Positions 1 through 64,000 of a DNA stretch of 64,000 nt are shown in pieces; the stretch's first letter is position 1, and every line of letters starts with the position of its first letter. The position numbers and the translations under genes are program-made. Below the pieces are notes generated by a model. That model did no database searches. It saw nothing but the letters and a program-made list of their open reading frames with translations, and was not told the DNA's origin. Source of the DNA: Melanopsichium pennsylvanicum (Eukaryota; Basidiomycota; Ustilaginomycetes; Ustilaginales); NCBI GenBank assembly GCA_900208305.1, contig OAPG01000006.1, forward strand, positions 310,001 to 374,000, given 5' to 3'.

Positions 1-241
1 GGCTGCCGAACAGGCTAGGTTGAAACGATTGGAGAATTTGGAAAAGGGTAAGACTGCACCGGATCAAATGTTCAGGACCGAAGAGTATTCGGAATGGGAC
101 GAGCGTGGATTGCCAACCAAAGACAAGGAGGGCACAGAGTTGGCAAAGAAGAGGAGAAAGAATCTGGAAAAGGATTTTGATAAGCAGACGAAGCTACACA
201 AAGAATTTCTCGAAGCCAAGGAGAAGGGTGAGATTCAGTGA
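1..241 (+). CDS. Cysteinyl-tRNA synthetase, C-terminal end (partial)
   Basis: The window opens inside an open frame (codons start at base 2) that ends at the TGA at 239-241; about 79 residues are visible. The segment is lysine/glutamate rich and carries GLPTKDKEG followed by LAKKRRKNLEKDF and a closing KLHKEFLEAKEKGE. This is the helical tail found at the C-terminus of eukaryotic cytosolic CysRS, where a 'GLPTHD.EG..LSK...KKL.K....Q.KL...YL' pattern is typical. CysRS charges tRNA-Cys in the cytosol. The catalytic HIGH and KMSKS parts lie upstream, outside the window. The gene converges on THI6, whose stop is 150 bp away. The assignment rests on the tail alone, so it is good but not certain. 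Confidence 0.75.
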   Translation, partial: AAEQARLKRLENLEKGKTAPDQMFRTEEYSEWDERGLPTKDKEGTELAKKRRKNLEKDFDKQTKLHKEFLEAKEKGEIQ

Positions 242-390
242 TCGCCTAAATTCACATGTTTGTTCAGCGCTCACCATGATCAATTCAAGAGTGCATGAAC
301 CTGAGAAGGTGTTGTCCTTGTTTTTGAGATGGATGTAGTATTCCGTGTTGTACAATGCGGTTGCGGTCGTGGGAGCTGGGCTTTGTCACG

Positions 391-2079
391 TTACGAAGAG
401 ATGATTTCGAGCTTGGCATGTTTGAGAATGTCGTCTGCCGACACGGCAGCCAGCTCATCCTGAAGAGCGGGGATGAATGTGCCTGGACCCTTTACATCGT
501 CCCTCAATGCGGCCTTTTCACTCGCGATTGTCATGGCGAGCAAACCAGTGAGTGCACCTACGAGCAAATCTACTTTGCCATGCGCGACGAGCGTGTTACC
601 CAACGACACTACCTGTTGTTCTCCTTGAGCCTTTGCGAGATTGCACGCTGCTGCCAATCCCGCACCCACCGTTACACCGAGCGCGCAACCGGTACCCGTA
701 ATCGCACCCATCAACGGATGCCCATTATCGCTCGTGATCACCGTCTTTCCATCTGTCAAATAGTCCTTTTTCCCTGACAAAAGCACCAAGCATCTTTCCT
801 TCCGAGCTAGATCCTTGACCAAACCAACCGGATCCTTCAATTGACCAGCACCACTGTCTACACCCCTACTCTTGACTTGATCTTGTTTACCTGCGATGCT
901 CGCCAACTCGGCCGCATTGCCCTTCAGCAAGGTCACCTGCGTATGGTTGAGGATACTTCTCACAACATCCTGTCGGAATTGCGTAGCTCCTCCACCGACT
1001 GGATCAAGCACAACGGGCTTGAGGTTACGATTCGCATTCGTGCCTGCGACGTACATACCCTCTCGTGAGGCGGGGGAAATGGTGCCTATGTTGAGTACAA
1101 GCGCACCCACGACCAAAGAGAGGTCGGCTGCTTCCGCTGCTTCGTGCGACATAATGGGTGAGGATGAAAAGGCCAAAGCGAGATTTGCCGACATGGTAGA
1201 AGAGACGTGAGACGTGATGGTTTGGATCAGAGGTGGACCGAATGTCGATTTTCGATGATGGGTGAGCAGTTGTGCTACAGCGTGCGTATAGTAATCCACA
1301 TCTTTGTTTTGCGTGTTTGGAAGGGCAAAGGACGATGCAACGCCCAGGGAAGATGCCGAGGAAGCCGCCAAGCCCATTTTAAACTTCTTGACAATGTGTG
1401 CGAGTTCTTTGGCGGCCTTGTCCGAGTCGGTACGGCCAACGATGGCCGAAATGACGGCAATACCATCAGGTGCGTTGGTTTCGCTCGTTGCACCAAAAAG
1501 CGTCCTTGCTGCCGTCTTTTGATTCAACCCTCCGATCAAAACACATGGCAATCTTCTTTTTCCGTCGTCCTTGTTTAATTCGGCAACAATCTTCTGCGCA
1601 CCGCTATTGCCAATCACTTTGTCCTCGGTGATGCCTGCCTTGCTGAGTGTCCCATAGCATGGCCCGACACCTGCATAGTCGGCCATACCTTGATCCCTGG
1701 CTACCCTGGCTTGTTCAACATTCTTGACAGAGATACCCAAGAGTCTCTTGTCGCCCAAGATCCTTCGTGCTTCGGATACCGGGATATCCTCTTGTCCAAT
1801 GTGAAGGCCGACGCGTTCGGGTAGAGAGAGACATACGGAGATATTATCATTGATGAGCATGGGTACGTTGTACTTGTCACAGATGACGAGAGATTTCTGT
1901 GCGATAGAGAGGAAGTCGTTGGTTTCTGTATCTTTTTCCCGGATCTGGACAACGGTCACGTCGCCATTGGAAAGGCATTTTTCGAGCGAGGTATAGTAGT
2001 CGATATCGAATGGGAGGAGTTCGCGGCCGGTGACGAGGTAAACCGAGTAATCGACCTTGGACTTGTCGAACGAAGACAT
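391..2079 (-). CDS. THI6: Bifunctional thiamine-phosphate pyrophosphorylase / hydroxyethylthiazole kinase
   Basis: This 562-residue intronless protein starts at the ATG at 2079. The N-terminal half (about 12-225) is a ThiE barrel with VVQIREKD, LINDN, GLHIGQED and GVGPCYGT; it joins hydroxymethylpyrimidine-PP to thiazole phosphate to give thiamine phosphate. The C-terminal half (about 265-560) is a ThiM ribokinase-like domain with VVLDPVGGGA, TLLKGNAAE and the GTGCALG loop containing the catalytic-site cysteine; it phosphorylates hydroxyethylthiazole. Order and length match fungal THI6. It probably acts in the cytosol and completes de novo and salvage thiamine synthesis. I looked for a TPP riboswitch in the upstream region on this strand (the CTGAGA and CCTGATCTGG elements) and found none. 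No disruption is seen. Confidence 0.95.
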   Translation of the reverse strand: MSSFDKSKVDYSVYLVTGRELLPFDIDYYTSLEKCLSNGDVTVVQIREKDTETNDFLSIAQKSLVICDKYNVPMLINDNISVCLSLPERVGLHIGQEDIPVSEARRILGDKRLLGISVKNVEQARVARDQGMADYAGVGPCYGTLSKAGITEDKVIGNSGAQKIVAELNKDDGKRRLPCVLIGGLNQKTAARTLFGATSETNAPDGIAVISAIVGRTDSDKAAKELAHIVKKFKMGLAASSASSLGVASSFALPNTQNKDVDYYTHAVAQLLTHHRKSTFGPPLIQTITSHVSSTMSANLALAFSSSPIMSHEAAEAADLSLVVGALVLNIGTISPASREGMYVAGTNANRNLKPVVLDPVGGGATQFRQDVVRSILNHTQVTLLKGNAAELASIAGKQDQVKSRGVDSGAGQLKDPVGLVKDLARKERCLVLLSGKKDYLTDGKTVITSDNGHPLMGAITGTGCALGVTVGAGLAAACNLAKAQGEQQVVSLGNTLVAHGKVDLLVGALTGLLAMTIASEKAALRDDVKGPGTFIPALQDELAAVSADDILKHAKLEIISS

Positions 2080-4360
2080 GTTGCGTTAATCGTTTAAGGA
2101 GGATGGGAGATGGTGTGCAGAGTAAAATGAGCGTGGTCGAGATCTTGTGAAAGAACCAGAAGATCTCTTGATCAACGTTTCAAAGCAATTCCTGTAGCTG
2201 TTAGGCTTGCACGAAAGGATCGGCAATGCAATCATACGTAACTTAGTCGAGCCCAAGCTTCGAAGCCTCTTTTATGCGTCCGTGCGAAGCCTAGCATCGC
2301 GGCCACGTCGAATCTCAAAGATGTGAGGTCTACATCTTAAACAAACAGAATCCTTTTTTTGTTTTTATGTTAAACTTCTACCTAATCATTTGACGGAGGA
2401 ATACGCATGACGGTGGAATATGCAGTCTACAAAGAAAAAGGGTCTTCGGCACTGCAGCGCGCACGTCAAGCATCGCCGAGAGCATCTGTTGATGAATCTC
2501 GCGTTATTTCGCACACCAACCCATCCTGGGTGCCATATCATTCGGCTAGCACATTTAACCACACTCTATCCCCAATCAATCCTCAACTCTCGTTGGTGTT
2601 CACTGTGACATGTCGCCTGTACGTCATGACCAGATTCTCCTTCTCACCGAGTATTCCACTTTCAGTTCAGAGTCAATGCCTCCAACTCTGAACCGAATCA
2701 GTTGCTGATGCGTCTAGTTGCTCAACCCGGCGTGGGATGCAATAGCTCATCTGCACTGCCTCCTCCTCTCCTCCCATACACACTCTTCTCTGAACGGGGC
2801 ATGACATCTCATCGTTGACATACAATCTACTCGTATTACTCCCTTCTCTGCTGATTTATTTGAGCATATTCAGTCATACGATGACACGTATGACGCACTC
2901 GCACCACCATTGTCCGTAGTGACCAAGGCTTCGGGCCGTGCACGAGAATTGTCGACAGAACGAGACTCGAATCATGCGAAGCAGGCTCTGTCTTTCGAAC
3001 CGAATTAAAAGGTGATGCTGACATCTTGCAGATCGAAGTGGCTCGCATGGCGCATACTGGTAAACCGCTATCCAAATAGAGCTTGTTTCTATGGACGTTC
3101 TAACCTGCTATATACGAACTGATGGCGACATATTGATGTCACACTTTGATTCATTCGCGGTGCGCGCTTGAGAAGCGTTCAATGAGAGACCACCTAACCA
3201 CTTTGTAGCGACTCCATTCTTGCATTAAATGCAGAGGATGCCAGCTTTCCCTTAAGCATCTTGTCGTCGTCGTCTCTTTGCTCTCTACCACCACCTCCAT
3301 CCGTTTCTCGATTTCTCTGTTTCTTCACCTTTTTTCTCTTCTCAACCTTTCTGCCAGCTGGCTTTGCTCATAATCCACCCATTCGCTTCGTCTGTTGTGT
3401 AGTGATCACCTCTTTCCTTCCCAAAGACCTCCAGCAAGACCACCGACATTGGCATTTGCGGATAGCTCATCAGTCGACAGGGACAACGGAAAAGGACACT
3501 TCCAACCACAATCAGCGATCGAATAACCTCTTAGAAGGAATTGCTTGCCACACTGATTCGCTAGTCGAACACAGCCCAGAGCTAATAACTTCCCTAGGTA
3601 CTTTGTGAAGCTTGAAGCTTTGCACTTTGCCTTTGATACTTGACCAAGCCAGCAAAAAAGCAGTGCTTTTCTTTTTCCACCTTTCACTCTTCCACCACCA
3701 AACTCCTTCGCGACAGAACTGGTTTCTTCGCCAAACATACTCACTTTCCCGACCCCTATCTCCCATTCTATCCCTCTTCCGACTAAAACCAAGCTCAAGA
3801 TCGCCACCAGATCAATAACTCGGCTAATCCAACACACAACCCGTAAACCGACGCTATCCTTCTAACCTACAAATACAGCAAAGTAAGGGTGATTTTCCAG
3901 TAAATTCGAAATTTCTTCGCAAAGGAAAATTAGATTTTTTTAGGCGCGTAGAATTATTTTAGCCCTGCACTGTCTGGCAGCTCTCAGCGTTCCAATCAGT
4001 GTCTCAGATTTGTATCCCCGCGGCTTGATTAAAATCGACTTGCTCCCTAAAAGATCGTAAGTACCCCGGTGCCCAAAAGTAATGGACGACCGTTCCGGTG
4101 TTTCGTTATGGATACAGATTGATCATGATCGTCATATAAATCCTCAGCAGCAGAAACAATGGGCTTCGCATTATGGGAGTCCGGAGCCCGTGCCTTGATC
4201 CGCTCAGAGGACTCGAGTGGATGGGCTGAGAAATCGCATTCCTAGACGCAGGGTTTGGTTAAGTGTAATATTTGGTACGAGTTGGGGCTGACCTTTCAAC
4301 ACCTTTGACCTTCTTATTCCATTTTCATACACCTTTGCGATTCTCGATTGGGCAGCAGAC
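2080..4360. other. Divergent intergenic region between THI6 and the membrane-protein gene
   Basis: These 2.28 kb serve as promoter and leader for two divergent genes. About 3240-3850 is strikingly C/T-rich on the plus strand, as in fungal core promoters and leaders. Only short open frames occur; the best one begins at the ATG at 2407 (94 codons) and shows no recognisable domain. I see no tRNA, repeat family or conserved RNA motif. Confidence 0.6.
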
Positions 4361-6340
4361 ATGATAGCCCCTACTACCAGAAACCGACGTAAAGCCGCGT
4401 TGGCGCTTCTAAGTATTATCTCAGCGCTAACTACGGCTTCTGCTGGCCCATCGTGGTTCAAGCGTCAAGATCCTATCTCTGATCCTCAAGTGCTCAAGCT
4501 CATTTCTGCAACTGGACCGTATGCGACCATGGCCGGCACCAATGGCAATGCAATCCAGAGCGCTGTTGGGATGAGTGGCGATATTGCAGCCACTGTAGCT
4601 TCCGCCGTCGCTGCTGCTACTACTACTACTGCTGACCCTTCTGCGGCATTGTCGAAAACCACTGACGCTGCTGCTTCGGCTGTCGTAAACGCTACAGCGG
4701 CAGATTTGACACCCAGCGCTATTGTTCAGGCGGTCCAAGCGAGTCCCAGCGCAAATCCTGACAAGGTTGCGATCGACAGCCTGAGCGAGAGCCAGCTATC
4801 GCAGTTGCAAGGAGACCTCACCGATGCTACTGGTAGTGATGAGGTTGGGGTTCAAAGCTGGACATATGACCCAGGCGCATTCGGCTGTGGATTTAACGAT
4901 GATGGAGGCGATGTTGCCACGGCAACGCTTTGCAGCGTCAATACGCCTGCTTCCCCCACGGCTAGCTCGGCTCGTTCTGAGCAAGTTCTGCCCGCTGCCA
5001 CCGTCGATGGTAACTTTGCAATTGTTGCCCCGGCTCAACGTCGCATATATGCCATGGAACCACAACCCACCGCTAAACCCAAGCTAGGTCGCCGTCAGAA
5101 CCCAGATAACGATCCGTCGAGCAATCTCTTCCCCCTCTTCACATCATATGTCACTCTGGATCCCCCCACCACCACAACCGTGAATTTCGGACCCACATCC
5201 AACCTTAACGTGTCATCCATCCCTCGTCGAGGCAGCTCGGACAGTGGTAACGGAGAAGCGCCTGGCAATATTAACAATCCCAACAGTCCCGATCTGGGAT
5301 GGTTGGATGTTCAAGTGGGTGCAGTACCTTACAAGAATGGCGATCTTATCGCCAGCATCATATGGATTCTAGCAACGATTGCGCTGATTCCACTTTTACT
5401 TATCAGGTTGTTGAGAAGGTCGAGTTTGATCAGTATGGTATTGATAACCGTGATTGTTTTCATGATTCTCATGCTTATCGCTTTTGGTGTTCGAGCCAAA
5501 CTTTCAGACACTACACCTACCACTTCGATGATGAATGTAGAAGGTATCATCTTGGCAGTACTTTTACCTCTACTTATTGAACCTTTGCTTCATTTGCTTG
5601 GATTGTACTCTCAACAAAGTGGAAGGTCTACGGGGATACCTCAGGCAAGTTTGGTTTTGAGAATTTTAAACTTGATTGTTTTCATCCTCTTTTTAGTTGG
5701 AGCCGCTTATTATGCGAGTTGGTTGGATAAGTGGAATAAGGCTTTACAGTTGACACAAACTGCTCAAGATTTACCTTCGATCGTTGCACCTAAAGTTACG
5801 CGAATTGCACCGGTTGTCGGATCAGTGATCGAGATCATCGTCATTTTGGGTGCAGCACTTCTCATTCCTGTTGCAAGGGGAGAATCAGGCTCGCTTCGTC
5901 CTGGTGGATTCATCTTTGTCCTCCTCTTACTCCTTTTCATTTCGACGGTATATCGATTGTTACAGTCGCTTCATGCTACCACGCGAATCGCAGCTGAACA
6001 AGGAGGTGAATTGGATAGTAACGATCTTCTCCCCTTTTTCCAAGGTGGATCTTCAAATACTACAACCAATAATCAGGGGGTTGCAAACGGTCTGTCGTTG
6101 GCTCCACAAGGAATGTATGGTCCCAATTCGCAAGGCATCGATTGGGATCAATTGCAACTCACAATGGCTTCAAGGGGTACTCCCCAAACTCCATTGATTT
6201 TCAATTTGGTTTACATTCTACCAATGTGGTTGATGGTGTTTTTACTCTTCTTTGCACATGCTCCTTCAAAGAGGAACGATGATGATGGAGGTGATGGAGG
6301 CGATGGAGAAGGCAACGTTGCTATTGCCAAAGCTTCCTAA
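4361..6340 (+). CDS. Secreted-head seven-transmembrane protein, unknown function
   Basis: The 659-residue ORF starts at the ATG at 4361. Residues 1-29 form a signal peptide (basic MIAPTTRNRRK, then a hydrophobic stretch ending TTASA). An Ala/Ser/Thr-rich extracytoplasmic head of about 295 residues follows, containing a YDPGAFGCGF segment and several dibasic KR/RR sites. Seven hydrophobic helices lie at roughly 327-350, 355-378, 390-412, 430-452, 485-506, 515-535 and 612-634, followed by an Asp/Gly-rich cytosolic tail. The later helices recall RTA1-like/DUF7702 fungal membrane proteins (a ..YR..Q.. motif after helix 6 and LPMWL in helix 7), but this resemblance is weak and no function is claimed. 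A plasma-membrane sensor or lipid-translocator role would be speculation. The 3' ends of this gene and the MFS gene converge, 315 bp apart. Confidence 0.85.
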   Translation: MIAPTTRNRRKAALALLSIISALTTASAGPSWFKRQDPISDPQVLKLISATGPYATMAGTNGNAIQSAVGMSGDIAATVASAVAAATTTTADPSAALSKTTDAAASAVVNATAADLTPSAIVQAVQASPSANPDKVAIDSLSESQLSQLQGDLTDATGSDEVGVQSWTYDPGAFGCGFNDDGGDVATATLCSVNTPASPTASSARSEQVLPAATVDGNFAIVAPAQRRIYAMEPQPTAKPKLGRRQNPDNDPSSNLFPLFTSYVTLDPPTTTTVNFGPTSNLNVSSIPRRGSSDSGNGEAPGNINNPNSPDLGWLDVQVGAVPYKNGDLIASIIWILATIALIPLLLIRLLRRSSLISMVLITVIVFMILMLIAFGVRAKLSDTTPTTSMMNVEGIILAVLLPLLIEPLLHLLGLYSQQSGRSTGIPQASLVLRILNLIVFILFLVGAAYYASWLDKWNKALQLTQTAQDLPSIVAPKVTRIAPVVGSVIEIIVILGAALLIPVARGESGSLRPGGFIFVLLLLLFISTVYRLLQSLHATTRIAAEQGGELDSNDLLPFFQGGSSNTTTNNQGVANGLSLAPQGMYGPNSQGIDWDQLQLTMASRGTPQTPLIFNLVYILPMWLMVFLLFFAHAPSKRNDDDGGDGGDGEGNVAIAKAS

Positions 6341-6655
6341 CGTTGGACAGATTAATCCTTCTCTCATCCTTCCTTTTTGTATTTACTTTTTTTTTTCAAC
6401 TTGTTTTTTTTTCTTTAAAACCCCAACCCCTATGTAAATTCAATATATATTATATCTATCCATACTTTGGTTTACCATTGTTCAACATTGTCATCTTGCA
6501 ACTCTCGCTTGTCAGGATTTCAAACCCTATATGGTGATGATTTGTGGCTTTAAAAGTACATGGTTATGCTAGATTATTATCAGACGACCAAATGACACCG
6601 CATTTGATTTATTATTTAATTACTGTATCTTGGGAGATGCCGGAGATGATGATTG
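6341..6655. other. Convergent 3' intergenic spacer, A/T-rich
   Basis: This 315-bp spacer between two converging stop codons holds T-rich runs (around 6385-6415) and A/T-rich sequence that would fit 3' UTRs and poly(A) sites for both genes. One TACTGTA motif lies at 6621. Nothing else is seen. Confidence 0.6.
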
Positions 6656-8263
6656 CTAGGATAGAGTGAACTGACTCTTTGCGCGAATCCTTTTACCATA
6701 CTTGTAAAGAAGAAAGGGGACTGGAATCATGATGACGTTCAACGCTGCCAAATAAGCACTTGCGCCCTGTGGTGTCATTCTATCGTACATCTGTCTTGCA
6801 AACAGGGGAAAAGCTGCAGCCCAAGTACTTCTACAGAAGCTGTTTGCGGCCATTGCACTTGCTGCCACTGGTCTGTACGCGTGTGTGGTATACGTAAAAA
6901 CAGCAGTAAAGACGTAACTGATTCCAAACCCGAATACGACGGTACCCAAGATGGGGACGATCCAGTGAACGCTGGTGTATGTAGTGAAAGCGAACCAAAA
7001 CATTCCAATGGGAAGGCAGACTGCACCCACCATGGCTACAGGTAAACGAAATTCGGGTTCTGCCACACCGTTGCCCTTGGTCTCAACAAGTCGAGTGTAG
7101 TGTTTTGCCCAAAATGGCATGGAACAAACAGCGGCGATCATGCCAGTTCCAATGCCAAGGAAAGACAGACCAATTTCCTGAAGATTGAACCCGTGCATCT
7201 CGAACACGATTGGAAATGCAACAAAGAAGAGGTACAAGATGCCCAACAAAAGTGCTGACCAGAGACACAGGAGCAAAAGCATGACTTCTTGAACCAAAAG
7301 CTGGAAAGGTCTTGTGGTCGAAATGACGATGGTGCTTAACAAGCTTTTTTGTGCCACCGCTTTTTCATGTTGTGCATACAACTCGTTGTTGCCTGTCTGG
7401 AAGCGTAGACGTCTTGCCTTGTTGGCAAGTAGGACTGGAGCATATGACTCTGGACCGAAAAAGATTAGAATGAGCAACATGACGCTAGACCAGATGTTGA
7501 TGGTCCAAAATGTCCATCTCCAATTTGTATTCTGGTTGATGAAGCCACTCAACAAAGGACCAAATACGGGACCTAGGAAGGGACCATTTGTGTAAATCGC
7601 CATGGGTACAAAGATGTTAGTTGCAGCGAAAACGTCCGAAACCGTACCACCTGCTACACTTAGAAAAGCACTTCCGCAGAAGCCGGTTAAAAAGCGAAAG
7701 ATCAAAAAAACGGCGAGGTTGTTGGCGAAGGATACGGGTAGACCGAGCAAGGTGAACGCGGTGTAAGAGACGAGGTATACTGGACGTCTACCGTAGAATT
7801 CAGACAAAGGACCTAGGAGCATGGGACCGATACCGAGACCAATGACAAATAGAGAAAGACCTAGGATGGCGACTTCTTTGGATATGTGGAATTCGTTTTG
7901 AATGCCTTGATAGGCGTTGGAGATGATGGACGAGGTGTTGGTGACGCAAAATGCACAGGTAGAAACGACGATGAGGAGCATGGTCTTGCGACTTTGGGAC
8001 CAATTTTGCGGATTCTCGGGATCATTTTGGGACCAAGTAACGAGGTTGGGATCACAAAGCTTTGAGGAAGGAGAGTTGTGGTTGGATGATGTAGAGTGTT
8101 GTTTTGTGATGGTGTGAGAGGTGGTTGTAGGCTCTGCAGCTTCTAATTGGGGAGCAGACCTGGGAGTGGCATGAGGGGAAGTGGAGAGAGAACGAGAGGA
8201 TATGCTTGCACGAGCGGTTTCAGACATGCTTGTTCGGTATGATGGTAGCGCCGATGTGTCCAT
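6656..8263 (-). CDS. MFS transporter, DHA1 drug:H+ antiporter type
   Basis: The 535-residue protein starts at the ATG at 8263; a second in-frame ATG at 8227 is an alternative. A Ser/Thr-rich cytosolic N-terminus ends in the NDPENPQNWS signature that precedes helix 1 in fungal DHA1 exporters. Twelve hydrophobic segments follow, with motif A GPLSEFYGRRP in loop 2-3, RFLTGFCGSAFLSVAGG (the TG-rich motif of helix 5), and GPVFGPLLSGF with the NWRWTFW sequence characteristic of the TPO1/FLR1-type 12-TM family. Such proteins export polyamines, azoles and other small molecules at the plasma membrane using the proton gradient. The substrate cannot be told from sequence. No biosynthetic cluster surrounds it. 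The length is normal and no break is seen. Confidence 0.9.
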   Translation of the reverse strand: MDTSALPSYRTSMSETARASISSRSLSTSPHATPRSAPQLEAAEPTTTSHTITKQHSTSSNHNSPSSKLCDPNLVTWSQNDPENPQNWSQSRKTMLLIVVSTCAFCVTNTSSIISNAYQGIQNEFHISKEVAILGLSLFVIGLGIGPMLLGPLSEFYGRRPVYLVSYTAFTLLGLPVSFANNLAVFLIFRFLTGFCGSAFLSVAGGTVSDVFAATNIFVPMAIYTNGPFLGPVFGPLLSGFINQNTNWRWTFWTINIWSSVMLLILIFFGPESYAPVLLANKARRLRFQTGNNELYAQHEKAVAQKSLLSTIVISTTRPFQLLVQEVMLLLLCLWSALLLGILYLFFVAFPIVFEMHGFNLQEIGLSFLGIGTGMIAAVCSMPFWAKHYTRLVETKGNGVAEPEFRLPVAMVGAVCLPIGMFWFAFTTYTSVHWIVPILGTVVFGFGISYVFTAVFTYTTHAYRPVAASAMAANSFCRSTWAAAFPLFARQMYDRMTPQGASAYLAALNVIMIPVPFLLYKYGKRIRAKSQFTLS

Positions 8264-10144
8264 ACTGTCGTGCAATCTAGCAGCTTAATGTCTAGACGTT
8301 ATGAGTATGATTGATGGTGGTGGTTGTGAGGTGGTGGTTGTGAAGATTGGGATTTGGTTGCGCGTGGCAATGCAGGGTGGAAAAGATGGTAAAGCCCGAA
8401 AAGCAACGTAGCGCAGCAGGTTTTTGTCCAACCGACTACGGCTATTTGGTCGGTTAAATTCAGGTTGATTCGTGCAGGCGTGTAGATGACGGCAGAGATG
8501 TATCGGAGAATTGGAGCAAATCGGTCCGAAATTATGACAAACTCAGTAAATTTCGTGTATAGTTCTAGTCTGGCTACACAAATTTTCAGCCGCGAAAAGG
8601 CAAAGTACCATAGGAATATGATAGGTTCGACAAGGAGAAGAAGAAGAAGAAGAAGAAGGAGATTTGATGGAAGTTCGGATGCTGGATTAGCCAGTTTGCT
8701 GCTATAGGTTGTTGAACGCTATGTTGATCAAATACAGAGTAGTTGGCAAATGTGGCAGCTGATCCGACTCGGCTATGTATTATACTGTAAGTGTTGCTAG
8801 TGAAAGCCGAATATTCTCAATATGGCGCTAGCCGGCACGATAATGATATATCAGAGCCAAAGTGACCCAAGATTGTGGGTGGATTTGACATGGACTCAAA
8901 GCGCTCGTTTTGGCTCTTTTTTTTTGACTTTGAAATCACGAACGCTCCGACCACGCGCTTGCCTATCCCCATCTCCCGATGAAAGTAATGTTGGATGAAA
9001 TTTGCAAATCGGAAGATTGCATGAAGCACAGACCTCAAACAAGAGATGTGATCTATGAAAGTTAAGGTTGCTGCATCACTGGATAGTACGTTTTGGTCAC
9101 ACGTTGACCTGCATATTTTTGAGCAATCACAGCCCAACCAACACTTCTACTGTACATTCAAGATACTTTGATTTTCAGTGTACGTAGTGTACGTACGATA
9201 CTAGCAAGGAAATCGCACCCACAAGAAGCTCAGCAGAAACACAAAAGTCATACAGCTGTCCAACTCAGCAGCCTCAAACACTACTATCGCCAATTATCAC
9301 GGTTCGTGTCACCATTCAATCAAATTGTAACACAATCCTCAATCTATCCCGCTATCTCCATCCCCTTTGTTTTCACTTACCTTTACCCTTTGCACCTCTC
9401 TTCGGTGGGCTATTTCCTCACCATTGCCCCTCTCTTCTTCTTACCCTCTGGTGCGCGCCTAAAACGTAGCGCCAGAGCGCATTTACGTACATCATTCATC
9501 CTCCACCTTCCAACCCGCTTAACATCCCCACTCGTCGTCGCAGGACTCAAAGCGCAAACCTGCAAGACGCGCTCAACTGTCGCATCAACCTTTCCTCCTT
9601 CACTCCATCTTCTAGCTCAACAGCAGCATTAGTACCAGCACCACCACCACCACCACCAACCAACACTAGCACCAGTTATCCACCACCTTCTTCTTCTTCA
9701 ACACTTCCGATTGGCACAACCTCTGACAACAATACCACCCTCATCGACAATCTCGTCAGCACCGGTCAAAACCCTGCTCTTCGAAAAGTTCTCTTTCAGC
9801 TCGGTTCAGGTCAGAACACAGATATAGCTGCCGCCGCTGCTGCTACCGCTACCACCGCCGCTACTTCTTTCTCGTCTCTGGCTGGCCCTTCTGCAACAGA
9901 CACCAATTCACCAACAAGCGCTGGTGTCGCATCCTCCTCAATCACACAGGCTTCTGACCTCAACACCCGTGCTGTGGCTGCTGCAAGTTCACACACAGCC
10001 TCCTATACCCACACCCGAACCGAGTCTCAGCCGGCACCGCACTCCCAACAGCCCTGCCAACCCCGCGCACTGCCTTTTGTCCACCCCACCTCGTTTCGTC
10101 ACCACCTCGAGCCAAGTCAAGTCCAATTGCAGTCGTCATCAGCC
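8264..10144. other. Intergenic region and long ATG-free leader of the Far11 gene
   Basis: The first part is the promoter of the MFS gene. From 9058 to 10144 the plus strand has no ATG in any frame. From 9470 it is also open in the Far11 frame and reads as protein-like sequence (for example LIDNLVSTGQNPALRKVLFQ around 9740-9800). It therefore holds either a very long scanned 5' UTR or an N-terminal extension; see the findings. It also contains a 9-nt tandem duplication (GTGTACGTA twice, 9178-9195) and an ACC run near 9633-9659. Confidence 0.6.
8634..8661 (+). repeat. (GAA/AGA)n microsatellite
   Basis: A trinucleotide run of about nine AGA units lies in the MFS promoter region. It is not in a supported gene. 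Confidence 0.9.
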
Positions 10145-13100
10145 ATGTCCAATCCCAATGTGCAGGGCCAAGCTCAGGCTGGCCAACAGTCTCAACCTCA
10201 AGCTGGCCCGCTCGACTCGGTCACCCTCGGTCAGCTTCGCAACCTCATCGTTATCGATAAGCCCAAATCCAAACAATACGACTTTCCCATCCATGCCGAC
10301 GCAGATTCCATGCAAAACGAGATCGACGAGTTCTACTCTTATGTCGAGGTTCCGCAGACTGCAGAGAACAGGGCTGCCTGGGAAGAATGGTGTGCTCTCC
10401 CTTCACACCTTCGAAACGCCGCATTCTCGTCTTTTCCCTCCGAAGCTTCAGCAGCCGAGCCGTATCCTTCTCATCTTGCCCAAGGTGGTAGCGCACTCGG
10501 CTTGGGTTTGACGCAAGGTGCACGCCATACTGCGGGTGGAGCAAGGAGACCGAGTTTGGCTGAGCCTCTGTTAGGCGAGTGGACCACTCTGGGCTCCTCG
10601 ACCAGGAGACGAATCTTGCAATCACTCCTGTCCACCCTCGAAGTCCGTGATCCCGAAGCCAGATTTCGCGCCTCTCGAGCTCTGCTCTACTTGCTGCAAG
10701 GTGCGTTCGCCGACACCGCCGGTCCCGAGCACCAGCTGCACTGGTTGCTTGAAAACGCTCGCATGGTGAGATCGCTGGGTGGTCTTGGTGAACTCTACTC
10801 TGCCATCAAGCTCGCAAGCTGGAAGCACGATTACCTCAGCTCGCTTCCTGATCACATTCCTGCGCATGAACCCAACCAAGCCGGCCAGCACGATCCCGCC
10901 AACGCACCTCTGCTCACACCAGAGGCAAAACTCGAATACCTCGACGAGATCAATCTCGAGCTCGCCCTCAATTTTGCACAGCTCTACTCTCTCCTCGAGA
11001 GCTCAAGGGGCGAAGAAGAGTGGGGCGACGAACTCATGAGTCTCGACCCTCCCCTCCCCATCTTCTTGTTTGGGCTGGTAGCATCGTTGCGCGAAAAAAG
11101 TGCCAAGGGTTATCCCGTCAAGAAGCTCTTACTCCTAATGTGGAAGTCGCTGCTCTCATGTCTCGGAGGCATGAAGGACGTTGAACGCTGCAAACTTCTC
11201 GCACGCGAGATCGAGGGTCTCGGACCCATCGACAAGTCAACCAAGAGGAATATGCTCAAATCGGATCCGCTCGACTTCCAGGATTTTCAGCATGAGATTT
11301 CAGTCAAGTATCCGACATTCGAGCCGCCCAAGCGCCAGATCAACGATCTGCCTCTCGACAAACTCGCCAGTGCCATCCAACCGATCCCGCCGCGTAAGCC
11401 GTTCAACAACCATTCGGACGCATCCGAGCGGTATCCGGGAGGCCCCCAGCAGGGTTCCAACGGCATGCTTCCAGGCACTCCAGCACCATCGCCGCCGCCC
11501 TCCCCCAAACCGAACAAGGCCAAGTACCAGACCGATCAGACCCGCCCCTTTATCTTTCCTTACAGCCGCCAGGTACATGGCTCTGGGCGTCTCGTACCAC
11601 GCAGCATCGAAGAGGCCTCCAATTTGTATGGCGAGCACATGCATGTCAGCCTCGAGCTCTGGCAGACGTGGCGCGTGCGCGAGCAGTGCATCCAAGATGA
11701 AAGCGGCGTAGGCAGTGCTGCCGATGGTACTCGCATCGGTCTCGGCGTTAAATCTGCCGCGTCTAAAGCGTACGTCATCCGCACCGATGCAGCATCCTCG
11801 TCGCAAGGCAGCCGTAGCCCATCCAGCTCCGAACCCTTTCCCTCTCGCGCTTTTTCGGAGCGCACATTCAAAGTTAAAGGCGAAGCAACGTATGAGCACC
11901 TGGTGGAGATCGAAGAGGATATCGAAGCCGAACTCCGTGCTGTAGAGGCGGACCATATGTTCGCCGCCCTCGATAATTCAAGGCACACGGAGCTGATTGA
12001 TCAGCTTGCACAGAAGCGCGCAGATGTACGCCGTCTCCAACGAGTTGACCAGCTTTACCGAGCAGTCTTACCGCAACTTCAGTCTTCGGTCATTGTCCTC
12101 CTCAAACTTCTTCTGGCCACGGTGACAAGTATCAACACCAACTCTGCCCACGCCGCAGCCATAGCGGAAGGAGCCGCCATCGACGAAGCACCACCTCCCA
12201 CGCTTGAGGACGTTGATGTCGCGAGGCATCGAGAGATTTTGACAAAAGCGGTCTCTGCCATCTTGCTCTTGTGCTTGAAATGGTTCAAGGCCAGCCACGT
12301 GATGAAGTTTAATTACCTCTCCCAAGTCTTGGTGGATTCCAATGTGCTGCTCTTGATCCTCAAGATCTTCGGTTTGCAAGAGATTGCGCACGGAGTCAAA
12401 ACCAAGAATGAGGCAGACAATTTCCGTTTCTTCAACTATTGCTACCTCAACGGTGGCCGTGAAGCGCGTGGTGCGCGTGCCGAGGATAGCTTGATGTCGA
12501 GACACAACATCATTGGCCCAGTAGTTTTCAACCCGGGCACCACCTCTCCTCCACCCGGCAAAGTCACCACCATGCCCGATGGAAGCGAGATCGAAGTGGT
12601 TTCCGACTACTCTTGGCGAAACTTTTTCTCGAGCATCAATTTTACCCGAATCCTGCAAAAGCTCACCAAACGCAAGGTCCATCGGATCTTGCTGCTCGTT
12701 CAGTATAAATCCTCTGCGATCCTCAAGAGGAGCTTGAAAGTTCCACACCAGGGACTGGAGCTCTACGTGCTCAAGGTGATCAAGAGCCAGATTCCTTTCT
12801 GCGGGAGAAAGTGGAGACAGAGCAACATGAGGGTCATCACGAGCATCTATCTGCATTGCAGGCCGGATCTGAGGGACGAATGGTTGAGCGGCTCGGATGT
12901 CGAAGCGGATGTAGAGGATTCCTTGCCTCAGGAACAGGCTCTGAGGAGTCTGGTCAAGTTCTATAACAATACGAGGTTCGGTCCGCCAGCTGGTACGGGC
13001 CAGCACGAAGGACATGGTCACAGGCGATCCATCAGCACAGGCGGCGAGCGTCATCAGCAAGAGCAATCGTCACAGAATCAGCAGCAGGGACAATCGCACT

Positions 13101-14218
13101 ATGCTCAGCAGCAACAGCAGGCTCAGCAACAACAGCCGCAATCGCAGGATTCATCCTCCCAGCATTCAGAGCAACGCGCCGATGGCGAAAATAGTGCGGA
13201 TCATCCATCTCATCCAGCCGCGCTATCGCCAACGCGTACAGCGACCGGACCCTCTTTCTTCGAAAGCGATGTGCTGCCTCCTCTCCGTCGCAACCATCAG
13301 AGCTCCACTCCGGGCGGATACATTCCAGATGATGTAGTCGAGGGCTATCTCGACACGTACGAGGACGTTCTCGGTGAAGTATTTGGCGAAAACGTCTTTT
13401 ACCCTTCCTCGAATGATCACCATGACTCGAACAACGGTAACGCAGATTCTTCCGACGATGTCGACGTTGATGGAGGCAACGGTGGTAGTTCAGGGTGGAG
13501 TTCGGGTAAGTGGGGATTGACTCAGCAAGGAAGTAGTACCGCTTGGGCTAGGTTGGGCGAGATCCTAGGTGAAACTGTTACCGATTCAGACGCTTCTAGT
13601 AGTATACATTCATCTCGGTCTGGAAGTGATCCAAGTTCGGTGACCGATGAGGAGGAGGGGGAGGAGGAGGAGGGAGGACAGGATGAGAATAGGAATGATT
13701 GGGAGCATTTGAGTCCCAAAGAGATGCGGTACCTTTCTTCGGGAGTTTTGTCGCCTCCGTCGCCTTCGCCAATTCCGTTGCATGGGGGAAAACAACCTTC
13801 GCCTATGCAAAGTCCTTTGATATCAGCTTCTTCACCTTTAGGCGGTATTGGTTGTTTGTCTTCCGGTGTTGGCGGTAGTAGTGCGATTGATTCGTCGCCG
13901 GGTAGTCCAGTGAAACCATTTACCATCAGTGGTAGTGGCAGCGGAACGGGGAGTAGGAGGAATAGTAGGAGTAACAGTGACAGTAGTCCATTGAGACCGG
14001 TGTTGACTGATTGGAGGGATGATGAAGAATTGGATAGTTTGGATTTGTTGGCTCAAGCCGAGGCGAGGAGGGAGCACGAACAGCACGAACAGCACGAACA
14101 GGAGCGGAAGGAGGCGACAGTTGAGGATGCTGAAGGTGGTGGAGGACCATTGCCATTGCCATTGCAACATAGGAAAGCGGGGGGAATCGATGAGGTTGAA
14201 CATATCTTTGGTACCTAA
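10145..14218 (+). CDS. far11: STRIPAK complex subunit Far11/STRIP1 (N1221 + DUF3402)
   Basis: From the ATG at 10145 the protein has 1,357 residues. The N1221 domain begins near residue 35 with the signature IDEFYSYVEVPQTAENRAAWEEW region and runs to about 360. The DUF3402 domain spans about 500-917, with HVSLELWQTWRVREQC, YSWRNFFSSINFTRILQKLTK, KVHRILLLVQYKSSAILKR and the strongly conserved GRKWRQSNMRVIT block. This pair defines STRIP1/2 and yeast Far11, the scaffold of the STRIPAK PP2A-kinase complex that controls cell fusion, polarity and TORC2 signalling. The last 440 residues are low-complexity: a Gln/Ser-rich stretch, an acidic run and a 9-nt tandem repeat encoding HEQ units at 14072-14101. 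The start is chosen because it is the first ATG after a 1.09-kb ATG-free leader and still includes the whole conserved domain; the frame is open upstream to 9470. Confidence 0.93.
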   Translation: MSNPNVQGQAQAGQQSQPQAGPLDSVTLGQLRNLIVIDKPKSKQYDFPIHADADSMQNEIDEFYSYVEVPQTAENRAAWEEWCALPSHLRNAAFSSFPSEASAAEPYPSHLAQGGSALGLGLTQGARHTAGGARRPSLAEPLLGEWTTLGSSTRRRILQSLLSTLEVRDPEARFRASRALLYLLQGAFADTAGPEHQLHWLLENARMVRSLGGLGELYSAIKLASWKHDYLSSLPDHIPAHEPNQAGQHDPANAPLLTPEAKLEYLDEINLELALNFAQLYSLLESSRGEEEWGDELMSLDPPLPIFLFGLVASLREKSAKGYPVKKLLLLMWKSLLSCLGGMKDVERCKLLAREIEGLGPIDKSTKRNMLKSDPLDFQDFQHEISVKYPTFEPPKRQINDLPLDKLASAIQPIPPRKPFNNHSDASERYPGGPQQGSNGMLPGTPAPSPPPSPKPNKAKYQTDQTRPFIFPYSRQVHGSGRLVPRSIEEASNLYGEHMHVSLELWQTWRVREQCIQDESGVGSAADGTRIGLGVKSAASKAYVIRTDAASSSQGSRSPSSSEPFPSRAFSERTFKVKGEATYEHLVEIEEDIEAELRAVEADHMFAALDNSRHTELIDQLAQKRADVRRLQRVDQLYRAVLPQLQSSVIVLLKLLLATVTSINTNSAHAAAIAEGAAIDEAPPPTLEDVDVARHREILTKAVSAILLLCLKWFKASHVMKFNYLSQVLVDSNVLLLILKIFGLQEIAHGVKTKNEADNFRFFNYCYLNGGREARGARAEDSLMSRHNIIGPVVFNPGTTSPPPGKVTTMPDGSEIEVVSDYSWRNFFSSINFTRILQKLTKRKVHRILLLVQYKSSAILKRSLKVPHQGLELYVLKVIKSQIPFCGRKWRQSNMRVITSIYLHCRPDLRDEWLSGSDVEADVEDSLPQEQALRSLVKFYNNTRFGPPAGTGQHEGHGHRRSISTGGERHQQEQSSQNQQQGQSHYAQQQQQAQQQQPQSQDSSSQHSEQRADGENSADHPSHPAALSPTRTATGPSFFESDVLPPLRRNHQSSTPGGYIPDDVVEGYLDTYEDVLGEVFGENVFYPSSNDHHDSNNGNADSSDDVDVDGGNGGSSGWSSGKWGLTQQGSSTAWARLGEILGETVTDSDASSSIHSSRSGSDPSSVTDEEEGEEEEGGQDENRNDWEHLSPKEMRYLSSGVLSPPSPSPIPLHGGKQPSPMQSPLISASSPLGGIGCLSSGVGGSSAIDSSPGSPVKPFTISGSGSGTGSRRNSRSNSDSSPLRPVLTDWRDDEELDSLDLLAQAEARREHEQHEQHEQERKEATVEDAEGGGGPLPLPLQHRKAGGIDEVEHIFGT
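13105..13146 (+). repeat. CAG/CAA-rich poly-glutamine coding tract
   Basis: An imperfect CAG/CAA run inside the Far11 tail encodes a Gln-rich segment. Mixed CAG and CAA codons make it less slippage-prone than a pure repeat. Confidence 0.8.
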
Positions 14219-15142
14219 AAAAAAAAAGAAAAACGAATAGCACGAACACAATAGTCGAAAATGCATTTGTTCAGGAAACAAGGTGCGATAAAAAAAAAAT
14301 CAAAAGAGAATAAAAAAGGTCAACCTTTTGCAAGATCACCCACCGTTCCTCAATGGGTTCCCCAACGACGCCTAAAATAAAGCGGATTTCTGGTTCGTGT
14401 AAAAGTGTGTGTGTAGTCATTAGGAGAGGAATATGCTTTTACTCAATTGAAGATGAACAAGAGGGGCAAAAGAAAGCGGTGTGCAAGGTGTTGGACTGGA
14501 AGTGTACGATAACCGGACTTTTGTTGCGCCTGCTGTTTTCGACATTTTTTTTTTCGAGTTATCGAAAGCTTCCGATTCAGATGCCAAGCCCACTCGCTTA
14601 CCAGAAACTTGACTTGGAAAATGTTCAGATGAAGCTGGTCAGTGATCGGGTAGAATGTGTATGTATAATTCATATAAGATTCGTTGACGCTTTGGATGAA
14701 CTTGACTTTTTGTTTTTTTTTTCTACTAAATTTCACAATTCGATGGTAGGGTGTGGTCGAACGATCCCAAAAAAAAAAAACAAAGAAGGAAAAGGAAAAA
14801 AATAAAAATAAAAAAAAGAAGAAGGAAGGCTGCCATATCATCACTTTCTCAACCGTAATTAAGACTGCATTGTAAACGCATCAAAACCCCACCCAAAAGA
14901 AGGACAAATCATACGTGATCATGATATATCATATCAAGAAGAAAAAGGTCGAAAAAGAGATAGAAAAAAAAAAGGTGTGGTATTTGTTTCCAGTCAGTAC
15001 TCTTTCAATCTTTCAACCTTTCATTCCGCCTTCTTTTTTTCCACTTCCTCATTTGCACCGGGACGGCTCCAATCATCTATCACCATGTCTGTTCGTATCG
15101 ATTTTTGTGCCTCTCTCCATCTTCGTATCCATTTCCTCTTCC
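14219..15142. other. Convergent spacer between Far11 and NTF2, A-rich
   Basis: These 924 bp contain many homopurine/poly-A runs (14217-14229, 14770-14820, 14937-14975) and T runs. They fit 3' UTRs of the two converging genes. The plus-strand ORF at 14353-14805 is low-complexity and begins with a long UTR-like stretch; I do not support it as a gene. Confidence 0.55.
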
Positions 15143-16309
15143 TTACTTCAGGCTAAAATATGAAGGGGTCGAGAGAGGAGGAGGTTGTACTACATACCGG
15201 AAGATGTCGTTGAACACATAGAATGAACCGTTTTCGGGGTTCAACGTAAACGTTTGAGAAAACTTGAGCGGGTTTGCACCGTCATCCACCACAAGCATGC
15301 CTGTGACCAGAACGACGAGACTGTTTCCATCGCCCGTAGGTTGAGCATCTCGAGTTTCCACCTTGTGTTGCACTTTTTGGAAAGGCAAGCCCTACAATGA
15401 TTTGCCCAAAAACGACGTCAATATACATATAACGTAAAGTGTGACATGGCAAGGATCAAGGTGGTGTAGAGCACAAAAAAAGCAAGAAGGGAGAAGGATA
15501 GGGGAGACGCGGGGAGAGTGGATTGTTAGCCTTCTTTGCTTCGAAGAAAACTCAAGGCAAAAATGATAACGAAAATTGAGAAGAAGTTTGTGTGTGTCCA
15601 GAGGGGGAGGGGATTGGAATGTATACATACGACGAGCTTCTCAACGATAGCCTGAGCTCCTTGAACTTGGGATCCTTCGAAAGTGAGCATTGAGTTGGCT
15701 CGCTACCGTTTTTCACATGAGACGTCCAAGAGCGAAGGAGTAGGGACATTGTTGGTTTTGAGTTGATGTGATTGAAAAACCATACAACGTTTCGTTTTAG
15801 AGCAGAAAATAAGTCCAGAAAAACAACCATGTTCATGGTCAGCTTCATATTCATCTCTGGTGCAGATAAACGTAATTGACTAGGCGCTGTTCAAATCTCG
15901 TCATCGACTGCTGCTGCAACGCAACCTCTGCTCCTTTGTCCTGAGGCTTGCTTCGCGTGCTTCGCAAAACTTTTTAACCGTTAAGGTTGACCAGAATTGC
16001 TTTTTGTACCGAGATGGCAGAGGTTTCTCCAGCCGTCCTATGTGGTCAGATAGTAATTCAAGCTACATCTGCCCGCCCACTTTCTGTGACTTTTTCCAGC
16101 TTAGCTTGCAGCGACCAAGAAAGAAGCGCAAAGTGGGTTTTTTCCTCCAATTGCTCTGCGATACGTTGCTCGGTCGGCAAAAGGGGGGAAAGGGGAGGGG
16201 ATTTGGATTGGGTTGGCGAGTTACCTACGTAAAGGTTGACCAACTGATTCCTATCAGCATCGAAAGTGCTGTAGTAAAAATCTGTGAATTGCTGTGCGAT
16301 CTGCTCCAT
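15143..16309 (-). CDS. NTF2: Nuclear transport factor 2 (four exons, reconstructed)
   Basis: Exons on the minus strand are 16229-16309, 15631-15702, 15198-15391 and 15143-15152, giving 118 residues. Spliced, the protein starts MEQIAQQFTDFYY, continues across exon 1-2 as NLY|RANSMLTFEGSQ, across exon 2-3 as EKLV|GLPFQKVQHKV, and ends FNDIFR-LK-stop. This is a gapless match to the NTF2 fold (FYYxxFDxDRxxLxxLYRxxSMLTFE, LPFQKVQH, YVFNDIFRL). NTF2 dimers carry Ran-GDP into the nucleus and bind FxFG nucleoporins. Donors are GTAGGT, GTATGT and GTATGT; acceptors are GGTAG, TTGTAG and TTTTAG. Introns are 526, 239 and 45 nt. The 45-nt last intron has no stop and keeps frame, so retention would add 15 residues before the same stop. 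The last exon carries only 10 nt. Boundaries are inferred by family alignment. Confidence 0.9.
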
Positions 16310-16939
16310 CTTGAGGAAAAGCAGATTACAACGACGTCGACGCTACTGTGTTGAACTTCGCTGGAGAAGGTGACAATCGTCCGGTGTGTGTTGGAATTGG
16401 AGATGGTGGAGTTGGTCTTGAGGATTGTTTCTTGTTTTTTTGGGGGGGGGTTTAGGCTTGAGCGTGCGAGCAAACCAACACTTCTGCTCTCTCGTTACCG
16501 CACAGGACACCTTCTGCAATTTTTTCGATGATTCAATTGTTAGATCGTGTCTAATCGTGTCTCCAAGGGACGCTTGTAGAACCTTCGATCACGAGTAGCA
16601 GCAGGCAGGCATGATTTCTGGACCACCTTTTTCCAACCGGAATTTCAATGAATCAAGTTCGCCTTATAAGTTCTCAATCTGACCATTTCAGCAGCACACT
16701 ATACCACCTTTCTTCTACTATACGCCATTTGCCAAAGCAATCCCAAAGCAATCTAGTTGGAATGCTCTTCACACCGCATCCATGAGGCATCGCCACCAGA
16801 TCGAGTGGCAAACCGAATGATTATTTTACGTCACAAAGCTCAACACAGACAAAAAAGTGTAATGTAAGCTCGACATGGATTATTTTTTCTTTGGTGGTGT
16901 CGCTGTGTGTTGTGATGGCTGTCCTTCAATGCTCTATTC
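16310..16939. other. NTF2 promoter and calnexin 3' flank
   Basis: These 630 bp lie upstream of NTF2 and downstream of the calnexin stop. A nine-G run lies at 16442-16450. No ORF or RNA gene is supported. Confidence 0.5.
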
Positions 16940-18637
16940 TCACTCGTCATCCTGAGCATCGTCAACCTTGGCAGCAACAGCATTGGCCCTCTTCTTGACA
17001 GCGTCTTTTGCCTGTACGCCTGTAGCCTTTGCTTTTTCGGTAACCTCCTTTGCCTTACCCTTTGCTGCACTTGGTGCATCCACCTTCTTGCCGTCCTTTG
17101 TGACCACCTTGGCGCCGCTTCCTCCAAGAACACCACCGACGAGACCCACCAGTCCGAGAAGACCAGCAAATGCGGCACCCAACCCACCTGCCACCTGGGG
17201 CATCTGCTTGATCGCCTCGATCGGATCCACTTTGGCTGCAGCGATAAAAGTGTTGACGTGACCCCGAACCTGACCCACCAAACCGGCGGCTTTCTCGGCC
17301 GCCTCTTCTGCCGCCTTGGCAGCCGTCTCCTTCTCTGCATCCTCCTGACCCTGCTCGATCTTGATCTTGGCATCAAAGGTCTCGGCAGAGAAAGCCTTGG
17401 CCTGAGCTGGATCGTGACCAATGTAAATGTTATCAAACAGGATATCCTCGTCCATGGTCCACAATTCGAATCCCACACCGCCGATGGGGTTGAAATCGGC
17501 AGGTGATTTGTCCTCAAAGTAGTTGGGGTTGGGGATCTTACGAGGAGCCCAAACACCCTTGTAGTCAGGGTTGTCGATCAAGGGTGCGGACCACTTGCCC
17601 TTGTATGCCGGGTTGCGGATCACAGGTCGAACCCAATCTCCGCATCCTGCGGCCGCCTCGCACTTGGGGTTGGGGATGGAAGGAGCGAACCATTCTCCAT
17701 CTTCCTCCTCATCCCACTCTTCCGGCTTCTGCGCATCCGGATCGGGGATGTTCAAAGGTTCATCCTCGAGCCATCCTTCCGGCTTGATAGCCTCTTGATC
17801 GGGGATCTCCAACGGTGCATCCTCGTCCCAGTCGTCCGGCTTGATAGCTGTGGGATCAGGGATCTTGGCCTGCTCAACCCAATCGGTTGGCTTCTTGTCC
17901 TCGGGATCATCGATCTCGGCAGCAGGGTTGACAGCAGGCTCAAAGTCCTCAAGGAGCGAACCTTTCTTCTTGGAGTCGTTGTTGATAAAGATCTCGAACG
18001 TCTGATCTGGGTTGACGACCAAAGTGTACAGCGTCGACGTCTTGGCAAGCTTGGGGTAGGCGGGGTACTTGACGTGCTTCTCCTCAAACTCTCCGGTCTT
18101 GGGGTTCTTGTGACGGAAGATAAAGTGAACCTTGTTGGTCTGACCGCACTTGTCAGGACCGAACATGATGGTGTACGGCGTCTTGTCCGAAAACTCTTCC
18201 GTCGTCACGCCGGCCTCGGTAGCGGAGAGAAGCTTGATGTAAGCACCACCGCAGCCCAAACCCTTTTGAAGCTTGACCTCGTATTGAACCACGAGAGGCT
18301 TGCCCTTGGGATCGATGGGCTGGTCGAAGAGGTGCGAGATGGCGTGTTGCTTGGCCTTAGACTTGAGTACAAGACCTGCATCTCCAGCCAGACCGGGGAA
18401 GACCTCGGGTTCCTCGACCGACCAAACACCGTCGTACTTGAATGCTTCGGTGTCGTCGTCTTTCTGGAACTTGGAAGCTTGGGAGGTTTGCCATCGTTCG
18501 GACCAGTCTGGGGTGAATTGCTCGATGAAGGGTGCCTGAATGGAGGTAGGGATGAATTGTGGGCGAGCGGCAGTGTCGGCCGAAATGACCTCGGCGAGAA
18601 CAAAGGCAGCCAAAGCGGCGGCAGTTGCGGGCTTCAT
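16940..18637 (-). CDS. CNE1: Calnexin, ER lectin chaperone
   Basis: This 565-residue protein starts at the ATG at 18637. A signal peptide covers about residues 1-20. The lectin domain follows, with [24 protein letters not shown] and [13 protein letters not shown]. The proline-rich P-domain shows four type-1 motifs (KPTDW, KPDDW, KPEGW, KPEEW) and four type-2 motifs (the W..P.I.NP pattern from [11 protein letters not shown] to [11 protein letters not shown]). The lectin domain closes with [22 protein letters not shown] Gly/Leu-rich membrane helix lies near 485-510, followed by a basic then acidic cytosolic tail. Calnexin binds monoglucosylated N-glycans and holds folding glycoproteins in the ER. 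Length and domain order are those of fungal calnexins. It is divergent from VPS1 across a 2.2-kb intergenic region; no clear unfolded-protein element was recognised there. Confidence 0.96.
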
Positions 18638-20804
18638 GATGACGTTTTTTCTTCAAGAGGAAGTCAGGAGTGGACCAAAGTATGTGGCAACGCGAGATTG
18701 ACGACAAATGACGATGATGTTGAGTGGGTCTTGATGGCGGTGACGCGGAAGAGGAGCGAGTGATTCGAGCGAAGGGGGATTATGGAGAGGAGGTTGCTAG
18801 ACAAAAAAAGGGAGGCGAAGGGTTGAAGGTTGGATCAGGTGAGTTATGTAGGGGAGGCGGACCGTGCTGTGCTGGAAGGCTGAGATTTGGCAGACTATTA
18901 GCGAGCACATTTTGAGCTCGAGACACGACAACTCCGACGCTTGGTGAGGTGGAAGGTCTCGCATGCTCGCTCGGCTCAACCCGCGCTCTCGCGCTTCCCC
19001 TGCTGTTCAGAAATGGCGCCAACCGTGGCCGAATTTCGACAGCCTCTGCTTCCTTTCATCTGACACGCATGTCGTCAACATTAAGAGCTTGTACTTACAT
19101 TACTCTCCATATGTCCGTAAATTACCTGACTGTGAGATGCATTCTCACTCAAAAGTGTACTTCGACGATCAATCGACACCTGAGAGACATGGATGAGTGG
19201 ATCATTAGATCACTGGCGATCAAGATTGCGGAGACGACGAGCAACAGGCACGGCAACAGACGACACACCTTGTGGCACCATGTGTCGCCTCAACCTCCGA
19301 AACCTCTGAGACACGTTGATCAGCCCACCACTACAGAGTATAGCTGGAATACAGTACGACTCACGCACTCGCACCTCGCCAGCTATCGACACTCTCGCCC
19401 TCAATTTGTCCCCTCAACAAAGTCTCTTCTTTCACTGTACTGTACAGTATGTTGATCGTATCTTGCCAATGCGGCGTACTGTGTACTTGAGTCGCTTGAG
19501 GCATGCATGGGCCACGTTGATTTCAATGCGCAAAAGACCCTGAATGCTTACACCGACGCCTTTCTCCTTTTTGCTGGAAGATTCGGTGTCAAAAAAGCCG
19601 CGATGCTCGCCTTCATTTGTCTCCAGAGTCGCTTGACGTGGAACCTTTTCGAGCTCGAGCTCAGACGCAGAGATTAAGATTTCTTCTTATCGGCCGTGTT
19701 CCAGTGGGGCTTTTTTCCAATCTTAGAATTACTGTTAAGTTATACGAAAAGCAAACCTGTAAATTTGAGCTTGGAATTAGGATTTCAGATCAAAATGCTC
19801 ATCAGAGGAGGCTGTGCCGATCGAGAGAGATGTCATTCATCACTGCGCTTGCGCTGTGCTGTGTTGTGCTGCGCAGTTTGTTTTCGAATGACCGGCTGGG
19901 TTTGAGTGTGCGTGGAAAATGTCCAAGCTGTCTCCACTCGTCGGATCAGCCGCCAAACCAACACCTACACAGACAGTCACGCGTATCTGTTTTTCTGTTC
20001 GAGCGTGCACGTCAGCACGCACCACATCTGTACAGTCGTCGCCCATTGAACCACACGCCCGACGCTTGCTCGAGTGGACGCCATTAGGGATCAATCACCC
20101 CTTCTGCCCTGGCTTCTGGCGACCAAAAAAAAATTAAAACAATTCCGTTCCCCAAAGCCTAGCTAAAGCGCACCCACCCACGGCTCTCGGATCGCACTCC
20201 GAAGGCTGCTGAGCACACAGCCTAACCAAAGTAGACACGCGCATGACCGTATCGACTGTCCTTATTAGCACTCACCACTACGCTGTAACTTGACCTAGCA
20301 CAGGTTCGAGCTGCACTGCAACAACATCACCACTATTCACCGACCTCATTTGCTGCGAAAGGAATCATCATCATCCCTAAAGAGTAAGTTCAGAAAGCCG
20401 ATATCTAGTCAGACGCTTGAATCAAACAAAATGCGACCTTTTCGGCCTAGCTCTACCATCTCGGTACATCCGCAAACCGCATTTCGCATCTACACTTTTC
20501 GGCCACACTACCGATCTTTGCGAGCCTTTTGCGCCTTACTCTTTTTTGCACAGTTTTTTTTCTGACCTCTGTGCTATCATCCACCAATCTCTTTGGTCTC
20601 TTATCATCAGCAGTCGCACCCGCGCTTTCACGAACACGTTAACGACGGAACGACGCCTTGCCTTTTAGTAGCTGAGCTTCTCCACTCTAGCCACAGCCAC
20701 AGCTACAGCCGCAGCCGCAGCCGCAGCCACATATCACATACCATTCACTTGATCTGATCATCGCTCCATCCGCAGCTCTAGCGCAAAACCAAACATATTT
20801 CGAA
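18638..20804. other. Divergent intergenic region calnexin / VPS1
   Basis: This is a 2.17-kb divergent promoter region. It contains the 12-nt perfect palindrome TACTGTACAGTA at 19438-19449 and a CAGCCG/CAGCCA hexamer repeat near the VPS1 start. Open frames inside (for example 18949-19455 and 19617-20087) lack ATG starts or recognisable domains, and I treat them as chance. No tRNA was found. Confidence 0.55.
20690..20730 (+). repeat. (CAGCCR)n hexanucleotide repeat in VPS1 leader
   Basis: About six to seven imperfect copies of CAGCCA/CAGCCG lie about 75 bp before the VPS1 ATG. Confidence 0.85.
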
Positions 20805-22892
20805 ATGGCGATGGACCAGTCGCTCATCAAGCTTGTCAACAAGCTTCAGGATGCCTTTAACAACGTCGGCATCCAGAACCCTATCGACTTGCCTCAGATC
20901 ACCGTGCTCGGCTCGCAATCTTCAGGAAAGTCGTCTGTCCTCGAAAACATTGTCGGTCGTGACTTTTTGCCACGTGGTACCGGTATCGTAACTCGCCGAC
21001 CTTTGGTGCTTCAGCTCATCAACCGACCCGCCGCTTCCGCCACTACCTCAACTGCTGGCATACCCAACGGCGAATCAGCCCGTGATAACCTCAAGGGCGC
21101 CAATAACCAGGATGAGTGGGGAGAGTTCCTCCACCTCCCCGGCGAGAAGTTTTTCGATTTCGACAAGATCCGAGAAGAGATCGTCCGCGACACCGAACTC
21201 AAGACCGGCAAAAACGCCGGCATCTCGCCTCAGCCCATCAACCTTCGCATCTACAGTCCCAACGTTCTCACCCTCACCCTGGTCGATTTACCCGGTCTCA
21301 CCAAGGTTCCTGTCGGCGACCAGCCCAGAGACATTGAACGCCAGATCCGAGACATGGTGCTCAAATTCATCTCCAAACCCAACGCCGTCATCCTGGCTGT
21401 CACGGCAGCCAACACCGATCTGGCCAACTCAGATGGTCTCAAACTTGCTCGTGAAGTCGATCCCGAGGGGACTCGCACCGTCGGTGTTCTGACCAAGGTC
21501 GACCTGATGGATGCTGGTACCGACGTCGTCGACATTCTCGCTGGTCGTGTCATCCCCCTTCGTCTGGGATACGTCCCCGTTGTCAACCGTGGTCAGCGCG
21601 ACATTGACCAAAGGAAGCTCGTCAGCGCAGCGCTCACCGCAGAAAAGGAATTCTTCGAGAACCACCCTAGCTACCGCAGCAAGGCTCAGTACTGCGGTAC
21701 GCCTTTTCTCGCTCGCAAGCTCAACACCATCCTCATGCACCACATTCGTAACACCCTGCCCGACATCAAGAACAAGATCGGCTCCCAACTCGCCAAGTTC
21801 CAAGCCGAACTTGCGTCTCTCGGTGGACCCATGGGCGAAGCCAACTCTGCTGGAGTCGTGCTGCAGATCATCACCGAGTTCGCCAACGAATTTCGCACTG
21901 TTATCGACGGCAACTCGAACGACCTTACGGTCAACGAGTTGGCGGGCGGTGCTCGAATCAGCTTTGTCTTCCATGAACTCTATGCCAATGGTGTCAAAGC
22001 CATCGACCCCTTCGACCTGGTCAAGGACACCGACATCCGCACAATCCTGTACAACTCGTCCGGATCCTCGCCCGCTCTCTTTGTTGGAACTACGGCGTTC
22101 GAAGTCATTGTCAAGCAGCAGATCAAACGTCTCGAAGACCCTGCGCTCCGCTGCTGTTCGCTTGTCTACGACGAGCTGGTCCGAATCCTTGCTCAGCTTT
22201 TGGCCAAGAACGCCTCCTTCCGCCGTTTCCCCGCCTTGAGGGAAAGGTTCAACACGGTCGTCATCCACTTTTTCAAGAAATGCATGGCCCCAACCACAAA
22301 GCTCGTCAGTGACTTCGTTGCTGCTGAGGCGGTTTACCTGAACACTGGCCATCCTGATTTCATCTCTGGCCATCGCGCCATGGAGATTGTCAACGAGAGA
22401 CTCAACCCGCCCGCACCCGCACACGATCCCAAGAAGCCCAATCCTCATGCGATCAACAATGACAAAGACCTCGACGTGAATCTCAAGAACGAATCTGGGT
22501 TCTTTGGATCGTTCTTCCAAAAGAGCCAGCAGGCCAACCCGGCCACAAAAGCCAAAAGGGCGCTCATGGAGGCTCCACCCCCTTCGCTCAAGGCTTCTGG
22601 CCAATTTTCGCAGCGAGAGCAGTTGGAGACCGAGGTGGTCAAGCTGCTGATCCAGAGTTACTTCAACGTGGTCAAGGTGGAGACGATCAGCATGGTGCCT
22701 AAGTGCATTATGCTCAACTTGGTAACGCAAAGCAAGGATCAGATGCAAAAGGAGTTGTTGCAGGAGATCTACAGGCCAGATGTCTTGGAGGAGTTGATGA
22801 AGGAAAGTGACCATGTGGTGGCAAGGAGGAAGGAGTGTGTCAAGATGATCAGCGCTTTGGAGACTGCTAGTGAGATTATCGCTACCGTATAG
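20805..22892 (+). CDS. VPS1: Dynamin-like GTPase Vps1
   Basis: This 695-residue protein starts at the ATG at 20805; M3 at 20811 is equally possible because the family usually starts M-D. The dynamin GTPase domain has P-loop GSQSSGKSS (36-44), switch-[28 protein letters not shown] and TKVDLMD. The middle/stalk domain follows, and the GTPase effector domain is near 595-690 ([22 protein letters not shown]). There is no pleckstrin-homology domain and no Dnm1-type B insert, and the [21 protein letters not shown] start matches Vps1 rather than Dnm1. Vps1 polymerises on membranes in vacuolar protein sorting, Golgi-endosome traffic, endocytosis and peroxisome fission. Length is normal. A long antisense ORF (21429-22922) is only the mirror of its codon bias. 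Confidence 0.96.
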
Positions 22893-23166
22893 AGAACCAG
22901 GGTGGAGAAAATAAGTGACCAAGACGTATTGTTGGCCATTTTAATTCATATTTGTTCGCGCTTGGCTTTGAATTCCGTGACAAGAGCATGGTGAGAGAAG
23001 AGATGAAAGACTGAGCCAAATGCGCACGTGTGTGAAGATGTCAAGGAGGGTATGCGTTTTGGAATTGCGCGTTGAGGGAACGCGGAGAGTGCTACTAGGA
23101 CAAGGGCTACTGGGATAAGGGCTACTGCGATAAAGGGGTTGCACGGCCGGAAAGAAAAAAAAATGA

Positions 23167-25095
23167 TCAGCTGTCGTCGTTGAAGTCTCTGTGTTTCTTT
23201 CTCGACTGTACAGTTTCGAGACCGGAACGCTTTATGCCTCGTTTTGCGTCTTGGAGGAATTGGTCTATGGCGAAAGGATCCGATGTATCCTTTTCAAATT
23301 GAACCGGACCACTTCTCGTCGCACCACCACCATCACCACCAGTTTGATCGTGATCCTCTGCACTTTTGAATTTGGACTGACCCAAACCGAATCGATCGTG
23401 ATTCCTCAATTCCTCCTCTATCCCTTCTGTTGTTGCACCATCTCCATCTACTCCTGCTGCATATATGTCTTCGGCACCACCTCTGCCTGCAGGTCTCCTG
23501 TAGATGGCAGCAGCAGCGCTGGATCCCGAGAACAAAGGTTTGTCGTAGATGTTGTAACTATCCTCATCACCATACGCATTCGCAGAAAGACTTTCTTGGT
23601 TGAACAGTCGAGAGTCTGTCATTGATTCTTTGGAAGTGGTGGGCTTTGCGAGACCCAGAGCCACTTTTTCGGAAATGTCGCGATTCTGTTCGCGAAGGAG
23701 CGCCTTGGCACGTTGCTCAGTGCCCATATTCGACATTCGAAGCTCGCGTTCTCGTTCTCGTCTACGTTCTTCACGAATTCGATCACGTTCGCGTGCTCCC
23801 TCATCTTCCGTGTCCGAGGCAGCAGAACGAGAAGAACGACGTGAAGATCCAGAACCTGACTCCGAATCCGAATCTGAACCATAGCCAGCGAGCATGGCTG
23901 ACATGCCTCCACCGCCCGCTCCCGTTGGTTTGGAACGAGGCATATCCGAGTCATCCAAACGTGAAGCCGTGTCATCATCATCGTCGTCAAGCCTTCCAGA
24001 TACGGAGGGTGTAGCACTGGAGATACCCGCGCGCTCTTGGCGCGCTCTGTGTGCGAGGTTTCGCAAATGTTCTTCCTTGGCCAACTTTTCCTTGGCCGCC
24101 AACTTTTGCTGCATGATGCTACGTTGACGCACTTCCTCTCGTGCATGCCGATCAGCCAGACTGAGCGCTTCGGAAAACTGCGCAAAGTTGTCGTTGATGA
24201 CAACATCCTTGATGCCACTCCCATCGGCGGCCAAACGTTTATCCAGCGGGATGGTGTAACCTTTGTTGTTCTTCCAGTTGGAAATGGCAGGAGGGATCAT
24301 CCAGTCTTTGTTCTCCTGTGCGGTGACTTTGCGGGGAGGCGAACGAAGTACGGGAGGTGGAGGCGAAGGTGGACCACCTGGCATCTTTTTGAATCGATGA
24401 CGGGGTGGTTCGAGTGGATCACGTTGCGCTTCGGTCATCTTGATGATTCGCTGAGTGCCAGAAGAAGAGGCCGAGTTCTGAGAGCCTGGAGTATAGCGGA
24501 TGAACTGAGCAACTTGTTTGCCGCCGGGTGTGGCTGTGTTGGGTTTGGTGAGGGCTGATTTGGACTTTGTCTTTGTGAGTGCTTCGAGTGCAAGACGAGT
24601 GCGTTCGGTGGTGCTCATCACTTGCTCTTGTGAAGGTCGTTCGAAACCCGAAGCTTTGTCTTTGTCTTTGACATCGGTACGCTGGGATAAAGGGACAAGA
24701 TCTTTGAACTCGGTCTGCACTGTTTGTCCAGCGCGCAAGCCTTGCTTGACTATGGCATCATAGCGCTTATTACCCTCGCCATCGACGCGAATGGCGAGCT
24801 TGTTAGCGGTTCCTCCAGAACGAGCGCGACCCATGTCGAGCGGGTACTGTGCAATGTGACATTCGGGATAAGCACCTCCGGAGCCAAAATCTGCTTGTGT
24901 GCGTGGTCGCCATGATGCACGTTGGCCATAAGGTGGGATATTGCTGGAAGAACATGATGTCGTGATGACGATGGATGTGGATGAAGACGTGGAAGCGCCG
25001 GACTGGGTTATGTTGTCTGCGTCATCGTCGTTATGAGAAATGGTGGGGGTGGTGTACTTTGGCGCTGGCAGAGCGCTTTGTAATGAAGTCACCAT
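23167..25095 (-). CDS. PRP45: SNW-domain pre-mRNA splicing factor Prp45/SKIP
   Basis: With the start at the ATG at 25095 (MVTSLQSALPAPKY, like the family's usual SxLPAP start) the protein has 642 residues; an upstream in-frame ATG at 25179 would add 28 unconserved residues. The SNW/SKIP core includes YGQRASWRPR, FGSGGAYPECHIAQYPLDMG and the diagnostic ISNWKNNKGYTIPLDKRLA near residue 265-285, then INDNFAQFSEAL and the charged helical region with ARQERAG. The tail has RRERERELRMSN...EQRAK and the conserved YNIYDKPLF and DPFAIDQFL motifs. SNW proteins belong to the NineTeen-related part of the activated spliceosome and, in many eukaryotes, to transcription complexes. An Asp/Ser-rich insert with a Gly/Ser run is species-type filler. 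Nuclear localisation is inferred. Confidence 0.95.
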   Translation of the reverse strand: MVTSLQSALPAPKYTTPTISHNDDDADNITQSGASTSSSTSIVITTSCSSSNIPPYGQRASWRPRTQADFGSGGAYPECHIAQYPLDMGRARSGGTANKLAIRVDGEGNKRYDAIVKQGLRAGQTVQTEFKDLVPLSQRTDVKDKDKASGFERPSQEQVMSTTERTRLALEALTKTKSKSALTKPNTATPGGKQVAQFIRYTPGSQNSASSSGTQRIIKMTEAQRDPLEPPRHRFKKMPGGPPSPPPPVLRSPPRKVTAQENKDWMIPPAISNWKNNKGYTIPLDKRLAADGSGIKDVVINDNFAQFSEALSLADRHAREEVRQRSIMQQKLAAKEKLAKEEHLRNLAHRARQERAGISSATPSVSGRLDDDDDDTASRLDDSDMPRSKPTGAGGGGMSAMLAGYGSDSDSESGSGSSRRSSRSAASDTEDEGARERDRIREERRRERERELRMSNMGTEQRAKALLREQNRDISEKVALGLAKPTTSKESMTDSRLFNQESLSANAYGDEDSYNIYDKPLFSGSSAAAAIYRRPAGRGGAEDIYAAGVDGDGATTEGIEEELRNHDRFGLGQSKFKSAEDHDQTGGDGGGATRSGPVQFEKDTSDPFAIDQFLQDAKRGIKRSGLETVQSRKKHRDFNDDS

Positions 25096-26005
25096 TGCAG
25101 TCAACAACAATCGATAATAGTTGTGTCGAGCACGGAAACCGAGTGAGATGATGGATGGTGAAAGGCGAGTCCACACCATCACTAGCTGTACTATAATGGA
25201 AATTTACTTTACTGTACGGCACAGGAATCGGCAGTTGGATATTTTTAAGCTGAAATTTCAGCATTATGTGCGATGCCATCTCGCCGATTGTGAGTATGTC
25301 AATCCCGATTTGATGTTCACGATTGCTTTCCGATTCCGAATTCCGCGTTGAAATGCGACTGTGTGTTGATGCATGGCAATTTGTGACTTTGGAGGAGGAG
25401 CTCATTGCTGAGTCTCGCTCATCAACCCCAGCCCATCGCTCATCCTGATCCTGATGGGCGCCAAAGCCTTCCCTTCGAACATCACCTTGATCCGACAAGC
25501 ATCACATTATCATAGCCACAAAGACGGCTGAGTCAAACTCGATTTCGGAGCACTTTACTACAAGCTCTGAGCGAATCTCGATTGGAGCGCGGCTTTTCTG
25601 CATCCGTCTTCCATTGACTTTTCTCATCTGTCTCTCCTCGTCACTTTTGATCCGCTCACTCGCATCATTCATTGCACGGACGCACATCACCCACCTTACC
25701 TTCTCACCATCGACTTCTTCACTCATTCTCTAACATCCACTCGAAGCGGACAACTATACCCACTCTCAAAATCCTCCACTTCCCAGCCAAAACGCTACTC
25801 GATGCTCTATTGATCCTCTTATAGCTTCCTCACAAGCCGATCCCAGCGCGTATATGCACCATTCCCCTCACAGCTGTCATAGTCCAGCTTTAGCTACGTC
25901 GACCCCTAGCAATTGCCTCTAAAAAAAGGTGCGGAAGTGCATCCTTCGCGCATCGGAACCGCACTTGACAGCGAGTCAACACAAGCTCCCGACCAAATCG
26001 CCAAC
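25096..26005. other. Divergent promoter Prp45 / TAF2
   Basis: These 910 bp between two divergent starts hold one TACTGTA motif (25210-25216) and a C/T-rich leader before TAF2 (about 25680-25910). The TAF2 frame is open for 31 codons before its first ATG without a start codon. Nothing else is seen. Confidence 0.5.
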
Positions 26006-29000
26006 ATGTCCAAGCAGCGTGGTACTGCCGCCCACAGAGGCTTCACCCTCAGTCATCAGCGCGTTGTTCTCGACCTCGCATTCAACGGCACCATCGTCGG
26101 CTTTACAGAGCTCACCATCGTCCCGACACATCGCGGCCTGCGCACCATCCACCTGAACTGTAGACAAGCCTTCGTCCAGTCCGTATCAATAGCAGGCCAG
26201 TCTGCTGAATTCTCATACGCAGATCATCTCACAGCCGCATCCATCTCGGATACACGCGACGTTCACAGGTATCCAGAGCTCAAACGCAGGATCTACGCAG
26301 CGGCATCCGATGGGGCTCACGGCGAACTCAGCATCCTCATCCCGCCAGATGTCCTTTTTCAGTCACACCGGTCTGGAAGTATAACACAGAGCGCAACACT
26401 CGACGAGGCATCAACACCAGGCGCAACCAACTCGGCTGAGCTTGCTCCCTTCACGGTTAGAGTCGACTATTACCTCAAAGACCCCACCGACGGCATTCAG
26501 TTCATGCGTCCAACGGTCGACTCGCCTTACCGTGTTCCCCATCTGTTCACCATTGCTTCTTCGCCTGATGCTGCAAGGTGCTGGTTGCCATGTGTGGATA
26601 GCTTGTGGGAGAGATGTACGTGGGAGTTCGAACTGATTGTGCCCAAGTCGCTCACTGCCGCCGAGGAGGATGAGGATGGCGTTCAAGCAGTCTCTTCCGC
26701 CGAGGAAAGCGCCGCCCTTGCAAACCACACGTCGGATTCAGACTCGCGAGTGGTCGTTGTCTGTACTGGTGACCTCATGGAGCAAGTCACACATCCCAAT
26801 AATCCGGCAAAGACTGTCTTTTGCTACACACAGGCGGTTCCGACCTCCGTCCAGCATATCGCCTTCGCGGCAGGTCCATTCCACATCCTGCGCATCGAGG
26901 CCGCCAACCGTCACGCTGGTCAGCCTTCAGTCAGCATCGTCACCGACATCACAGCGGGCGCGCCTCCTGCCATGGACGATTCGGGCCAACCCGAGATCTT
27001 GGCTTTCTGCCTGCCTGGTCGAGAGCAAGAACTACGCAGTTCCATCAACTTCACCCGGCAAGCCCTCGACTTCTTCTCGCAAGAATATGGATCCTACCCT
27101 TTCGGTGCCTTCCGCATGGTCTTTGTCGACGAGCCACCCCAAGATTGCACCACACAATCTATGATGGCCATCTGCACCAACGACTTGCTGCATCCAACTT
27201 CGGTCATCGACCAGGCTATCGAGAATCGTCAGATCCTTAGCCATGCCATCGCTTTCCAGTGGGTTGGCATCAATATTGTTCAGGCTACTTGGGCAGACAC
27301 TTGGCTCATCCATGGACTGAGCCTGTACATCAACGGACTCTTCCTGCGTAGGCTCATGGGAAACAACGAGTACCGATTCCGGCTGAAGAAGGATCTCGAT
27401 CGGCTCTGCGCCTGGGATATCGGCATGCCACCACTCTACGAGGCAGGAGCTTTCGAGGCCCCTGACCCAGCTACGTTGCCGTTTGTCAACCTCAAGGCGC
27501 CGCTCGTGCTCCACATCTTGGATCGAAGGCTGAGGAAGATGGGCGCCTCCGTGGGTCTCGGTCGTGTCATCCCAAAGGTTTTCTTGCAGGCCATGACCGG
27601 GGAGATGACCAACAACACGCTCAGCACCCAGCATTTCCTGAGGACGTGCCGTAAAGTCAGTGGGGCCGATCTCCGGTTGTTTACCGAGCACTGGATTCGT
27701 GGCAGTGGCTGCCCTCGTTTTATCTGTAGCGCCAATTTTAACCGCAAGAAGCTGCTCATCGAGATGCACATTCGCCAGGAGGCTCCTGCCGCTCAATTTG
27801 CTGCTGCGCGACCCGGCGACGCTCTGGCTGCCAACGCCGTGCCTCTGTTTGAAGGTCAAATGACGGTTCGAATTCACGAGGCGGACGGAACACCCTACGA
27901 GCATGTGCTCGAGATCAAAGGTCCAGCAAAGCGGTACGAGGTGCCTTTCAATACCAAGTACAAGCGCGTTCGACGAAACACGAAGCGTTTCCAGGCACGT
28001 CAGGCGGCTGCGGCTGCCGCAGCACAAGGTGACCAGGAAGCACAGGAAGCGATCGGTCTCATCGATCTCGGCTTCGGTCTAGGTATGTGGGAAGACGAGA
28101 AAGCTCGAGAAGAGTGGAAGGTCGCCGACTGGACTGAGGAAGATGAAGAGAAGATGTCATCGGCGCCGTACGAGTGGATTCGCATGGATGCTGACTTTGA
28201 GTGGCTTGCCAGCATCCACTTTGAGCAGCCCGACTACATGTGGGTCTCGCAACTGCAGCGAGATCGTGACGTGGTAGCCCAGGTCTCGGCGGTTCACGCT
28301 CTGGCTCAGATGCCGTCACTGGTCACTTGCAGTATGCTGACGCGTACAGTGCTCGTCAATAAGTACTTCTATCGCGTCCGTACCGAAGCGATACATGCTC
28401 TGGTCCATTGCGCCATCCCGCAGCTCGGCAATCTAGGACTTTTCCATCTGCTCAAGCTCTTCCGCTCTCAGTTTTGCCACGATCCACCTGACGAGGCCTC
28501 CATCGACGATCCGCTCGATGTGCCGTGCATTCCTCGAGCCAACGACTTCAGCGATGCTGCCGACTACTTCATGCAAAGGGCTTTGATTCATGCCATTAGC
28601 CGTGTCCGTAATCCTGACGGACGTACACCGCCGCAGGTCAAGCGCTTCCTGATCAATCTGCTGCGATACAACGACAATTCTACGAATCATTTTGTGGATG
28701 ACTTCTATCTGGCTGGCGCGATCAATGCATTGGCCAGTGCTTTCATCCCGGTCGACTCGTCCGTGGGTGGTGCGCGAACCGACGAGGCTGCCGACGAGGA
28801 ACACTTCTTACTAGTCCACGCAGTAGCTGAGGTAGAGCGCCTGCAAGAGCTGGATCGGCTTGTGCCATCCTACCACAACGTCATCGCGCTGGCATCCCTG
28901 GACTTTCAGGTGGCAATGATGCTGGCGAATCTGAAGCCGAAAGATCTGCAGCTTTTCTTCGCCTACACGCGTCAAGGGAACTTCACCCCAGTGCGCATCG

Positions 29001-31600
29001 CGGCGTTGAACTGTCTTTTGCTCGTTGGGAACCTAGACCATCGCATCATCGCCCGCTACTGCTTTGCGCTTTTGCGGCTCGATGAGAATCGGACAGTGAA
29101 GCGAGCGTTGGCGCGAGCGCTTTGCGAGGGTCTTGCTGTGGGTATGAGCACCGGTGTCTTTGGGGCCGGAGGCTTACGTGGACCGGAAGCATTGCTTATT
29201 GAAGAGGACAGCGGTCACATCAATGCAGCGGAGAAGGCTCGAGATGCCCAACTGGAAGCGATGCTCAAGACGCTGAAGAAAGAAATCGGACGATCGGCAG
29301 GCGTGCGAGAGGGCTTTCTCTCGGCCTTGCTTGCTCCTAGTGTCGATGTCGAGGCACGCTGGGCCCTGCTCAAGCTTGGGGAGCTGCTCTTCCGACCTGC
29401 AGAGGAGAAGGATTTGCCGTTGCAGCACAAGATGCAACTTCGCGTCCGAATGCCCAGTGCCCAATCCGCTATCGATACCAGCGCCGTGGAGTCGCCATCC
29501 ATCTCAAAGATCAAGCTCATCCGCCCTCCCACCACTCCTGCTACAGAGGAGGCTGTGCCGAAGACACCATCAATCGCCGCTGCGACCAACGGGCCTCGCG
29601 TCGCCTTCGAAACTCCAGAGAAGCCCAAGCAAGCCGAGGCTTCACCGGACAAGAAGAAGATGAGATCCAAGAAGATCAAGCCTTTGGCCCCTGGTCAGGC
29701 TTCCGGCATGTCCTTTGCAGATCTGACCGCGTGCAGGAACACGCTAAAAAAACTGATGCAGAGCAAGCACGCGTCTATCTTTCTCAAGCCTGTCGATCCT
29801 GTGCGTGATCAAGCGACAGATTACTTTGACGTCATTGAGGATCCCATGGATCTCGGCTCCATCTTGAACAAGCTGGATTCTGGTCAGTACAAGGATCGAC
29901 ACGAGCTGCGTGCTGACTTCGAGCTGATGATTCGCAACGCAAAGACGTATACGCCCGACCCGAAGGCCTGGGCGCATAAGCAAGCCGTAGGACTCGAGAA
30001 AGTGTTTGGTCCGCTGTGGAATAGGATGGAGAAGACGCTCGAACAATCCGCAGCCAGGCAAAAGGCAGCTCAAGACGCGGCACTTGCCAACGAGCAAAGT
30101 GCAGCTGCATCCGAGACGCCGGATCGATCTTCGCCGATCAAGCCGGATGCATCGCCAGCTGCTGCGCCGTCCTCAGCGGTAGTGCCGAGTAGTGGCGCCG
30201 TTGCCTTCAAAGAAGCTTCCAATCCTGCTAGTGCTCCTACTAAGCTTTCGCTCAAGGTCAAATTCAAGAACAAGTCCGCAGGGGAAGAGTCACCCGCTTT
30301 TAGCACACCGACACCGAAGCCGAGAGCGGCGCCCGTTCTTGAGCCGTCTCCCGCTCCGGCTCTTGCTTCTACACCATCTGCAACAAAACTCAAGCTCAAG
30401 AAGCCGCTGAACAAGTCAAACAAAGGCAACGGTCGCGAGGCTGCTGCTTCGGCGACGCCTTCTCCGGCGCCACCGGTCCAAGCGAGGGATCCTTCCCCAA
30501 GCGTAGATGACGACATTCTCGAGGCGTTGGGGGAAAGTGTGCCGAAAGCGAGCAAACCTAAGACCTTCAACGTTGCCATGCCTTCGATGTCTCCACCCCC
30601 GGCGATAAGCGCTGCCGCTACTTCGACACCTGCTCGCGAGTCGCCAGCTGCAGGACCCGGTGCGGCTTCGCCGGGCCGCAAAAGAGCCAAGCCTGCAAGC
30701 TCGGTTGCCCCCGCTACGCCAGTCTCGAACGGGAACGCTGCTATATCAACATCTGCTGGCTCTCCTTCGAAGGATATCGCCAAGTGGGCTGAGCGTGACC
30801 CAGTTGGGGCGACCGTCTCCATGCCTATGTCTGGCAAGAAAGGCAAGATCCTCTTGCAGACTCTCAAAAAGTCTCCTTTCTCCATCTTCTTCCGCTTTCC
30901 TGTTGATCCCATTCGCGACGGCCTCCCAACCTATCTCGACGAGATCAAGCATCCCATGGATCTCAGCACCATAGAGAAAAAGGTCAATCAAGCCTCCTAC
31001 ACCACCATGTCGGAGTTTGCTGCTGACATGCAACTGATCTTTGAAAATTGTCGGCAATTCAACCCGCCGGGCACTGATCCATGTCAGCACGCGGATGAGC
31101 TGGAGAAGCTCTGGCGCAAAGATTGGGCCAAGACGGTGACGCCCAAGCTCGAGGCGAACGAGAAGAGGGCGTTGGTGGGGCTGCTGAATCGTTTGAAAAT
31201 GCACCAGAACAGCTTGCTTTTCAGAGAGCCGGTCGATCCAGTGGCATTGGGCATTCCGACGTATTTCGACATCATCCCGCGCAAAGACGCGAGGGATTTG
31301 TCGTTGATCGAGAATAAGCTTAAGAGCGACCGATACGAGTCGTTCGCTGCCTTTGATGTCGACATTAAGCTCATGCTCAAGAACTGCTACACTTTCAATG
31401 CCGCAGATCCAGCGATTGTCGACATTGCCAAAGGTTTCGAAACATACTACAAGAGGGAATTCAACCATGCGAAACAACAGGCGGGCATCAGCGGTGGAGG
31501 AGGAGGGGGCGATAGAGCCACGCCGACGGGAGGTGCCAAGAGGAAGCTTTCCGTTACTCCTTCCAACGGTTCAAGCAGCAAGAAGGTCAGGAGTGATTAG
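26006..31600 (+). CDS. TAF2: TFIID subunit TAF2 with three C-terminal bromodomains
   Basis: From the first ATG at 26006 the protein has 1,864 residues. The N-terminal 1,100 residues are TAF2: an M1-aminopeptidase-like fold opening FTLSHQRVVLDL, then YFLKD-like PTDGIQFMRP, ARCWLPCVDS, QEYGSYPFGAFRMVFVDE, a zinc site replaced by HAIAFQ (no HExxH, as in TAF2), then a HEAT-like region. An Ala/Pro/Ser linker follows. Bromodomain-like modules lie near 1235-1340, 1610-1711 and 1712-1824. Module 1 has TYTPD where the acetyl-lysine-binding Asn is expected; modules 2 (QFNPP) and 3 (TFNAA) keep it; module 3 has an altered PMDL motif (ARDL). TAF2 contacts core-promoter DNA in TFIID. The fusion suggests this subunit also reads acetylated chromatin, which elsewhere TAF1 or Bdf1 does; that role is inference. 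Confidence 0.94.
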   Translation: MSKQRGTAAHRGFTLSHQRVVLDLAFNGTIVGFTELTIVPTHRGLRTIHLNCRQAFVQSVSIAGQSAEFSYADHLTAASISDTRDVHRYPELKRRIYAAASDGAHGELSILIPPDVLFQSHRSGSITQSATLDEASTPGATNSAELAPFTVRVDYYLKDPTDGIQFMRPTVDSPYRVPHLFTIASSPDAARCWLPCVDSLWERCTWEFELIVPKSLTAAEEDEDGVQAVSSAEESAALANHTSDSDSRVVVVCTGDLMEQVTHPNNPAKTVFCYTQAVPTSVQHIAFAAGPFHILRIEAANRHAGQPSVSIVTDITAGAPPAMDDSGQPEILAFCLPGREQELRSSINFTRQALDFFSQEYGSYPFGAFRMVFVDEPPQDCTTQSMMAICTNDLLHPTSVIDQAIENRQILSHAIAFQWVGINIVQATWADTWLIHGLSLYINGLFLRRLMGNNEYRFRLKKDLDRLCAWDIGMPPLYEAGAFEAPDPATLPFVNLKAPLVLHILDRRLRKMGASVGLGRVIPKVFLQAMTGEMTNNTLSTQHFLRTCRKVSGADLRLFTEHWIRGSGCPRFICSANFNRKKLLIEMHIRQEAPAAQFAAARPGDALAANAVPLFEGQMTVRIHEADGTPYEHVLEIKGPAKRYEVPFNTKYKRVRRNTKRFQARQAAAAAAAQGDQEAQEAIGLIDLGFGLGMWEDEKAREEWKVADWTEEDEEKMSSAPYEWIRMDADFEWLASIHFEQPDYMWVSQLQRDRDVVAQVSAVHALAQMPSLVTCSMLTRTVLVNKYFYRVRTEAIHALVHCAIPQLGNLGLFHLLKLFRSQFCHDPPDEASIDDPLDVPCIPRANDFSDAADYFMQRALIHAISRVRNPDGRTPPQVKRFLINLLRYNDNSTNHFVDDFYLAGAINALASAFIPVDSSVGGARTDEAADEEHFLLVHAVAEVERLQELDRLVPSYHNVIALASLDFQVAMMLANLKPKDLQLFFAYTRQGNFTPVRIAALNCLLLVGNLDHRIIARYCFALLRLDENRTVKRALARALCEGLAVGMSTGVFGAGGLRGPEALLIEEDSGHINAAEKARDAQLEAMLKTLKKEIGRSAGVREGFLSALLAPSVDVEARWALLKLGELLFRPAEEKDLPLQHKMQLRVRMPSAQSAIDTSAVESPSISKIKLIRPPTTPATEEAVPKTPSIAAATNGPRVAFETPEKPKQAEASPDKKKMRSKKIKPLAPGQASGMSFADLTACRNTLKKLMQSKHASIFLKPVDPVRDQATDYFDVIEDPMDLGSILNKLDSGQYKDRHELRADFELMIRNAKTYTPDPKAWAHKQAVGLEKVFGPLWNRMEKTLEQSAARQKAAQDAALANEQSAAASETPDRSSPIKPDASPAAAPSSAVVPSSGAVAFKEASNPASAPTKLSLKVKFKNKSAGEESPAFSTPTPKPRAAPVLEPSPAPALASTPSATKLKLKKPLNKSNKGNGREAAASATPSPAPPVQARDPSPSVDDDILEALGESVPKASKPKTFNVAMPSMSPPPAISAAATSTPARESPAAGPGAASPGRKRAKPASSVAPATPVSNGNAAISTSAGSPSKDIAKWAERDPVGATVSMPMSGKKGKILLQTLKKSPFSIFFRFPVDPIRDGLPTYLDEIKHPMDLSTIEKKVNQASYTTMSEFAADMQLIFENCRQFNPPGTDPCQHADELEKLWRKDWAKTVTPKLEANEKRALVGLLNRLKMHQNSLLFREPVDPVALGIPTYFDIIPRKDARDLSLIENKLKSDRYESFAAFDVDIKLMLKNCYTFNAADPAIVDIAKGFETYYKREFNHAKQQAGISGGGGGGDRATPTGGAKRKLSVTPSNGSSSKKVRSD

Positions 31601-31899
31601 ACCAAGACGACGAATTCTAAGAGGTTTGTCGTGTTTTCGTTGACGATGAATTCGAGTTCAAAAATTTCTTCACCACTTTTGACATGTGTCACCCAACAGT
31701 TGCTGTGAGAGGTGTACAGTATGCTCATCTTTATGCATTGTATGTGTTGATCGGCCTAGGTAGGGAGATCAGTCTGATAGGAGAGAAACTGCGAATCGGC
31801 TCTGCCGGCTGACAGTGCATAGGTTTGTAGCCTGTCGATGATGGAGATGGCCTCTGCTCATCTGATGACCAAACTCTTTACGAGGATGGCCCTTCATCT

Positions 31900-33597
31900 C
31901 TATGAATCTTTTCTCACCGGCGACGCATCGGAGCCAGCGTCGATGAGATAGTTCGGAACGACTGACTCTGACCTTGTCGTGCCCGACCCTATCCCTGACC
32001 CTGTTCCTGTGCCGATGGCCATCGCTTGCCCATGTCCGTGCAAAGACGAAGGTCTTCCTTCACCGCTCATCACGCGTCTCAATCGTCCCGACCGAGACCG
32101 TATCAAACTTCCTATCCCACCCATTCCCTCTCCACCCTGCGACAACACTCCGTTCTCATCAACACCACTTCTCCCGCTGGTTGTTTCCGTCGAAGCGAGG
32201 TTGAACTGATGGTGACCGTGATGTGCACTATCCTGCGAAGATTGTACATCCGTCTTAGTTTTACGAAAATGTGAGGGGAGGCCCGAGCCTGAGACCAGAC
32301 TCGAGAATTTGGACGAGGTTGCGGCGGTACTGGCTATGCTAGGTTGTGTCGAGTGCGACGTGGTGTTGCTCGATTGGGAGGAAAAGCCAAATGGAATGGA
32401 TGAGGTTGACGATGATGGAAGACCATTGCTGATGTTCGAAGAGGTGGCAGATTGAACAGATGGTGCAACTCCACCGCGACCATTCGAGGAGAAAAAAGCC
32501 GAATTAGGAGTAGAGTTGTCAAGACCAAGATCCTTCATGAGCGGATCCAAGGTGGACAACTCGTCCTTGATCAGTCGCTGTGCGAGCGTGTCGATATCCT
32601 TGACCTGAGCGTTCATTGTCTTTCTGATTTTTGCATCGGCCTTGAGGAGCAATTCTTGGGTCATCCCACTGATCACCGTTGGTGTCATTCCTGCCTTGTC
32701 ACTTGATTCATCCATCCCAACACTAGAAAGAGCCTGGCTGATGCTCCCCGCCCGATCGTGTTCTCCACTCGCGTGGCGCGACGCAGATGTCGGTGGCGAG
32801 CCCGCCCGCCCCAGCGTCCCTGCATCGACAACATAGTGGGTTGCTTCGCGCGGCAGAAAACTGAGCATCTTGTAATACACCTCGGTCAACATATCGCAAA
32901 GTGTAAAGAATATTTGGAAGAAATCCAACCCAAAGGGAATGTTGGGAGCCATCAGATACGAATTCGGCTCGCCATGACCGCCTCCCTGCGCTGTCAAGGC
33001 GCTTGATGGACCGATCATATTGCTATCCATCGCCCCAAATTCACTAATAGCCTGTGCTGCTGTTGACCTCTTCAGTGTCTGCTTGCCGCTTTTGAATAGA
33101 TTCCTCATTCGCGGACGCTGAGTTCCGAAGTTTGCGGAGCCAGTGCCAGTCGTGAGGGCTGCGACATGTTCATCTGTGTAGCCATCCAGCTCGTTGATCA
33201 GGGAAACGATGGCCCTCGCCATATCGGAAGGGTTGGAAAGTTCCAAAATCGATGAGAGAGAGAGTCCGAGGAGCGAGTAGCGGAGGGTCCGTTTGGCCAT
33301 ACGATCGTTGTCAAACGCGTGAGAGAGCTCGGCGGGGGACAAGGAAATGGTTGAGAACCACATTTGTTGGGACTGCAGAGATCGTTTGAGGTATGTCAGG
33401 GATCGAATTCGCTTGATGAATGTTTCTCTGAGGTGGTCGGTGGCCGATAGAGAGGTGGTAGATGGTGAGGTGGCGGTGGAAGCGGCAGAGTAGAGACTGG
33501 AGGGACCGGCTATAGATGAAGCCGCCGATGGCGAGACGATAGAGTCGGCATCTCTTTGGCCGTGTCTGTAGACCATGGATGAGGTCGAGGCAGCCAT
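31900..33597 (-). CDS. Conserved fungal protein of unknown function, Ser-rich
   Basis: The 565-residue ORF starts at the ATG at 33597. A Ser/Ala/Thr-rich head leads into a helical block from about residue 50 (LRETFIKRIRSLTYLKRSLQ, QQMWFSTISLS, DNDRMAKRTLRYSLLGLSLSS) that has the look of a well-conserved fungal family. A second block follows (IPFGLDFFQIFFTLCDMLTEVYYKML) and then a helical KADAKIRKTMNAQVKDIDTLAQRLIKDEL stretch. The last 200 residues are Ser/Gly-rich and probably disordered. There is no signal peptide, membrane helix or catalytic motif that I recognise. The pattern of leucine-rich helices suggests an adaptor or scaffold, but no function is assigned. It converges with TAF2, 299 bp away. 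Confidence 0.85.
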   Translation of the reverse strand: MAASTSSMVYRHGQRDADSIVSPSAASSIAGPSSLYSAASTATSPSTTSLSATDHLRETFIKRIRSLTYLKRSLQSQQMWFSTISLSPAELSHAFDNDRMAKRTLRYSLLGLSLSSILELSNPSDMARAIVSLINELDGYTDEHVAALTTGTGSANFGTQRPRMRNLFKSGKQTLKRSTAAQAISEFGAMDSNMIGPSSALTAQGGGHGEPNSYLMAPNIPFGLDFFQIFFTLCDMLTEVYYKMLSFLPREATHYVVDAGTLGRAGSPPTSASRHASGEHDRAGSISQALSSVGMDESSDKAGMTPTVISGMTQELLLKADAKIRKTMNAQVKDIDTLAQRLIKDELSTLDPLMKDLGLDNSTPNSAFFSSNGRGGVAPSVQSATSSNISNGLPSSSTSSIPFGFSSQSSNTTSHSTQPSIASTAATSSKFSSLVSGSGLPSHFRKTKTDVQSSQDSAHHGHHQFNLASTETTSGRSGVDENGVLSQGGEGMGGIGSLIRSRSGRLRRVMSGEGRPSSLHGHGQAMAIGTGTGSGIGSGTTRSESVVPNYLIDAGSDASPVRKDS

Positions 33598-34179
33598 GTT
33601 GTGCTAGATCGTAGGTTGTTGGTTCGAGGTAGGATAGGTTCTGTACAAAGCTCAAGTGGGCAGATGGGACACTGCAGCTGTCTCGCAGAAATCCCGGAGT
33701 GGTAGCCTTGGCTGCAAGAGCGACTCTTCCGCTAGATAGAATGCAAGTGATCGTGTCGCGATTGAAGCGGGTCAGTCAGTAGATGAAGTCAATATCAATC
33801 ACGAGACAGGGTCCGAAGGCTCGAGCATCTGCAGCGTTGTGCGGTGTGAATTGCCTCAAATCGCGTGTTGGTACCAGAGCAAGGTTCAATTACGCACAGA
33901 CTAATTGCTTCTCACGCTTGACCGCCCGACCGTTTGTCGGCCTTTCCACTCAGCATGATTCACTGCTCCATAGTCATTTCAAGCATCCGTCTCGTACAAA
34001 CGAGGCTGCATCGAAGCGTCAGGGTACAGCACAGGACATGCCAAATTGGTAGTACTTTGTATTGATGCTGAAGGCGTACGCTCGATGGCGTATAGTCCTC
34101 ATCATGATTTCGGATGCTTTACGCGAGCTCGTAGCTGGAATCTTTGCTCTCCGACACGCTTCGTGATGTGCACCCCCCG

Positions 34180-34590
34180 TCACAAGGCTGAAGATCGCGA
34201 TGCCATGCAGAAAAAAGCGCTGCATGCTGGCTTTGCTACGCATTGACCTGGAGCTTGGTCTCGATCGGGTATGATCAACTCACTACAAAGACGAAAGAGA
34301 CGTGTTGGATCTGCCGCTAAGAGGAGAGTGTCAAGGGTCCAAACGTATTGCCAACGTGCTTGCTCGGCCAATCCGACCTGAGAGTGTTCTGGAGCCTCAG
34401 CTTCGATTTCCGAAAAGACGGAAAAATTCGCCACGCCATGGAAATCGTGCTCAGCCAACCGCTTTCTACAGTATTTCGGAGGTGCTTCGACTCCACTTGT
34501 CAAAAATACCGCAGCTGCACCTCGACTTTGGGACCTGCGTCTTTGAAATCCACTAGATCGTCCGGCCTCTTCGTTTTCGTCGTGGTTCAT
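34180..34590 (-). CDS. Possible orphan protein, 136 residues
   Basis: An ATG at 34590 opens a 136-codon frame starting MNHDENEEAGRSS. It has a basic patch, five or more cysteines, an Arg/Leu-rich middle and no recognisable domain. No shadowing gene lies on the opposite strand, so this is either a lineage-specific gene or chance. Support is only the ORF length in an otherwise empty region. Confidence 0.22.
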   Translation of the reverse strand: MNHDENEEAGRSSGFQRRRSQSRGAAAVFLTSGVEAPPKYCRKRLAEHDFHGVANFSVFSEIEAEAPEHSQVGLAEQARWQYVWTLDTLLLAADPTRLFRLCSELIIPDRDQAPGQCVAKPACSAFFCMASRSSAL

Positions 34591-34800
34591 CTTACAGGGT
34601 AGTCTTAGCGCCAAGCATATACGGTGACGAGCTGATCATTCGAACAACAGCCACAGAACAGTCGATAGACCATCAGCACCACTCTCACGCACCTTCGCTT
34701 TCATCCATCTCACAGACTCGCTCCTCGCCAATCCAGCATCGGAACTTCCTCAGCTTTCCATTTAAAATACTCCGTATATCCCGCTCAGCAAATCCAGCTA

Positions 34801-34826
34801 CAATTCAAGTTTTCAATTCAAGTTTT
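34801..34826 (+). repeat. Exact 13-nt tandem duplication
   Basis: The unit CAATTCAAGTTTT occurs twice without a mismatch, about 275 bp before the IBtk-like start. Confidence 0.95.
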
Positions 34827-35068
34827 CCCAAGCCATTAAAGCATCCGGATCAGCCGCCGAAATTGCTCGTCACTCGAGAGGACCACTTCATCTCTGAACA
34901 GCTACGGCGATTTGGGAATCCGTGTCAAGCTCTCGTAGCTCTCTTTGCCTCCTGACTCGTTGCATCTCCTTTCGTGGCGAGCTGTTAGAGTCCAACCCCA
35001 CTTGGAAGCCGACAAAGTCTCGCGTCTTCAGCGATACTTCATCGTCTTTCCAAGCGGGTGAAGCGGGT

Positions 35069-35087
35069 GATACCTGATCTAGGTATC
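35069..35087 (+). promoter_or_regulatory. Hairpin in leader immediately before the IBtk-like start codon
   Basis: GATACCT and AGGTATC form a perfect 7-bp stem around a GATCT loop; the stem ends 13 nt before the ATG at 35101. A stem so close to the start could slow scanning initiation. Its function is inference. Confidence 0.35.
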
Positions 35088-35100
35088 GCTCCCTCTTTGC

Positions 35101-38100
35101 ATGGTCGCTCCTACACTACTAGATTGCTGGCATGTGCGCGATCTTCAAAGATTTCGCGCCCTACTCAAAGGCAGCCCGCTCGACAAGTCCAGCGCCATCC
35201 TCGTGAACGGTAATGGTTCGTACAGCACGGGCAGTGGCGCCTTCTCCAAATCGCCACACAGCCACAAGGAACAGTCGGGCCCATGTCCGCCTGCCGAAGT
35301 CAACCGACGTGACCACCTCGGCCGATCCGTCCTTCATCACATCGCTTCAAGCACGCAACCTTGGAGTGTCAGCTATCTCAATGCTATCTTAGCACATCCC
35401 AGCGTCAACATCAACCTTCAAGATGGCGAAAGCGGATACACCCCATTACACCGCGCACTCTATGCTGCCAATTTGCAGACCGCCATCATTCTATTGAAAA
35501 GAGCCGACTTGGACCTCCGAGTCAAAGACTTTGAGGGTTTGACTGCCTTCGATCTCTACAATTCCACCGTAGCAGGTACAAATCCTCCTGCAGATGCTTT
35601 GTCCTTTGAACCAACACGACATCATCACTCGCGCACCTTGACACAACTCTTCACTTGGGGATCCAACCGTAACTATAACCTTGGTTTGGGCGACGGAGAC
35701 GACAGGCAACTACCAGACAAAATTACCCTGCGTCGAGCCGCGACAGGCAACTTTGCAGGTCAATCCACAGAAGACGAGTTCAGAGCATCTTTGCCCGCAG
35801 GAAAGAAGTTTGACCGTATTGGTATCAAAGATGTAGCAATGAGTCGTCTCCATACCGTCGTGCTTACGGACGAAAAGGCCTCCAACGTTTGGGTCTGCGG
35901 TCTGGGCAGCAACGGCCGCTTGGGTAGATCACCACAGACACAAACGTCATTCGAGCCGCTCAAAGATTTCACCGAGACGGCTCGATCTGTTGCTGCTGCA
36001 CAAGACCATACCTTGATCATTACAGATTCGGGCGCAGTCTACTCGTTCGGGCTCAATCGATTCGCACAGCTCGGTTACACAATAGAAGACGGACTGGGTA
36101 CAGTTGCGTCCACTTCAGGCAAGCTTGGCGGGGCAGGTGTCACGTTTGGTCAGCCCGCTCCTTCCAAGCAGACCGCCGAGTTGGACATCCAGATCTCACC
36201 CAGACGAATCGTTGGCCCTCTCAAGAAGGAGGTGGTTCTTGGTGCTGCATGCAGCAAGCTTCACTCGGCCGTCTTCACCTCTGAGGGTCTCTACACATGG
36301 GGAACCAACACCGGCCAGCTTGGTTACGACAGAAGCGGAACCGCAGTGCAAGTGCAGCCACGTAAGGTTACCGCGCTCGCAGCAGGCGGAGGGATTCAGC
36401 AGATTGCTGCTTCCGATTACGGCACAGCATGCCTTATGGAAGGTGGCGACGTGTTTGTGTGGCACAATGACACACACTTCCGCATCAACTTCCCGTTGGC
36501 TCGGTTCTCGAATAACATGTCCGTGTTCAGGCCGAGGCAGGTGCAGCCAAAGACCCTCATTTCCAAGCTTTCGAGCAGTGGCAATACCTTCTCCGCTCTC
36601 AGCGACGTGGGCGATCTCTTCACATTCAACCTCGAGCATCCCTCCGAGTATGGCAACGTCAGCACACCCGGACGAGCGTCGAGCGGTGCTTCTCTCAAAA
36701 ATTCCGCAGCGCAAGTGCCACCCAAACCACAGCTACTGTGGTCGGTTCGAAAAAAGTTCACGGCGGTACGAGATGTGGCCATAGGAGCCGACGGATCCGT
36801 CATTCTCTGCACAGAGAGTGGTCATTGTTTCGTCCGTCCAGGGAGGAGCGACGCCGGTGGCAAAGGAGGCGGAGGCAAGAACTTCAAGTTTCAACAGGTC
36901 CCGTATCTGCAGCGCGTCGTCAAAGTTGCTACGAGCGAGAGTGGGGCCCTGGCTGCAATCAAGGTGGATCCGAGCTTGCCCGATGTGCGCGTAAAGGGCA
37001 GGACTGTCGAGGAGGCGCTTCGCGACTTGCTCCCCCACCTCAAGGTGCAAACGTTGAGCGAAGACGTAGAGAAGGAGAGGGGTATCACATCAGAGGTCGT
37101 CGAGATCTCGGACGTTCACGACGAAGCAAAAGATGTTAGCGACTCGGAAGATGACGAAGTGTACAGTCAAATGACAGACACGGGCAAGTACATCAAGATG
37201 GCTTTACTCATCATGGAAGCTGCCAAACGCTGGGCTGCTGGTCGCATTCTTTCGGTGCCAACTTCCGTCGAAGCTGATCCCGATGCAACGACGAAAGCGC
37301 TCGACTCCGAAGCAAAGACGGCCGGAAGGCGCCAGGCATTCTACGGTCCTCACAATCTAAATCCACCGTTTGGTTGCGACGCTTTCCTGATTGCAGATGG
37401 TCATTATCTGCCTGTTCACAAGATCATCCTCAGTGCCAGGCTACCCTCTCTTCGAACGGCGTTGCAAGACTCGAACGCGAAAGGCAGCTTGCCACAGGGC
37501 ATAAAGATTTCAGCCACTGGCAGCTCAAGTAAGCGCATCTCGGTGCTCACGCTGTCAAATTGCAGCTTGGTCTCGGCGCTCTTTCTTCTGCACTACATCT
37601 ACTCGGACGACTTGCCGCCCATATGGGTCGCCAGTGTCGGACTCAGCATCGACAAGGAGCTCAAGGCAGCCAAGATCGACCGTTCACGCATCCAGGATGA
37701 GGTATGCACCATCTCAGAGCGACTTGGCCTCACTGCTTTAGCCGCAAGCGTCAGGGTTAGCATGCCTCGCCCGCCTGAACCGACTTTGAGGTCGAACATG
37801 TCGGATCTCTTCAACTCGTTTGTTGACATTGATGCTACAGAAGAGCGGGAGACGAAAAGTTTCAACGACGTTTTGCTTCGGTTCCAAGATCGGACAATAC
37901 CGACTCACTCTGTTGTCCTGCGCAGGTCACCGTTCTTCGCCGCATTGTTCCAGCCCCACTGGACAGCAGGGCGCTGGGACGATCGCAACGTAATCACCCT
38001 CGATATGAGGCATTTGCGCTGGGAGGTGGCTCGCATCGTGCTGATGCACCTCTACACCGATAACGGTGAGACGCTTTTCACTGGCTGCGACGCGGAACGC

Positions 38101-40458
38101 TCTTTGGAGCAGTACATGGACTTCTTGGTGGAGGTCATGGCTGCAGCCAATGAGCTGTTGCTCGACAAGCTCAAGCTTGTTGTGAGCTCTCTTCTGCGCA
38201 AGCGCATCCTCGCTCACACGGTGGGCGCTGTGATGACCGAGGCTGATTTCTACAAAGCTGATCAGCTCAAAGATATCACCATGGAATACTGCACAAAGAG
38301 CATGGAGGCTTTGCTAGAAGGCGGTCGCCTCAACGAGCTCGACTATGGCATGCTCCGAGCATTGACCGTTTACGTCCGCCAGAAGCAGGACGAGAAGCTG
38401 CACCGTACTTCTGCAGAGGATCGCCTTGCGGCTCTGGTAGGGAAGCATCGAGAATTTTTTGACGATCTCGATATTCCGCCCCCAAGCTTGCATCTTGTGG
38501 TCAACAAGATCCGCACCAAGAAAGCAACCCCGGCTGGATTCAAGTCGCCACCTCTGCCTGCTCAGGATTCGAACCGACGTCGTTCCAACTCACGCTTCGG
38601 TATCGCCGCCCCCGTCAGTCCCGATACGCTTCGCCCCATCGGTGCTGCTGTTTCTCAGCGTGCGATGGCTGATGATGCTTCCGAGATGTTTTCGATGGAC
38701 GAGGAAGATCTTTCCACGCCACGCAAGGATTCGACTGTGCGTCCTCCGGGTTCGCCGTGGGCTGTTCTACCACAGGTGGCACATCTCAGTCTGGACGACT
38801 CAGCTGAAAAAGTCTCGCCATCACCATCAAGACCATGGAAATCAAGTACTGTAGATGCCGAACGAAAGCAGTTCGTTACGGATGCATCTAGTTCGCCTGC
38901 AGTCCGACCTGCGGACGCACCCAGCGACCTCCGTAGCATCATGGCTCGCGAGCAGCAGCGTCAGCAACAGCAACCTTCTGTGCCGCGTCTGTCGAATGCT
39001 ACCACGCCGAGCGGGTCGGGTACATCCACTCCTGTGCAAAAGTCGTCGACGTCGGGTTTCGAGCTTTCGCCCATTAACATCGCCAATACGCGTCTCTCGC
39101 AGAAGGAGAGAAAGCGCCAGCAACAAGAGGCCGGTCTTGCAGCCGCTGCACCGACCCCGGTACGGAGTGGCAGTGTTTCGTCGCCTTGGAAAGTGCCCAG
39201 TAGTGGATCATCCCCACCCGCTGCAGCCTCGCCTTGGAGTTTGAAAGCGGCCGCCACCACAGCGATGGCACTTTCGTCCTCCCACGAGGGCATTTCACCG
39301 CCGTCGTCCCTGGTGAAGGGACGTCGTCCATCAGCGGCTCCCTTGCAAGGGGGCCAAAGCGGCCAAGGTTTTCGTCCGTCCATCTCGGACGCAAGCCCTA
39401 CTCCAGCGAACAGCATGGGACCGACGTATACCCCCTCGCGCATCGGCTCTAAGACCGTGCCGAAACGCATGATCAGCAACAACGAGTCCGCCTGGGCCAT
39501 GCCTGCCGTTGCTCCCCCGCTCAACTCATTTGTTACCTCGCCTTCCACTTCCTCTCCTCTCCCCATTGCGCGTCCATCGCGACCTGAATCGCATCGAGGT
39601 CCGTCTGGAAACCTTCAGCGCGCCCTCCTCAGCCCCAAAGCGCCAAAACCCTCTCAATCCTCAGCAGAATTGCTTCGCACCGAGCAGGCCTCCACACCCG
39701 CATCCGCAGCGCAACTGACCTTCGCCCAGATTCAGGAACAGCAGAGACTAGCAATCGAGGCCGAGCAGGAGACAGTACGCCAAGCGGCTGCCGCGCGAAG
39801 AAGCTTCCTCGACATCCAAGAAGAGGAAAGGCTGGCCGAAGAGCGGAGAAAAGAGGAGCAGAAGCAGGCAGAAGATTTTGAAAAATGGTTTGCTGAAGAG
39901 TCCAAGCGGATTCAGAAGGAGAGTAAAGGTGCAAGGAAGACGGGGCCAGCAGGTGCTGGTGCTGGTGCCGGGTTCAAGGGAAAGGGGAAGAAGCCGACCA
40001 AACAACAGCAGCCAATCAAGGGCGAACGTGCTTTGTCATCCAAGCCAAACCACGATGCGGAACAGCCTGAATCCGCGAACGGCACCGCAGGCTCGGAGAA
40101 GGGCAGCAAACCTCACAGTAACGGCAAGAAAGTTGGGCCGAAGTTGAGCGGAAAAGAAGGCAACGGTGCGCCTGTTGAGGGCGAAGGTGCGCCAAGCAAA
40201 AAGCGGCTCGATCGCGATGGAGCAGAAAGCGGGGCCAAGTCCTCACCTAGAGCAAATGACAAGGGAGGGGCAAAAGGCAAAGGTCACAACGCCAGCAAAC
40301 CAGATGCAGCTTCTTCCGCCGGCAGCAATGGTCATAGCAAGCCTAGTGCGCAGCATCCGAATGGACTGCCACCCAAACCAGTCCCAGCAACCAATTCAGC
40401 TCACACTGCGGCGAACCTGTCCGCTGCTGCTCCGTCTTTTACCCCTCGCCAAGGATGA
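35101..40458 (+). CDS. btb3: Ankyrin-RCC1-BTB protein, IBtk / fission-yeast Btb3 type
   Basis: This 1,785-residue protein starts at the ATG at 35101. Two ankyrin repeats lie near 67-160 (GRSVLHHIAS, SGYTPLHRALYAAN). A set of RCC1-type repeats runs from about 180 to 650 (LFTWGSNRNYNLGLGD, VWVCGLGSNGRLG, VYSFGLNRFAQLGY, LYTWGTNTGQLGYD). The first BTB domain is near 755-870 (FGCDAFLIADGHYLPVHKII) and the second near 915-1030 (FNDVLLRFQDRTIPTHSVVL). A long Ser/Pro-rich tail ends in a coiled coil (about 1543-1610) and a Lys/Gly-rich end. This order is that of IBtk and Btb3, which act as substrate adaptors of Cullin-3 ubiquitin ligases. A ubiquitin-ligase role is therefore inferred from the family. 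The length is somewhat above that of human IBtk because of the disordered tail. Confidence 0.93.
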   Translation: MVAPTLLDCWHVRDLQRFRALLKGSPLDKSSAILVNGNGSYSTGSGAFSKSPHSHKEQSGPCPPAEVNRRDHLGRSVLHHIASSTQPWSVSYLNAILAHPSVNINLQDGESGYTPLHRALYAANLQTAIILLKRADLDLRVKDFEGLTAFDLYNSTVAGTNPPADALSFEPTRHHHSRTLTQLFTWGSNRNYNLGLGDGDDRQLPDKITLRRAATGNFAGQSTEDEFRASLPAGKKFDRIGIKDVAMSRLHTVVLTDEKASNVWVCGLGSNGRLGRSPQTQTSFEPLKDFTETARSVAAAQDHTLIITDSGAVYSFGLNRFAQLGYTIEDGLGTVASTSGKLGGAGVTFGQPAPSKQTAELDIQISPRRIVGPLKKEVVLGAACSKLHSAVFTSEGLYTWGTNTGQLGYDRSGTAVQVQPRKVTALAAGGGIQQIAASDYGTACLMEGGDVFVWHNDTHFRINFPLARFSNNMSVFRPRQVQPKTLISKLSSSGNTFSALSDVGDLFTFNLEHPSEYGNVSTPGRASSGASLKNSAAQVPPKPQLLWSVRKKFTAVRDVAIGADGSVILCTESGHCFVRPGRSDAGGKGGGGKNFKFQQVPYLQRVVKVATSESGALAAIKVDPSLPDVRVKGRTVEEALRDLLPHLKVQTLSEDVEKERGITSEVVEISDVHDEAKDVSDSEDDEVYSQMTDTGKYIKMALLIMEAAKRWAAGRILSVPTSVEADPDATTKALDSEAKTAGRRQAFYGPHNLNPPFGCDAFLIADGHYLPVHKIILSARLPSLRTALQDSNAKGSLPQGIKISATGSSSKRISVLTLSNCSLVSALFLLHYIYSDDLPPIWVASVGLSIDKELKAAKIDRSRIQDEVCTISERLGLTALAASVRVSMPRPPEPTLRSNMSDLFNSFVDIDATEERETKSFNDVLLRFQDRTIPTHSVVLRRSPFFAALFQPHWTAGRWDDRNVITLDMRHLRWEVARIVLMHLYTDNGETLFTGCDAERSLEQYMDFLVEVMAAANELLLDKLKLVVSSLLRKRILAHTVGAVMTEADFYKADQLKDITMEYCTKSMEALLEGGRLNELDYGMLRALTVYVRQKQDEKLHRTSAEDRLAALVGKHREFFDDLDIPPPSLHLVVNKIRTKKATPAGFKSPPLPAQDSNRRRSNSRFGIAAPVSPDTLRPIGAAVSQRAMADDASEMFSMDEEDLSTPRKDSTVRPPGSPWAVLPQVAHLSLDDSAEKVSPSPSRPWKSSTVDAERKQFVTDASSSPAVRPADAPSDLRSIMAREQQRQQQQPSVPRLSNATTPSGSGTSTPVQKSSTSGFELSPINIANTRLSQKERKRQQQEAGLAAAAPTPVRSGSVSSPWKVPSSGSSPPAAASPWSLKAAATTAMALSSSHEGISPPSSLVKGRRPSAAPLQGGQSGQGFRPSISDASPTPANSMGPTYTPSRIGSKTVPKRMISNNESAWAMPAVAPPLNSFVTSPSTSSPLPIARPSRPESHRGPSGNLQRALLSPKAPKPSQSSAELLRTEQASTPASAAQLTFAQIQEQQRLAIEAEQETVRQAAAARRSFLDIQEEERLAEERRKEEQKQAEDFEKWFAEESKRIQKESKGARKTGPAGAGAGAGFKGKGKKPTKQQQPIKGERALSSKPNHDAEQPESANGTAGSEKGSKPHSNGKKVGPKLSGKEGNGAPVEGEGAPSKKRLDRDGAESGAKSSPRANDKGGAKGKGHNASKPDAASSAGSNGHSKPSAQHPNGLPPKPVPATNSAHTAANLSAAAPSFTPRQG

Positions 40459-41126
40459 AACTTCACCCAACTGTATACGGAGCAGGAAATGGAAGACGCA
40501 TTATCTTTACACATTAGTTAAACATGTCAGTATGTTCCTACACGGAATTTTAAAGGTCACGCAAAGAAAACGCTAGTAATGTTCTGCCTGACAATCTTCG
40601 ATCAGACTGTCATATAGGGCAACAATATGATTGAGTGGGGCAGCGAGCGGATGTCAAACCCCGTTTGCTGTGAAAGGTTGGTGGGAGATTGTAGAATTCT
40701 GTGATTTGGTTTGGACGAAGAGGCTAACAACAGTGTATGGGGGAGGGGGGGGGGAAATTGCAAGAATTAAAGTTGATACGAAGGCTGGAAAGTGGCGACC
40801 GATCGCGGACCTATGGTAAAAGTCGAGCGAGGGTTTCTCTAGTAGCAAATATCAAGTAACGATAATACTGATTTACCTACCTGAAAGAAAAATCATACTA
40901 GGCAACATCAAAACTGCATTAAAAGAGGTAAAAGCATTTAGTCTGGAGGCAAAATAGAATGGGAAGTCAGCGCCAACACATGTCACCCAATGAAATCGAA
41001 AAAAAAAGGGACAGATAACACACAAAGATAAAAGATCAAAAAGAGGTGATGGTAGATTGCATGATTCGTAGTATTTTATGTGCGTGAAAGGAACAAAAGT
41101 TCTGTAACCCTCCTTCGTCCTGCGGC
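40459..41126. other. Convergent 3' spacer, purine-rich
   Basis: These 668 bp lie between two converging genes. They hold a G-run with an A interruption at 40741-40754 and A-rich sequence. They fit 3' UTRs; nothing else is seen. Confidence 0.5.
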
Positions 41127-43430
41127 TTAGACATCCAACTGTGGCTTGACCTGGCTAGGCGCAGCACTGGTCGCAGCCTCTTCGAGCGGATCCAAAGGGG
41201 GCGTTGGTGGATGATCGTCAAGATCACTTCTGAGCGGCTTTGGCCTATGAGTGTCAACAGCCTCAATAGGCAGCTGGAATCGTTTCTCGTCGCAACCATA
41301 AGCTTTGGGTGTAAGTTGGATGACCGTGTGGAGGGGAATCTTGATGTATGGCAGATCTTCCTGAGACAATGCGTGAAAGTAAGCGTACAAACATCGAATG
41401 ATAGCTTGATGTCCAATGATCAAGATATTCTCCTGACGTTCCAGCTCCATAATGATGGGTTCCAATCGAACGACAACATCACGGTAAGATTCGCCGCCTC
41501 GGTATCGATAGTTAAACTTGTCATCATCTCGATTGGCATAGTCCTCCGGATAATACTTTTCGATCTCTTCGTATGTCATCGCGTCACAAACACCCGCATC
41601 CAGCTCGTCCAAACTCTTCCAAGCAAGCTTTGGATACGGTAACTCGCTCGCCGTCTGTCCGGTTCTCCTGAGCGTGCTATGCCATACCGTCAAAGGTGCA
41701 TCCCCAATATTGTCCTTGATCAATTGCGGCAGAGCTTTGGCATACATCCATCCCCGAGGGCTCAGATCGCTGTCGCCTCCAATCTTGCCTTCCACGTTGT
41801 ACTGTGACTCTCCATGGCGAGAAAAGAAGATGTTTCTCGGCGTCAGATGCAGATTCATAAGGTAGAACGCAATCCTCGACTCCAAGTACCCTTGAATTCT
41901 GTTGATCGTCACGCTCTTGCCCACATCGGTGACCTTTACGTAGGAGTAATCAGATTCTGAGCCGTCGTTGTTAAGCGGCTCATAGGTGTCCTCGTAATGC
42001 TTGATGCGAGCGAGGAAATCGCGCTTGGCATCTTCAGGAGTCATGCCCGCGTAATCGGGATCTCCACTGGACACCTTGACCGCAATATTCTTCTCAATCA
42101 CCTCGGGGTCCGTACAGATACTCTCCAAGAACACGAGTTTGAGATCCGGCTCTTTGGCAATTCTGTCGGCGATCTCTCGTCTTCTTGCCGTGGTGCTATT
42201 CGTTGCGTCGTGGATGCCAACATTGCCACCTCTTTTGAGCCATCCGATCAATTGCTCGAGGCACTCCTCCGCCATCTGTGAGCGTAGTTTGTAAGCAGAA
42301 GGATTGCTGGGATCGAAAAATGATGCAGTGTGGTCTTCTTTGATTCCGGACTGGTTGTACTTGGCACGAGCGAGAGCACGACGCAATTGACCAACATTGA
42401 AGACCTTAACATCGTATTCGAGCCAACGGAGGTATTTCAAGACTCGATTGGCAACATACGATTTGCCTCGGGCCGGGAGACCAACCATGCATACCACGAT
42501 CTTGGCCCCACTGTAGTCCGGCCGGGCTCCTGCAGCGCCAAGATTGGGGGTGGAAAGGCCTGTGCGAATGCCGTGCCCAAGTCCAAGAGCAGTCCCAAGA
42601 CCGGACGGATGGTAGGACGAAGGACCGCCTTCTCCTACTTCTGGTGCGTCCTTGAGAATTCGACCGCGTCCATTGTCGTGTGCGTGTGTTGGGCTCATTG
42701 GACCATGATGATGGCTGTAATGTTGTTGGTGTTGAGATTGAGACTGCGCCTGCGCCTGCGCCTGCGTCTGGTGGAAGGAGTTGCTCAGAGAGCCTCCCAC
42801 AGGCAGAACGTAGCCTTGTTGGTTGACAGAGTCCGGACCTTCGAACGGAGTTCCTGGAACACTATTGCCGCGGCTTCCGGCAACACTACCACTCCTGGTG
42901 CTGGTGCTGAAAGTATTGGTCATGGCCAGGTTGGGTCCTGCGGCAGCAGCCAAACTGCTTGATACCAACTCTGGATGGTCCCTCAGCAGCGCCTGCAGTC
43001 CATCACTGCTACTAGCCAAATTTGAAGAGGCTACAGCTACGTCAAAAGCCTCCCTCTGACTTGCTGCGGGGAAAGGTGCTGGTCGAGACTGACTGAAGTG
43101 CCTGGGGGAAGCAGAAGAGAATCCTGGAGTGGAGCCGGAGAGCTTGCGGCTGGCGGAACGGACTGAGCCGCTGCGTGATATCGATGTCTGGTTAGGGTTG
43201 GATTCTTTTTGAGCTTGATCAGCCATTCGTTGAGCTAGCTGTTGGGCCTGGATCGCTGAATAGCGGCCAGGAGAAGCTGTACCAGGTCCCACGCCCGGTC
43301 CGCCGGAGAGATGGCGGTGGTGGATGATTGCGTGAGGGATGACCGGGGAGCTGCCGGCGCTATCAATAGCGCAGGCGTCAGCATCTTGGGTTTCAGCACC
43401 GTCTTGGATATCGATGGATTTCTGTGACAT
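41127..43430 (-). CDS. 6-phosphofructo-2-kinase / fructose-2,6-bisphosphatase
   Basis: From the first ATG at 43430 the protein has 767 residues. The first 300 residues are Ser/Gln/Gly-rich with an Ala-Gln repeat encoded at 42751-42775. The kinase domain begins near 310 with the Walker A segment VGLPARGKSYVANRVL, then FNVGQLRR, FFDPSN and HDATNSTTARR. The histidine-phosphatase domain follows near 530, with the catalytic RHGESQYN, ELDAGVCDAMTYEEIEKYYP and the second histidine in IIGHQAIIRC. Both active sites look intact, so the enzyme should make and break fructose-2,6-bisphosphate, the cytosolic switch between glycolysis and gluconeogenesis. This differs from yeast, where PFK26 and FBP26 have each lost one activity. 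The upstream in-frame open stretch (to 43709) has no ATG and is read as leader. Confidence 0.95.
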   Translation of the reverse strand: MSQKSIDIQDGAETQDADACAIDSAGSSPVIPHAIIHHRHLSGGPGVGPGTASPGRYSAIQAQQLAQRMADQAQKESNPNQTSISRSGSVRSASRKLSGSTPGFSSASPRHFSQSRPAPFPAASQREAFDVAVASSNLASSSDGLQALLRDHPELVSSSLAAAAGPNLAMTNTFSTSTRSGSVAGSRGNSVPGTPFEGPDSVNQQGYVLPVGGSLSNSFHQTQAQAQAQSQSQHQQHYSHHHGPMSPTHAHDNGRGRILKDAPEVGEGGPSSYHPSGLGTALGLGHGIRTGLSTPNLGAAGARPDYSGAKIVVCMVGLPARGKSYVANRVLKYLRWLEYDVKVFNVGQLRRALARAKYNQSGIKEDHTASFFDPSNPSAYKLRSQMAEECLEQLIGWLKRGGNVGIHDATNSTTARRREIADRIAKEPDLKLVFLESICTDPEVIEKNIAVKVSSGDPDYAGMTPEDAKRDFLARIKHYEDTYEPLNNDGSESDYSYVKVTDVGKSVTINRIQGYLESRIAFYLMNLHLTPRNIFFSRHGESQYNVEGKIGGDSDLSPRGWMYAKALPQLIKDNIGDAPLTVWHSTLRRTGQTASELPYPKLAWKSLDELDAGVCDAMTYEEIEKYYPEDYANRDDDKFNYRYRGGESYRDVVVRLEPIIMELERQENILIIGHQAIIRCLYAYFHALSQEDLPYIKIPLHTVIQLTPKAYGCDEKRFQLPIEAVDTHRPKPLRSDLDDHPPTPPLDPLEEAATSAAPSQVKPQLDV

Positions 43431-44156
43431 TGTTGCGGCTGTCTGAAGCGCGAATTGATATCGTCGATTCGAGCAAGTATAGTCGTACGAAGGGATGAGC
43501 AGAGAGCTCGATTGGGCTGATCGATGGAACGTCGCAGATACGTGTTCACACCGGTCAACTGCGCTGCTTCTATGTAGACGACTAGATCGAAGAAGGGAAG
43601 GAAGCGCGGGACGTTTGTAGGCGGAGATGTGTTCGTCGGACACGGGCAATGATCGAGGTAGGCGAGGACCGGACCGGAGATGAGCGAGCGAGCGAGCGAG
43701 TGCTGACAATGCGGGGCGAAACTGACTGAATCGTACTCTGTGCTATGTAACTTAGTCGGCCTTCGTTCCAAATTGCAGGTTCTGACAGAGCTCAACAACT
43801 GTGTTTGCCTGCCTGTATCTGTGCTGTATTTCATGTTTATTTGTAGGTGAACAACTGAAGTTGCGCTTTTGTGCCGCTCGCCCGGATTTCACTGGGCTGC
43901 ACCGTGCGTGCGAAGTCGGTAATTTCCGACCATTGCCGCCTTGGAGCCTTACCAGCTCTAACAGAAAAAGCTTTTTTTTTGTCAGCCTTACATGTGCAGA
44001 GGCTGAAAAGTTGAATAGGTGGAGTAAATTAATTTAAATCACTGTACTTTACTGTAGACCCTTGTGGAAAGCTTCTTATCGAAAATGCTGGAATCCTTTT
44101 CCCTCTTATCCCATCTGCCATATCAAGACCGTCTCAGCCTTCGTCCTTCGCCCAAC
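43431..44156. other. Divergent promoter PFK-2 / NudC
   Basis: These 726 bp serve two divergent genes. They include a (GAGC)n run and one TACTGTA motif (44050-44056) about 100 bp before the NudC start. A second possible NudC ATG lies at 44085. Confidence 0.5.
43682..43700 (+). repeat. (GAGC)n tetranucleotide repeat
   Basis: Nearly five GAGC units lie in the leader/promoter of the PFK-2/FBPase-2 gene. Confidence 0.9.
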
Positions 44157-44841
44157 ATGACTCCCGAGGAATACGAAAGTCTCAGTTCAGAGCAACAGAA
44201 AGCGCACGACGCTGAAGTTCAAGCTCGAGAGGCAGCAGAACAAGCCGCTCTTCCCTACACCTGGAAGCAACAGCTCGATGCTGTTCAAGTCTCTATCCCG
44301 GTTCCCTCTGGTACAAAAGGTCGCGATCTAGTTGTAGAGCTCAAGAAGCGCAAGATCAGGGTCGGTCTTAAAGGGAAAGTCGCTATCCTGGACGGTGAGC
44401 TTGCCAAAGATATCAAGGAAGAGGATAGCACCTGGACGATCGAAGATGGGTGCTTGGTAGAGGTCCACCTGGAAAAATTGAACAAAAACGAGTGGTGGTC
44501 GAACGTCGTTACTCACCATCCCAAGATTGACACCACAAAGATCGTCCCTGAAAATTCCAAGCTCAGCGACCTTGACCCAGAAACACGGTAAGTGCGGCAA
44601 AAATTTTGACCTCCAAACAAGTACACTACTCACACTCTTCGCTGTCTGAATGATGCAAAAACCCCTTTGCTCCGAGGGAAATCACAGAGCGATGGTCGAA
44701 AAGATGATGTTCGACAACCGCCAAAAGGCCATGAACAAGCCCACCTCGGATCAGCTTCAACAACAAGAGATGTTGGCAAAACTCGCCGCAGCCAACCCTA
44801 ACATTGACTTTTCTAACGCCAAGTTCAACGCTTCCACATAA
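44157..44841 (+). CDS. nudC: NudC-type nuclear distribution protein (two exons)
   Basis: Exons 44157-44587 and 44688-44841 join across a 100-nt intron (donor GTAAGT, acceptor ATCACAG), restoring ETR|AMVEKMMFDNRQKAM, a gapless match to the NudC C-terminus. The CS/p23-like domain carries YTWKQQLDAVQVSIPVPSGT, KGKVAILDGELAKDI, STWTIEDG and EWWSNVVTHHPKIDTTKI. The end is the family's QQEMLAKLAAANPNIDFSNAKF. NudC proteins act as Hsp90 co-chaperones for LIS1 and dynein-pathway WD40 proteins, supporting nuclear migration along hyphae. The start at 44157 (MTPEEYESLSSEQQ) matches the length of fungal NudC; an in-frame ATG at 44085 would add 24 residues that look like leader. The gene converges on the MCMBP fusion gene, 113 bp away. 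Confidence 0.92.
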
Positions 44842-44954
44842 TGTACCACCATTACTTTGATGCAAGTCAAGACTACGCAGTTATCAGCACTTTCAGATTG
44901 GGTTTACGAACAGAATGTCATTGCGTGCTCAGTGATCACAACATACAGAGAATT

Positions 44955-47777
44955 TCAGCGAGAGACACCAACGGCGCCCGCAGGAGAACTAGCTTGCTGA
45001 TCTCGTTGTCCTCGCTGAGAAGCGCCTACACGATCCTTCACGGCCTTGTCCAGTTCCACTGCCTTCTTCCACATGTCGACGGTCAGGCTCTTCTCCCCAT
45101 ACGACAAGGCCAGCAACCTCACAATCGCCATTCTCCTCAACAGATCCTCTTGACTCAGCGCACCTTTCTGAGCACTCGCTTCTCCGTGGGATTCCTTCAT
45201 TTCCTCTTGTTCCCTCTTTCTCTCGCCCACGAATTCCTTCTGAATGTGCTCGCTGACGCTCTCGGGAATTTCAAACGCTTTTGCTGTAGCGAGGCTCCTT
45301 GCATGCGCCAAAGCCTTCCTCCAGGCCTGCAGCTTTGCCTCCTCAACCCGAGGAAGCGAGGCAGAATAAAGATCAGTGTTGCCATCGGCCTGTTGCAGAG
45401 GGCACTGCATGTCAAATGGCAAGAAAGACTTCCCTTGACTCAGAATGACAGCGTTGAGATCGGTGTCAAACTCAAATTCTGAGTAAGGAAACGCATATGG
45501 AAGCTTATGCGACTCGAGCACCGAAGAGAGCGCTTTGATGTTTCGAATGCCCGAGTCTTTGAGCTGTCCCTCACCCATTAAGCCCTCGTTTACCACCATC
45601 ATAGTCCCGTTTACTAATTGGAGTCGACCCGCTTCCAGCCCAGTCCCTTCACCAGCACTGCGTGGGTACAGAGGCTTGCGATCGTCGTTGAGCGTGTTGA
45701 GGTCCATCGAAATATCCACTACTGCCGGAAGGAGCTGATTGAGGACTTGCAACAATTTGGGCTGGACCGAGACAGACGAGGAGGAGGCGAAGTTGGAGAT
45801 GTTCAGAGTAAGAGCGCCGAGACAGAGGTCTGCTCGGCGAACGTGAATCCGGGCGATGGTGGCGAGCAAGACGAGCTCGGCAGCGATCTTGTCTCCGCCG
45901 AGTGCGCCAGCAATGTAGTCGACAAGCGCTTCCCGTTCAGACGGCTGCGAGAGAATGCTTGTGACTGCATCAGAAGAACCGACCGAATCTAGTTCGACCG
46001 AAGAAGCGTAGACAGCGTGAACGCAAGGCACCTGAACAGGCTCCGATGAGCCCGCAATTGACCCAGTCTCTTGCCACTCAGCTTGGGGTAGACCGGCAGT
46101 GTCCATGATACCGACTACTTCGATCAACTCTGTCGTCTTGAACCTTTCCGCCGCGTCAAGATCGTACAGCTTGACCAGCGCACCCACGTGTGGCAGCTCT
46201 GGACGCGGAGACTTGGCAACATACGCTTTGGGCAGATCGGACGAACCAGCACCATCCGAGTTGCCTTCGCCTGCCTGAACCCGAGAAGCTCCCTTGCGTA
46301 GCTCGTCGAACGCAGCCTCAGGCCCCACTTCGAGCTCTCGCTTCATTCCGTTCATCGCCTCCTCTCTCGTTCTTGGCCTCCTTCCGAAACAGTCCGTACC
46401 AACTCGAACATTATCACTCCCAGCCATTGTGGCCACGTCCATATCAGCCGACATGCCCATACTCAACTCCAACCCTCCCGCCTGGTCTTTCCCATTCAAC
46501 AACTCTGCATAGGCTTCGTTATGCGCCTCCTTCTTGGCATCTTCGCTCTCCCTCAGCAGCTTCACAAGGTTAATTCGGGTGTGTATGAGTCTCTCAAAAT
46601 CGGGGTTGGCAGAGACGATCTCGTCACTAGTCTTCGGTGCATCTGCATCAGCAGAGGAGCTGTTGTCGGCGGCGCCGATTGTCATAACGCCCTGCAAGCG
46701 AAGGTGAGGACATTTGGTGATGACGTGAACCGCAAGCTTGAGTAGCTCGCTTCCCTCGGCCTGCTCTGCATCCGTCGTAAGAATAGGTGGGAGACCAGAC
46801 TTGGCGTCCTCTCCGCTGGTGTTGACCTGAAGATACACTCTAAGCGGTTCGTCACGCTTGACGGCATCAGGAGAGCTCAAAGCCTTCTGCAGGACATTCG
46901 CAGCTTTAACAGAGTCCAGCGTCTCGAGCAAGTACAGGTTCGGAATGGACGCGAGGAGCTTGCCCTTGTTGCTTTGCAGGCCGCCGACAAAGTGCCATCG
47001 GATCTCTCGAGGGAGTACTTTGGCCTTGTCTACCAACTCTTGGACGTAGTTTTCGCCAAAGTGCAGCTGGTTGACTTGCTTGTACGCAGCGAGGATGGCG
47101 GATGGCGGATGAAGCTTTGAGATGGCTACTAGGCGGGGCTCCTTGCCAGCTGAGCCGATCTCTTTGCCCTTTTCAACTGCCCGGCGAATACGTGTGCGAA
47201 CTTCTTCGATCTTCCGGGGCGATTGTGGCTCTTCGATCGACATGTTCGAGGTCGCTCCAATTAAACCGTCGATCGAAGGCTCAGAGACGATGGACTCGCG
47301 ATGAGATTTAGCTGCCCATTCGGTTTGACCAGGAACAGAGACGGCGTACATGACGGTTCGTTCTGCCAAGTCCTGGTTGTTTAGCTCCTCGTGGTCGACG
47401 CGATTTGAGGACTCGGTCGAAAATTGGAGGCTAGCTTCGCCGCCGAACATGCCGGTGATGGTGCGATCCGCGTGCTGATGTTTCGCAAGGAAAACTTCGG
47501 TGCCGAGACCCGTGTCTTGGATCATGGCTCGAAAGCGGACCAACCGGTGCGTAGCTGATGCATTGCTGTTGGACACCGGGAGTAGCGAGTTCAATTTGCC
47601 GGATGAAAGTGTTGGTATCTTTGCGCTGGCATCGGGAGAGGAGAAGAGTTGGCGAAAGTGGCCCTCTACCAGCTTTGTAATGTTGGAAGGAGATTTGTCC
47701 AAGGCTTCCTTGTAGATGTGCTGGACGACGTCGAGCGGCGTATTGAGAGCCTTGGAGAAGTCCGTATCGGGAATCAT
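44955..47777 (-). CDS. mcb1: MCM-binding protein with an inserted PLP-homeostasis (YggS/PLPBP) domain
   Basis: The ATG at 47777 gives 940 residues (MIPDTDFSKALNTPLDVVQ matches the MCMBP start); an in-frame ATG at 47918 would add 47 basic residues. Residues about 1-160 are MCMBP N-terminal (LVRFRAMIQDTGLGTEVFL; TVMYAVSVPGQTEW). Nucleotides 47216-46368 encode a full PLPBP barrel: PLP lysine in LVAISKLHPP, HFGENYVQELVDKA, WHFVGGLQSNKGK, VNTSGEDAKSGL, LQGVMTIG and LSMGMSADMD...VRVGTDCFGRRP. The rest resumes MCMBP (HVGALVKLYD, VPCVHAVYA, LQLVNGTMMVVNEGLMGEGQ, GIRNIKALSSVL, FLPFDMQCPLQ). MCMBP binds MCM helicase subunits in the nucleus; PLPBP buffers pyridoxal phosphate. The frame is uninterrupted. 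Whether one fused protein, two starts or a nested gene is used is unknown. Confidence 0.88.
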   Translation of the reverse strand: MIPDTDFSKALNTPLDVVQHIYKEALDKSPSNITKLVEGHFRQLFSSPDASAKIPTLSSGKLNSLLPVSNSNASATHRLVRFRAMIQDTGLGTEVFLAKHQHADRTITGMFGGEASLQFSTESSNRVDHEELNNQDLAERTVMYAVSVPGQTEWAAKSHRESIVSEPSIDGLIGATSNMSIEEPQSPRKIEEVRTRIRRAVEKGKEIGSAGKEPRLVAISKLHPPSAILAAYKQVNQLHFGENYVQELVDKAKVLPREIRWHFVGGLQSNKGKLLASIPNLYLLETLDSVKAANVLQKALSSPDAVKRDEPLRVYLQVNTSGEDAKSGLPPILTTDAEQAEGSELLKLAVHVITKCPHLRLQGVMTIGAADNSSSADADAPKTSDEIVSANPDFERLIHTRINLVKLLRESEDAKKEAHNEAYAELLNGKDQAGGLELSMGMSADMDVATMAGSDNVRVGTDCFGRRPRTREEAMNGMKRELEVGPEAAFDELRKGASRVQAGEGNSDGAGSSDLPKAYVAKSPRPELPHVGALVKLYDLDAAERFKTTELIEVVGIMDTAGLPQAEWQETGSIAGSSEPVQVPCVHAVYASSVELDSVGSSDAVTSILSQPSEREALVDYIAGALGGDKIAAELVLLATIARIHVRRADLCLGALTLNISNFASSSSVSVQPKLLQVLNQLLPAVVDISMDLNTLNDDRKPLYPRSAGEGTGLEAGRLQLVNGTMMVVNEGLMGEGQLKDSGIRNIKALSSVLESHKLPYAFPYSEFEFDTDLNAVILSQGKSFLPFDMQCPLQQADGNTDLYSASLPRVEEAKLQAWRKALAHARSLATAKAFEIPESVSEHIQKEFVGERKREQEEMKESHGEASAQKGALSQEDLLRRMAIVRLLALSYGEKSLTVDMWKKAVELDKAVKDRVGASQRGQRDQQASSPAGAVGVSR

Positions 47778-48278
47778 CTTTGTGAACGTTCGTACTGGAA
47801 AGGATGTACTTGGGCTGTTCCTGATTCGCTGCCCGTGTGTATAGATCGAAATTGGTCTAGTCAAGATGAGGTGAGTTTGGATGAAGGGTGTGTAGAGAGG
47901 ACGAAGAGGATTCTTCATCCCTCTGCTGCGCAGTGTGACTTGTCAGAGCTAGGAGAGCCGTTGAGCCGTTGAGCCAGTGATGTTGGTAGTCCTTGATAAT
48001 ACAGGTGACACTAGAGGAGATTGGAAGAGAGTGTGCGCACGGCAGCAAGTTGGTTACCAAAACAGTAAATCTCAGACTGTGGTTGTATAGAGTAGTATAG
48101 TAAATTTACGTTGACAGAAATGGTGGAGAACTTTGCTGACAATTGATTTGTCATTGCAGGCATCAAGTTAGCCGAAGCGGAGCACGTACTGTGGACCCTG
48201 GACTGCATTGACCATGTACATGTCCAACTCTCACATTAACCTTAACCGTAACGCCACACCCATCAACACATCGCCAAC
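47778..48278. other. Divergent promoter, MCMBP fusion / adaptin-like gene
   Basis: These roughly 500 bp lie between two divergent starts. They include the 47-codon possible N-terminal extension of the fusion gene (47778-47918). No other element is recognised. Confidence 0.5.
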
Positions 48279-51131
48279 ATGTCACAGTCTGGGTTGTCGT
48301 TCACCTTGCTGGAGAGTGGCACTTCACGATTGCACTTCAGACTGGCCAAAGCGCTTGAGGATGCAGTCTCGCCGGATCAGCAAGACCTTATTATCATCGA
48401 CACAATTGCCCAGATACGCGCGCAGCTGGCTTCACGCTCTTCTTCTAACAACGTGACCAAGCTTACCTCTGCATTACTCACTTTGCTACACTGTTGTTAC
48501 CATTATCCTGTTTCCTCGGGATCATTTCCAAGTTCACGCACCGCAATCGACGTCGGCTTTGCACTCGTACCGACGCTGCAGCTTCTGGGTTTAGCTACGG
48601 AATGGAAGCATCTCCTTCTAGCCTACCAGCTCTTGCCATTTCTGCTTCCTTCTAAAGCACGCAGTGATCATGCTGTTGGTGGCATCAGTGAAAAACCTGG
48701 TAGGAGTGAAGACTTGATCAGCTCCGAAACCCAGACATTAGCATCTGCATCAACCTCGTCACCGCTTTCTTCATCAATCGTTCGTGGCCGGTCCTCTGGC
48801 CTTCGCCCATCATCTCCTTCATATCAGGGCGAAGTTTCGAGAGCCTCATCCTTAGCTTCACCAAATGTCGACGAAACGTCCTCGTTGCTTCTCCTGAACA
48901 CATTCCGATCGAATCTGACTGCTGCTACTGCTGCTGCTGCTACTCAACCTCGTCAAGTAACGCGTCGGGAACAGTCTTCGAGATCGCGATCTCGCTCTCC
49001 ATCCGTCTCACGTCCTTCCACCAAAGCAACGGATATTTTCAGTCTTGATCCTTCGTCTGTTCGAGTCCGCTTTCGAGCTTTGGCATCACTCAGATCTCTG
49101 GCAACAGGTACACCGCACGGTCCCGCAGTGTTACCGTCCCTCGCTTCTACGCTGGTTGCTCTTACTCGACATTCGGATGACACGATACGATCGACAACGT
49201 TGAAAGCCATGCTTGCGTGTGCTTCAGTCAACATTCAGAACCAGCCAGATAGGGATGGTCAAAACGAAATGCTGGACGCTGCCCTTACGATCGTTCGCCT
49301 CACATTGGCCTCAACGTATGCGTTCTCTCCAGGATCAGGCATCGGAGAGCAGCAGGGTATGATCTTGGCGGAAATGGACAGGCGTGTCGATTCCAACCCA
49401 AGCGTGCTTCGTGCATGCATCAAGCTCAGCAATCACGCTCGTGAGAAAGGACTCATCACAGAGCAGGAAGCGGCATGCCATGCCATCGAGGCGCTGCAAG
49501 CGAGCCGATGGGCTCCAATGCACCTTGAATTGCCAGCACTACAGCAGCATCGCGTTGTTTCAACAGTGGTAGACCTTACGAAAGGTATCCGAGAACGCAT
49601 GGCGGCCCGGCAGAGAACGTCTTTGCAGGCCGACCACGACTACTATGGAATCTACGCCCCATGGCTTGTCGAAGCTTGCTTGTCGTCTTTGGCCACCTCC
49701 GTGAAGAGCATGCAGAAAGAGAACGCGTCCCGAATGCAAATGGATGAGAGCACTGAGAAGGAGTTGCTGAAGGTGGTACTTCGCATCTACAACACGGCAT
49801 CCCAAGAAAAGGCGTCAGCATTGGCCCTTTGCGTTTCTGCTGCTCACTGCATCGGTGCGCTTTACACGAGATCCGAGAACATCACACAAGCAAGTCCTCG
49901 ATCCTCGCGTCTTCACACTGACGGAGAATTGGTAGCATTATGGTCCGTTCTGTCCACGCATATCGACTCACAGCTGCGCAGCTCAAACCCAAATCGCAAA
50001 ACATCCGGCCTTGTCTTGCTCGAGACGCTGCTACCCGTCGGATGGGCCCAGGCGACAGCGCATCCTGATCCATCTGAGGGTGACGGAAAGCATCACACTG
50101 AGTCCACCTCGCCGCTCAAGATTTCTGAGATGCAGATGGGACATCTCATGTCGCTCCTGACCGATCCAGATTCTTCTATCCGCACAAGAATACTGACATT
50201 ACTTAACAAAGTGGATAGTGGACTGCCGGCGCTGCTTCGCACGCAGCTTCAGGCAACCTTGGATGCCGAGATCCAGCATTCCGGTCCGCCGGTAGAATCC
50301 ATGGCCTATGTCGCACAGCGTCTGATCGAGGTGGCGTTGTTCGCAGTCACGTCCTCTCCTGCTGGGCAGACGGTAAGCGGGGCAGCGGGAGCAATGTCAG
50401 CTCTGCAACAGGCAATCGACAGCGGAGTCAAACTTGGCTTGTTCGACCCATCCGAGCGCAAATTGAATTTCCAGCAAGAGGCATGGGCGAAATCGATTCT
50501 CAGCAGCGTCAGCAACTTGTCTATCGATAATCGACTTGAATTGCTTCAGCGCCTGACGGAAAATGTGGAATCGAATGGACTGAGCTTGATTTGTGACCTT
50601 ATCTGCGATCTCACTGTCCGAGATATTCGGCAGTCAGAAGAGGCTATCGACCGATTCGTTGGATGGGTGTCAGGCCAAAGGCTGGGTGACGATGGCTTCG
50701 TCGGTCTCCTTCGAAAAGGCTCAGAGCAGAAAAATGCCTCGCATGCACGACAGACCGTACTCGGAGCGACTGCCCGAACTATTTCTCTTGTCGTTCAGCT
50801 TGTGGGCCCTTCACAGGCATCAGCTGACTTGGTAAAATGCTTTACTAGCTTAGATCCTCTTCTGGCGAACATTGTCGAGAGCGAACAGAGGACGGCTCTA
50901 CGTGCTCAGGCAAGCAATCTACAGCTCATCTGTCACACGCTGCAGCACCTCGATCCCTTATCGGAGAGCACCTTGGCTTTGAAAATCGGCTCGCTAGCAG
51001 CTCCGTTCCAGAATACTGAGGATGCCGCAAGGCGTCTATTGGAGTTCCACCTGGATGACCTCACGTCAAAAGAAGCCGACGATGTAAGGAGCGTCTCCAG
51101 TAAGTTTGGCGTGCTTGATTTACTCGCTTGA
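48279..51131 (+). CDS. Armadillo/HEAT-type solenoid protein, possibly adaptin-like
   Basis: The ATG at 48279 opens 950 residues of mostly helical sequence. After a low-complexity Ser/Ala/Thr insert (about 140-250) there are repeated helix pairs such as VRVRFRALASLRSLATGT, HSDDTIRSTTLKAMLACAS and NRKTSGLVLLETLLPVGWA followed by HLMSLLTDPDSSIRTRILTLL. The last pair resembles the adaptin trunk rule 'LxxLxDPDxxIRxxxLxLL', so a vesicle-coat or armadillo scaffold role is possible, but I cannot place it in a named family. The ORF stop at 51131 may not be the real end: a GTAAGT donor at 51100 and a CTAAT...GCGCAG acceptor ending at 51153 define a 54-nt intron. Splicing would replace the last ten or so residues and extend the protein to 51377, overlapping the next gene's start. 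Confidence 0.75.
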   Translation: MSQSGLSFTLLESGTSRLHFRLAKALEDAVSPDQQDLIIIDTIAQIRAQLASRSSSNNVTKLTSALLTLLHCCYHYPVSSGSFPSSRTAIDVGFALVPTLQLLGLATEWKHLLLAYQLLPFLLPSKARSDHAVGGISEKPGRSEDLISSETQTLASASTSSPLSSSIVRGRSSGLRPSSPSYQGEVSRASSLASPNVDETSSLLLLNTFRSNLTAATAAAATQPRQVTRREQSSRSRSRSPSVSRPSTKATDIFSLDPSSVRVRFRALASLRSLATGTPHGPAVLPSLASTLVALTRHSDDTIRSTTLKAMLACASVNIQNQPDRDGQNEMLDAALTIVRLTLASTYAFSPGSGIGEQQGMILAEMDRRVDSNPSVLRACIKLSNHAREKGLITEQEAACHAIEALQASRWAPMHLELPALQQHRVVSTVVDLTKGIRERMAARQRTSLQADHDYYGIYAPWLVEACLSSLATSVKSMQKENASRMQMDESTEKELLKVVLRIYNTASQEKASALALCVSAAHCIGALYTRSENITQASPRSSRLHTDGELVALWSVLSTHIDSQLRSSNPNRKTSGLVLLETLLPVGWAQATAHPDPSEGDGKHHTESTSPLKISEMQMGHLMSLLTDPDSSIRTRILTLLNKVDSGLPALLRTQLQATLDAEIQHSGPPVESMAYVAQRLIEVALFAVTSSPAGQTVSGAAGAMSALQQAIDSGVKLGLFDPSERKLNFQQEAWAKSILSSVSNLSIDNRLELLQRLTENVESNGLSLICDLICDLTVRDIRQSEEAIDRFVGWVSGQRLGDDGFVGLLRKGSEQKNASHARQTVLGATARTISLVVQLVGPSQASADLVKCFTSLDPLLANIVESEQRTALRAQASNLQLICHTLQHLDPLSESTLALKIGSLAAPFQNTEDAARRLLEFHLDDLTSKEADDVRSVSSKFGVLDLLA

Positions 51132-51201
51132 TGTTAGACCACTAATTGCGCAGCACGCGTGGTCCGAGCACACTTGAGAAAGGGTCCTCTCGTTTACGAG
51201 G

Positions 51202-52764
51202 ATGAACAATGCATCGTTCGTGTGCTCACTCCGCTCTTCTTCCTGCTGTCTTCGTCCCGATTCACTCCACCACCCTTCATCCTTCGCAGGTGTGTCTACT
51301 GGCTCTTCGCTGTTGGCCGCAGCGAGCCGATTTTTTGCTCCCTCCTCGAGACTGCCTCGCTCCGCGGCGCCTTCTGACAGCTATAGCGCTCCACGTCTGC
51401 GCTCACGGCTGCCCGAGTTCTTGCTGCACTCCTCCCACCTGATTTCTCCGAACGATAGCACCGCCATCCTTCGCTCAAGCCGGAAGAACACGCGGAACAG
51501 AAGCGGCAACAGTAGAGATCGTAACAGCTTGCCAGCCTCTGCCATTCCATCCGAATCAAAGCGCCTCCGCGATCAGAGCGTCGCACAAGTCATGTCCAAC
51601 TCCATTGCCAACCTCGTCCTCGGTTCAGATGCCAAGCTGTCATCGTCAGACAACGAGGTGATCTTTTCAGCTACGTCTTCCAGAGTGCTGAAAGGCGAGG
51701 AGATCGAGCTCGTTTACGAGGTAGCGGATCCTGAACGACGTCTAGACACCTCGGCCGGGAAGCTGCCCAGTCTGTTAGACCTTGTTCATCAGTGCCATAA
51801 TCACGAACCCTGGCTCGATACCAGCCTGACACCTTTCGTTCTGGATGGCGTGCAGATTGGCTTCCTCCCGGCGAGGGTGATGAAAGCCTGCATAGATGAC
51901 TCTGTGAATCAACGTCGAGTAGGCGCCCCTCCAGTCCTTCGCCAAGTTCGCTTTGCGATGAACCACCGCGAGATCGTTCCACCAACAGCGACTTCGCGCG
52001 TTTGTGAAGCGATCACCTTCACCGCTGAATTTGGAACACCGGAAGCAAGAACCAGCGGACTCAATGGCGTAGCACAACGATGGCGCGAAGCACGTATCTT
52101 CCCAGATCCACTTGACGGTTGGCGTGGCGAACTCTACGCTATCTACGGGCTGAATCCTCAACCCGGTTGCCGTAATCCTATCGCCTTTAAGCTCGAGCGT
52201 GCAGCATGTGCGCTGTTCGGATTCGCAACATTCGGTGTGCACCTCACAGCCTATACTGTCTCTCCGACCACTGGCGAACTCAAAGTTTGGGTTCCGCAAC
52301 GGAGCAGCACCAAATCCACATGGCCTGGCTACCTGGATAATTCTGTCGCGGGCGGCATCGTTGCTGGCGATCTTCCGATGGAAAGTATGGTCAGGGAATG
52401 CGAAGAGGAAGCCAACCTCGAGTCGAGCGTGGTAGAGAAGCACGTCAAGCAAGTCGGAGTATTGAGCTACTGCTACAAGACTCGGAAACAAGGTTGGATC
52501 CAGCCTGAGGTAGAGTACGTGTACGATCTGCCATTACCCGCACACGTAGTGTTGCAGCCAAAAGACGGTGAAGTGGATCACTTTAATCTGATGACACTAG
52601 ATGAGATCTATGAGAAGATGAGGGAAGGCAGGTTCAAGGCGAACTGCGTTCTGGTCTTGCTGGACTTTTTGATCCGGCACGGACACATTACCGCGGACAA
52701 AGAGCCCGGATACAGGCAGATTGTGACTCAATTACATGTGGACCTCAGACTTCCTGGTCCGTAG
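51202..52764 (+). CDS. Nudix hydrolase, YJR142W / thiamine-pyrophosphokinase-related family
   Basis: The ORF from the ATG at 51202 has 520 residues; an in-frame ATG at 51592 (MSNSIANLVLG) would remove a basic, Ser-rich 130-residue head. A DUF4743 lead domain (about 180-300; LDLVHQCHNHEPW, WRGELYAIYG, FKLERAACALFGFATFGVHLTAY) precedes the Nudix core with WVPQRSSTKSTWPGYLDNSVAGGI and the Nudix box ending VRECEEEANL. It finishes with WIQPEVEYVYDLPLP, PKDGEVDHFNLM and FKANCVLVLLDFLIRHGHIT. These motifs match yeast YJR142W and its relatives, reported to hydrolyse damaged oxy/oxo-thiamine diphosphates to monophosphates. The role here is inferred. The first start overlaps a possible last exon of the upstream gene, which favours 51592 if that exon is real. 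Confidence 0.9.
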   Translation: MNNASFVCSLRSSSCCLRPDSLHHPSSFAGVSTGSSLLAAASRFFAPSSRLPRSAAPSDSYSAPRLRSRLPEFLLHSSHLISPNDSTAILRSSRKNTRNRSGNSRDRNSLPASAIPSESKRLRDQSVAQVMSNSIANLVLGSDAKLSSSDNEVIFSATSSRVLKGEEIELVYEVADPERRLDTSAGKLPSLLDLVHQCHNHEPWLDTSLTPFVLDGVQIGFLPARVMKACIDDSVNQRRVGAPPVLRQVRFAMNHREIVPPTATSRVCEAITFTAEFGTPEARTSGLNGVAQRWREARIFPDPLDGWRGELYAIYGLNPQPGCRNPIAFKLERAACALFGFATFGVHLTAYTVSPTTGELKVWVPQRSSTKSTWPGYLDNSVAGGIVAGDLPMESMVRECEEEANLESSVVEKHVKQVGVLSYCYKTRKQGWIQPEVEYVYDLPLPAHVVLQPKDGEVDHFNLMTLDEIYEKMREGRFKANCVLVLLDFLIRHGHITADKEPGYRQIVTQLHVDLRLPGP

Positions 52765-53492
52765 CAGTGCAGAACTAAATAATATAAAGTGCAGCTGATG
52801 GCTGTATGTATAGATTTTGTGTGAGCGCGGCCATTGCTGGACAAGAAAATTTTGCCAACGTTATGTTGTGCTGATCGCAAAATAGTGGCAAGCTGAAGAC
52901 GAGCGCTCTTGGTAAACCTAACTTGTTGCTCGACAGGTGATGATTACCGAGCTAGGGAGAGGCTTGCTAACCATTCTTGAGGCGAATTGAGTTGAGTTCT
53001 TTCCGCTGAAGAAGAACCAGCAAGTTAATTGTTAAAACAACTGGTCGAACTTGATTCGGAGAGTGGTTGGACAACTAAATCAACAAAAAAGATCGAGCAT
53101 AAGATTGTGAAAAGTGGCTATGAGTAGATTTGAGTCATGGCTTGAATAGATTGATTTGTTGCTAAGAGAAGCTGCACGATCTACAAGGTGCAGACTCTGA
53201 TTAACTGGTAATGGACTTCAGTGGACACCAAGTTCACAGAGTAGTTTCATACGAAAAGATGCTCGCTTTCTTTCGACCTTGCAGACCCCTCGAGCGCTTA
53301 GATTTGGCAACGGGAATGACAGAGGGTTGAACTTGAGTGGTTGTTGCAAGAGTCAACGTAGTTGAACATTGTTAGCACAAACAATGACTTGTGCTCGTCA
53401 TCCATTCAGGTATGGTCTTTGTCTTATTGTATCGTATGGCTGAAGAGCTAATTTTTACATCGCGACTCTTTGCATCGGGTCATATTAGAAGC

Positions 53493-53514
53493 AAAAAAAA
53501 AAAAAAAAAAAAAA
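53493..53514 (+). repeat. Poly-A run (22 nt)
   Basis: Twenty-two consecutive A residues lie in a non-coding stretch. A second run of 17 A lies at 55587-55603. Such tails can mark retroposed sequence, but no target-site duplication was recognised. Confidence 0.9.
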
Positions 53515-53734
53515 TCCATTCGAAAAGGTAATTCGGAGCTAGAAAGCTCCCGAACGAGAGCGTGTGACCATGCAAGCTGAGCAGATGGTGGACAAATGGT
53601 TGACTACTTTTCCTGGGACGGCCTTGTTCATGCTTATGTGAGGAATGCAAGCGTGACTTTAGGTCAAATCGATGACGTCAATTTTGTGGAGTCAGCCACG
53701 CGCTAAACAGAAAAAGATTTATTCATTTAAGAAT

Positions 53735-53769
53735 TATTCATTTATTTATTTATTTATTTATTTATTTTT
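53735..53769 (+). repeat. (TTTA)n microsatellite
   Basis: About seven TTTA/ATTT units, preceded by a duplicated TTATTCATTTA (53718-53743 region), form the clearest microsatellite of the window. Confidence 0.9.
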
Positions 53770-55015
53770 CATATATATTTTCATCTTTTTCGGCCATATC
53801 TCGCTTACGGTTCAAGCTGGTGAGGGGTTGTGGCTCGCAAAGAGTCCAGTGGGGATATTGCAGCTCGTGGTGTTGGTGGTGGTCATCATTGTATTGGTAA
53901 AACATGGAATCGCATTGCACATGTCAAAGAAGCATGTCAACACCTGCCTGTGAGAATATAGGTTGTATTGGTTTGAATGTATGGTTGCTCGAAAGTTGAC
54001 GTCAAAATCTTGCGTGTTAGAAGCGACACCATTCTACGCAGAAACGAAAGGCAGAGATGGTCACATGAGGAAGAAGAGTAAGCTGACCTCAGAATGCAGG
54101 CTTTGTGTGCGACGGCCGAGGCTACGGGGTAGAGGCATGTTATGACAAACTTGAAATAGTTCTAGCCGTGAGTATTACAGTATAGTTGAGACGCAGATGC
54201 CTACCTTGAAGCGCAGAAAGCACGGACAAAGGGGAGAATGTAAAAATCGACGCTACGTCGAAGAGTTTGTTTGTGATTTTATGCAGGATGCTGAAACGTG
54301 TGATGGCATTTCTTAAAGGCGGTGTGACCGAATCAGGCAACGAAGCAAAGGATCATCTTATTGTTCGGCCTTGAGAAAGACTTGGCTTTCTCATATTGGT
54401 GAGATAGATCATAGAAGAAATAGTGTCATGCTGCTCTTTGTGATCACCCAGCGTGGCTTGCTGTGGTCCTTTAGGAGCTGGCTTCATTATTGTGTTAGCA
54501 TGCAATCTAGCCAAGGGAGACAATGTTGCAGTCTGAACAAAACTCCGACAGCTCTCAAGTAAGAGAGGCTCTTGCTTCCTTACGAGATGTGGCATCAACT
54601 CTACTTTCCAACTCCGCGAGGAAACTCCCCGAAAAGCTTAGATGACCCTTTAATATCATTGCGCTCGCGCTCGCGCGGAATAGAGGCTCTCCAAAGTCTC
54701 ATTTGTACATTAACTACCAAGTTAGTGGTGTTAAGAATTGGCGTTTTAATCAATCTTACGATCATGGTTCGAAGACGTCTGCAGACCACATTAAAGTCTT
54801 GCAGAGCCGTCGGAAAGAGGTTCTGCTTTGAGAGTTGAGTTTGTCAAGTGGAATTGTCACGGTATACTAAATACTATACAGCACTGATTCTTGTATTGAG
54901 CGGCGATGCAGGCGAGCTTTAAATACGTTGATATCTGTCATCACTGCATGTAGTGTGGTAGAACAGTGGCGTAGTTGAGAGCGCATTCTCCGACGATGAA
55001 TGAGTCCGAGTTAAA

Positions 55016-55192
55016 CTATGACCTCAAAGTAGGAGCTTCTCTGTCACAACCCGATTGTACGTGATTGCCATTCGACACCAAAAGACCTCGATCTTCATAG
55101 TGCCCTTTCTGAGACAAGGACATGGAGATCTTGTCGGGATCCTCCAATCCAAAGCCAACGTCACTTTCGTGCCGATTCGGAACTAGCTGCAT
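55016..55192 (-). CDS. Candidate small protein, 58 residues
   Basis: The ATG at 55192 opens MQLVPNRHESDVGFGLEDPD and ends at 55016. A good acceptor (CCTTTGCAG, ending at 55208 on this strand) lies 16 nt before the ATG. A GTGAGT donor follows an upstream MATNSKLDDDY reading further 5', but the two do not join in frame, so a 5'-UTR intron is the only reading that works. No domain is recognised. This is weak. Confidence 0.2.
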   Translation of the reverse strand: MQLVPNRHESDVGFGLEDPDKISMSLSQKGHYEDRGLLVSNGNHVQSGCDREAPTLRS

Positions 55193-55651
55193 GGTGTTTG
55201 CTGCGTCTCTGCAAAGGCACATCGTCAAGGTCAGACATTGGTTTTGACAAAGCATGTAAGTAGCCTGTTTTGTCGCTGAGGCTGAACATAAAATGCCGTG
55301 TGCTCACTCGACTTTGCCCACTGGGGCTTTTTGACACTCACATAATCGTCATCCAGTTTGGAATTCGTAGCCATACAACGCCATCAGAGTTTGCGCCTTT
55401 CGCACAGCCCTTTGGGGCCGATGCTTAATAATTCAGTACAATGGCAAAGACTTGACATTTGTACAAGAATGCTGCCGAATTCTTAGAAGCAGATGAACAG
55501 AGCATATGCTGTCGAACATGCTTCGAAAAAGAGCACCCTCGAGACCCTGAATGACCAGACAAGATCGATGATGCTGCGAATCGATTAAAAAAAAAAAAAA
55601 AAAGAAACAAAAACCAAAACAAAAACGAAATAGATACGGTTCACGCGTGCG

Positions 55652-56013
55652 ATGATGGACAGCAGTCAAACTGCACCCAATTCGGAAGGAACTCGACACT
55701 CGAAGGGCTCAAGGGATCGAGGGCTCACGTCAGGGTTTCGCGATTCGCTTCTCAAGCTGAGCGATGACGATGCTTCTGATGGTACAGCAAAGAACTCTGA
55801 CTTCGTCATTCTCTCCACCGAATTGCCCTTCACCATTTCATACGTTCGTCCTGTCTCGCTTCCCACACATTCCACCTCGTGCAACCAACACAGACACAAT
55901 TATCTGTTGAATTGCCCGATTGGGAGGGCCCCACGTTCGATCCACCGGCCCGTGTTGGACCCTTGTGTTACCGTGGTCGCCTGTTCGGCCTAGCTCCTTC
56001 ACGCTTCGATTGA
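55652..56013 (+). CDS. Candidate novel two-exon small protein (103 residues)
   Basis: Exon 1 (55652-55843) opens MMDSSQTAPNSEG and ends SDFVILSTELPFTISY. A 50-nt intron (55844-55893; donor GTTCGT, acceptor CAACACAG) leads to exon 2 (55894-56013), which reads TQLSVELPDWEGPTFDPPAR, GPLCYRGRLFGLAPSRFD and stop. Exon 2 has strong protein-like character and joins exon 1 in phase. Unspliced, the frame continues for 113 codons into less plausible sequence. The donor is weak, which lowers confidence. An A-rich stretch just upstream could be its leader. No known domain is recognised, and no function is proposed. It shares the stretch with the opsin promoter. Confidence 0.38.
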
Positions 56014-56636
56014 TGACGTATCAATTTTACCAACCTACCCTTCGTATAGCGGCCTGACATGATGACGCTGTCAGTCGCTCGACACTTTTTCTTTTATCTC
56101 GCCTGCCTATCTCGAAAGTGATCTCGGTCAGCAACTGTTGTGCCGCATCTGTCGTCGCTTTTGCTTTGTTCATGGGTCTGCCTGACGCTTTCCGGTTGAC
56201 CCAAGACTGAAAACTTAGTCGTGTCTTATCATTCCTCAGCCTGGATGCAAACCCTGTCATTGAACCGTCCCATTCCATTGTGCTGCCGCAAACTCAGTCC
56301 AGCCCGTCCGCCGGGTGAAATGACGAGCCGCTTAGTGCTCTGATTACGTCGTGATGCAATTCAGCCTTACCACACTCGTATTTTCAATTTGCGCTGCTCG
56401 ATCCCTGTTGGCAGCCCAAGTTGCGTCCACTCTGTTCTCCTCGGCTTTGCTGCTCTTTCTGCCGACAGTGGAGACAGCCTTCTTGACTCTGAGTCGTTGC
56501 ACCTCGTACTAGATATAAGACAGACGGGTCTTTGCACTCACAAACAATCCCTTATCTCCACTCCAAGTTATTGTTACCCTCCTCTACACCAAGCTCTTGT
56601 ACCACCACTTGTCCAGCACCAGCTTCGACTTTCACC
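56014..56636. other. Opsin promoter region
   Basis: This 620-bp upstream region of the opsin gene has a TATA-like element at 56514 and C/T-rich leader sequence. It also contains a 52-codon ORF (ATG 56354, stop 56510-56512) encoding a hydrophobic peptide starting MQFSLTTLVFS. That ORF ends just before the TATA element, so it is probably outside the mRNA. Confidence 0.5.
56514..56520 (+). promoter_or_regulatory. TATA-like box of the opsin gene
   Basis: TATAAGA lies about 120 bp before the opsin ATG, at a distance consistent with a short leader. The call is positional only. Confidence 0.35.
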
Positions 56637-57823
56637 ATGAGCTCCGTTATGCAGCTGTTCAAGCGAGCGGGCAACGAAGCCCTCCAGCTCAACCCTCCCG
56701 ATTCAGACATCAACATCACCACTCACGGTTCCGATTTCCTGTGGATGGTTTTCTCCGTCATGGCCGCTACCGGTCTCGGAACCATGATCTGGTCGTTGAA
56801 GGTGAACCGTGGTGAGCGCGCCTTCCACTACCTTTCGGCCGCCATCCTCGCTACCGCCTCGGTTGCCTACTTCTCGCTTGCTTCTGACCTTGGATCCACC
56901 CCCGTTCGTGTCGAGTTCTCTCACTACGGCCCTGCGCAGGTCAACGGCCAGCTCCCCACTCGTCAAATCTGGTACGCCCGTTACATTGACTGGACCATCA
57001 CCACTCCTCTTCTTTTGCTTGAAATCCTCCTCGTCTCCGGTCTTCCCCTCTCCACCATTTTCATCACCATCTTCTTCGACCTTGTCATGATCATCACTGG
57101 TCTCATTGGTTCGCTCGTCGTGTCTACCTACAAGTGGGGTTACTACACCATGGGCTGTGTTGCCATGTTCTACGTCTTCTGGGTGATCTACGGTCCTGGT
57201 CTCAAGTCAGCTGCCCATCTCGGCGATGACTTCAAGAAGTCTTACCTTTACTCTTCGATCATGCTCACCTTCCTCTGGACTCTCTACCCCGTAAGTAGTT
57301 TATACGCCTACCTCTTTGGTTTTTGGACCAGTGTTCCAGTCCACGCGTCCCATGTCAGAAAGAAGACTAACCACCATCTTCATGTCTCGTACTTGTCCTA
57401 TCGCGTCTTTTCGCTTCTCATCACAAACGACACTGGTTAACTTGATGCTTTTTATCACTTGCTCTCCAAATTTCTCAGATTGCATGGGGTCTCGCAGACG
57501 GTGGCAATGTCATCAGTCCTGACAGCGAAATGGTCTTCTACGGTATCCTTGACTTGCTCGCCAAGCCTGTCTTTGCTCTTGTCCACTTGTGGTCGCTCCG
57601 CCGATGCAACTACTCTTCGCTCCACCTCAAGTCTGGCAAGTTCTCTGACTACGAGGATGTTTCTGCCAAACAATTCCGTACCATGGAGAATGGCAAGGGT
57701 GCCGAGGCTGGTTTCGTCAACCACAACACTGGTGCTACCACCACCAACCACAACGTGACTGGCGCCAATGTCCTTGACCCCGCCCCTGCTACCACCATGC
57801 ACCAGGCTCACGTTACCCAGTAA
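56637..57823 (+). CDS. Microbial (fungal) rhodopsin, probable light-driven proton pump
   Basis: Exons 56637-57290 and 57479-57823 join across a 188-nt intron (GTAAGT...TTCTCAG) to give 332 residues, restoring TLYP|IAWGLADGG. Seven helices follow an N-terminal region of about 30 residues. Helix C reads ARYIDWTITTPLLLLEI: Arg115 and Asp118 match the bacteriorhodopsin Arg82/Asp85 pair, Thr122 matches Thr89, and Glu129 stands at the Asp96 proton-donor site. Helix G reads ILDLLAKPVFAL, with Asp243 (Asp212) and the retinal Schiff-base Lys247. The GDWT-like primary acceptor and intact donor carboxylate indicate an outward proton pump rather than a sensory auxiliary opsin. The Glu donor is the variant found in Neurospora NOP-1. 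It should sit in the plasma membrane. The C-terminal tail is Thr/Asn-rich. No carotenoid gene lies in the window. Confidence 0.96.
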
Positions 57824-58819
57824 ATCTCTTTATTTACCGCTAAGAAGGCATACTGTTGCTCCACGTTCTCAGCTTTTCGCTCGATGTAGACTTGTCTAGA
57901 CAACGATACCCGACCGAAAAGGTTGCGCTTCATTATGTTATCCTCCCATTTCACTGCGTCCGTGTTTCACGTAAGGTCGCACCAACTTTGTACTGCACTT
58001 TTACGACATACCCCAATTCTTTTTTTTTTCCTTGTTTCCGCTTATTTGATTTACGACCTACCTTTAATCTCAACATCCTCATCCGCATCAACGGAGCGCA
58101 ACGTGATGTGCAAATTGACGATTTTGCTTTTCGTAGGCGACTGAGAATATGAGCGCCGGATTGTGCTTGATGTTCTTTTGCCCGTGAATGACAGTATGAA
58201 AAACTGGCACAATTCTGTGATCGTTTGCTAGGATAGCATCGGACAGATCCGTACACGTCGCTAGATTCGGCAGTAGCGAAATAAATCGCCAGTAGCTCAA
58301 ATGTTAGACCTATCGTACACAAGGCATTTGATTCGTATTATAGATGATTTGTCATCATCGAACTCCACGACGGGCCAAGCAGAAAAAAAAATTAAAAAAA
58401 AAAAAAAAGTTGAAGCGCAGGAAGTGGAACAGCATTTGCAATTTTTTGCCTTTTTAGACGGTGTGGAAAACGCATTCTCGGAAGAATTGCGAGAAGAGAG
58501 ACGGAAGAGAGTGAATGGCTCACTGTGAGTTTTGAACCACGAAAAATTTCATTTCATTTCATGACGCTCCACCATCCCAATCAATCTACTGTACTACGCT
58601 CTTACTTGAACAGCTTCCCCCACCGCCTTCTCTATACAGCTCGCTTTTCTTGCTTTCTCTTTTGCGTCTCCGTTGACGCTTTACCATCACCAAAGCAAAT
58701 AGGCCAGCGTCGTTTTCCCTTTCTCTGGAACTGAGAGTGCTCTGCATTGTGCGCAGCAAGGTGGAATCCCAAACCAAAGCGGTGCTCCAGGGGGCCTAAC
58801 CCTTGGATCTTGACCCACG
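57824..58819. other. Spacer between opsin and RNA polymerase I gene
   Basis: These 996 bp hold the opsin 3' UTR and the RPA190 promoter. They include T-runs at 58020-58030, interrupted A-runs at 58383-58408 and a TACTGTA motif at 58587-58593. No gene is supported. Confidence 0.5.
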
Positions 58820-61800
58820 ATGGACATCAAAAAACCCATCACCTCCACCATATCCTCGGCGTCCTTCTCCTTCTTCACCGCCGAGGATATTCGCCGAATC
58901 TCTGTCAAGCAGATCATCAACCCTGTCTTGCTCGACACCACCAACCATCCAAATGCAGGAGGTCTGTACGACCCGGCCCTCGGGCCAATGCGCCCTAACG
59001 ACATCTGCTCAACATGTCATCTCAACTCATACCAGTGTCCTGGTCATTTCGGTCACATCGAGCTTCCTTCGCCTGTCTTCCATCCTCTCTTCATGGGCAA
59101 CATGTTCAACCTGCTACGAGGTACCTGCTTCTACTGCCACCGATTCCGCGCCTCGCTCGTGGTCCTCACAAAATTCATTGGTCGTTTGAGGCTTCTCGAG
59201 TACGGTCTCGTCGACGACGCAGAAAACATTGACGCTCAAGAGCCGAGATCCAACGCAAAACTTTCCGATCTTGACAACGACGAATTTGAGAGTGCCGAGG
59301 AAGATAACGACATCCATGGCCAAGAGACCGGCAACAAGTCGACAGCTAGCGGTTCCAAACATAAAGGCTCCTCTGCAGAGACTCCTGCCGAGTTCGCCCA
59401 ACGCATCAATCTGACGGTCAAGAAACTCATCAAGGAGGCCAAAGCCAGCGGCAAGGCTCAGCTTGAGCCAGAAGCTGGTAGTCTCGCATACACCCTTCGA
59501 AAGAAGTGCATCAACGATTTCATGAAGGATATCCACAAGAGGCGCTGCGGACAGTGCAATGCCATCTGCCCCAACGTTCGTCGCGACGGCTTCCTCAAGA
59601 TCATGGAGAAGGCTCCTCTACCAAATGAGATCGCATCCAATGAGCACAAGGGATACCTTCGCATATCCCCCGTCAAGCGCGTTGCCGCCATCGAACGCCG
59701 TCTCGCTGCTTCTAATGCCTCCACATCCGCTTCCACAAATGCAGACGATGACTCTGGCATCGCATCTCAAGCCATCTCTGCCGATAATGCTCCCAAGGAG
59801 GCTGGGTATCGTGTCATGCCAGCCGTCGAGTGCCAAGCCCACTTGCGTCTCCTCTTTCGCAACGAAGGTCCTCTTTGCTCCCTCCTCTTCGGCCGCAACG
59901 GTCCTTTCCGCCTTGGCAACTCTCAGGGGAAGGTCAAGGCACAGAGTGGCTCGTCCATCTGGTCGACACCCAACGGTGCCAGCGCCGACAACTTCTTCAT
60001 CAGCGTTTTGGCCGTCCCACCAACTCGTTTCCGTCCAGCCAGCATCATGGGCGACATGACTTTCGAGAACTCGCAAAATGAGCTTCTCACTAGCGTGCTC
60101 AAGACGACGTTTGCCATTCGTGACCAGATTACTGAATTGGCACGACTCGTCTCCAAGAAGGAGTTCCCAGAACTCGGTGACAACGCGCCGGAGGCTGACT
60201 ACCGTGCAGCCGAAGCACAGCTCATCAAGTCTCGCGAAGCTACACGCCGCAAGGTGCTCAACTCGATGATGCAGCTCCAGGTCGATGTGAACTCGTTCAT
60301 TGATGCCGGCAAGAACCCCATGCCATTGCGTCAAGGCCAGCTTCCTCCCCCAGGTGTTAAGCAAGGTCTCGAGAAGAAGGAGGGTCTTTTCCGAAAGCAC
60401 ATGATGGGAAAGCGAGTCAATTTCGCTGCCCGTTCAGTCATCTCGCCTGACGTCAACATCGAGACCAACGAGATCGGTGTTCCTCCCGTCTTTGCACGGA
60501 AGCTTACATACCCTGAGCCGGTCACGGTTCACAACGTCCAGCTCATGCGCCAACTTGTCATCAACGGTCCATTCAAGTACCCTGGTGCTGTTGCTATTCG
60601 GAGCGAAGACGGCACCGAGACACAGCTTGACAAGCTCAGCGTGGAGGAGAGGACAGCGCTTGCCAACCAGCTTCTTACACCACAAGAGCACTCCTCCAAG
60701 CAGGCCCGCGGTACCTTTGCAGGCCTCGGCAGCTCGACGCGCACACCCATTGCCAACAAGCAGGTGCTCCGTCACCTGCGCGATGGCGATATTCTGCTGC
60801 TCAACCGACAGCCTACGTTGCACCGACCGTCCATGATGGCTCACAAAGCCCGTGTACTCGTCGGCGAGAAGACCATCCGCATGCACTACGCCAACTGTAA
60901 CTCCTACAACGCCGATTTCGATGGTGACGAGATGAACATGCATTTCCCACAATCTCAGGCCGCTCGTGCCGAGTGCTACCATGTCGCCAACACCGACAAC
61001 CAGTACCTCACCCCCACCAGCGGTAACCCTCTCCGTGGCCTCATCCAGGATCATGTCGTTGCCGGTGTATGGATGACCTCCAAGAACACGCTCTACACCC
61101 GTGCCGAGTATCAGCAGATGCTCTACGGTGCTTTGCAACCCGAAGGCAGGTATACCGGTGGTGGCCGCGTCCTGACCGTGACCCCTGCCATGCTCAAGCC
61201 AGAGCCCCTCTGGACCGGTAAGCAGATCATCTCGACTGTGCTGCTTAACCTTAGACCTGCCAAGGCGGACGGTCTCAACCTCACCTCTAAGGCCAAGGTT
61301 GCTGGTCGAATGTGGGGCAAGGATCACGCTAGCGAGGAGAAGGTCATCATCGAAGATGGAGAGCTGCTGCAGGGTGTTCTCGATAAGGCTGCCTTCGGTG
61401 CATCGTCCTTCGGTCTTGTTCACGCTATCTTCGAAATTTACGGCTCCGAGACGGCTGGCAAGTTGCTCAGTATCCTTTCGCGTCTATTTACCAAGTTCCT
61501 CCAGACCAACGCTTTCTCGTGCCGAATGGACGATTTGCTTCTCAGCAAAGACGGTGACGCGGACAGGCGCAAAATTTTGGATGCGGCCAAGGGTCAGGGC
61601 AAGGGTGTAGCCATGAAGACCGTCGGTCTCGAAGGCGAGGACGAGAAGAACCCGGACACTGACAGAAACTTGCGAATTCGTCTCGAAGAGGTTCTTCGTG
61701 ATGACGACAAGCTTGCTGTTCTCGACGGTGAGATGATGAACTCGTCCAACGCGCTCACCTCCAAGATCATTGAGGCCTGTCTGCCCGCGGGTCTGTACAA

Positions 61801-64000
61801 GAAGTTCCCAGAGAACAATATGCAAATGATGACCGGTTCCGGTGCCAAGGGATCGGGCGTCAACGTGTCGCAGATCTCGTGTCTGCTTGGTCAGCAGGCG
61901 CTCGAAGGTCGCCGTGTTCCTCTCATGGTCAGTGGAAAGTCTCTTCCGTCCTTCCGTCCTTTCGAGACTTCCGCCCGAGCTGGTGGTTTCGTCAGCGGTC
62001 GTTTCTTGACTGGTATCCGTCCCCAGGAGTACTTCTTCCATTGCATGGCTGGTCGTGAAGGTCTCATCGACACGGCCGTCAAGACTTCGCGTTCCGGTTA
62101 CTTGCAACGATGTCTGATTAAGCATCTCGAAGGCGTTCACATCCAGTACGACAACACCGTCCGCAACGCCGACGGCTCCATCCTTCAATTCAACTATGGT
62201 GAAGACGCGCTCGACACCACCAAGAGCAAGTACATCGGCCAGTTCGACTTCACTGCTGCCAACTTCCAGAACTACAACAAGCGCTACGACCCCAAGCAGC
62301 TTGGCGAAGTTGTCGAGGCAGAGCTCGCCGCCGAACACATGAAGAAGGCACTCAAGAAGCCGCACAAGTATGACCCTGTCCTCAGCGTCTACACTCCCTC
62401 CACCCACTTTGGTTCCATGTCGGAGAAGTACGCCAGGGAAATCGAGGCGTACATCGAGAAGAACCCGAGCAAGCTTCTTGCAGACAAGAAGAAGAAGAGC
62501 AAGAAGCGCAAGACTGAGGCCAACGCCGAAGACGATGTCAGCTCCGTCGAAAAGCTGCGCTTCGCCAAGGAGAAGCTCGGCGTCGAGGCCTTCCGCGCCA
62601 TGTGCAAGGTGCTCTATCACCGTGGTCTCGTCGATCCTGGTGAGGCTGTCGGTCTGCTTGCTGCTCAGGGTGTTGGTGAGCCTTCGACGCAGATGACGCT
62701 CAATACCTTCCATTTCGCTGGTCACGGTGCCGCTAACGTAACGCTCGGTATTCCGCGTCTACGTGAGATCGTCATGACTGCCTCGCAAAACATCAAGACC
62801 CCCATCATGCGTCTGCCCGTCCTGGACGGCATCACCAACGACCAGATCAAGACCTTCTGCAAGGATGGCAGTCGCCTCGTGCTCAGTCAAGTTATCGACG
62901 AGGCCATTGTCACCGAGAAGATTTCGCCCAAGTCCGAGGAGACCGGTTTCCATCGCCAGAAGACCTACACTGTGCGTCTCAACTTCTACCCTGCCGAGGA
63001 GTGCGAGGAGGAGTACAACTGCACCACCGCTCACATCCTTCGCGGTCTGCAAGACACTTTCGCACCCAATCTTGAAAACAACATCAACAACGAGATGCGA
63101 AAGCAGAAGCGTGAGCACGCTCTGCAGGTTGCCGCCATCGGTAAAGGTCAGATTTTCTCAGACAACGCTCCTGCTGGCGACAATGGTGACGAGGAAGGTG
63201 CCGAGCGCGCCAATGGTGCCAACGTTCGTCAAGGTCGCGCGAGAGGCAACGATGCCGACTCGGATGACGATGAGGACGCTTCTTCTGATGTGGGCGATGG
63301 TGATGCCGACGATGCCAAGAGGAAGCAACGCTCCGCCGCTCACGCCTCGTACGAAGAGGGCGACGACGAAGAGATGGCTGGAGTACCATCTACGACCGAG
63401 GACATCGAGGCCGCCTTCAGCAACGGTGTCAAGAAGTCGACCAACGCTATGGAGGTTGACAGCAGCGACAGCTCCGACTCGGATTCAGAGGACGGCTCGA
63501 TCAACGAGGAATGGGCCGAGCAGACCTCTGCCCTGGAGCGTGCTCTTCAGGAGAACTCAAAATACATCAATGCCTTCCGCTTCGACGATGTCAAGGCACG
63601 ATGGGCCGAGTTCGACCTTACGCTCGCTACTCAATCCCAGAAGTTGCTGCTTATCAACATCGTCGAGCGTGTTTGCCGACAGAGCGTTCTTCACGAGATT
63701 CCCAACATCGCTCGTGTCATGAAGCCGCCTCCCAAGGCCGGCGAGGAAGGCATCTCGCTCACCGCTGAAGGTATCAACTTCCGCGATCTCTGGGACTTTG
63801 GTTTCGGTGTGGTCGACCTCGACAACCTCTACACCAACGACATTGGTGCGGTGCTTCACACGTACGGTGTCGAAGCGGCACGTGCTGCCATCGTATCCGA
63901 GATGCGTGGTATTTTTGATACCTACGGTATTGCTGTATCGCCTCGTCACCTGTTCCTCATTGCCGACTACCAGACTGCGGCGGGTGGGTTCAGGCCGTTC
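58820..64000 (+). CDS. RPA190: RNA polymerase I largest subunit (RPA190), truncated by window end
   Basis: The ATG at 58820 opens 1,727 codons with no stop before base 64000, so the 3' end is missing. The N-terminal clamp zinc site is ICSTCHLNSYQCPGHFGHIEL (Cys63, Cys66, Cys73, His76), with further cysteine pairs in CFYCHR and RRCGQCNAICPN. The active site NADFDGDEMNMHFPQ near residue 697 carries the three metal-binding aspartates. The bridge/trigger region near 1275-1315 has GEAVGLLAAQGVGEPSTQMTLNTFHFAG and the Pol I-type GHGAANVTLGIPRLREI. A long acidic insert (about 1440-1560) in the jaw region is typical of Pol I. The enzyme makes the 35S rRNA precursor in the nucleolus. The visible length approaches the full fungal size (about 1,660-1,750). 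Confidence 0.97.
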   Translation, partial: MDIKKPITSTISSASFSFFTAEDIRRISVKQIINPVLLDTTNHPNAGGLYDPALGPMRPNDICSTCHLNSYQCPGHFGHIELPSPVFHPLFMGNMFNLLRGTCFYCHRFRASLVVLTKFIGRLRLLEYGLVDDAENIDAQEPRSNAKLSDLDNDEFESAEEDNDIHGQETGNKSTASGSKHKGSSAETPAEFAQRINLTVKKLIKEAKASGKAQLEPEAGSLAYTLRKKCINDFMKDIHKRRCGQCNAICPNVRRDGFLKIMEKAPLPNEIASNEHKGYLRISPVKRVAAIERRLAASNASTSASTNADDDSGIASQAISADNAPKEAGYRVMPAVECQAHLRLLFRNEGPLCSLLFGRNGPFRLGNSQGKVKAQSGSSIWSTPNGASADNFFISVLAVPPTRFRPASIMGDMTFENSQNELLTSVLKTTFAIRDQITELARLVSKKEFPELGDNAPEADYRAAEAQLIKSREATRRKVLNSMMQLQVDVNSFIDAGKNPMPLRQGQLPPPGVKQGLEKKEGLFRKHMMGKRVNFAARSVISPDVNIETNEIGVPPVFARKLTYPEPVTVHNVQLMRQLVINGPFKYPGAVAIRSEDGTETQLDKLSVEERTALANQLLTPQEHSSKQARGTFAGLGSSTRTPIANKQVLRHLRDGDILLLNRQPTLHRPSMMAHKARVLVGEKTIRMHYANCNSYNADFDGDEMNMHFPQSQAARAECYHVANTDNQYLTPTSGNPLRGLIQDHVVAGVWMTSKNTLYTRAEYQQMLYGALQPEGRYTGGGRVLTVTPAMLKPEPLWTGKQIISTVLLNLRPAKADGLNLTSKAKVAGRMWGKDHASEEKVIIEDGELLQGVLDKAAFGASSFGLVHAIFEIYGSETAGKLLSILSRLFTKFLQTNAFSCRMDDLLLSKDGDADRRKILDAAKGQGKGVAMKTVGLEGEDEKNPDTDRNLRIRLEEVLRDDDKLAVLDGEMMNSSNALTSKIIEACLPAGLYKKFPENNMQMMTGSGAKGSGVNVSQISCLLGQQALEGRRVPLMVSGKSLPSFRPFETSARAGGFVSGRFLTGIRPQEYFFHCMAGREGLIDTAVKTSRSGYLQRCLIKHLEGVHIQYDNTVRNADGSILQFNYGEDALDTTKSKYIGQFDFTAANFQNYNKRYDPKQLGEVVEAELAAEHMKKALKKPHKYDPVLSVYTPSTHFGSMSEKYAREIEAYIEKNPSKLLADKKKKSKKRKTEANAEDDVSSVEKLRFAKEKLGVEAFRAMCKVLYHRGLVDPGEAVGLLAAQGVGEPSTQMTLNTFHFAGHGAANVTLGIPRLREIVMTASQNIKTPIMRLPVLDGITNDQIKTFCKDGSRLVLSQVIDEAIVTEKISPKSEETGFHRQKTYTVRLNFYPAEECEEEYNCTTAHILRGLQDTFAPNLENNINNEMRKQKREHALQVAAIGKGQIFSDNAPAGDNGDEEGAERANGANVRQGRARGNDADSDDDEDASSDVGDGDADDAKRKQRSAAHASYEEGDDEEMAGVPSTTEDIEAAFSNGVKKSTNAMEVDSSDSSDSDSEDGSINEEWAEQTSALERALQENSKYINAFRFDDVKARWAEFDLTLATQSQKLLLINIVERVCRQSVLHEIPNIARVMKPPPKAGEEGISLTAEGINFRDLWDFGFGVVDLDNLYTNDIGAVLHTYGVEAARAAIVSEMRGIFDTYGIAVSPRHLFLIADYQTAAGGFRPF

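What the first reader, a model, noticed from the sequence alone, without database searches (positions are those of the whole stretch)
44955..47777. A whole PLP-homeostasis protein nested inside an MCM-binding protein
One uninterrupted minus-strand frame reads MCMBP N-terminal part, then a complete YggS/PLPBP barrel with its PLP lysine (VAISKLHPP) and all signature motifs, then MCMBP C-terminal part. The insertion lies in the linker that is variable between MCMBP homologues, so both proteins could still fold. MCMBP controls MCM2-7 helicase assembly; PLPBP manages the vitamin B6 cofactor. I know of no described link between them. The joint could tie replication to cofactor state, be a neutral domain insertion of an intronless copy, or hide two gene products. 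The family calls are strong; the meaning is inference.
Basis: partly seen in the sequence, partly recalled or inferred. Interest (0 to 1): 0.88.

Follow-up and report, generated by a model that had tools for sequence, protein, structure and literature searches.

The report
Vitamin B6 protein inside replication protein
In a smut fungus the only copy found of a vitamin B6 carrier protein lies inside a DNA-replication chaperone as one continuous reading frame, and related fungi carry the same B6 protein inside or behind three other, unrelated proteins, so the gene seems to have been captured repeatedly in one branch of the fungal tree.

Summary
One 987-codon minus-strand ORF (44955-47918) reads MCMBP N-part, complete YggS/PLPBP domain, MCMBP C-part. 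It is not a local oddity: 17 database proteins, two of them incomplete, have the same order. The window's own 21.1-Mb genome showed no other YggS or MCMBP, so this is not a spare copy. Unfused MCMBP and unfused YggS both exist in Tilletiaria.

The larger finding lies outside the coordinates. In the same subphylum YggS is also inside ARMT1/DUF89 (Malassezia), inside twinfilin before its tail (Microstromatales), and behind MTHFR (Tilletia). Each class is one clade, apart from two 'partial' records inside the twinfilin class; the simplest account is at least four independent captures. The window's genome holds the other three hosts without YggS.

Best reading: a genuine two-function protein in which PLPBP is an autonomous passenger in a flexible linker. 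Four unrelated hosts argue against a specific replication-B6 link. An acid-free N-terminal extension hints at a mitochondrial form; support is weak to moderate. No RNA, peptide or relative DNA was available.

The parts
44955..47918 (-). whole MCMBP-YggS-MCMBP open reading frame, 987 codons plus stop
   Evidence: same architecture in 17 database proteins
47778..47918 (-). 47-codon N-terminal extension, no Asp/Glu, 7 Arg/Lys; possible mitochondrial presequence used only from the upstream ATG
   Evidence: also acid-free in P0005, P0016, P0017 as they stand, and in P0015 if cut at an inner Met; background 42 of 358 stretches; helical moment not unusual here
47223..47777 (-). MCMBP N-terminal part from Met48, ending in the variable linker (linker 1 about 47223-47303)
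46323..47222 (-). complete YggS/PLPBP domain (residues 233-532)
   Evidence: structure model
47115..47117 (-). Lys268 in SKLHPP, the PLP lysine of the family (motif in 18 of 18 fused sequences, the window among them)
   Evidence: role of the lysine from family knowledge
46230..46322 (-). second linker, fast-evolving (0.37 mean pairwise identity over residues 537-563 in 14 rows); residues 543 onward have pLDDT under 50
44958..46229 (-). MCMBP C-terminal part (MCM-like domain without a Walker A motif)

Best explanation
The locus makes one polypeptide with two independent folding units. A complete PLPBP (YggS) barrel was inserted in frame, apparently with little or no loss of host sequence, into the flexible linker between the N-terminal part and the C-terminal MCM-like part of MCMBP in an ancestor of the Ustilaginomycetes. 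It replaced the free-standing YggS gene, so both ancestral functions, MCM2-7 assembly and PLP homeostasis, now depend on one gene. The PLPBP part most likely works as a passenger that binds and buffers PLP by itself, tolerated because its barrel folds alone and the flanking linkers are flexible; the partner is not what matters. The upstream in-frame ATG may yield a minor form with a mitochondrial presequence, while initiation at Met48 yields the nuclear/cytosolic form. Shown: the ORF, its conservation, single copy in the held genome, distribution, other hosts in relatives. Inferred: one translated product, autonomous PLP binding, replacement of the free gene in every fused species, dual targeting.
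For: ORF and domains. Only YggS and only MCMBP found in the genome (in the YggS part of each fused query hit only this locus). Seventeen database proteins with the same architecture, including Thecaphora (Urocystidales) and Violaceomyces (Violaceomycetales); clade support 98/86 for the 18 YggS parts. In the 14 closest rows (window, P0002-P0014) mean pairwise identity is 0.87 for YggS, 0.76 and 0.81 for the MCMBP parts, 0.54 and 0.37 for the linkers: the functional parts are constrained, the linkers drift. Five of seven YggS motifs are in 18 of 18 fused sequences, the other two in 17 of 18. Unfused MCMBP in Tilletiaria and Ceraceosorus lacks YggS. Model: YggS region mostly pLDDT 73-93; best PDB matches YBL036C and YggS, then MCM helicases. 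Partner-independence: other hosts in relatives. Splicing: no GTRNGN or GTRNGY site in linker 1 (residues 206-232) and no GTRNGY in residues 191-563; a frame-keeping GT-AG pair between the linkers would be at least 972 nt. Dual targeting: acid-free extensions; human PLPHP is found in cytosol and mitochondria (PMC10463200, passages).
Against: No transcript or peptide evidence; no DNA of relatives, so frame continuity there rests on annotated proteins. The presequence is unproven: 14 of 18 fused records (P0001-P0018, the window's own P0001 among them) start at the second Met; the window's extension and two others have no unusual helical moment against shuffles; acid-free stretches are not rare in this window (42 of 358); P0015 counts only if cut at an inner Met. 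Part of the N-terminal half of the model (model residues 46-148, ORF residues 93-195) has pLDDT under 50. No clear nuclear localisation signal was seen in a crude scan. One strong donor-like site, GTATGT at 46224, lies just behind YggS; it cannot remove YggS, but a truncated message ending after YggS is not excluded.
Confidence: 0.72

Rival explanations
1. The fusion couples DNA replication to vitamin B6 status: PLP occupancy of the inserted domain changes MCMBP's handling of MCM subunits, or the complex delivers PLP to nuclear PLP enzymes such as SHMT that feed thymidylate synthesis.
For: The fusion is kept from Violaceomyces and Thecaphora to Ustilago, and both parts are conserved. One of the alternative hosts, MTHFR in Tilletia, is a folate enzyme next to SHMT in the pathway (pathway link recalled).
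Against: Three other lineages keep the same domain with twinfilin, ARMT1 or MTHFR, and Tilletiaria keeps MCMBP and YggS apart (P0025, P0053). A specific tie would not predict this.
Confidence: 0.1
2. Two gene products: YggS is removed from the MCMBP message by splicing, or is made alone or in a truncated form by an internal promoter, internal ATG (Met226), alternative splicing behind it, or proteolysis of the linkers.
For: An in-frame Met226 with A at -3 lies just before the domain. A GTATGT site at 46224 lies just behind it. Much of linker 2 has pLDDT under 50, so cleavage is possible.
Against: No GTRNGY starts in residues 191-563 (observed 0, synonymous shuffles mean 2.94, P 0.03; three looser GTRNGN sites occur, all within or at the end of YggS) and none in linker 1. 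The nearest donor-like site upstream, GTACGC at residue 190, lies in conserved host sequence. A frame-keeping GT-AG pair between the linkers would be at least 972 nt. Met226 is not kept in any of the 17 other rows (P0006 has a Met two residues on), and the codon that makes GTATGT (Val567) is not kept either.
Confidence: 0.13
3. Assembly or gene-model artefact joining two loci.
For: Annotated fusions of YggS to other proteins occur elsewhere: 31 of 86 large YggS proteins lie outside the four classes described, with various partners; Testicularia P0015 has an opsin model joined in front.
Against: In the window the frame is continuous DNA without a stop; the nested order, with host sequence on both sides, does not arise from running two neighbouring genes together; it recurs in 17 database proteins.
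Confidence: 0.02

Closest known systems
PLPBP / YggS / PROSC family (yeast YBL036C, E. coli YggS, human PLPHP)
   Same: Motifs, PLP lysine and barrel fold; best PDB match YBL036C
   Different: Described as single-domain proteins (PMC9605639, abstract and passages); here the domain is internal to another protein
MCMBP (Mcb1, ETG1)
   Same: Pieces on both sides of YggS match Pfam MCM_bind; C-part resembles MCM helicases and lacks Walker A, as stated for MCMBP in PMC9018068 (passages)
   Different: A barrel of about 300 residues sits in its linker; unfused orthologues P0025 and P0030 are 585 and 575 aa
YggS inside ARMT1/DUF89 in Malassezia
   Same: Complete YggS domain nested in an unrelated host with host sequence on both sides; ARMT1 profile ends at 185 before YggS in P0036 and resumes at 186 after it in P0039
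   Different: Different host; a separate clade within the YggS tree
YggS inside twinfilin in Microstromatales and behind MTHFR in Tilletia
   Same: Same YggS clade; the twinfilin class has a host-like tail GF-x-KP after YggS in 11 of 11 records
   Different: Positions differ: before the tail of twinfilin; at the C-terminus of MTHFR

Membership tests
PLPBP/YggS (COG0325) | sequence family with PLP lysine and signature motifs | tested here: met
PLPBP/YggS (COG0325) | TIM-barrel (fold type III) structure | tested here: met
   predicted model; Foldseek TM to 1ct5 0.83 by target length
PLPBP/YggS (COG0325) | single-domain protein | tested here: not met
   internal to a 987-codon MCMBP frame; single-domain stated in PMC9605639. 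The domain belongs to the family; the whole protein is another architecture
PLPBP/YggS (COG0325) | binds PLP and affects B6 pools | not testable with these tools
   no biochemical data
MCMBP | MCM_bind profile over both parts | tested here: met
   296.1 bits; profile 1-112 and 132-576
MCMBP | MCM-like domain without Walker A | tested here: met
   MCM chains among Foldseek matches, TM about 0.3-0.5 by target length; no G-x4-GK[ST] in 16 of 16 full-length fused sequences
MCMBP | binds MCM subunits and assists hexamer assembly | not testable with these tools
   known from human cells (PMC9018068, passages)
MCMBP | nuclear localisation signal | tested here: inconclusive
   crude scan for runs of three Lys/Arg finds only RKR at 900 in the window
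Intein-like self-splicing insert | protein-splicing domain | tested here: not met
   only two Pfam families match the ORF, neither an intein

The most novel reading that the evidence does not exclude
PLPBP is a serially captured gene in Ustilaginomycotina: one intact YggS domain was moved at least four times into unrelated host genes, three times into their interior, replacing the free gene each time, by a shared insertion route (for example a retrocopy, or a gene nested in an intron that lost its stop), and was kept because the host supplies expression and compartment signals for PLPBP.
Probability: 0.35. Interest if true: 0.8.

Novelty: new variant of a known kind. Interest (0 to 1): 0.66.

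Why it matters
A vitamin B6 protein described as single-domain in all kingdoms turns out to be nested in or joined to four unrelated host proteins within one fungal subphylum. This gives a natural series of domain insertions for asking how an inserted barrel is tolerated, how a free gene is replaced by an embedded one, and whether PLPBP works without any partner. In smuts it would also mean that a mutant of the replication factor MCMBP is at the same time a B6 mutant, so phenotypes must be read with care.

Tried and rejected
Splicing out of the YggS part: no consensus donor in linker 1. One search had cut the region at residue 565 and so missed a GTATGT site that straddles the boundary at 46224; one search is the corrected count. 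Chance or artefact: rejected by 17 database proteins with the nested order. Spare copy: rejected, single copy found. Horizontal transfer of YggS: not needed, since all 62 rows of the four fusion classes and the free or partial Ustilaginomycotina-like genes (many from unnamed sources) form one clade (100/98) against 18 other fungal rows, rooted on those 18 (80 of 81 extracted domains used, the truncated P0047 was dropped; two long-branch outgroup rows, P0043 and P0153, meet and are unsure). Intein: no such Pfam domain. Amphipathic helix as proof of a presequence: not unusual in 3 of 5 sequences. Literature: eight searches aimed at the fusion or its hosts and two on side questions; judged by titles and abstract starts, none listed a paper on the fusion. 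Most subscription papers are not in that library. The primary paper on the human PLPHP interactome could not be read (not held).
Full report
WHAT IS THERE. The minus strand of 44955-47918 is one open frame of 987 codons. Pfam finds MCM_bind in two stretches (296.1 bits in all, cut-off 25.6) and Ala_racemase_N, the family that matches YggS, at residues 259-515 (28.9 bits, cut-off 24.1); the genome search places the MCM_bind pieces on either side of it. The middle part is closest in the PDB to yeast YBL036C and then E. coli YggS. The motifs SKLHPP, HFGENYVQE, WHFVGGLQSNK, QVNTSGE and MTIG are present in 18 of 18 fused sequences, the window among them; LSMGMSAD and GSDNVRVGTDCFG in 17 of 18. The finding's end coordinate, 47777, is the second in-frame ATG; the frame reaches an upstream ATG at 47918.

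COPY NUMBER. The held genome of 21.1 Mb in 61 contigs shows one place for the whole protein, one for Ala_racemase_N, and MCM_bind only as the two pieces of this ORF. Searches with three YggS fusions from other fungi hit YggS only at this locus. These searches score best candidates in six frames without regard to introns, so a second copy broken by many introns is unlikely but not excluded.

DISTRIBUTION OF THE MCMBP FUSION. One search lists 17 proteins besides the window's own P0001 that match both families. Named sources are Ustilago trichophora, U. loliicola, Kalmanozyma brasiliensis, Sporisorium graminicola, S. scitamineum, S. reilianum, Pseudozyma hubeiensis (two records), Testicularia cyperi, Thecaphora frezii and Violaceomyces palustris; the others are unnamed. 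Thecaphora belongs to Urocystidales and Violaceomyces to Violaceomycetales; that Ustilago and kin are Ustilaginales is recalled. P0017 and P0018 are incomplete at the C-terminus. Source names already call several of them 'Pyridoxal phosphate homeosta...' and one 'Mini-chromosome maintenance complex-binding protein', so the records exist, but the paper searches listed no description (see Tried and rejected). MCMBP without YggS is found in Tilletiaria (P0025, 585 aa) and Ceraceosorus guamensis (P0030, 575 aa); BLASTP of P0030 against the Thecaphora fusion matches both host halves (1-178 to 56-242, 186-546 to 599-995) and skips YggS.

INSERTION POINT. In the alignment the host linker ends near EPQSP (window residues 230-234) and resumes near KAYVAKSP (residue 564). 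Ceraceosorus has recognisable counterparts of both sides close together, so the domain looks inserted rather than exchanged for host sequence. This reading of a variable linker is by eye.

CONSTRAINT. Mean pairwise identity in the 14 closest rows (window, P0002-P0014): YggS (residues 233-530) 0.87, MCMBP N-part (48-205) 0.76, C-part (564-960) 0.81, linker 1 (206-232) 0.54, linker 2 (537-563) 0.37; with Testicularia and Thecaphora added (16 rows): 0.84, 0.70, 0.75, 0.45, 0.32. Both proteins are constrained while the linkers drift, as expected for a translated two-function chain. Codon-level tests were not possible without DNA of relatives.

STRUCTURE. The AlphaFold model from Met48 (23 sequences) has mean pLDDT 65. 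In model numbering (ORF residue minus 47) the YggS region is mostly 73-93, with one inner block at 53 and its end near 65; most of the C-part is 70-92, and residues 46-148 and 496-598 are under 50; the latter covers most of linker 2 and the start of the C-part. Foldseek's best PDB matches are YBL036C (TM 0.83 by target length), E. coli YggS, and MCM helicase chains (TM about 0.3-0.5). The Malassezia model P0036 has mean pLDDT 66.4 and was not searched.

THE WIDER PATTERN. A search using only the YggS part, with candidates of 543-1727 aa, lists 86 proteins: 18 with MCMBP (one is the window's own), 22 with ARMT1-like PF01937, 11 with Cofilin_ADF, 4 with MTHFR, and 31 others with various partners. 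Where sources of the first four classes are named they belong to Malassezia (ARMT1), Sympodiomycopsis, Parajaminaea and Jaminaea (ADF), Tilletia (MTHFR) and the genera above; Malassezia, Jaminaea and Tilletia were confirmed as Ustilaginomycotina. In Malassezia the ARMT1 profile stops at position 185 before YggS in P0036 and starts at 186 after it in P0039. Of the 22 ARMT1 records, 18 showed by pattern both the YggS lysine motif and the later host motif; in three (P0175, P0179, P0180) that host motif pattern was not found but another later one was; in one (P0187) the YggS pattern was not found. The ADF host is twinfilin: the window genome's unfused relative (L021) matches Twinfilin-1 in the PDB and has two ADF stretches. 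In the two fused ADF proteins scanned, P0020 and P0032, Pfam sees only the first ADF domain, though P0020 and P0031 align with the smut twinfilin through its second one. The Microstromatales-type proteins have a twinfilin-like tail (for example GFAKPKRPG; smut GFSRPKKAG) after YggS in 11 of 11 records, so YggS sits before the tail, inside the host; the BLAST match of this short tail is weak (E 0.14 and 0.24), so this rests on the shared motif. In Tilletia YggS is at the C-terminus of MTHFR.

RECIPROCAL EMPTY SITES. The window's genome holds ARMT1 (C15), twinfilin (C10) and MTHFR (C21) without YggS. The smut ARMT1 frame runs on where Malassezia carries YggS: P0036 residues 4-277 match smut residues 31-321 and residues 564-607 match 302-345. 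Free YggS genes are listed for Tilletiaria (P0053), Exobasidium (P0054) and Ceraceosorus bombacis (P0069) and for other basidiomycetes (best 120 of 6749 shown).

TREE. Eighty YggS domains (81 extracted, truncated P0047 dropped) give one clade of 62 rows (100/98) holding all four classes and 19 free or partial genes, many of them from unnamed sources. Inside it the MCMBP class (18 rows, 98/86), the ARMT1 class (10 rows: 7 of the 22 and 3 shorter ones; 100/99) and the MTHFR class (4 rows, 100/100) are each one clade. The ADF class (11 rows) forms a clade (100/98) together with two records named 'partial' (P0056, P0070), probably cut-out models of the same fusion. The other free genes fall in three lineages; the order of the main branches is not resolved. 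The simplest account is a free ancestral gene and at least four independent captures, three of them interior.

POSSIBLE MITOCHONDRIAL FORM. The 47 residues before Met48 contain no Asp or Glu and 7 Arg/Lys. The extensions of P0005, P0016 and P0017, as they stand, also have none and 5-9 Arg/Lys; P0015, whose record runs on into an opsin, has none if counted from an inner Met (29 residues, 7 Arg/Lys) and one in its last 60 residues. Cautions: 42 of 358 Met-started 47-residue stretches in short frames of the window are also acid-free; helical moments are not unusual in three of five (the window's among them); and 14 of the 18 records P0001-P0018 start at the second Met. Two twinfilin fusions (P0019, P0034, one acid each) and some free YggS proteins also begin with Arg-containing, acid-poor stretches; these were picked by eye. 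Human PLPHP occurs in cytosol and mitochondria, and yeast lacking YBL036C is impaired on carbon sources that need mitochondria (PMC10463200, passages). The upstream ATG has G at -3 and the second ATG A at -3, which would suit leaky scanning. This is inference.

SPLICING. No GTRNGY starts in residues 191-563 (synonymous shuffles mean 2.94, P 0.03); three looser GTRNGN sites do, at residues 486, 507 and 531, too late to remove YggS. The nearest upstream site is GTACGC at residue 190, within conserved host sequence. A GTATGT at 46224, behind YggS, is a good donor by consensus but depends on Val567, absent in the 17 other rows. Any frame-keeping GT-AG pair between the linkers spans at least 972 nt.

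MECHANISM. I commit to a two-function protein in which PLPBP is an autonomous passenger (0.72). Specific coupling of replication and B6 is disfavoured by the variety of hosts (0.1). Separate products cannot be excluded without RNA or peptides (0.13). [quoted passage not shown] If that is no coincidence, at least the twinfilin capture may reflect a real interaction.

LITERATURE SEEN. PMC9605639: abstract, passages and one section. PMC10463200, PMC9018068 and PMC13114784: passages. Others: search listings only. PMC13114784 reports that inserted domains tend to have close termini and to fold independently; closeness of termini in YggS was not measured here.

Noticed in passing
window 44958-44966 (C-terminus): All 16 full-length MCMBP-YggS rows end in -SR (14 in VSR, one ISR, one SSR) although the residues before it vary; a conserved C-terminal motif of unknown role.
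   Followed up: no
P0189, P0191-P0194: Five ascomycete proteins of 671-892 aa (Pyrenophora, Stagonosporopsis, Stemphylium, Phaeosphaeriaceae, Plenodomus) carry YggS with its lysine 226-227 residues from the C-terminus; possibly another clade-wide YggS fusion outside Ustilaginomycotina.
   Followed up: partly
P0188, P0190, P0044: Rhizoctonia/Ceratobasidium records join YggS to C2H2 zinc fingers; real fusion or neighbouring-gene models, not resolved.
   Followed up: no
P0015 residues 1-400: Testicularia record has an opsin (Bac_rhodopsin) model joined in front of the MCMBP-YggS protein, probably a gene-model run-on.
   Followed up: no
PMC9605639 section 4.3; P0019-P0024, P0031-P0035: Human PLPHP co-precipitates F-actin capping complex subunits; in Microstromatales YggS is inside twinfilin, a capping-protein partner (recalled).
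   Followed up: partly
G000 C15/C4 and C21/C17: The window's genome has two places matching ARMT1 and two matching MTHFR; the YggS part of those queries matched at none of them.
   Followed up: partly
window 41130-43709 (-) and 48279-51131 (+): Neighbours: a 6-phosphofructo-2-kinase/phosphatase gene and a divergently transcribed frame with a weak HEAT-like match below cut-off.
   Followed up: no
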